The position numbers and the translations under genes are program-made. A model generated the notes under the pieces. That model was not told where the DNA came from. It did no database searches and saw nothing but the letters and a program-made list of their open reading frames with translations. A DNA stretch of 27,485 bases, taken from positions 1 through 27,485 of IMG/VR virus record IMGVR_UViG_3300048836_000716, one strand, 5' to 3'. This DNA is from a virus. Below, piece by piece: positions 1 to 27,485 of this stretch (positions within the stretch are counted from its first letter, which is position 1; the number at the start of each line of letters is the position of its first letter).

Positions 1-1
1 C

Positions 2-250
2 GACATCATCCACCATCACCACGTCTGCCCGCTGTGGCGTCAGGCCGTGCCCCCGCCGGACGACCCGCACGTCGCCACCTGCTGCCCGCAGTGCGGCAAG
101 CGCACCTGGCGCCACACGCGGCTGTGCATCCACTGCCGGCTCGACCTGGTCGCGTGGCGCTCGCGCGCGCGCTGGGCCGCGATCGGCCGCGCGCTGCTGT
201 GGCTGCCGCGCGCCGTGCTTCGCCGCGCCGCCCCCCGCCCGCGCGGTTGA
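2..250 (+). CDS. Zinc-ribbon-like small protein, 5' end cut or uncertain
   Basis: The frame is open from the left edge of the window to a TGA at 248-250, so the true start may lie outside. The first start codon inside the window is a GTG at 47, giving 67 residues. The readable protein holds CCPQCGK followed by CIHC about 14 residues later, the two CxxC-type knuckles of a zinc ribbon. A hydrophobic, Arg-rich tail follows (WAAIGRALLWLPRAVLRR). No strong Shine-Dalgarno precedes the GTG. It sits just upstream of a late-promoter-like element, so it probably ends the preceding transcription unit. I do not recognise a function; a small metal-binding phage protein is the most that can be said. The part before 47 (with HHHH and another Cys) may or may not be coding. 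Confidence 0.5.
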   Translation, partial: DIIHHHHVCPLWRQAVPPPDDPHVATCCPQCGKRTWRHTRLCIHCRLDLVAWRSRARWAAIGRALLWLPRAVLRRAAPRPRG

Positions 251-261
251 TGCCTGAGAGC

Positions 262-312
262 GGCAAACCGGTAGGCCTGTAGCTTCGCGCGCGCGCGGGC
301 CAGAGTGCCCGC
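262..312 (+). promoter_or_regulatory. Late-promoter-like element, copy 1
   Basis: The 20-bp sequence GGCAAACCGGTAGGCCTGTA at 262-281 recurs exactly at 12576-12595. Both copies lie 31-32 bp upstream of a start codon at the head of a gene block. The core is two adjacent 6-bp palindromes, ACCGGT (267-272) and AGGCCT (273-278), followed by TGTA, which could serve as part of a weak -10. Similarity continues as a GC-rich leader ending in an AGTGC-CGC-ATG pattern. Weak core promoter hexamers plus a dyad fit an activator-dependent promoter such as the Mu C-driven late promoters, but the Mu C site itself is not seen. The role is inferred from repetition and position. Confidence 0.6.
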
Positions 313-1278
313 ATGAACAACTTCCCCATCACCGCGGACGGGCAGGCGCTGACGGCCACCGCGGTCAGCGCGCCGCAGCCCTTCGCCGGCGCTGCCGAGC
401 GCGCCGCAGCGGCGCAGGACGTACTGATCTACAACCCCGGGCCGCTCGCCATCCACGTGCGCGCCGGCGCCGCCGACGTCGTCGCCACCACGGCCAGCAT
501 GCTCGTGCCGCCGAACTCGCTGCAGGCGTTCGCCAAAGGCAGCGCCACGCACATCGCGGCGCTCAGCGAGTCTGGCAGTCAGCCCTACACGGTATGGATC
601 GGCGAGGGCACATTCTCCACCTCGTACGCCGGTCCGCGCGGAGACATCGTTGACGTCGCCGCGGACCGCAAGGCGCAATTCACCTACGAGTCGGCCCCGG
701 CCGGCTACAACCAGCAACAAAAGGCGATCACCACCGTCAATCACGCCGGCTATCAGCACGTCGGCGCGTTGAGCACTGCGGTTGGCGCAACGACCAACGC
801 CGCGGGCTACGCCATCGGCGCCACGGTCATCACGCTGGCGGTGGCCGGCACCGGCACGCTGGTCGCAGGCGAGCGCGTGCAGTTCGCAGGTGACTCGAAC
901 TACTACACCCTGGCCGCGGGTGACGCCGACGTTTCCAACGGAGGCACCATCACGCTGGCCGCGCCGGGCCTGCTGACCGTCCTATCAGCCGCGACGAAGG
1001 CGATCACCGTCGTCGGGCAGAACGAGACGCCTGTGCTCGGCGCGACTGGTGGCGCCATCGGAGACTACCTGGAATCGCTCACCATCACAGTGGGCATGAC
1101 TGGCATGGCCGCGGTGTCGATCTGCGACAGCGCGGCCGGCAAGATGATGCAGGTGCTGCCGGCGTCGATGCCGATTGGCACCTATGACCGCCCGCTCAAC
1201 ATGGCGAGCAAGGCGGGCGGCTGGAAGGTCACCACGACGGCCGGGCTCACCGTGATCGCTCACGGGCGGTTCTCCTGA
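313..1278 (+). CDS. Putative virion structural / fibre-associated protein
   Basis: A 321-residue protein, first gene behind promoter-like copy 1. The composition is rich in Ala, Gly, Thr and Val with short alternating hydrophobic stretches, as in beta-sandwich virion proteins, and there is no signal peptide or membrane segment. Residues about 30-105 (YNPGPLAIHVRAG and VPPNSLQAFAKG) read like a small beta domain. Residues 160-225 form a Gly/Thr/Val-rich stretch. Residues 245-321 form another beta domain ending TTAGLTVIAHGRFS. The stop overlaps the ATG of the tailspike-like gene (TGATG at 1276-1280), so the two are translationally coupled and probably work together, for instance as an anchor or decoration for the spike. 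No Shine-Dalgarno is visible before the ATG. I do not recognise a named family; the structural role is inferred from composition and context. Confidence 0.6.
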   Translation: MNNFPITADGQALTATAVSAPQPFAGAAERAAAAQDVLIYNPGPLAIHVRAGAADVVATTASMLVPPNSLQAFAKGSATHIAALSESGSQPYTVWIGEGTFSTSYAGPRGDIVDVAADRKAQFTYESAPAGYNQQQKAITTVNHAGYQHVGALSTAVGATTNAAGYAIGATVITLAVAGTGTLVAGERVQFAGDSNYYTLAAGDADVSNGGTITLAAPGLLTVLSAATKAITVVGQNETPVLGATGGAIGDYLESLTITVGMTGMAAVSICDSAAGKMMQVLPASMPIGTYDRPLNMASKAGGWKVTTTAGLTVIAHGRFS

Positions 1279-3191
1279 TGGCGGCGAAGCTCATCTTCGT
1301 TGACCCTGCTGCCGCCGCTGGCGGCAACGGACTGAAGGACACCCCCTACAACACGACCGCGCTCGGGGTGACGGCGTGCAACACCGCCGAGAACGTCTTG
1401 CATCTGCGCCGCGGCCGTGTGTACGCCCCGCCCGCCGCAAGCGCCGGTCTGTGGTTCTCCAACCATGCCCCCGCCGGCTTCACCATCGTCAAGTCCTATG
1501 GTGATGAGGAAATGCCGCCGACGCTGTTCGGAGGCATGCGAATGTTGCCGGGTGACCCAGGCTGGAGCTATGTCGGCGCCGGCCTGTGGAAGCGCGCCAT
1601 CACCAGCAACGCGAACTACGCCGGCCCCTACGGCATGCGGCTGTACGTGGGCTCGCGAATCCTCGGCGCTGCCGCGAACAACTCGCTCGGCACCGGCTAT
1701 GAATTCGGCAAGGCGGTTGCCCGCTACCCGAACGACAAGGCCGACACCGAGGCGCAGATCCTCGCCTACGTCGATAGCGACGGCCTCCAGGCCAAGCGCT
1801 TGTGGATGTACACGCGCGACAGCGGCGGCTACCTCTACGTCTTCACCGGCTCGGCGACCATCGACCCGCCGACCTACTACGGCGGCATCACGCTCGTCGG
1901 GAGCAACAACCTCACCGACGCGAACGGCATGGGCCGGGCTTACGGCGCAGCCATGTTCGCCAACACGACCTGCAAGAACATCCTCGTCACGGAGGTCGAT
2001 TCGATCTACGCGGCAGCCAGCAGCTTCCGCGTCTTGTCGACCGGCGCGTCCACGAATCAGGACAACGGCTTCGCGAACTGCCGCGGCTACGCCTTCGGCG
2101 CGAACGGCTTGATGACTGTCGGCACGTCGTTGGGCAGCGTCGTGCGTGCGACGGCGCGCGACATGCTCATCGACGCTGTTGCGACTCTCGACGAGGACTG
2201 GAATTTTCGCGACAAGTTCGGCATCGCGTGGTTGAACGGCTCGCAGGACGCGACGGTTCTCGGCCCCTACACGGCCGACAACACGTTCGAGCGCGTGCGC
2301 ACGTTGGATGGCTACCACCTGAACACGCTCATCGGCACGATGTCGAGCGCCAGCAAGGGCACGGTCAACGGCCGGTTGATCGACTGCTCGGGCGATAACT
2401 CGAATCGCGCCTACGGCACACTGCTCGTTGGCTCGATCCTCGGGGCCGGCAATGTGGCCGTTATTGACCGGTTCCGCGGCGAGAACGCCGTCAGCTTCAT
2501 CAGCAGGACCGGCGACGGGAAGATGTGCGTCAACGACGCACACTTCTCGAATGGCAAGGCGCCGTTCCCGGTCTATTCACGTGCGCTCGGCATGGAACCG
2601 CCGCTGGCGCTCATTCCAGGCATCGGCGTGTTCTCCAACGCGGGCGCCTACGGGACGATGGAAGACGGCTGCCTGACGTTGAACAGGTCCACGTTCATGA
2701 ACCCCTACGGCTTCATGTTCGCGATCGAGGAGTTCGGCGGGCAGCCGATGGTCGCAAACACCGTCCGGGCGAATGACTGCCTGCTCTACGACCGCACGTA
2801 TCTGGACAACATCAGCGCGCGCAGCTTCGGCTACGAGTTCTACCCGAAGCCGGGCCTTTCCATCGACGGCCGCGGGGTGAGCTCGGGGGCCACCGGCTAC
2901 CTGAACCTCGCGAACTGCTACTACTGGACAGGCGCCGCGGCGCAGCCGCGCGTGGGGACGACCAATAGCGTTTCCGTGGGCCTTGGATCTTGGGTCGGGC
3001 TCGCGGCCGGCAGCACGTTCTCTGAAGCCGACCCGAAGGTCGATGCGCTGGGCTACCTGCTCGATGGCTCGCCGCTGAAGTACACGTTGCCGCTGACCGC
3101 CCCCGCCTACGACGTGGATGGCCGGATGCGCAACAACCCAACGTCAGTTGGTGCTCGAGAGTTCGTCGAGTCGCGCTACTCGCGGATCTAG
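1278..3191 (+). CDS. Right-handed beta-helix tailspike-like protein
   Basis: A 637-residue protein, coupled to the upstream gene by a 1-base stop-start overlap. The N-terminus (IFVDPAAAAGGNGLKDTPYN, about residues 5-25) has the pattern that opens pectate-lyase-like right-handed beta-helix proteins, and the C-terminus (YDVDGRMRNNPTSVGAREF) matches the usual closing DGR...vGA.E motif of such proteins. The middle contains many Asn/Gly-rich turns and short strands. Proteins of this type are commonly receptor-binding or polysaccharide-degrading spikes on phage virions, though enzymatic residues cannot be assigned by eye. GC is visibly lower than in the head genes (about 63% in one 60-base line counted by hand). 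Its place upstream of the terminase genes is unusual, because spikes normally follow the tail-tip genes. A decoration on another part of the virion is possible. Confidence 0.7.
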   Translation: MAAKLIFVDPAAAAGGNGLKDTPYNTTALGVTACNTAENVLHLRRGRVYAPPAASAGLWFSNHAPAGFTIVKSYGDEEMPPTLFGGMRMLPGDPGWSYVGAGLWKRAITSNANYAGPYGMRLYVGSRILGAAANNSLGTGYEFGKAVARYPNDKADTEAQILAYVDSDGLQAKRLWMYTRDSGGYLYVFTGSATIDPPTYYGGITLVGSNNLTDANGMGRAYGAAMFANTTCKNILVTEVDSIYAAASSFRVLSTGASTNQDNGFANCRGYAFGANGLMTVGTSLGSVVRATARDMLIDAVATLDEDWNFRDKFGIAWLNGSQDATVLGPYTADNTFERVRTLDGYHLNTLIGTMSSASKGTVNGRLIDCSGDNSNRAYGTLLVGSILGAGNVAVIDRFRGENAVSFISRTGDGKMCVNDAHFSNGKAPFPVYSRALGMEPPLALIPGIGVFSNAGAYGTMEDGCLTLNRSTFMNPYGFMFAIEEFGGQPMVANTVRANDCLLYDRTYLDNISARSFGYEFYPKPGLSIDGRGVSSGATGYLNLANCYYWTGAAAQPRVGTTNSVSVGLGSWVGLAAGSTFSEADPKVDALGYLLDGSPLKYTLPLTAPAYDVDGRMRNNPTSVGAREFVESRYSRI

Positions 3192-3213
3192 CACAGCAAC
3201 AGCAGGAGCAGAC

Positions 3214-3408
3214 ATGACGACCAAAGTAACGATCGACGCGCACGCAGGCTGGCCGGTGAAGGTCATCCAGGTGCAGCTGGGCGCCGACGGCGCGCCGGCG
3301 GCCGTGGTCGAGGTGACGGTGGCGCCGCACACGACGCAAGAATTCTACGTCCACCAGCATCTCGAGCTGCACGTAAGCGAGATGCCGTGGCCCGCGCCCG
3401 CAGCATGA
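3214..3408 (+). CDS. Small conserved phage protein
   Basis: A 64-residue protein starting at the ATG at 3214, preceded by AGGAG at 3204-3208. This start is preferred over an in-frame upstream one at 3118 that would lie inside the tailspike gene. The sequence has the pattern IDAHAGWPVKV ... V.VAPHTTQEFYVHQHLELHVSE, which I associate with small conserved proteins near the lysis and packaging genes of Mu-like phages. It is probably a single small beta-rich domain with no membrane segment. Its stop overlaps the start of the holin-like gene (ATGA at 3405-3408). Function unknown. Confidence 0.7.
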   Translation: MTTKVTIDAHAGWPVKVIQVQLGADGAPAAVVEVTVAPHTTQEFYVHQHLELHVSEMPWPAPAA

Positions 3409-3617
3409 CCCTCATCCCCGACTGGCGCCAGGCCTGGCGCATGTTCAGCGTGCGCGTCGCCGCGCTCGCCGTCGCCTGGTCCGCGCTGCCGCTCGACGCG
3501 CAGGCGGCCGTGCTCGGGGCCGTCGGCATCGGGCCCGAGCGGGTGCCCGGCATCCTCGGGTTGCTCGTCATCGTCGCTCGCCTCGTCGATCAGCCCCAAC
3601 TCGGCGGCAAGCCGTGA
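3405..3617 (+). CDS. Holin-like small membrane protein
   Basis: A 70-residue protein read from the ATG at 3405, which overlaps the previous stop (ATGA). An in-frame ATG at 3387 would add six residues but loses the coupling. Two hydrophobic segments are visible, about residues 15-29 (SVRVAALAVAWSALP) and 46-63 (RVPGILGLLVIVARLVDQ), separated by a short loop, with a charged N-terminus (MTLIPDWRQAWR). This build matches small membrane proteins often annotated as holins at this position in Mu-like phages. A holin would permeabilise the inner membrane at lysis, but no endolysin gene is within the window, so the assignment rests on topology and position only. The stop is coupled to the next gene (GTGA). 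Confidence 0.6.
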   Translation: MTLIPDWRQAWRMFSVRVAALAVAWSALPLDAQAAVLGAVGIGPERVPGILGLLVIVARLVDQPQLGGKP

Positions 3618-3964
3618 TCCACATGGACATCCGCCAAATCAACGACTGGCTCACGCTCGTGCTCGTGCTCTGGAGCGCCGGCCTCACCGCGACGCTGTGG
3701 CTGCGCAAGCCCGGCGTCGAGGCGGCCACTGCCATCGCCGCCATCAAGGAAGAGCAGCGCGCCAAGCACGAGCTGCTCAACAACCGCATCACCACGCTCG
3801 AAGAGCGCGTCAAGCACATGCCGACGTCCAACGAACTGAGCGAGCTCGAGGGCGCGGTCAAGGCGATCAGCGAGCGCACCGAAGGTCTTACGGAAGCGAT
3901 CGGCACCGTCCGCTCGACGCTCGGGCGCATCGAGACATTCCTGCTCAGCCACCAGAAGCGATGA
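3614..3964 (+). CDS. Mu gp25-like protein (DUF2730)
   Basis: A 116-residue protein. It has one N-terminal membrane segment (about residues 9-30, INDWLTLVLVLWSAGLTATLWL) followed by a long charged heptad region (about 42-112, KEEQRAKHELLNNRITTLEERVK and onward) typical of a coiled coil. This architecture and its place directly before the gp26- and gp27-type genes match the DUF2730 family of Mu-like phages, whose function is unknown. The GTG at 3614 overlaps the previous stop; an ATG at 3623, three codons later, is an equally plausible start, since neither has a clear Shine-Dalgarno. A spanin-like or membrane-tethering role is possible but not shown. Confidence 0.8.
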   Translation: MIHMDIRQINDWLTLVLVLWSAGLTATLWLRKPGVEAATAIAAIKEEQRAKHELLNNRITTLEERVKHMPTSNELSELEGAVKAISERTEGLTEAIGTVRSTLGRIETFLLSHQKR

Positions 3965-4269
3965 TCTCCTACGCCGATTTCCAGACTGCCGACCGCCGCC
4001 TCGTCATCCTGCAGGCGCTGGCTGCCGCGGCGCAGTACCGCGCCAACGCGCTGCTGCTGCGCCGCTACTGCGACGCCGTCGGCCACGTCGTCAGCTCCGA
4101 CCGGATCGAGCAGGACCTCGCCTGGCTCGCCGAGCAGGCGCTCGTCGAGACCGCGCACGCCGACGCGCTCACGCTTGCCGTGCTCACCGCGCGCGGGCTC
4201 GATGTCGCCACCGGCCGCGCCCGCGTGCCCGGCGTTTCCGCCCCCCCGCCCGGCGCGCCCGGAGCCTGA
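3961..4269 (+). CDS. Winged-helix-like phage protein (gp26 position)
   Basis: A 102-residue protein starting at the ATG at 3961, which overlaps the preceding stop (ATGA). Any longer reading would run inside gp25. The pattern MISYADFQTADRRLVILQAL ... SSDRIEQDLAWLAEQALV ... LTARGLDVATGRARVPGV is the one I know from the small family annotated as VpaChn25_0724-type phage proteins, found between DUF2730 and DUF3486 genes in Mu-like prophages. The order of helices and the DLAWLAEQ...LT.RG.DVA block resemble a winged-helix fold of the ArsR kind, so it may bind DNA, perhaps in packaging. The C-terminal tail is Pro/Ala-rich. Confidence 0.78.
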   Translation: MISYADFQTADRRLVILQALAAAAQYRANALLLRRYCDAVGHVVSSDRIEQDLAWLAEQALVETAHADALTLAVLTARGLDVATGRARVPGVSAPPPGAPGA

Positions 4270-4270
4270 C

Positions 4271-4864
4271 ATGCCGCCCGTCGGCAAGATCGCCAGGCTC
4301 CCGGCCGAGCTGCGCGCCTGGCTGCACAAGGCGATCGTCGAGCGCAGCTACGGCGACATCGTCGCCCTCACCGAAGAGCTCAACGCGCTGTGCAAGCAAG
4401 GCGGCGTCGCCGCCAGCTTCGGCAAGAGCGCCGTCGGCCGGGAAAGCCTGCGCATCAAGCGCGCACAGGAGTCGATCCGCGCCACCACCGAAGCCGCGCG
4501 CCTGATCGCCGAGACCGCACCCGACGAAGGCGACAACCGCAGCGCCGCCGCGATGGCGATCGTGCAGAGCGAGGTCTTCGACCTGCTCCTGCAGGTGCGC
4601 GAGAGCGAAGAGATCGACGATCCGCGCGAGCGCCTGGCCGTGATGAACGAAGCCGCGCTCGGCCTCTCGCGCCTGTCCCGCAGCCGCGTCAACCAGGCGC
4701 GCTGGAACAGCGAGGTCGAGGCCAAGGCCAAGGCCGCGGCGGCATCCGTGGCCAAGATCGCCAAGACCGGCGGCCTCACCGCCGCGCAGGTCAGCGAGAT
4801 CCGCTCGCAGATCCTCGGCATCGTCCAGCGCCCGCCTTCCGCCGCGGCAACCGGGGGCAGCTGA
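4271..4864 (+). CDS. Terminase small subunit, Mu gp27-like (DUF3486)
   Basis: A 197-residue protein from the ATG at 4271, one base after the previous stop; an upstream in-frame start at 4175 would overlap gp26 and is rejected. The N-terminal part (GKIARLPAELRAWLHKAIVE, then YGDIVALTEELNALCKQ and SFGKSAVGRESLRIKR) is the helix-turn-helix of DUF3486 proteins, with the signature run from LP.elr..l to the G...S.s.....k. The remainder is helical, with an Ala/Lys-rich segment near 150-170. Small terminase subunits recognise phage DNA and regulate the large subunit. The stop overlaps the large-subunit start (TGATG at 4862-4866), as expected for partners made together. Confidence 0.85.
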   Translation: MPPVGKIARLPAELRAWLHKAIVERSYGDIVALTEELNALCKQGGVAASFGKSAVGRESLRIKRAQESIRATTEAARLIAETAPDEGDNRSAAAMAIVQSEVFDLLLQVRESEEIDDPRERLAVMNEAALGLSRLSRSRVNQARWNSEVEAKAKAAAASVAKIAKTGGLTAAQVSEIRSQILGIVQRPPSAAATGGS

Positions 4865-6546
4865 TGCCCGGTCACGACCCGCAGTTGCTGGCCCGCGCCG
4901 GCGCCGTCGCCGCCGCCGCGCGCGCCGCGGTCGAGGGCGCCGGCCAGGCGCGCGATCCGCTGCTCGACGCCGCCGCCTCGCACGATGCGCCGCCGCCGGC
5001 GCTGCTCGGCTACCAGCAGCGCTGGGTCGCCGACGATGCGCAGCTCAAGCTCGCCGAGAAGGGCCGCCGCGTCGGCCTCACCTGGGCCGAGGCCGCCGAC
5101 GACGTGACGATCGCCGCCCGCGAGGAGCGGCCCGACAACGTGATGTACATCAGCGCCACCCAGGACATGGGGCGCGAGTACATCGAAGCGGTTGCGCTCT
5201 GGGCAAGGGCGTTTCACTACGCGGCGAGCCAGATCGGCGAGGGCCTGTACGACGACGGCGAAGGCCGCTTCATCAAGACCTTCGAGGTCAGCTTCCCGAA
5301 CGGCAAGCGCGTCGTGGCGCTCAGCTCGCGCCCGACCAACCTGCGCGGCAAGCAGGGCGTCGTCGTGATCGACGAGGCGGCCTTCCACCAGGACCTGGCC
5401 GCCATGCTCAAGGCCGCGCTCGCGATGCTGCTGTGGGGCAGCAAGGTGCGCATCATCAGCACCCACGACGGCGTGGAGAACGCCTTCAACCAGCTCATCC
5501 GGGAAGTGCGCGCCGGCAAGCGCGGCGACGCCACCGTGCACCGCATCGCGTTTCGCGAAGCGGTCGCCGAAGGGCTGTACCGCCGCGTGTGCCTGCGCCG
5601 CGGCATTGCGTGGAGCCAGGCGGCCGAGGACAAGTGGGTCGCCGACGCCTACGCCTTCTACGGCGACGATGCGGCCGAAGAGCTCGACGTCGTCCCGAGC
5701 CAGAGCGCCGGCGCCTACCTGAGCCTCACGCTGATCGAGCAGCGCATGACGAACAAGCCGGCAGCCGAGGGCGGCCCGGCCCTCGTGCGCGGCCAGTGGG
5801 ACGACGCCTTCGCCTACCTGCCCGAGGACGTGCGCCGCTTCGCCATCCTCGGCTGGTGCGAAGAGCAGCTTGCCCCGCACCTGGCGCGGTTGAGCCCGCT
5901 GCAGCGCCACGTCTTCGCGCAGGACTTCGCGCGCAACCGCGACCAGAGCATCATGGTCGCCGGCGCTGAAGACACCGACCTCACGCGCCGCCCGCGCATC
6001 ACCGTCGAGCTCGCCAACTGCCCCTTCAGCAGCCAGCAGCAGATCCTCGAGTACATCGTCGACCGCCTGCCGCGCTTTCGCGGCGGCGCGATGGACGCCA
6101 CCGGCAACGGCGCCGCGCTCGCCGAGGCCGCGGCGCAGAAGTACGGCGTCGAGATGATCGAGCAGGTCAAGCTCTCCGACGCCTTCTACCTGGCGCACAT
6201 GCCCCGGCTCAAGGCCGCGCTGCAAGACGGCACCCTCACCGACATCCCGCGCGACGCCGCGCTGCGCGACGACCTGCGCGCCATCAAGCTCATCCAGGGC
6301 ATCCCGAAGATCCCGCGCGCCGACACCCAGGGCGCAGCCGCCCGCGCCGCCGCTGCCGACGGCGGCGCCAAGCAGCGCCGCCACGGCGACTTCGCGATCG
6401 CGCTCTTCCTGATGGTCTACGCGTTCTGCCGCGAGGCGGGCGAAATCGCGTGGGACGCCGCGCCCGCCAAGGGCTCCATCTGGGCCGACGACGAGCAGGG
6501 CGACCGCCGCGACGACCACGCCTTTGCGCCGGAGGGCACGTTGTGA
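4864..6546 (+). CDS. Terminase large subunit, Mu gp28-like
   Basis: A 560-residue packaging motor. The ATPase half shows a Walker A-like loop EKGRRVGLTW (residues 65-74) and a Walker B strand GVVVIDEAAF (165-174, D170 and E171). The RNase-H-like nuclease half shows candidate metal-binding acidics in FAQDFARNRD (D354), GGAMDATGNG (D411) and RRHGDFAIAL (D509). The length agrees with Mu-like large terminases. The protein cuts concatemeric or integrated phage DNA and drives it into the prohead through the portal. It is coupled to the small subunit by a TGATG overlap. It is followed not by the portal but by a minus-strand cassette, so the plus-strand late transcript must cross about 1 kb of antisense genes before reaching the portal. 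Confidence 0.92.
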   Translation: MPGHDPQLLARAGAVAAAARAAVEGAGQARDPLLDAAASHDAPPPALLGYQQRWVADDAQLKLAEKGRRVGLTWAEAADDVTIAAREERPDNVMYISATQDMGREYIEAVALWARAFHYAASQIGEGLYDDGEGRFIKTFEVSFPNGKRVVALSSRPTNLRGKQGVVVIDEAAFHQDLAAMLKAALAMLLWGSKVRIISTHDGVENAFNQLIREVRAGKRGDATVHRIAFREAVAEGLYRRVCLRRGIAWSQAAEDKWVADAYAFYGDDAAEELDVVPSQSAGAYLSLTLIEQRMTNKPAAEGGPALVRGQWDDAFAYLPEDVRRFAILGWCEEQLAPHLARLSPLQRHVFAQDFARNRDQSIMVAGAEDTDLTRRPRITVELANCPFSSQQQILEYIVDRLPRFRGGAMDATGNGAALAEAAAQKYGVEMIEQVKLSDAFYLAHMPRLKAALQDGTLTDIPRDAALRDDLRAIKLIQGIPKIPRADTQGAAARAAAADGGAKQRRHGDFAIALFLMVYAFCREAGEIAWDAAPAKGSIWADDEQGDRRDDHAFAPEGTL

Positions 6547-6701
6547 CGGCGAAGCGTAGAGCCGGCCCCGGCGGGGAATCGGTTCATAACCGCCACACGG
6601 GCCGCGCTGCGGGCCTGTCGGCGTCGGGGTGCGCCGTGGGGTGCCACCCGCCCGTTCGCGCGCTCCTGGGCCGTTTTACGCGCTCGGGACGTTCGGGGCC
6701 T
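6547..6701. other. Gap between convergent genes
   Basis: 155 bases separate the end of the plus-strand terminase gene from the end of the minus-strand cassette. It contains a short inverted repeat CGGTT-cat-AACCG (6580-6592) and no hairpin followed by a T-run on either strand, so I see no convincing terminator. No gene is apparent. Confidence 0.5.
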
Positions 6702-6950
6702 TCAGCCGAGCGTGACGCCCGTCAGGCGGTTCAGAGCCCCGATCGCCTCTTCGCTCCTGCGCCACGCCATGTGGAACACCCCCGACAGACCTTCCGCTTC
6801 CAGCGTCACCGCGCCGCGCTGGTAGTCGCCGAGCATGCCGGCCAGGGTGCTCGTCAGGTTGCGCACTTCGTGCAGCGCGTCTTCGAGGTCGTCGCGCGCC
6901 GCCATGTCGAACTCGACGATGCGCATCCGGCTCGGCGTGACGGCGCTCAT
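6702..6950 (-). CDS. Small helical protein, second gene of reverse cassette 1
   Basis: An 82-residue protein from the ATG at 6948-6950, whose first bases overlap the stop of the HTH gene (ATGA on the minus strand). Longer in-frame starts lie inside that gene and give an Arg-rich shadow. The body reads as two or three amphipathic helices (AARDDLEDALHEVRNLTSTLAGML and GVFHMAWRRSEEAIGALNRLTG) with no membrane segment or signal peptide. This resembles small proteins of unknown function scattered in proteobacterial prophages. Tight coupling to the HTH gene suggests the two act together, for instance as a partner or modulator of the DNA-binding protein. Family not recognised. Confidence 0.65.
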   Translation of the reverse strand: MSAVTPSRMRIVEFDMAARDDLEDALHEVRNLTSTLAGMLGDYQRGAVTLEAEGLSGVFHMAWRRSEEAIGALNRLTGVTLG

Positions 6951-7327
6951 TGCGGCTCGCCCGCGTCGGTGCCGGTGTCCGTTCGCAGGTTCGTCGGATA
7001 CCGGCCGTGCTTGAGCATGTGCGCGGTCGTTTTGCCGACGCCCAGTCGGCGGGCGACATCTGCGGTGCTCCACCCCTGGGCGAACAACGCTTGGGCCTGC
7101 GCCTGCATCTGCGGGGACACGCGGCCGTACCCCCGGCGCGGGGACGGGGGCTTGGCTTCCACGCGGCGATTCTGCTTGGGCGGTGCAACGAACAACTCGC
7201 GCGGCGTGTACTTCCGTTGGACGTCGACCAGGCGAAGGATCGCCGAAACGTCAGTGGCGACCTGTTGGAGTTGCTGGCGCATTGCGGCCAGCTCGGCCGC
7301 AAGTTCGGCGTGGGTGGTGTCGGGCAT
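6947..7327 (-). CDS. Helix-turn-helix protein, first gene of reverse cassette 1
   Basis: A 126-residue protein. Residues about 5-35 are a predicted helical/coiled segment (AELAAELAAMRQQLQQVATD). A basic Pro-rich linker follows (about 45-68). Residues about 70-112 hold a resolvase-type helix-turn-helix (QMQAQAQALFAQGWSTADVA, then RRLGVGKTTAHMLKHGRYP), with the turn at LGVGKTT. The start is well fixed by a strong Shine-Dalgarno (GAGGAG on the minus strand, 7333-7338) six bases before the ATG. It is transcribed against the late operon, between terminase and portal. A 13-bp palindrome (7346-7358) directly upstream is a candidate operator. Likely a small transcription factor, possibly self-regulating or acting on phage or host genes; the target is unknown. 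Confidence 0.75.
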   Translation of the reverse strand: MPDTTHAELAAELAAMRQQLQQVATDVSAILRLVDVQRKYTPRELFVAPPKQNRRVEAKPPSPRRGYGRVSPQMQAQAQALFAQGWSTADVARRLGVGKTTAHMLKHGRYPTNLRTDTGTDAGEPQ

Positions 7328-7617
7328 TTCATCTCCTCTGAGTGAGCGACCCGGTCGCAGACACGGGGTCGATTCGCCTGCTTGTGAGACAGGCGGCCGG
7401 GCGCTTCACAACCGCTCAGAGGCGGCCCCCAGTTTTCCCCTTGCGGGTCTTGTATGGCTGGGCGCCACCCGGCCTCTGCTCGGATGAGCTTAGCCGAAGA
7501 AATGCCCCGGATGACGGCCGAGGCGTTCCGCTCTGAGAAGGTGTTGTGTGCACCTGCGCCGCAGCTTACGCCACGCGCAAACGCTTTGCAAGTGGCGCAA
7601 TCACGAAGGGCTTCAAC
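7328..7617. other. Divergent regulatory gap before the portal gene
   Basis: 290 bases between the start of the minus-strand HTH gene and the portal start. It holds the two inverted repeats described for cassette 1 and presumably its promoter, but I see no strong sigma-70 hexamers on either strand. A plus-strand open frame (7342-7536, 64 codons) lacks a Shine-Dalgarno and family resemblance and is not called. The portal frame itself stays open upstream to about 7546 without a better start. Confidence 0.5.
7346..7358. promoter_or_regulatory. Candidate operator of reverse cassette 1
   Basis: A perfect dyad GCGACC-c-GGTCGC lies 8 bases upstream of the Shine-Dalgarno of the HTH gene. A second, wider inverted repeat, TTGTGA (7382-7387) and TCACAA (7406-7411), lies a little further upstream. 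Either is suitably placed for a dimeric repressor controlling the minus-strand genes. Binding is an inference; no clear -10/-35 pair was found for this cassette. Confidence 0.4.
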
Positions 7618-9264
7618 ATGATCCTGGACCAGCACGGCAACCCGATCGACCTGGCCGCGATCCGCGAGCCGCAGACCGAGGCGCCCGAGCTCAGCCGCAC
7701 CGCCTGGCTGCACCGCGAGTTCGACGACCACCCCGGCCGCGGCCTCACGCCCGCGCGGCTGAACGCCATCCTGCGCGAGGCCGAGGAGGGCGACCTCATC
7801 CGCCAGCTCGAGCTCGCCGACGACATGGAAGAGCGCGACGCCCAGATCTACAGCGAGCTCGCCAAGCGCAAGAGCGCCCTCGCGACGCTCGAGTGGGATG
7901 TCGAGCCCCCCGAAGGCGCCAGCAGCGCCGAGCAGAAGGCCGCCGACCAGGCGCGCGAATGGCTGCGCGCGATCCCCGCCTTCGACGAGGTCATCCTGAT
8001 CGAGCTGATGGACGCCGTGCTGAAGGGCTTCAAGTGCATCGAGATGTGGTGGGAGCTCGACGCCGGCACCCTGCAGCCGCGCTTCGAGCCGCAGCCCCAG
8101 CGCTGGTTCACGCTCGACGAGCGCCGCCGCACCCTCACCCTGCGCGACGCCACCAGCCAGTACGGCGTGGCGCTGCGCCCCTGGGGCTGGCTCACCCACG
8201 TGCACAAGAGCCGCAACGGCTATCTGGCGCGCGGCTCGCTCGCGCGCATCCTCGCCTGGCCCTACCTCTTCAAGAGCTACGCCACCCGCGACCTGGCCGA
8301 GTTCCTCGAGATCTACGGCCTGCCGCTGCGCCTGGGCAAGTACCCCACCGGCGCCAGCGACGCCGAGAAGCGCACCCTGCTGCAGGCCGTCGTCGGCATC
8401 GGCCACAACGCGGCCGGCATCATCCCGCAGGCGATGGCGCTCGAGTTCCAGAACGCCGCGCAGGGCAACGAGAAGCCCTTCCAGACCATGATGGACGCGA
8501 TGGACGCCGCCGAGAGCAAGGCCATCCTCGGCCAGACGCTCACCAGCGGCGAAGGCCAGCACGGCACGCAGGCGCTCGGCCAGGTGCACAACGAGGTGCG
8601 GCTGGACATCTTGAAGAGCGACGCCCGGCGCATCGCCGGCACGCTCACCGCCCAGCTCGTCGCGCCGCTCGTCATCCTCAACATCCCCGGCGCCGACCCG
8701 AAGCGCCTGCCGCGCTTCACGATCGACGTGCCCGAGCCCGAGGACCTGGCGCTCTACGCCGACGCGCTGCCGAAGCTCGCCGCCGCCGGCATGAAGATCG
8801 GCGTGAAGGACATGCACCGGCGGCTGCGCATCCCCGAGGCCGAAGACGGCGAAGACCTGCTGCGCGGGCCCGCCGCCGCGCCTGCCGCCGCGGCCGGCGC
8901 ATCCGACGCGCCGCCCGCGGCCAAGGCTGCCAAGGACGCCAACGCCGCCAAGGACAAGAAAGCCGCGCTCGCCGGCGAGGTGGCGCCCGCCGCCGCGCGC
9001 GACGCGCTCGACGACCTGGTCGACGAAGCGCTGGCCGACTGGGAGCTGATGCTCGCGCCGATCGTCGAGCCGCTGCTGGCCGAGATGGACAAAGCCATTG
9101 CGGCTGGCGAAAGCCTCGACTCGCTGCGCGCGCGCCTGCCCGAGCTGCTGGCGCACATGGACGCGCGGCCGATGGCCGAGCGCCTGGCGCGCGCCGCCTT
9201 CATGGCCCGCCTGGCCGGCGCGGCCGATATCGACCTCTTTGCCGACCCCCAGGAGCAAGCATGA
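7618..9264 (+). CDS. Portal protein, Mu gp29-like (DUF935)
   Basis: A 548-residue protein read from the ATG at 7618, preceded by GAAGGG (7605-7610). An in-frame GTG at 7546 would add a Cys/Ala-rich stretch unlike the family. It matches DUF935 portals: MILDQHGNPID at the N-terminus, then LREAEEGDLIRQLELADDME, then KRKSALATLEWDVEPP, and the central block LARILAWPYLFKSYATRDLA, EFLEIYGLPLRLGKYPTG. A Gly/Ala/Lys-rich linker near residues 415-460 leads to a helical C-terminus. Twelve copies normally form the ring through which DNA is packaged and to which the tail is joined. The stop overlaps the next ATG (ATGA at 9261-9264). Confidence 0.92.
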   Translation: MILDQHGNPIDLAAIREPQTEAPELSRTAWLHREFDDHPGRGLTPARLNAILREAEEGDLIRQLELADDMEERDAQIYSELAKRKSALATLEWDVEPPEGASSAEQKAADQAREWLRAIPAFDEVILIELMDAVLKGFKCIEMWWELDAGTLQPRFEPQPQRWFTLDERRRTLTLRDATSQYGVALRPWGWLTHVHKSRNGYLARGSLARILAWPYLFKSYATRDLAEFLEIYGLPLRLGKYPTGASDAEKRTLLQAVVGIGHNAAGIIPQAMALEFQNAAQGNEKPFQTMMDAMDAAESKAILGQTLTSGEGQHGTQALGQVHNEVRLDILKSDARRIAGTLTAQLVAPLVILNIPGADPKRLPRFTIDVPEPEDLALYADALPKLAAAGMKIGVKDMHRRLRIPEAEDGEDLLRGPAAAPAAAAGASDAPPAAKAAKDANAAKDKKAALAGEVAPAAARDALDDLVDEALADWELMLAPIVEPLLAEMDKAIAAGESLDSLRARLPELLAHMDARPMAERLARAAFMARLAGAADIDLFADPQEQA

Positions 9265-9524
9265 AGCCCGCCATCGGCCGCACCGTCATCGTGCTCGGCA
9301 TTCCCAGCAACGGCGCCGTCGAGGCGCCTGCCGTCATCACCCGCGTCTGGAGCTCGCACGACACCGCGAGCGGCCCGGTCGCCGTGAACTTGACGATCTT
9401 CCCCGACAACGCGCCCCCGATCGCGAAGGCGAGCGTCATGCTCTTCGATACCGCCCTGCAGGCGCAGCAGGTGCGCGGCGCGAACCCGGGCGCGATCTGC
9501 GCGCACTGGCCCGAGCGGGCCTGA
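9261..9524 (+). CDS. Small conserved phage protein downstream of the portal
   Basis: An 87-residue protein whose ATG overlaps the portal stop (ATGA). It has the pattern MKPAIGRTVIVLG ... APAVITRVWS ... VAVNLTIFPDN ... GANPGAICAHWPER. I recognise this as a common small phage family with PSVGRiVhY ... PAiVtrVW ... vNL.vf.D ... hWP motifs, of unknown function. It looks like a compact beta barrel with no membrane segment. It lies between portal and MuF genes, so it is expressed with the head, but whether it is in the virion is not known. Confidence 0.72.
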   Translation: MKPAIGRTVIVLGIPSNGAVEAPAVITRVWSSHDTASGPVAVNLTIFPDNAPPIAKASVMLFDTALQAQQVRGANPGAICAHWPERA

Positions 9525-9540
9525 CGCGAGCCCGCCGCAG

Positions 9541-10836
9541 ATGGCCAAGCCCGTGTCGGCCGCGCCGCGGCTGGGCATCGTCGAGCCCGAGGACGCCGTT
9601 GCCGCGTTCCAGCGCCGCGACCTGCTGCTGCCGAGCTTTCGATGGCACGACGTCTGGCAGCAAGAGCACCTGCGCGGCTTTGCCGTCGCGGGCGTGATGC
9701 GCCACGACATCCTGCAGCTCGTCCACGACGAGCTCGGCGTCGCGCTGCAGGGCGGCGGCGTCGAGCGCGACTTCGTGCGCCGCGTGCGCGCCCGGCTCAT
9801 CGACAAGGGGTTCTGGGGCCGCGTCGACGTGACGCATCCCGATAGCGGCGAGACGCGCACCACGCGCTTCAACGACGCGCGGCTGCGCCTGATCTTCAAC
9901 ACCAACCTGGCCGTGAGCTACGCGGCGGGAAAGGACGAGCGCTTTCAGCGCACGAAGAAGTACTTCCCGTTCCTGCGCTACGTCACCCGCCGCGACGAGA
10001 AGGTGCGCGAGACGCACCGCGCGTGGGACGGCGTGACGCTGCCCATCGACGACCCGTGGTGGGAGCTGCACAAGCCGGTGAAGGCCTGGAACTGCCGCTG
10101 CACCGTGCAGCAGCTCTCCGAGCGCCAGGTCGAGCGGCTGCGCAAGGCGGGCAAGACCGTCACCACGCCGCCGCCCGACGAGATGGTCCAGCGCATCGAT
10201 CTGCGCAGCGGCCAGGCCGTCACGCTGCCGCGCGGCGTGGACCCGGCGTTCGCCTACGACATGGGCAAGCGCCCGCTGCGCGGCGTGGTGCCCGAGCCGC
10301 TGCTGGCTGACCCCTTCGACCGCAGCACGCCCACGCTGCAGCCGGCACTGGCCATGCCGCCGCCGCGCGTCGTCAGCGCCGGCATGCTGCTGCCCGAGGG
10401 CGTGGACGAACAGGACGCGGTGCAAGCCTTTCTGGCTCAGTTCGGCGCGGCCATCGGCCGGCCGGCGCGCTTCATCGACAACACGGGCGAGGACCTGGTG
10501 ATCAGCGACGAGCTGTTCAAGCGCCTGGATGGGCGCTGGAAGGTCAAGCGCGGGCGCGAGCGCTTCGTGCTGCTGCTGGCGCTGGCGATCCAGCAACCCG
10601 ACGAGATCTGGGCTGCGTTCATGCAGCACGTGGCCAAGGACCGCCAGGTGCTGCGCAGGCGCTACCTCGCGCGCTTTCGCATCGAAGGCGACGATAAGCC
10701 GCTGGTCGCGGTGTTCGAGGATGGAGCGGACGGCTGGCTGGGCGTGACGGCCTACCAGGCCGAGAACGAGGCGGCCGAGGAGCTGGTGATTCGGAGTGCG
10801 CGCATCGGCACGCGCCTGTTCAACCGCCAGAAATGA
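9541..10836 (+). CDS. MuF-type head protein (Mu gp30-like) with C-terminal PBECR-type nuclease-like domain
   Basis: A 431-residue two-part protein. Residues about 1-190 are the phage Mu F-like head domain, ending in the hallmark RETHRAWDGVTLPIDDPWW and KAWNCRC (about 156-187). Residues about 288-431 form a separate domain with PARFIDNTGEDLVISDELFK, GRWKVKRGRERFVLLLALAI, QQPDEIWA, RRRYLARF and VFEDGADGWLGVTAY. I recognise this as the PBECR (phage Barnase-EndoU-ColicinE5/D-RelE-like) domain often fused to MuF proteins. MuF proteins sit inside the capsid near the portal and can carry toxin or effector domains ejected with the DNA. RNase activity is a family-level inference; catalytic residues cannot be fixed by eye. 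No immunity gene is obvious next to it. Confidence 0.85.
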   Translation: MAKPVSAAPRLGIVEPEDAVAAFQRRDLLLPSFRWHDVWQQEHLRGFAVAGVMRHDILQLVHDELGVALQGGGVERDFVRRVRARLIDKGFWGRVDVTHPDSGETRTTRFNDARLRLIFNTNLAVSYAAGKDERFQRTKKYFPFLRYVTRRDEKVRETHRAWDGVTLPIDDPWWELHKPVKAWNCRCTVQQLSERQVERLRKAGKTVTTPPPDEMVQRIDLRSGQAVTLPRGVDPAFAYDMGKRPLRGVVPEPLLADPFDRSTPTLQPALAMPPPRVVSAGMLLPEGVDEQDAVQAFLAQFGAAIGRPARFIDNTGEDLVISDELFKRLDGRWKVKRGRERFVLLLALAIQQPDEIWAAFMQHVAKDRQVLRRRYLARFRIEGDDKPLVAVFEDGADGWLGVTAYQAENEAAEELVIRSARIGTRLFNRQK

Positions 10837-10839
10837 AAA

Positions 10840-10867
10840 ACCACCGTGCGCTGGCCCGTCCGGTGGT
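10840..10867 (-). terminator. Intrinsic terminator for minus-strand transcription
   Basis: ACCACCG (10840-10846) and CGGTGGT (10861-10867) form a 7-bp stem with a 14-base loop. On the minus strand the stem is followed directly by TTTTT (the AAAAA at 10836-10840 read in reverse), the form of a rho-independent terminator. On the plus strand no T-run follows, so it should not stop the late operon. It is the first such signal downstream of reverse cassette 2, but gpG lies in between. Confidence 0.6.
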
Positions 10868-10928
10868 CGCGCGGGTAGGATTGGAGGTCCGGCCAGGGAC
10901 CGCTCCCGCGTTGCAAGGAGTGTAAGAC

Positions 10929-11408
10929 ATGAGCGACCGCTTGACCATCGAGCTGCAGGACGACGAGCTGTCGCGTTGGCTCAACCACGCGATCGACAAG
11001 CTCGAACATCCGGGCGAACTGCTCGACCTGATCGGCGCCACGTTGGAGGCCAACACCGCGCAGCGGCTCGACGACTTCAAGGCCGACCCCGCCGGCCTGC
11101 CGTGGGACGGTCTCAGACCGAGCACCAAGAGGGCGTACCAGAAGAAGTACGACGGCAACGTGCCTGGCAGCCTGCTCATTCGCGCCGACCAGGGCATGCG
11201 CTCCGGCCTGACGCACAACCTCACCGACGGCGGCAGGGCAGTCGAGATCGGCTTCGACAAGCCGTACGCGATGTTCCACGAGTTCGGCACCAAGCACATG
11301 GCGCGCCGCGGCCTGCTGACCGCTGTCCCCGAAACCGGCACGCTCGGCGACTATGACCGCGAGGACGTGATCCAGTTGATCGAACGCTACCTGCAGGACC
11401 TGCTCTAG
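10929..11408 (+). CDS. Virion morphogenesis protein, Mu gpG-like
   Basis: A 159-residue protein with a clear Shine-Dalgarno (AAGGAG about 8 bases before the ATG). Family features in order: an N-terminal helical region, PWDGLRPSTKRAYQKK (residues 58-73), a GLTHNLTDGG...VEIGF block (93-109) and KPYAMFHEFGTKHMARRGLL (111-130), the YA..H.FG...ipaR motif of the phage virion morphogenesis family (Mu gp31/G, P2 gpS relatives). In Mu-like phages it acts in head-tail completion. It follows the MuF gene as in Mu, but is separated from protease I by the reverse membrane-protein cassette. Transcripts of that cassette may run antisense across it. Confidence 0.88.
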   Translation: MSDRLTIELQDDELSRWLNHAIDKLEHPGELLDLIGATLEANTAQRLDDFKADPAGLPWDGLRPSTKRAYQKKYDGNVPGSLLIRADQGMRSGLTHNLTDGGRAVEIGFDKPYAMFHEFGTKHMARRGLLTAVPETGTLGDYDREDVIQLIERYLQDLL

Positions 11409-11443
11409 TTGCGCCCCGGCGGTTCGCTGCAGAGCGCCCTTCG

Positions 11444-12004
11444 CTACCGCGACAGCATGAACTGGCTGCCTCGCGCGCCTTCGCGGAACGCGGCGTCGTC
11501 CAGGCGCGATAGCAATCGTCGGGCCTTGCCCGCCACCACAGTCGTCAAGCTGATCCCCACCAGCGCCAGCACGCCGGCGATCATCGGGATCAGCAACACG
11601 AACATGAATGGCGACCTGCCGAGATGGCGAACGAGGAGCTTGTTCGCCTCCGCCAGGTAGCGCGCGCAAAGAGCGCGATCCTCTGGCGATGCCGCACTCA
11701 TCACGGCATCATGTTTTGCCGCCACCCATGTGTGCTGCTCTGCGGACACCGTCAGCAGGCCAATCGCGACACGGCTGAGCGAAAGCCGATGCGCGAAGCG
11801 GATCATGCCGTTCATCACCGTGCGGGTGTATGTGTAGCACTCGCTCGAGAAGCCGATCCTGCCGAGCGCTGCTTCGTCGAACAGCCTGTCCCTCAGCTCG
11901 AAGAGCTGTTGCCGCAGGCGATCGACGCGGTAGTAGTTGAAGAGGAAGAACACGAGCCAGATGGCCAACGCCAACGAGATCACGCTTTGCAATGCAATCA
12001 TCAT
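11444..12004 (-). CDS. Two-pass membrane protein, second gene of reverse cassette 2
   Basis: A 186-residue protein. Its ATG (12002-12004) overlaps the stop of the upstream gene, with GGGAG just before; a second Met codon follows at once (MMIAL). A membrane segment at about residues 5-25 (LQSVISLALAIWLVFFLFNY) and another at about 130-155 (SPFMFVLLIPMIAGVLALVG) flank a roughly 100-residue soluble region. That region carries LFELRDRLFDEAALGRIGF, then YTYTRTVMNGMIRFAHRLSL. The RDrLFd...G.i.f....Y...R...NGmIRfAHR pattern looks conserved and reminds me of uncharacterised membrane proteins in mobile elements, but I cannot name a family. GC is visibly below that of the head genes. Candidate superinfection-exclusion or defence component; function not shown. 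Confidence 0.72.
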   Translation of the reverse strand: MMIALQSVISLALAIWLVFFLFNYYRVDRLRQQLFELRDRLFDEAALGRIGFSSECYTYTRTVMNGMIRFAHRLSLSRVAIGLLTVSAEQHTWVAAKHDAVMSAASPEDRALCARYLAEANKLLVRHLGRSPFMFVLLIPMIAGVLALVGISLTTVVAGKARRLLSRLDDAAFREGARGSQFMLSR

Positions 12005-12414
12005 TTGTCTCCCGGGTTGGTCGCCCCGTCAGGAGTCAGGCGGCTTGATGTCCGGTTCGGGTCGATCTTAGCCTCGAGCTGTTGAATTCTCAGCGACAGT
12101 CGACGAATGTCCCGCCTGCGCGCTTGGTTCTGCCGCCAGCCGTACAAGACTCCGCCCACTCCGAACCCCCACGCAATCCCCACCGAAACCTTCAGCTCTC
12201 CGAGGAGGCTGAGAACAATGCTGGCTTCGGTATGTTTGCCGACAAGTTGAGCCGCAACTGCTTCGATCGTGGCCGAAAGGAGATATGCAATGTAGGCTGC
12301 GCAGCCGACGACAAATGCCGCTCGGATCGTCTTGCCACCTTCCTCGATCAGCATGGCGGAGCGGTGGTTGCGCCAGTCACGCTCGCTCAGGTCATCCGAG
12401 GTTTGTTCGGCCAC
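12001..12414 (-). CDS. Two-pass membrane protein with coiled-coil tail, first gene of reverse cassette 2
   Basis: A 137-residue protein from a GTG (12412-12414) preceded by AGAAGG. Membrane segments lie at about residues 31-54 (AAFVVGCAAYIAYLLSATIE) and 76-93 (VSVGIAWGFGVGGVLYGW). A basic, heptad-like tail follows (RRRDIRRLSLRIQQLEAKID, about 99-118) and the end is PNRTSSRLTPDGATNPGDK. A closely similar IDP.RtSS.LTp.G.TnPeDk ending is familiar to me from uncharacterised membrane proteins in prophages and islands. Both termini probably face the cytoplasm. It is coupled to the second membrane gene by an ATGA overlap, so the two products likely form a complex. A minus-strand promoter candidate lies about 38 bases upstream. 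Function unknown; phage exclusion is a guess from context. Confidence 0.72.
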   Translation of the reverse strand: MAEQTSDDLSERDWRNHRSAMLIEEGGKTIRAAFVVGCAAYIAYLLSATIEAVAAQLVGKHTEASIVLSLLGELKVSVGIAWGFGVGGVLYGWRQNQARRRDIRRLSLRIQQLEAKIDPNRTSSRLTPDGATNPGDK

Positions 12415-12451
12415 GCTGGGGCCCTTCTAGGCTTTGTTGCCGGGCTTGCGG

Positions 12452-12470
12452 ATTCTAGGCAGGAACCTGC
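12452..12470 (-). promoter_or_regulatory. Candidate promoter and operator of reverse cassette 2
   Basis: On the minus strand TAGAAT (12452-12457) matches the sigma-70 -10 box at 5 of 6 positions, about 38 bases upstream of the GTG start. No good -35 is seen at 17 bp. The dyad GCAGG-aa-CCTGC (12459-12470) sits in what would be the spacer, a usual place for a repressor site. This would allow the cassette to be expressed independently of the late operon; it is an inference from sequence only. Confidence 0.45.
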
Positions 12471-12575
12471 GCGTACCACCTTAAGGGGAATCCCTCCGTA
12501 GCCATGCGCGCTCGGCCTCCGGTTAACGGCACTTCGAGCCCCTCCCGCGCGCGCGAGGCCGGCCGCCATCGCATT

Positions 12576-12627
12576 GGCAAACCGGTAGGCCTGTATGTCG
12601 CGCGGGCCGCGGGCGACAGTGCGCGCC
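12576..12627 (+). promoter_or_regulatory. Late-promoter-like element, copy 2 (Mu PI position)
   Basis: Exact second copy of the 20-bp element found at 262-281, here at 12576-12595, followed by a similar GC-rich leader and a start codon 32 bases on. It lies directly before protease I, the place where phage Mu has its C-activated late promoter PI. It would also restart plus-strand late transcription after the reverse cassette. Activator identity unknown. Confidence 0.65.
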
Positions 12628-13812
12628 ATGCCGACGCCCGCCTCCCGCAGCCCCGCCCGCCGGCGCAGCGCGTTCATCGCGCTGCTCGCCGCCGGCCTCG
12701 CGCTGCAGGCGCAGGCCGAGGTGCAGCTGCTGCCCGCGGGTGATTTCGCCGCCCGCGACGGCCGCCCCGGTCCCGGCAAGACCTGGCGGTTGAACGACGC
12801 CGAGGGCGAGCGCCTGGCCGCGCAGATCACGCGCACCGCGCAGCAAAGCGCCTTTTGCATCGACTTCGATCACCAGACGATCCGCTCCGAGGCCAACGGC
12901 CAGCCGGCGCCGGCCGCCGCCTTCGCGACGCGCTTCGAGTGGCGCAAGGGCGTCGGCCTGTTCGCCACCGACGTCGCCTGGACCGAGCGCGCCAAGGCCT
13001 ACATCGAGTCCGGCGAATACAAGTACCTCTCGCCCGTCATCAAGTTCGACGACGCCGGGCGCATCACCGGCGTGCTGATGGCCGCCATCACCAACTACCC
13101 CGCGCTGTTGGGCATGGCGCCCATCGGCACCCAGTTGTGCGCCGTGCTTGCGGCGCAGTTCACCGACCCCGACGCCGACCCGTCAAAGGAGACCGACATG
13201 GCCCTGCTTGCCACCCTGATTGCCACCCTCGGGCTGACCGCCCAGGCGACCGAAGCGGAAGCGCTGTCGGCCGTCTCGGCGCTGCGCACCACGGCCGAAG
13301 CCGCGGGCGCGCGGCCGGTCGTGCCGCAGGCGCTCGGCGCCGCGCTCGGCCTGGCCGCCGGTGCCGACGAGGCGGCCGCGCTCAGCGCCGTCGCCGCGCT
13401 CAAGGCGTCGGGCGACGGCAAGGGTGCCGCCAAGGGCACCGGCGACGGCGAGACGCTCGCCCTCGTCTCCACCCTGCAGGCGCAGGTCACCGAGCTCAGC
13501 GGCCAGATCAACGAGCGCAACGTGCTCGAGGCGGTGGACGCCGCGATCGCCGCCGGCAAGCTGCTGCCCGCGATGCGCGACTGGGCGCTGGGCATCGGCC
13601 GCGCCGACATCGCGCAGCTGCACGCCTACATCAAGGCCGCACCCGCCGCACAGCTCGGCCAGCCGCAAAGCGGCGGCGCCAAGGGCGGCGCCGGCGACGG
13701 CAAGGGCGGCGGCGAGCACACGGCCGCGCTCAGCGCGCAGGAGCTCGACGTCTGCACCCGCATGGGCATCACGCCCGAGGCCTACCGCGCCGCCGCCGTC
13801 GCGGCCGCCTGA
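12628..13812 (+). CDS. Capsid maturation protease, Mu gpI-like
   Basis: A 394-residue protein. The start at 12628 is chosen because the alternative ATG at 12595 lies inside the promoter-like repeat. The Mu I family is recognised from VQLLPAGDFAARDGRP, FCIDFDHQT (residues 76-84, H82), GEYKYLSPVIKFD (S135) and ITNYPALLGMAPI. H82 and S135 are candidate active-site residues. The N-terminal hydrophobic stretch (AFIALLAAGLALQAQA) resembles a signal peptide, but I recall a similar stretch in cytoplasmic Mu I homologues. The C-terminal half, from about residue 191, is the scaffold, also made separately from an internal start. The protease cleaves scaffold and head proteins during prohead maturation. 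No Shine-Dalgarno is seen before the ATG. Confidence 0.88.
   Translation: MPTPASRSPARRRSAFIALLAAGLALQAQAEVQLLPAGDFAARDGRPGPGKTWRLNDAEGERLAAQITRTAQQSAFCIDFDHQTIRSEANGQPAPAAAFATRFEWRKGVGLFATDVAWTERAKAYIESGEYKYLSPVIKFDDAGRITGVLMAAITNYPALLGMAPIGTQLCAVLAAQFTDPDADPSKETDMALLATLIATLGLTAQATEAEALSAVSALRTTAEAAGARPVVPQALGAALGLAAGADEAAALSAVAALKASGDGKGAAKGTGDGETLALVSTLQAQVTELSGQINERNVLEAVDAAIAAGKLLPAMRDWALGIGRADIAQLHAYIKAAPAAQLGQPQSGGAKGGAGDGKGGGEHTAALSAQELDVCTRMGITPEAYRAAAVAAA
13198..13812 (+). CDS. Scaffold protein, Mu gpZ-like, from an internal start in I
   Basis: Inside the protease gene and in the same frame, AAAGGAG (13185-13191) stands six bases before an ATG at 13198, giving a 204-residue product identical to the C-terminal part of the protease. 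In phage Mu the scaffold Z is made from the 3' part of I in just this way, and the ideal ribosome site here supports the same arrangement. The product is rich in Ala, Gly and Lys with a helical middle (ETLALVSTLQAQVTELSGQI) and a Gly/Lys-rich linker, ending in QELDVCTRMGITPEAYRAAA. It would fill the prohead and be degraded by protease I. Confidence 0.75.
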   Translation: MALLATLIATLGLTAQATEAEALSAVSALRTTAEAAGARPVVPQALGAALGLAAGADEAAALSAVAALKASGDGKGAAKGTGDGETLALVSTLQAQVTELSGQINERNVLEAVDAAIAAGKLLPAMRDWALGIGRADIAQLHAYIKAAPAAQLGQPQSGGAKGGAGDGKGGGEHTAALSAQELDVCTRMGITPEAYRAAAVAAA

Positions 13813-13842
13813 GCCCCAACACCCCCGACCGGAGACCGACCC

Positions 13843-14253
13843 ATGACCGCAACCACCGTCGACCGCGGCACCCAGCGCCGCGATTCGAGCCAGTTCGCCT
13901 TCCCCGTCGCCGCAAGCACCAAGATCCCGGGCGGCGTGATCGTCGCGCTCAACGCATCGGGCCTGGCCGTCAACGGCGCCACGGCGACCACGCTGAAGGC
14001 GGTGGGCGTCTCCGAGGCGCTCGCCGACAACAGCGCCGGCGCCGCGAGCGACATCAAGGTGAACGTCCGGCGCGGCTGCTTCAAGTTCGGCAACTCCACG
14101 GCGGGCGATGCGATCGCCCTGGCCGACGTCGGCGCCAGTTGCTACATCGTCGACAACCAGACCGTCGCCAAGACCAACGGCAGCTCGACGCGCTCCGTCG
14201 CCGGCACGATCCGCGACGTGGACGCCGACGGCGGCGTCTGGGTCGAGTTCTGA
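13843..14253 (+). CDS. Putative capsid decoration (cement) protein
   Basis: A 136-residue protein preceded by GGAG, lying between protease/scaffold and major capsid genes. It is rich in small beta strands with the pattern IPGGVIVALNASGLAV ... LKAVGVSEA..NSAGAASDIKV ... GCFKFGNST ... DVGASCYIVDNQTVA ... STRSVAGTIRDVDADGGVWV. This is the pattern of the small proteins that occupy this slot (gp33 or DUF2190-like) in many Mu-like and other tailed phages and are thought to bind the outside of the capsid. Assignment by position and strand pattern; the exact family is not certain. Confidence 0.72.
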   Translation: MTATTVDRGTQRRDSSQFAFPVAASTKIPGGVIVALNASGLAVNGATATTLKAVGVSEALADNSAGAASDIKVNVRRGCFKFGNSTAGDAIALADVGASCYIVDNQTVAKTNGSSTRSVAGTIRDVDADGGVWVEF

Positions 14254-14317
14254 CGCGCCCGGCCCCGCCACCACCGCCCCCCGCCCGCACACGGCACACG
14301 GCCCCCAGGAGATCACG

Positions 14318-15208
14318 ATGATCGTCAACCGCGCCAACCTCAGCCTGCTCACGCAGGCGTTCAACGCCGCCTTCATGGAAGGCTTCAAGCTCGCGCCCAG
14401 CATGTGGGCCGACGTCGCGCTGCTCGTGCCCAGCACGACGAGCGAGGAGAAGTACGCCTGGCTCGGCGCCACCACCAAGTTCCGCGAGTGGCTCGGCGAC
14501 CGCGTCTACCAGAGCCTGCGCCAGTACGACTACGCGATCAAGAACAAGACCTACGAGAACACCGTCGAGGTGCCGCGCGAGGCGATCGAGGACGACCAGT
14601 ACGGCGTCTACAAGCCGCTCATCGGCATGATGGGCGAGGACAGCCGCAAGCACCCCGACGAGCTCGTCTTCGGTCTGCTGCAGGCGGGCTTCACGACGAC
14701 CTGCTACGACGGCCAGTACTTCTTCGACACCGACCACCCCGTGGGCCTGCCCGGCGCGGAGGCGAGCGTCTCGAACTTCCAGGGCGGCAGCGGCGCGGCG
14801 TGGTACCTGATCGATACCAGCCACATGATCAAGCCGGTCATCTTCCAGCGCCGGCGCGACTACAAGTTCCAGGCGCTCGACTCGCTCGACGACCACGACG
14901 TCTTCAAGCGCAACCAGTTCATCTACGGCGTCGACGCGCGCGTCAACGTCGGCTTCGGCCTGTGGCAGTACGCCTACGCCAGCAAGCTCACGCTGGACGC
15001 GACGAACTACGCCGCCGCCTGCGCCGCGATGGGCGCCTTCAAGGGCGACAGCGGCAAGCCGCTCGCCGTCAAGCCCACGAAGCTCTACGTCGGCTGGAGC
15101 AACTGGGCCGCAGCCAAGGCCGTCGTCGAGGCCGAGCGCCTCGCCAACGGCGCGACCAACACGATGCGCAACACGACCGAGGTCGTCGTCTGCCCGTGGC
15201 TGGCCTGA
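14318..15208 (+). CDS. Major capsid protein, Mu gpT-like
   Basis: A 296-residue protein with AGGAG seven bases before the ATG. It matches the Mu major head subunit T family from the start (MIVNRANLSLLTQAFNAAFM), through YAWLGATTKFREWLGDR, YDYAIKNKTYENTVEVPREA, IEDDQYGVYKPLIGMMGE and FFDTDHPVG, to the C-terminal VKPTKLYVGWSNWAAAKAVV and NTTEVVVCPWL. It forms the icosahedral shell with an HK97-type fold. It is preceded by protease, scaffold and decoration genes in Mu order. No N-terminal scaffold-like delta domain is seen, in keeping with a separate scaffold Z. Confidence 0.93.
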   Translation: MIVNRANLSLLTQAFNAAFMEGFKLAPSMWADVALLVPSTTSEEKYAWLGATTKFREWLGDRVYQSLRQYDYAIKNKTYENTVEVPREAIEDDQYGVYKPLIGMMGEDSRKHPDELVFGLLQAGFTTTCYDGQYFFDTDHPVGLPGAEASVSNFQGGSGAAWYLIDTSHMIKPVIFQRRRDYKFQALDSLDDHDVFKRNQFIYGVDARVNVGFGLWQYAYASKLTLDATNYAAACAAMGAFKGDSGKPLAVKPTKLYVGWSNWAAAKAVVEAERLANGATNTMRNTTEVVVCPWLA

Positions 15209-15237
15209 GCCCGCGCTAGTCACCAGGAGCAAGCGAC

Positions 15238-15450
15238 ATGGCAACCAAGCAAACCCACAAGCCGGCCGGCGCGCCCACCAAGGGCCTGAAGGTCATCTCC
15301 GCCCGCGAGGGCTTTCGCCGCGGCGGCCACGCCTTCGGCAAGGAGCCGCGCGTCGTCGCGCTCTCCGAGCTGACGCCCGAGCAGGCCGATGCGATCCGCG
15401 AGGAGCCGATGCTCGCCGTCGCCGAGGTCGACATCGAGCCGGTCAACTGA
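15238..15450 (+). CDS. Mu gp35-like small protein (FluMu N-terminal-like domain)
   Basis: A 70-residue protein with CAGGAG upstream of the ATG. A Lys/Pro/Ala-rich tail (residues 1-16) precedes a compact domain, LKVISAREGFRRGGHAFGKE, then VVALSELTPEQADAIREEP and LAVAEVDI. The GFRRgG...f.......v.LseLt.eQ..ai..ep.L.V pattern is that of gp35/FluMu small proteins following the T gene. Role unknown, probably head-associated. It is followed by about 120 bases with two hairpins before the gp36-like gene. Confidence 0.8.
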   Translation: MATKQTHKPAGAPTKGLKVISAREGFRRGGHAFGKEPRVVALSELTPEQADAIREEPMLAVAEVDIEPVN

Positions 15451-15468
15451 TACCACGCCAGCAGGACT

Positions 15469-15536
15469 GCCGGGCGAAGCGGCTTCAGCCCGGAGGAAGG
15501 ACTAGCAGCTCGGGCCACGCCGAACAACGGCCCGAG
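15469..15536 (+). other. Tandem hairpins at the head-tail boundary
   Basis: Two strong stem-loops follow each other between the gp35-like and gp36-like genes. The first pairs CCGGGC-GAAG (15470-15479) with CTTC-a-GCCCGG (15483-15493) around a CGG loop. The second pairs CTCGGGCC (15509-15516) with GGCCCGAG (15529-15536) around 12 bases. Neither is followed by a T-run, so they are not simple terminators. They may attenuate, protect or process the mRNA between head and tail genes. Confidence 0.5.
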
Positions 15537-15571
15537 GGTCGAAGCCCGTCACGTCACGCCGCCGCCCGCCC

Positions 15572-16006
15572 ATGTACGCCACCCAGCCCGACATGCTCAC
15601 CGCCTACGGCACGGCCGAGCTGGTGCAGCTCACCGACATCGAGCAGCCGCGCACCGGCGCGGTGGTCGGCGCGGTGCTCGACGCGGCGCTCACGGCGGCC
15701 TCGGCCGAGATCGACGGCTACCTGATCGGCCGCTACGCGCTGCCGCTCGCCAGCCCGCCCGCGATCCTGAACGGCCTGTGCTGCAAGATCGCGCGCTACC
15801 GGCTCATGACGACCGCCCCCGACGAGGTGGCGCGCAAGGGCTACGAGGACGCGGTGCGCTACCTCGAGCTCGTTGCCCGCGGCCAGGTCAACCTCATCGC
15901 GCCGGCCGACGTGCCGGCCGCCGCCGGCGCCGGCAGCGTGCTGTTCGAGCCCGGCGCGAAGATCTTCGGCCGCGAGAGCGCCGCCGGCGACGCCGCAGGT
16001 GCCTGA
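15572..16006 (+). CDS. Head-tail connector, Mu gp36-like (DUF1320)
   Basis: A 144-residue protein. The N-terminal MYATQPDMLTAYGTAELVQL followed by TD, the helix VLDAALTAASAEIDGYLIGRYALPL, the LNGLCCKIARYRLM block and VARKGYEDAVRYLELVARGQ make a clear match to DUF1320 (Mu gp36). The fold is that of helical head-tail adaptors such as HK97 gp6 and SPP1 gp15, which dock beneath the portal after packaging. No Shine-Dalgarno is obvious, and the start at 15572 is the first Met of the family pattern. The stop overlaps the next ATG (TGATG at 16004-16008). Confidence 0.87.
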   Translation: MYATQPDMLTAYGTAELVQLTDIEQPRTGAVVGAVLDAALTAASAEIDGYLIGRYALPLASPPAILNGLCCKIARYRLMTTAPDEVARKGYEDAVRYLELVARGQVNLIAPADVPAAAGAGSVLFEPGAKIFGRESAAGDAAGA

Positions 16007-16443
16007 TGGCCTCGCCGCTGCTCGAGGACTACCTCTTTCTCGTCGCGCAGATCGTCGCGCGGCTGAAGGCACAACTGCCCGAGCTCGACGTGCTGCCGAT
16101 CGAGGCGATGGCGCAGGCCACCGAGCGCAGCGTGCGCACCAGCACCGCGTTCGTGCTGTGGGAGGGCGACCGGTTCTCGGACCAGGCCGGCGACGGCCGC
16201 TCGACCGCCGTCGTGCAGAGCTTCACCGTCGTGCTCGCGGTGCGCAACGCCGACCAGGTCGACAAGGACGCGCGCAACCTGCACGCCGGGCCGCTGCTGA
16301 GCCGGCTGCACAAGGCGGTCGCCGGCTGGGCGCCCGAGGGCGTGTACCGCAATTTCCGGCGCGCCAACGGGCCGCGGCGGCCGAACTACGGGCCCAACGT
16401 CGGGCTGTACCCGCTTACCTTCGAAATCAACCTGGTGCTGTAG
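16006..16443 (+). CDS. Tail terminator / gp37-like protein
   Basis: A 145-residue protein coupled to the gp36-like gene. The N-terminal helix (LLEDYLFLVAQIVARLKAQL) is followed by ATERSVRTSTAFVLWEGDRF, a strand VQSFTVVLAVRNADQ, a helix around the GPLLSRLHKAVAGWAP stretch and a final strand YPLTFEINLVL. This alpha-beta order is that of tail terminators (lambda gpU-like, HK97 gp10-like) and of Mu gp37-type proteins. These cap the tail tube when it reaches its set length and join it to the head. The family call rests on the strand-helix pattern and position, not on catalytic motifs. Confidence 0.75.
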   Translation: MASPLLEDYLFLVAQIVARLKAQLPELDVLPIEAMAQATERSVRTSTAFVLWEGDRFSDQAGDGRSTAVVQSFTVVLAVRNADQVDKDARNLHAGPLLSRLHKAVAGWAPEGVYRNFRRANGPRRPNYGPNVGLYPLTFEINLVL

Positions 16444-16466
16444 GGCGCCGCATTTAGGAGATCACC

Positions 16467-17234
16467 ATGCCCGGCTTCCTTGGACAAGGCAAAGTGCTCG
16501 TCGGCAACCGTCTCCCGACGGGTCTGCCCGACATCCTGCGCTGGATCGGCAACGCGAGCAAGTTCGAGATCTCGCTCGAGGAGGACTCGATCGAGCGCAA
16601 CGAGAGCTACTCAGGCAGCCGCCTGCCGCTGCGCCGCGCGACGCGCAGCAGGAAGGGCACGCTCTCGATCGTCTTCGACGAGTTCACGAAGGACAACATG
16701 GCGCTCGCGCTGCTCGGCGCCGCGACGGCGGTGGCGGCCGGCTCGGCGCAGACCGGCGTGGCGCTGGCGGCCACCGTAGGCAACCCGGCGGTCGTCGGCT
16801 CGATCCTCGCGCTGCCGTCGAAGAACGTCTCGGCGGTCGCGATCAAGGACTCGACCGGCTCTCCGAAGACGCTCACCGCGGGCACCAACTACACGCTCGA
16901 TGCGTTCGCCGGCACGATCGAGATCATCGACATCACGACCGGCGGGCCCTACGTGATGCCGCTCAAGGCCGACTTCACCCCAGGCGCGGTGAACGTGGTC
17001 GGCGCCTTCAAGCTCGCGACCCCCGAGCTCTACGTGCGCATGGACGGCATCAACACCGACGACGGCTCGCGCGTCATCTGCGACCTCTACCGCTCGCGCG
17101 TGTCGACGACGAAGAACTTCGGCCTCATCACCGACGACTTCGCCGACTTCGAGCTCTCGGGCACGGTGCTGGCCGACCTGACGCGCGCCACGTCGAGCAC
17201 CGGCGGCCAGTTCTTCAGCCTGACCTTGCCGTAA
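16467..17234 (+). CDS. Major tail tube protein
   Basis: A 255-residue protein with TAGGAGATCACC before the ATG, one of the best ribosome sites in the window, as expected for a protein made in many copies. It starts GFLGQGKVLVGNR, then ILRWIGNASKFEISLEED, RSRKGTLSIVFDEF and NMALALLGA. A middle segment (about residues 95-185) reads as an inserted beta domain, and the end is FADFELSGTVLADLTRATSS. The pattern fits the long non-contractile tail-tube proteins of Mu-like phages that carry siphovirus tails. There is no sheath gene anywhere nearby, which agrees with a non-contractile tail. Confidence 0.85.
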   Translation: MPGFLGQGKVLVGNRLPTGLPDILRWIGNASKFEISLEEDSIERNESYSGSRLPLRRATRSRKGTLSIVFDEFTKDNMALALLGAATAVAAGSAQTGVALAATVGNPAVVGSILALPSKNVSAVAIKDSTGSPKTLTAGTNYTLDAFAGTIEIIDITTGGPYVMPLKADFTPGAVNVVGAFKLATPELYVRMDGINTDDGSRVICDLYRSRVSTTKNFGLITDDFADFELSGTVLADLTRATSSTGGQFFSLTLP

Positions 17235-17247
17235 GCGGGGCCGCGCC

Positions 17248-17757
17248 ATGAGCGAGGCCAACAACGCGAAGAACCCGTCGCTGCGCGAGCTGCTCGCGCT
17301 GCCGGTGCAGGTGCCGATCGGTGGCTCGTTCGTCGCGCTCGCGCCGATGGGCTGGATGCAGGCGGCGCACGCGCTCGAGCCGCTGATGTCGGCGCTCGGC
17401 GCGCTGCCGCCGGCGCTCGCCGGCTACGAGCGCATGAGCCGCGACGAGAAGCTTGCCGTCTGGCTCGGCGCGATCATCTCCAACCGAGACGAGCTGGCCG
17501 AATTTGCGGCTCGCGCAAGCGGCTTTGCCCGGCCGGAGGTCGAGCAGCTTCAGCCGCTGCACTTCGCCGAGCTCCTGTTCGCCCTCTTCGAGCTGAACGC
17601 AGATTTTTTTGTACGCAGCCTGCCCGCGCTGCTCGAGCGCGTGGCAGGCCGGCTCCCGGCGTTGAAGGCCAGGCTGCAGGCGAGCCTCGCGGCGGCGACC
17701 GCGACCGCGGCGGCGACGGCGACGGACAAGGCCTCCACCACGTCTTCCAGCGCCTGA
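17248..17757 (+). CDS. Tail assembly chaperone, lambda gpG-like
   Basis: A 169-residue protein between tail tube and tape measure, the invariant place of gpG chaperones. It is helical (LRELLALPVQVPIGGSFVAL, MGWMQAAHALEPLMSALGAL, then EKLAVWLGAIISNRDELAEF) and ends in a low-complexity Ala/Thr/Ser tail. At codons 119-121 (GAT TTT TTT, 17602-17610) it holds a run of seven T in a 70% GC gene, followed by a strong hairpin. This is a programmed -1 frameshift signal that would yield a longer GT form. Such chaperones bind the tape measure and recruit tube subunits, and are not part of the finished tail. ALPVQVPIGG near the N-terminus is a beta hairpin typical of the family. Confidence 0.83.
   Translation: MSEANNAKNPSLRELLALPVQVPIGGSFVALAPMGWMQAAHALEPLMSALGALPPALAGYERMSRDEKLAVWLGAIISNRDELAEFAARASGFARPEVEQLQPLHFAELLFALFELNADFFVRSLPALLERVAGRLPALKARLQASLAAATATAAATATDKASTTSSSA
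17604..17649 (+). promoter_or_regulatory. Programmed -1 ribosomal frameshift signal in G/GT
   Basis: Three elements are in register. The slippery heptamer T TTT TTT (17604-17610) has codons GAT TTT TTT in the G frame. A 7-base spacer follows (17611-17617). Then comes a hairpin of GCCTGCC+CGCGCT (17618-17630), a 5-base loop, and AGCGCG-t-GGCAGGC (17636-17649), 13 base pairs with one bulge. A -1 slip enters a frame that stays open to the TAG at 17976-17978, giving a fusion of 243 residues (121 from G, 122 from T). The order, spacing and stem strength are those of known -1 sites in phage tail chaperone genes. Confidence 0.82.
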
Positions 17758-17786
17758 TCGGCGCCGGGCACCGCTGGAGCGAGGCA

Positions 17787-17978
17787 GTGAACTACACGCC
17801 GGCGCAGACGCGATGGTTCGTGCGGGCGATCGACGCCGAGCAGCGCGAGGCGCACCGCCTCGCGGTGGTCGCCGCGCGCGTCGCGCAGGCCGGCGACGGC
17901 AAGACGGTCGCGAACTACCTCGACGCCCTGAACAACGCCGCCGCGACGGCCGGCGCGCCCAGGCGCCGCCGCGTGTAG
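17787..17978 (+). CDS. T-frame of tail chaperone, expressed as the GT fusion
   Basis: The T frame lies -1 relative to G and is open from before the T7 slip site to 17978. Read as a fusion it runs join(17248..17610,17610..17978), 243 residues. Before the GTG at 17787 the frame already reads like protein (GLHHVFQRLIGAGHRWSEAV), running straight into NYTPAQTRWFVRAIDAEQRE and AHRLAVVAARVAQAG. This shows that 17787 is not the true beginning of the domain. An independent start at 17787 is not excluded, as GGAG stands seven bases before it. The T part of such fusions contacts tail-tube subunits during assembly. The 63-residue ORF ends in a basic RRRR tail, ten bases before the tape-measure gene. Confidence 0.72.
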   Translation: MNYTPAQTRWFVRAIDAEQREAHRLAVVAARVAQAGDGKTVANYLDALNNAAATAGAPRRRRV

Positions 17979-17988
17979 GACGCATGCG

Positions 17989-20900
17989 ATGAGCGACATC
18001 GAAGCCAAGCTGCGCATCAGCGCCGACACCGTGCAGGCGCTGCGCAAGGTGGGCGAGCTGCACAAGCAGATCGCCGGCCTCACCGACGCCGGCAAGGGCG
18101 CCGCGCCGCTCGCCGACGCGAGCACGCTGCGCCCGGTGTCGGACCAGCTCGTGACGATCCGCTCGCAGGCGATGAGCATCCGCGGCCTGCTGAGCTCGGC
18201 GTTCGCGGCGGTGGGCCTGGGCGGCGGCCTGGCCGCGCTGACGCGCTACGCAGACGGCTACGCGGGCCTGACCGCGCGGCTGCGCATCGCGACCGAAGGC
18301 CAGCAACAGTTCAACCAGGCGCTCGACGCCGCGCGCTCGCTCGGCAGCCAGTACCAGCAGGGCCTGCAGGGCGTCGCGCGCCTGATCGACAAGACCTACA
18401 GCGCGATCAAGCCGCTCGGCGGCACGCTCGCCGACGCGACCGGCACGACCGAGGCGCTGCTCGCCGCATTGACGCGCAGCGGCGCGACGGCCGAGGAGTC
18501 CGCCTCCGGCGTGCTGCAGTTCGCGCAGGCGCTCGCCAGCGGCGTGCTGCAGGGGGACGAGTTCCGCTCGCTCGCGGAGGCGGCGCCCGCGTTCCTGGAC
18601 GCGCTCGCCGAGGGCCTGGGCAAGCCGCGCTCGGAGCTCAAGGCGCTCGGCGAGCAGGGCAAGCTCACGAGCGACCAGATCGTGATCGGCCTCGCGCGCG
18701 CGCTGCCCAAGCTGCGCGAGACGGCCGCCGCGATCCCGCCGACGATCGGCGGCGGCTTCACGGTGCTCAACAACGCGATCAGCGAGTTCGTCGGCCGCGC
18801 GGCGCAGACGAGCGGCGTCGCGCGTGCGATCGCCGACGTGCTCAAGCTCGCCGCGGACAACGCAGGCGTGCTCGTCACCGCGTTCGGCGCGCTGGCCGGC
18901 GCGGCGGTGCTGGTCGGCCTCGGTAGCCTGGCCAGCGCGCTCGCCGGCGTCGTGACGGTGACCATCGCCGCCGGCGGGGCGATGTCGGCACTGCTGGCGC
19001 TGATCGGCGGGCCGGTCGGCCTGGTCGTCGCGCTCGGCGCGCTCGCCGCGGGCTGGGGTGCCGTGAGCACAGCCAAGCAGCGCGCACTCGACTCCGACCT
19101 CGGCGCGATGCAGCGTGAGCGCGCGCAGATCCAGGCCGAGCTCGACAAGCAGCGCGCCGAGATCGGCAAGAGCGTATTCAGCTACGCGCCGATCGAGGCG
19201 CGTCGCCTCGAAGAGCAACTCGCCCTGCTCGACGCCAAGATCGCCGAGCTCGAGCGCAAGAAGCGCGTCGCCGAGTTCGAGGCGCTGCGGCGCGGCGAGA
19301 AGGCCGACTTTGGCGGGCCGAATATCCGCGACGAGGCCGGGCTGAAGCGCCTGAGTGACGAGTACAAGACCGCCGCCGAGATCAACCGCAAGTTCGAGGC
19401 CGATCGCCAGCAGCTCGTCAAGGCGAGCCAGGAGAAGATCGCCTTCCTGCGCGAAAGCGGGCGCGAGCAGGACGCGGCGGACCTGGAAGCGGAGACCGCC
19501 GCGCGCCTGAAGGTGATCGACAAGGCGCAGGCCGACGCGCTGCGCAAGGAAGCGCCCGTCGCGAGCCGCGTCGCTGCGTTCAAGGCCTCGTTCGACGCCA
19601 CGCTCGAGCTGCAGCGCGACGCGATCGCGCGCGAGCAAAAGCTCAACCAGCAGCGCTACGACGACGCGCTGCAGGACGCGCGCACCTACCTGGCCGAGCG
19701 CGCGCGCCTCGAAGACCAGGCCGCCGCCGACGACCTGCAGCGCCTTGGCAGCGAGCTGGCCGAACGCCGCCGCACGCTGGCGCAAAACGAGAGCCGCCTG
19801 GCACTGGCGCAGAACCCGAACGAGCGCGAGACGATCGGCGAGGCACTCTTCGCGCAGAAGCAGGAGATCGCCAAGCTCGAAGTCGACATCGCCAAGCGCA
19901 CCCGCGACCAGGCCGACGCCGAGCAGGCACGCCTGCGCGATGCCGGGCTGCTGACGGCCGAGCTCGAACGCCAGCAGCGCGCGATGGGCGCCGACCTGGC
20001 CGACGCGCGGGGCGAGCGCCTGAGCGAAGCGCAGCTGCGCGCGCGCCGCATGGACGAGATGCAGCCGCAGTTCGCCCGCGCGGCCCAGCTCGGCGCGAAC
20101 GCGCAGCCGCTGCTCGATCGGGTGCAGGTGCAGGTGACGCGCGACCTGCTCGCCCAGGTGCGCGAGGACTTCGAGCGCACGCAGCAGAAGATCGCGCTCG
20201 ACGAGCGCACGATCGCCGACGAGGTCGCGGCCGGCCACCTGACGACGGCCGAAGGCGAGGCGCGCGTGCTCGCGCTGCGCGCCGAGCAGATCCCGGCGCT
20301 CGACGCGATCATCGAGCGCATGCGCGAGCTCGCGCAGACCAAGGACGAGCGCGCCGCAATCGACGCGCTGCAGGTCCAGGTCAAGGGTATGAGCGATCTG
20401 CGCACCGAGATCGAGAAGACGGCGCGCAGTGAGGGCGTGCGGGCCATCACGACCGCGCTCGACGACATCGCGACCGGCGCCAAGACCGGCAAGGAGGCGC
20501 TGCTCGACATGGTCGGCGGCTTCGCGCGCGCGATGCTGCGCGTGCTCGAGGCGCAGCTCGCCGAGAAGCTCGTCAAGCAGTTCACCGACGCCGCCGGCGG
20601 CGGCAGCGGCGGCAAGAGCTGGTGGGACACCATCGTCGCGATCGGGAGCAAGGTCGTCGGCCTGTTCCACGGCGGCGGCGTCGTCGGCGCGGGCGGCGGC
20701 GCGACGCGCGCGGTGAACCCGGCCGTCTTCACTTTGGCGCCGCGCTACCACGGCGGCGGCATCGCCGGCCTGCTGCCGGGCGAGCGCCCGGCGATCCTGA
20801 TGGACGGCGAAGAGGTGCTGACCGCGCGCGACCCGCGCCACGTCAGGAACTACCGCGGCGCCGCCAGCGGCAACCAGGTGTTCGTCGAAATCAACGGCGC

Positions 20901-21027
20901 ACAGGGCAGCCCGGCGCAGCAGCAGGCGGGCGGCGCGGACCTGGGCCGCATGGTGCTCGCCGTGGTCGAACAGTGGGCCGCGAAGGAAAGCCGCACCGGC
21001 GGGCTGCTCGCTGGCGCGGGGCGCTGA
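17989..21027 (+). CDS. Tail tape measure protein
   Basis: A 1012-residue protein. Residues about 55-280 are the tape-measure N-terminal domain, with GTTEALLAALTRSGATAEES, VLQGDEFRSLAEAAPAFLDA, LGEQGKLTSDQIVIGLARAL and PTIGGGFTVLNNAISEFVGR. Residues about 295-360 are strongly hydrophobic (VLVTAFGALAGAAVLVGLGS and GGPVGLVVALGALAAGWGAV), the segment thought to enter the host membrane. Residues 365-820 are long charged helices rich in Glu, Arg, Ala and Gln. The C-terminus (GGGIAGLLPGERPAILMDGE, then VLTARDPRHVRNY) is the Gly-rich tip end of lambda-type proteins. By the lambda ratio, about 1000 residues predicts a tail near 150 nm. AGGA lies eight bases before the ATG. Confidence 0.93.
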   Translation: MSDIEAKLRISADTVQALRKVGELHKQIAGLTDAGKGAAPLADASTLRPVSDQLVTIRSQAMSIRGLLSSAFAAVGLGGGLAALTRYADGYAGLTARLRIATEGQQQFNQALDAARSLGSQYQQGLQGVARLIDKTYSAIKPLGGTLADATGTTEALLAALTRSGATAEESASGVLQFAQALASGVLQGDEFRSLAEAAPAFLDALAEGLGKPRSELKALGEQGKLTSDQIVIGLARALPKLRETAAAIPPTIGGGFTVLNNAISEFVGRAAQTSGVARAIADVLKLAADNAGVLVTAFGALAGAAVLVGLGSLASALAGVVTVTIAAGGAMSALLALIGGPVGLVVALGALAAGWGAVSTAKQRALDSDLGAMQRERAQIQAELDKQRAEIGKSVFSYAPIEARRLEEQLALLDAKIAELERKKRVAEFEALRRGEKADFGGPNIRDEAGLKRLSDEYKTAAEINRKFEADRQQLVKASQEKIAFLRESGREQDAADLEAETAARLKVIDKAQADALRKEAPVASRVAAFKASFDATLELQRDAIAREQKLNQQRYDDALQDARTYLAERARLEDQAAADDLQRLGSELAERRRTLAQNESRLALAQNPNERETIGEALFAQKQEIAKLEVDIAKRTRDQADAEQARLRDAGLLTAELERQQRAMGADLADARGERLSEAQLRARRMDEMQPQFARAAQLGANAQPLLDRVQVQVTRDLLAQVREDFERTQQKIALDERTIADEVAAGHLTTAEGEARVLALRAEQIPALDAIIERMRELAQTKDERAAIDALQVQVKGMSDLRTEIEKTARSEGVRAITTALDDIATGAKTGKEALLDMVGGFARAMLRVLEAQLAEKLVKQFTDAAGGGSGGKSWWDTIVAIGSKVVGLFHGGGVVGAGGGATRAVNPAVFTLAPRYHGGGIAGLLPGERPAILMDGEEVLTARDPRHVRNYRGAASGNQVFVEINGAQGSPAQQQAGGADLGRMVLAVVEQWAAKESRTGGLLAGAGR

Positions 21028-21037
21028 GGAGGCAGCG

Positions 21038-21115
21038 ATGACGGCCCCCAAGCTCACTTCGTTCGCTGCCCCCGTGGAGCGCTCAGCGCCCTTGGGGCGG
21101 CCCGGCGGGCGCTGA
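21038..21115 (+). repeat. Hairpin element resembling Burkholderiales intergenic repeats, with a 25-codon ORF
   Basis: The gap between tape measure and tail M holds an imperfect hairpin element. CCCCAAG (21046-21052) and CTTGGGG (21091-21097) close it, with CACTTCGTTCGCTGCCCCCG inside and GGCGGCCCGGCGGGCGCTGA after it. This is very like a short palindromic intergenic repeat I remember as abundant in Comamonadaceae and related genomes. It also forms a 25-codon frame (ATG at 21038 behind TGAGGAGG, TGA at 21113), which could be chance or a leader peptide bridging to the next ATG at 21117. The repeat identity is from memory and needs a genome search. Confidence 0.55.
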
Positions 21116-21116
21116 G

Positions 21117-21458
21117 ATGGCCGTCTTCGACTGGATCGAGTCCGCGGCGACGACGCTCGACGAAGAACCGCGCGTACTGCAGACGCGCTTCGGCGACGGC
21201 TACGCGCAGCGCCAGGCCGACGGCTTGAACCCCCTCGCGCAGCAGTGGAGCGTGAAGTTCAGCGCGGTCGACAACGCGAACGCAGACGACCTGATCGCCT
21301 TCCTGCGCGCGCGCGGCGGCGTGGAGGCCTTCGACTGGACGCCGCTGTGGCACACGGCGGCGATCCGCGTCGTCTGCCCGCGCTGGAGCCGCAGCCAGCC
21401 GACCGAGTTCGGCCAGTGCGACATCAGCGCGACCTTCGTGCAGGTGTTCGAGCCATGA
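21117..21458 (+). CDS. Minor tail protein, lambda gpM-like
   Basis: A 113-residue protein. The pattern MAVFDWIESAATTLDEEPRV and LQTRFGDGYAQRQADGLNPL, followed by WSVKFSA, DLIAFLRARGGVEAFDWTPL and CDISATFVQVFEP, is that of the phage minor tail protein M family (RFGDGYeQR and FdWtPp motifs). It builds the tail tip ring joining the tape measure to L and the distal tip. It follows the tape measure after the hairpin repeat, and its stop overlaps the L start (ATGA at 21455-21458). Confidence 0.9.
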   Translation: MAVFDWIESAATTLDEEPRVLQTRFGDGYAQRQADGLNPLAQQWSVKFSAVDNANADDLIAFLRARGGVEAFDWTPLWHTAAIRVVCPRWSRSQPTEFGQCDISATFVQVFEP

Positions 21459-22159
21459 CATCGATCGCCGGCGACCTCACCACCCTCGCGCCGGGCGCGC
21501 GTGTCGAGCTGTTCGTCGTCGACGCGACAGGCATCGGCGGGCCCGTCGTGCGTTTCTACAACGGCGTGAACGCCAACAGCCAGCCGCTCGTCTGGCAGGG
21601 TGCGACGTACGAGCCGATGCCGATCGAGGCCGAGGGCTTCGAGGTGCGCGCCGACGGCCCCGCGGCGCGGCCGACGGTGCGCGTCAGCAACGTCGGTGGC
21701 CTGATCGGCGCGTTCGCGCGTGCCTATCGCAACCTGCAAGGCGCTCTCCTGGTGCGCAAGCGCACGCGCGTGAAGTACCTGGATGCGTTGAACTTCCCCG
21801 GCGGCGTGAACCCGACGGCGGATGCGACCGCCGCGCTTGCCGACGACGTCTGGCGTTTCGACCGCGTCGCGCGCCGCAACCGCGCGCTGATCGAGTGGGA
21901 GCTGGTGAGTCCGATCGACCTCGAGGGCGTGATGCTGCCCGGGCGCCAGATCCGCATCAGCGTCTGCGGTTCGGCGTACCGCAGCGCCGAGTGCGGCTAC
22001 ACCGGCGGGCCGGTCGCGAAGGCCGACGACACGCCGACGGCCGACCCGGCGCAGGACAAGTGCAGCCTGCACATCAGCGGCTGCAAGCTGCGCTTCGGCG
22101 CCAACGCGGAGCTGCCGATCGACATCTTCCCCGGCGCGGGAGTGCTGCGCAATGCCTGA
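21455..22159 (+). CDS. Minor tail protein, lambda gpL-like
   Basis: A 234-residue protein from the ATG that overlaps the M stop; a longer frame from 21245 would lie inside M. Motifs are VELFVVDATGIGGPVVRFYN, QPLVWQGATYEPMPIEAEGF and PTVRVSNVGGLIGAFARAY. Near the end come four cysteines in the gpL arrangement: C171, C180 (CGSAYRSAEC), C203 and C210 (CSLHISGC). In lambda the corresponding cysteines hold a [4Fe-4S] cluster, and the spacing here supports the same. The protein forms part of the tail tip between M and J. Its end overlaps the K-like start by eight bases. Confidence 0.9.
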   Translation: MTSIAGDLTTLAPGARVELFVVDATGIGGPVVRFYNGVNANSQPLVWQGATYEPMPIEAEGFEVRADGPAARPTVRVSNVGGLIGAFARAYRNLQGALLVRKRTRVKYLDALNFPGGVNPTADATAALADDVWRFDRVARRNRALIEWELVSPIDLEGVMLPGRQIRISVCGSAYRSAECGYTGGPVAKADDTPTADPAQDKCSLHISGCKLRFGANAELPIDIFPGAGVLRNA

Positions 22160-22949
22160 GCTGAAGTCCGGCCACACGTTCGCGATCGAGCAGCTGCTGC
22201 CCGAGCACCGCGAGGCGATCTACGCGCACGCCGAGCGCGAGCAGCCGCGCGAGTGCTGCGGCCTTTTGGTACGCGAGCCCGCGTGCGGCGCCGTGCTGTA
22301 CTTGCCGGCGGCGAACTTGTGCGCCGAAGGCGGGCACGACCGCTTCCGGCTCGACCCGATGACGTACGCCGAGGCCGAGGAGATCGGCCAGGTCCTCGCC
22401 GTCGTGCACAGCCACCCGAACGCGAGCGCCAACCCGAGCATGGCCGACCGCGTCGGCTGCGAGCGCAGCGCCCTGACGTGGCTCGTGATGGGCTGGCCCA
22501 GCGGCGTCGTGAAGGCGGTCAGCCCCGAGGGCTGGCAGGCGCCGTACAAGGGGCGCGAGTTCTGCCACGGCGTGCTCGACTGCTACACGCTGATCCAGGA
22601 CTGGTACCTGCGCGAGCTGCGCATCGAGCTGCCCGACTTCGAGCGCGAGGACGGCTGGTGGGAGCCCGCGCGCGGCGAAGACCTCTACATGCGCCACTAC
22701 CGCGAGGCAGGCTTCGAGCGCGTCGACGGGCCGCCGCAGCGCCACGACGTGATCCTGATGCAGGTGCGCAGCGACCAGGCCAACCACGGCGCCGTCTACC
22801 TCGGCGACGGCGTGCTGCTGCATCACCTGCACGGGCGCCTGAGCTGCGAGGACGTGTACGGCGGCTACTGGGAGCGCCACACGCTCGCGCTGCTGCGCCA
22901 CCGCAGCCGCACCGGCGCGCTCGCCATGCCGTTGCAGGCCGCGGCATGA
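22152..22949 (+). CDS. Tail tip peptidase, lambda gpK-like (JAB/MPN + NlpC/P60)
   Basis: A 265-residue two-domain enzyme. Residues about 12-125 are a JAB/MPN metalloprotease-like domain with RECCG (E34) and HSHPNASANPSMAD (H86, H88, D99), the full set of JAMM zinc ligands. Residues about 130-255 are an NlpC/P60 peptidase with DCYTLIQDWY (C144 as nucleophile) and NHGAVYLGDG (H212). Both active sites look intact. In lambda-like phages gpK helps assemble the tail tip and may cut peptidoglycan cross-links at DNA entry. The start overlaps the L gene, and the stop overlaps the I-like start (ATGA). Confidence 0.92.
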   Translation: MPELKSGHTFAIEQLLPEHREAIYAHAEREQPRECCGLLVREPACGAVLYLPAANLCAEGGHDRFRLDPMTYAEAEEIGQVLAVVHSHPNASANPSMADRVGCERSALTWLVMGWPSGVVKAVSPEGWQAPYKGREFCHGVLDCYTLIQDWYLRELRIELPDFEREDGWWEPARGEDLYMRHYREAGFERVDGPPQRHDVILMQVRSDQANHGAVYLGDGVLLHHLHGRLSCEDVYGGYWERHTLALLRHRSRTGALAMPLQAAA

Positions 22950-23671
22950 CGGTCGAGGTGATCCGCGAGGTGCGGCTCTACGGGCCGCTGGGGCGCCGCT
23001 TCGGGCGCGTGCACCGGCTGGCCGTCGCCACCCCGGCGGAGGCCGCGCAGGCGCTGTGCGCGGTGCTGCCGGGTTTCGAGCGCGCCTTCCTGGGCGCGCC
23101 CGGACGCCCCCCCGCGCGCTACCACGTGTTCGTCGGCCGCGGCGGGCAGCGCGAGACGGTCGGCCTCGAGCGCGCGGTCGAGCCAGTCGGCCGCACCGAG
23201 CCGATCCGCTTCGTGCCGGTGATCGAGGGCGCCAAGCGCGCCGGGCTGCTGCAGGTCGTGCTCGGCGCGGCGCTGATGATCGCAGCGCCCTACGCGGCGG
23301 GTGCGATCTTCGCTGCCGGCGGCAGCATCGGGCTGGCGGCGGGTGTCTCGACCTACGGTGTGCTCGCCGGAAAGATGCTGATCCTCGGCGGCATCGTCTC
23401 GCTGCTCAGCCCGCAGCGCAAGGGCGGCGCGGCGCCGGCGCCCGAGAACATGCCGAGCTACGGCTTCGATGCCGGACCGGTGTATACGACGCAGCAGGGC
23501 CTGCCGGTGCCAATCGGGTTCGGCCGCATGGTGATCGGCTCGGCGGTGATCTCGGCGGGCCTCGCGACCGACGACCTGGTGCTCGCCGCGGCGCCGGCGC
23601 CGATCCCGCCGGCAACGCTGCCGCCCTACATGTCTCCCGACCCGTACGTCAGCACCTCGGACGGGCCGTGA
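22946..23671 (+). CDS. Tail assembly protein, lambda gpI-like
   Basis: A 241-residue protein from the ATG at 22946, which overlaps the K stop. Residues 1-90 are a ubiquitin-like N-terminal domain (REVRLYGPLGRRFGRVHRLA, then ATPAEAAQALCAVLPGFERA). Residues about 95-150 are a Gly/Ala-rich hydrophobic hairpin (LLQVVLGAALMIAAPYAAGA, then GGIVSLLSPQ). The C-terminus (YGFDAGPVYTTQQGLPVPIG, then FGRMVIGSAVISAG) is the typical lambda I end. gpI is needed for tail tip assembly but is not found in mature lambda tails. It lies between K and J as in lambda, with a GTGA stop-start contact to J. Confidence 0.9.
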   Translation: MTVEVIREVRLYGPLGRRFGRVHRLAVATPAEAAQALCAVLPGFERAFLGAPGRPPARYHVFVGRGGQRETVGLERAVEPVGRTEPIRFVPVIEGAKRAGLLQVVLGAALMIAAPYAAGAIFAAGGSIGLAAGVSTYGVLAGKMLILGGIVSLLSPQRKGGAAPAPENMPSYGFDAGPVYTTQQGLPVPIGFGRMVIGSAVISAGLATDDLVLAAAPAPIPPATLPPYMSPDPYVSTSDGP

Positions 23672-26600
23672 CGATGATCGAAGGCGCGAAGAAGGGCGGC
23701 GGCGGCAGCGCGGCCGTCGAGGCGCCCGACACGCGCCGCTCGGTGCAGACGGCGCAGGTCGTCGACCTCTGGTGCGAGGGCGAGATCGAGGGCCTCGTCA
23801 ACGGGCTGAAGAGCGTCTACCTCGACGGCGTGCCGATCGAGAACGCCGACGGCAGCAAGAACTTCGAGAACGTCGTCTTCGCCCACACGCACGGCACGCA
23901 GGGCCAGGCGGCGTTGCCGGGCTTCGACCAGGTGCAGACCGAGATCGGCGTCGGCGTCACCGTGACGGCCGCGACGCCGGTGACGCGCACGATCACCAAT
24001 GCGGCCGTCGATACGGTGCGGGTCACGATCGCGGTGCCGCAGCTCACGAGCCAGGACACCTCGACCGGCGACCTGCGCGGCTCGAGCTTCGAGTACGCGA
24101 TCGAGGTGCAAAGCGCGGGCGGAGGCTTCGTCGAGCGCGCCCGCGCGACGCTCACCGAAAAGATCGGCTCGACCTACAAGTTCGCGCGCAGGATTCAGCT
24201 CAGCGGCCCGGCACCGTGGGACGTGCGCGTCAAGCGCATCAGCCCCGACAGTGGCAGCAGCGCCATCGTCAACGCGTTCGCCTGGGACAGCTATACCGAG
24301 ATCCAGTCGCTCAAGCTGCGCTACCCGAACTCGGCGATCGGCGCGCTGCAAGTGAGCGCGCGCCAGTTCAACCACATCCCGACGCGCGCCTACGACATGC
24401 TGCTGCAGCGCGTGCAGGTGCCCGTCAACTACAACCCGATCACGCGCGTCTACACGGGCACGTGGGACGGCACGTTCAAGACCGCGTGGACGGACAACCC
24501 GGCGTGGATCTTCCGCGAGGTGGCAACGCACCCGCGCTGGGGCCTGGGCCAGTACGTCAGCGCGGGCGCGGTCAACAAGTGGCGGCTCTACACCATCTCG
24601 CAGTACTGCGACGGCATGGTCGACCGCGGCAACGGGCAGCTCGAGCCGCGCTTCACGTGCAGCCTGTACCTGCAGACGCGCGAGCAGGCGCGCAAAGTGC
24701 TGCAGGACCTGGCGGCGGTGTTCCGCGCGATCAGCTTCTGGGCCGGCGGCGAGCTGCAGGTGGTGCAGGACGCGCCGGCCGACCCGGTGATGCAGTTCAG
24801 CCCTGCGAACGTGGTCGACGGCGCGTTCGAGTACCAGGGCCAGAGCGGTCTGCAGCGCCACAGCGTCTTCATCGTCTACTACAACGACCTGACGCAGCTC
24901 GGCAAGCGCGTGCCCGAGGTCTACGCGCCGGACGACCTGGTCGCGCGCTACGGCATCCGCGAGCTGGAGTTGAGCCCGATCGGCGTCGCCTCGCGCGGGC
25001 AGGCGCAGCGCCTGGCGCGCTGGGCCGCCTACAGCGAGGAGATGGAGTCCGAGGCGGTGGCGTTTCGGGTCGGTGCCGAGGGCCAGGTGGCACTGCCGGG
25101 GCAGGTGTTCGAGATCGCCGACCCGAGCGAGGCCGGCGAGCGCCTGGGCGGCCGGGTGCACGCGGCGACGACGAGCGTCGTGACACTCGACGCGCCGGTG
25201 ACGCTGCACGCCGGCGAGGCCTACAGCCTGAAGATCCAGTATCCCGACCCGGCGGTCGCGAACGCGTTCAAGACGCAGGTGCGCGCGGTGACGACCGCGC
25301 CCGGCGCGACTGCCGTGCTCACGGTCTCGCCGCCCTTCAGCGTCGCGGCCCCGGTGCAGAGCACCTGGCTGCTCGCCTCCGACGCGGTGATGCCGACGAC
25401 GTGGCGCTGCGTCGCCGTGACCGAGGTGGCGGGCGAGGACCAGTACGAGGTGCTCGGCGTCGCACACAACCCGGGCAAGTTCGACCTGATCGAGAACGGC
25501 ATCCAGCTCAAGGCGCGGCCGGTCTCGCGCCTGACGCTGGTGCCGCCGGCGCCGACGACGCTTTCGTATCTGGAAACGACCTATCGCTTCGGCGCGACCT
25601 ACCGCAGCCGCCTGACGGTGAGCTGGGCCCAGCCCGCGCAGGGGCTGCTCTATGCGGTGAGCTGGCGCCACAACGGCGGGCCGTGGACGGACATGGCGCT
25701 CACCAGCGCCAACTGCGTCGACATCGACGCGCTGAGCAGCGGCACCGTCGACCTGCAGGTGCGCAGCCAGAACGCCCTGGGCACGCCGTCGGCGCCGCTC
25801 ACCGGATCGGCGACGGTCGTCGGCCGCACGCTCGGCCTGGCGATCAAGCTGAACCGGACGACGTTCGGCGGGTCGACGGACTACAACGAGTGCTATCTGC
25901 ACGGCATCGACCTCGCCGGCAACGCGGTCGACGCGCCGGGCGCGGTGCTGCTCAACGGCGTCGCGGTGCCGGTGCCCAACGGCGCGCTGTACGCGAGCCA
26001 GGGGCCGCAGCAGGGCTGGATCTTGTGGGACAAGGCGGGCGCAACCTTCGCCACGTCGGGCGGCGCCCGCCCTTATGTCTTTGTGCGCAAGGCCGCCGGG
26101 CAATGGCAGTACGACGACAACGCGGCGTGGACGGCCTTCACGCCGAGCACGACGCAGTACCTGATCGGCTCGCTCGAGGCCGGCGGGCCCGAGGGCGGCA
26201 CGATCGGCTTCACCGGCGCGGTGATGTGGTCGGAGGCGCTCGCGCCGCAGGCGCTGCTGGGCCTGGGCGACACGGCGCTGTGGGACGGCGTGCAGGGCAT
26301 CCCGTACTCGACGATCTTCAACAACGACGACTCGGTGGCGCTCGGCTTCAACCCGACCTTCAGCGACTGGACGTTCGGCGCCTACCCAGCGGGCTGGGCG
26401 CTGTGGAGCGGCGGCGCGCCGGTCAAGGAAACGGCCATCGTGCGGGTCGGCACCTACGCCGTGCGCTGGAACGGCGTCAGCGCCGTCGGCAACGAGGGCA
26501 TGGTTTGCCTGGCCAACCTGGCGGCGACGCCGCTGCCGACCGGCACTTTCCTGAGCGGCTCGATCGACATCTACCTCGTCGCCCGCACTTCCGGCGTGCC

Positions 26601-27485
26601 GGGCATGGTCGTGCGCCTTTACACCAACGCGGCGCTCACGACATACACCGACACCATCGTGCCGGCGGTGTCGACGGCGACCGGGAGCTGGCAGCGCACG
26701 CCGTGGAGCGCCCGGGTGCCGACCGGGAGCCGCATCTACGGCATCCGCATCTACGTGATGGCCACCTGGGGCGCGTCGCCCCTTGCCTTCGCCGGCAGCG
26801 TGGTGTTCGATAACCTGCGCTTCATGCTGGCCGACAGCACGACCGACAACAAGTCGGTAACGATCGACACCGACGGCACGCTGGGCGGCGCCGGCGGCGG
26901 GAAGGTGACGATCACCGGCCTGGGTTACCTCGGAGACCTGCAGGCGACGAGCGACCTGGCGCTCGTGCTCGACGGCGCCGGCATGCAGCGCAGCGGCAAC
27001 ACGCTGACGCGCGTCAGCGGCTCGGGCTGGAATGCGGGCGCGCATGGCATGGAGTTCTGCTTCAACGGCGCGTTCGTCTCTGCCTTCGCCGGCTCCACGG
27101 TCGAGAGCCTGATGTTCGGCATGAGCGCCAACCCTGCGGTCGACGCGAACTACACGTCGATCGACTACGCGTGGTACCTGAAGGCCGACGGCACGCTCGC
27201 CTCGCGCTGGAGCGGCGCCAATGAGCTGACGCACGGCACCTATACGACCGCCACCGCGCTGGCGATGACGTACGACAACGACCAGATCCGCTGGATCAAG
27301 GACGGCGCATTGGTTCGGTCGCTGACCGTGGCCGCGGGCCTTGGGCTGGCGTTCGACTCGTCTTTCAATTCGACCGACGCGAAGCTGACCGGCATCCGCT
27401 TCGGGCCGAACGGCGCGGCCGGCCTGAACGGCCTGACGAACGCGCTGGTGTTCATCTACAAGCGCTCGGCGACGCCGCCCGCGCT
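23668..27485 (+). CDS. Tail tip host-specificity protein, lambda gpJ-like, 3' end outside window
   Basis: An open frame of more than 1270 residues, still open at the right edge. It may start at the GTG overlapping the I stop (23668) or at the ATG at 23674. The N-terminal half is lambda J-like: DTRRSVQTAQVVDLWCEGEI, then EGLVNGLKSVYLDGVPIEN, WRLYTISQYCDGMV, and the baseplate-hub region around residues 250-550. Residues about 620-720 look like a fibronectin type III domain. Residues about 893-1052 resemble a carbohydrate-binding jelly roll (FSDWTFGAYPAGWALWSGG to SVVFDNLRF). Residues about 1060-1262 resemble a concanavalin/SPRY-like domain (YAWYLKADGTLASRW, YDNDQIRWIKDGALV). The hub plugs the tail and its C-terminal part contacts the host receptor. 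Distal domain calls are by pattern only. Confidence 0.9.
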   Translation, partial: MTMIEGAKKGGGGSAAVEAPDTRRSVQTAQVVDLWCEGEIEGLVNGLKSVYLDGVPIENADGSKNFENVVFAHTHGTQGQAALPGFDQVQTEIGVGVTVTAATPVTRTITNAAVDTVRVTIAVPQLTSQDTSTGDLRGSSFEYAIEVQSAGGGFVERARATLTEKIGSTYKFARRIQLSGPAPWDVRVKRISPDSGSSAIVNAFAWDSYTEIQSLKLRYPNSAIGALQVSARQFNHIPTRAYDMLLQRVQVPVNYNPITRVYTGTWDGTFKTAWTDNPAWIFREVATHPRWGLGQYVSAGAVNKWRLYTISQYCDGMVDRGNGQLEPRFTCSLYLQTREQARKVLQDLAAVFRAISFWAGGELQVVQDAPADPVMQFSPANVVDGAFEYQGQSGLQRHSVFIVYYNDLTQLGKRVPEVYAPDDLVARYGIRELELSPIGVASRGQAQRLARWAAYSEEMESEAVAFRVGAEGQVALPGQVFEIADPSEAGERLGGRVHAATTSVVTLDAPVTLHAGEAYSLKIQYPDPAVANAFKTQVRAVTTAPGATAVLTVSPPFSVAAPVQSTWLLASDAVMPTTWRCVAVTEVAGEDQYEVLGVAHNPGKFDLIENGIQLKARPVSRLTLVPPAPTTLSYLETTYRFGATYRSRLTVSWAQPAQGLLYAVSWRHNGGPWTDMALTSANCVDIDALSSGTVDLQVRSQNALGTPSAPLTGSATVVGRTLGLAIKLNRTTFGGSTDYNECYLHGIDLAGNAVDAPGAVLLNGVAVPVPNGALYASQGPQQGWILWDKAGATFATSGGARPYVFVRKAAGQWQYDDNAAWTAFTPSTTQYLIGSLEAGGPEGGTIGFTGAVMWSEALAPQALLGLGDTALWDGVQGIPYSTIFNNDDSVALGFNPTFSDWTFGAYPAGWALWSGGAPVKETAIVRVGTYAVRWNGVSAVGNEGMVCLANLAATPLPTGTFLSGSIDIYLVARTSGVPGMVVRLYTNAALTTYTDTIVPAVSTATGSWQRTPWSARVPTGSRIYGIRIYVMATWGASPLAFAGSVVFDNLRFMLADSTTDNKSVTIDTDGTLGGAGGGKVTITGLGYLGDLQATSDLALVLDGAGMQRSGNTLTRVSGSGWNAGAHGMEFCFNGAFVSAFAGSTVESLMFGMSANPAVDANYTSIDYAWYLKADGTLASRWSGANELTHGTYTTATALAMTYDNDQIRWIKDGALVRSLTVAAGLGLAFDSSFNSTDAKLTGIRFGPNGAAGLNGLTNALVFIYKRSATPPA

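Follow-up and report, generated by a model that had tools for sequence, protein, structure and literature searches.

In the G/GT family of tail assembly chaperones the T reading frame overlaps G in the -1 (rarely the +1 or -2) register, and a stimulatory structure downstream is optional. The -1 frameshift in tail chaperone genes is described as widely conserved by Xu et al. (2004), as that study is cited in PMC3483164 and PMC5009743. In phage lambda the binding partner of G and GT is the tape measure protein, and that of T is the tail tube protein (PMC5009743). For ORF 35/36 of phage PaMx73 a shift of this kind was predicted in 2014, with T TTT TTC at codons 116-118, 43 codons before the stop of G (PMC4378225).

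The window analysed here, a stretch of viral DNA of 27,485 bases with a GC content of 70.4%, very probably (we put it at about 0.93) contains a programmed -1 ribosomal frameshift in the tail-chaperone gene of a Mu-like siphophage. The anatomy of the site can be read directly. G (17248-17757, plus strand) runs from an ATG at 17248 to a stop at 17755-17757 and encodes a tail assembly chaperone of 169 aa. Within it, at 17604-17610, lies the slippery heptamer T_TTT_TTT, which is read in the G frame as GAT TTT TTT and is followed by GTA. T occupies the -1 frame of the same strand from 17610 to 17978 and supplies the C-terminal 122 aa of the GT fusion, ending with TAG at 17976-17978; translation of this frame gives a predicted fusion of 243 aa, with ...ELNADFFCTQPAR as the predicted junction peptide across Phe-Phe. 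An earlier note on this DNA had pointed to the T-run and its phase, to a 7-base spacer followed by a 13-bp hairpin with one bulge, and to an open -1 frame yielding a 243-residue fusion; all of these are borne out by sequence, fold and translation. The -1 frame is already open upstream of the slip site, from 17235, which is to be expected at 70% GC, so its openness is by itself weak evidence.

The heptamer is a marked anomaly in so GC-rich a sequence. It is the sole run of A or T of at least six bases in the whole window, where a first-order Markov model predicts 0.02, and a scan of 12 window genes for in-phase X_XXY_YYZ with Y = A or T returned this site alone. In the same 12 genes TTT is used 8 times against 118 for TTC, and GAT 49 times against 239 for GAC; given Asp-Phe-Phe and this codon usage, the probability of GAT TTT TTT is 0.0007. 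The remaining two Phe-Phe pairs in the window genes are both TTC TTC.

The identity of the two frames is established by homology. G matches the tail assembly chaperone family phrog_1442 (E 7.6e-12), and a profile built from six relatives, the window excluded, finds the G frame as its sole significant match among the window's six frames (E 4.2e-11). The corresponding T profile (five relatives, the window again excluded) matches the -1 frame with an E-value of 1.2e-10, the next best of the six frames scoring 0.18; T also matches phrog_14432 (E 1.2e-4). Upstream, G adjoins a gene for a major tail protein with an Ig-like domain (16467-17234, plus strand; phrog_807, E 6.2e-57), and T is followed by the gene for the tape measure protein (17989-21027, plus strand; Pfam TMP_3, E 1.4e-47; phrog_2335, E 1.1e-75). 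The resulting order, major tail protein-G-T-tape measure, is that expected for G/GT chaperones. The head genes are Mu-like (Mu F, Mu-like protease, Mu gpT capsid and Gp36) and the tail genes are of lambda type (phage_min_tail, tail L and NlpC/P60), which points to a Mu-like siphophage in which the tape measure protein would be the expected client of G/GT. The Mu F-like head protein (9541-10836) ends, at its C-terminus, in a PBECR2 nuclease-like domain (Pfam E 1.2e-26). On the minus strand a 1280-codon frame lies open opposite G, T and the tape measure gene (17215-21057); such a frame is expected at 70% GC, and we do not take it for a gene.

Direct searches with the two proteins recovered little. 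In the phage collection tblastn gave nothing for G at E 0.01 and one weak match for T (E 0.8), and a PDB sequence search with G found no credible relative. When viral contigs were scanned with either protein of the window, a single contig was returned, which is identical to the window across the compared 6.8 kb and therefore adds no independent evidence. The first alignment of G was too divergent for a scan; relatives were accordingly reached by way of the major tail protein, and were also taken from phage records. The scored set comprises 60 distinct loci with matches to both G and T.

In 59 of these 60 loci an in-phase T_TTT_TT[T/C] precedes a T that lies in the -1 frame; the 59 include near relatives and are not independent, and they reduce to 30 representatives at less than 70% identity. 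The heptamer is TTTTTTT in 32 loci and TTTTTTC in 27. The first Phe codon is TTT, and the base before it T, in every one of the 59, although the codon to which that base belongs varies (GAT, GCT, GGT, AGT, CAT or CCT). Three further loci outside the scored table (L043, L081 and L097) have the same arrangement. In several relatives (L010, L082, L084, L089, L022 and L025) no more than 0-12 nt separate the heptamer from the point at which the -1 frame opens; in L010 a TGA overlapping the GAT codon closes it upstream. The single exception, L103, has T5 for T7 and T in the +1 frame (L103:3610-3640). L102, the related prophage copy in the same Actinobacillus genome, keeps T7; no tape measure gene was evident in the stretch of L103 that was read, and the L103 copy looks degenerate.

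Some loci fall outside this comparison. In L024, L027, L031, L033-L035 and L041 the relative of the major tail protein is followed by fibre-like or unknown genes and not by G, which suggests a second copy or a different gene order. Loci of this kind, among them L024, L031, L033 and L106, do not count as counterexamples, there being no G after the major tail protein. Vibrio phage SIO-2 (L014:3717) carries an in-phase A_AAA_AAG instead of a T-run, at 57 nt from the stop of G and with an open -1 frame beyond.

The distance from the slip site to the stop of G is 153 nt in the window. The earlier note regarded this as earlier than usual, a view that does not hold among related loci, where the heptamer stands 81-198 nt ahead of the stop and 153 nt is ordinary. 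Its expectation of a long linker joining the two parts is sound: 48 codons separate the slip site from the T motif in the window, against 24-42 in relatives in which the motif was located. A prediction tool for such sites, trained on phages whose slip sites lie on average 26 nt from the stop, detected few sites past 51 nt in another data set (PMC10885494). This bias toward the stop may be the reason that such early sites often go unannotated. T often lacks an annotation, for example in the records of JBD30, SIO-2 and VW-6B, and correct annotation of G and GT now becomes possible in a large group of Mu-like siphophages.

The same two proteins would result if RNA polymerase, rather than the ribosome, slipped on the T-run, one extra U being enough to place T in frame. 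RNA polymerase is known to slip on homopolymer runs (PMC5009743), and both the T7 of the window and the T8 found at the site in L008 and L010 are homopolymers. In 27 of the 59 loci, however, the run is a short T6 followed by C, yet the exact X_XXY_YYZ phase is kept; moreover, the shift of phage P2 at TTTTTTG is translational (PMC3091744). We regard slippage by the polymerase as improbable, and favour a shift by the ribosome.

A natural control is provided by loci in which G and T share a frame. In L092 (3266-3847) and L105 (3821-4390) the two form one uninterrupted frame, and phrog_14432 aligns with almost the full length of these fusions, phrog_1442 with their G portion. Searching with the L105 protein returned 79 prophage-like loci (including L112-L190). 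In 78 of them a single frame runs through both G and T; the 79th is truncated. None of the 78 has the heptamer at the Phe-Phe position, where the pair is Tyr-Phe. Retention of the heptamer thus goes with a T in the -1 frame, and its loss with a frame common to G and T; the joined proteins also suggest that the two function as a single chain. Many of the fusion genes (L105, L112-L158) have an in-phase TTTTTTC near codon 2 (MNDFF...), which is probably just coding.

It is possible, although we consider it doubtful, that these loci represent one chaperone family in two states: one with a conserved U_UUU_UU[U/C] shift 81-198 nt before the stop of G, the other a single-frame, slip-less clade that perhaps builds tails without separate G. 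If this were true, the need for a large excess of G over GT would not be universal among phages, and the window's group would be the frameshifting counterpart against which the G excess rule could be tested. Together the frameshifting and the single-frame loci offer a natural test of whether the G:GT ratio is required.

Substitution rates reveal the double coding of the overlap. Across 20 non-overlapping pairs of loci, third positions of G before the slip site change at a rate of 0.33, against 0.14 and 0.10 for the other two positions. Within the overlap the rates are spread between the frames (0.11, 0.15 and 0.19), and after the stop of G third positions of T change at 0.32, against 0.09 and 0.14; 85 overlapping pairs agree. 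Variation therefore moves from third positions of the G frame to those of the T frame across the overlap. From 30 to 60 nt past the slip site the pattern is still G-like, which would fit a weakly constrained linker in T.

T might instead be translated alone, from GTG 17787 or another start, and the fusion never made. This GTG is the earliest T-frame start codon 3' of the slip site and is preceded by GGAG; it sits, however, inside the T domain, past the conserved LI..GH motif, so that, as the earlier note had held, a T-like domain begins ahead of the first GTG. In 28 of the 30 representatives the T frame offers no start codon on the way from the slip site to the T domain. Independent translation would also leave the conservation of the heptamer unexplained, and single-frame fusions of G and T exist; we think it very unlikely. 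Equally hard to accept is the proposal that the T-run does nothing but encode a conserved Phe-Phe, for while an alignment of the first seven G proteins shows no variation at N117, F120 and F121, the window's genes strongly prefer TTC (in their other Phe-Phe pairs as well), the T before the first Phe codon persists despite several different amino acids, and the single-frame fusions, with their Tyr-Phe, have lost the heptamer.

Downstream of the slip site, a spacer of 7 nt (17611-17617, plus strand), defined by sequence and fold, leads to a hairpin at 17618-17649 (plus strand) with 13 pairs, a 5-nt loop and a bulged U at 17642. Its folding energy is -27.6 kcal/mol (z -3.67), and none of 200 shuffled sequences was equally stable. 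Among the 13,723 40-nt windows of the plus strand only one, starting at 17615, reaches -30.1 kcal/mol. A wider fold, of 60 nt, stands out less (z -1.9), as expected in GC-rich sequence. The site has no match in Rfam, and nothing there resembles a terminator or a promoter; the reading as a transcription terminator was rejected on the grounds that the T-run lies 5' of the hairpin and that on the opposite strand the run is of A.

The earlier note had suggested examining homologues for conservation of T-run and stem alike. The T-run and both frames are indeed kept, but no comparable stem is present at the corresponding place in the closest relatives (L008, L010 and L020); no relatives were found whose major tail protein has an identity to that of the window between about 58% and 100%. 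In the 30 representatives, 40-nt windows starting 4-8 nt past the slip site are more stable than their neighbours (mean z -0.81; Wilcoxon p 0.001). The strength of the fold is uneven, being strong in the window, L011, L056, L072 and L076, and no downstream fold was found in the 40-nt windows of L013, L082 and L095. The stem is thus not a conserved homologous element, and in the family as a whole stems close to the slip site show no more than modest enrichment; the hairpin of the window is probably a lineage-specific stimulator, not a defining part. The shift is not refuted by the absence of such a stem from relatives, for in P2 TTTTTTG serves without a hairpin (PMC3091744).

Gene identity and order, conservation of the heptamer, the switch in codon phase, the lack of usable T starts and the disappearance of the heptamer from single-frame fusions together support the G/GT frameshift reading that the earlier note advanced. 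While anatomy, homology, codon constraint in both frames and conservation of the heptamer are shown by the sequences, the occurrence of the shift, its efficiency, the stimulation by the hairpin and the roles of the chaperones are inferred, as follows. The majority of ribosomes would translate G to its stop at 17757, giving the 169-aa protein. A minority would pause at T_TTT_TTT, aided by the hairpin, and would continue in the -1 frame to 17978 to give GT; the most likely route is tandem slippage on U_UUU_UUU, the two Phe-tRNAs re-pairing one base back. By analogy with lambda, G would bind the tape measure protein along its length, and recruitment of the major tail protein would fall to the T part of GT. 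Against the frameshift reading counts the fact that in E. coli U_UUU_UUU is much less shift-prone than A_AAA_AAG (PMC5009743).

By arrangement, the window can be likened to lambda, with which it shares gene position, a -1 shift and a short and a long chaperone (PMC5009743), although in lambda the slip site is near the 3' end of G. It can likewise be likened to P2 E/E+E', where a T-run (TTTTTTG) between the major tail and tape measure genes directs a -1 shift (PMC3091744); P2, however, is a myophage, and no hairpin is predicted at its slip site. Stenotrophomonas phage Summit (MZ326862) shares with the window an in-phase T_TTT_TTT, a T read in the -1 frame and the gene order, and its record annotates a tape measure chaperone together with its frameshift product, which is homologous to the window's fusion; it differs in that the slip site lies 102 nt before the stop of G and no notable stem follows. 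PaMx73, a Pseudomonas Mu-like siphophage of the D3112/JBD30 group (Casadabanvirus), likewise combines an in-phase T-run and a -1 shift with tail chaperone genes, and JBD30 has the same arrangement. In this group the major tail proteins are about 30% identical to that of the window, the heptamer is TTTTTTC in place of TTTTTTT, and the downstream fold of JBD30 is different from, and weaker than, the window's hairpin. The window is thus a well-supported further case of a known tail-chaperone frameshift design, one predicted in 2014 for the related PaMx73.
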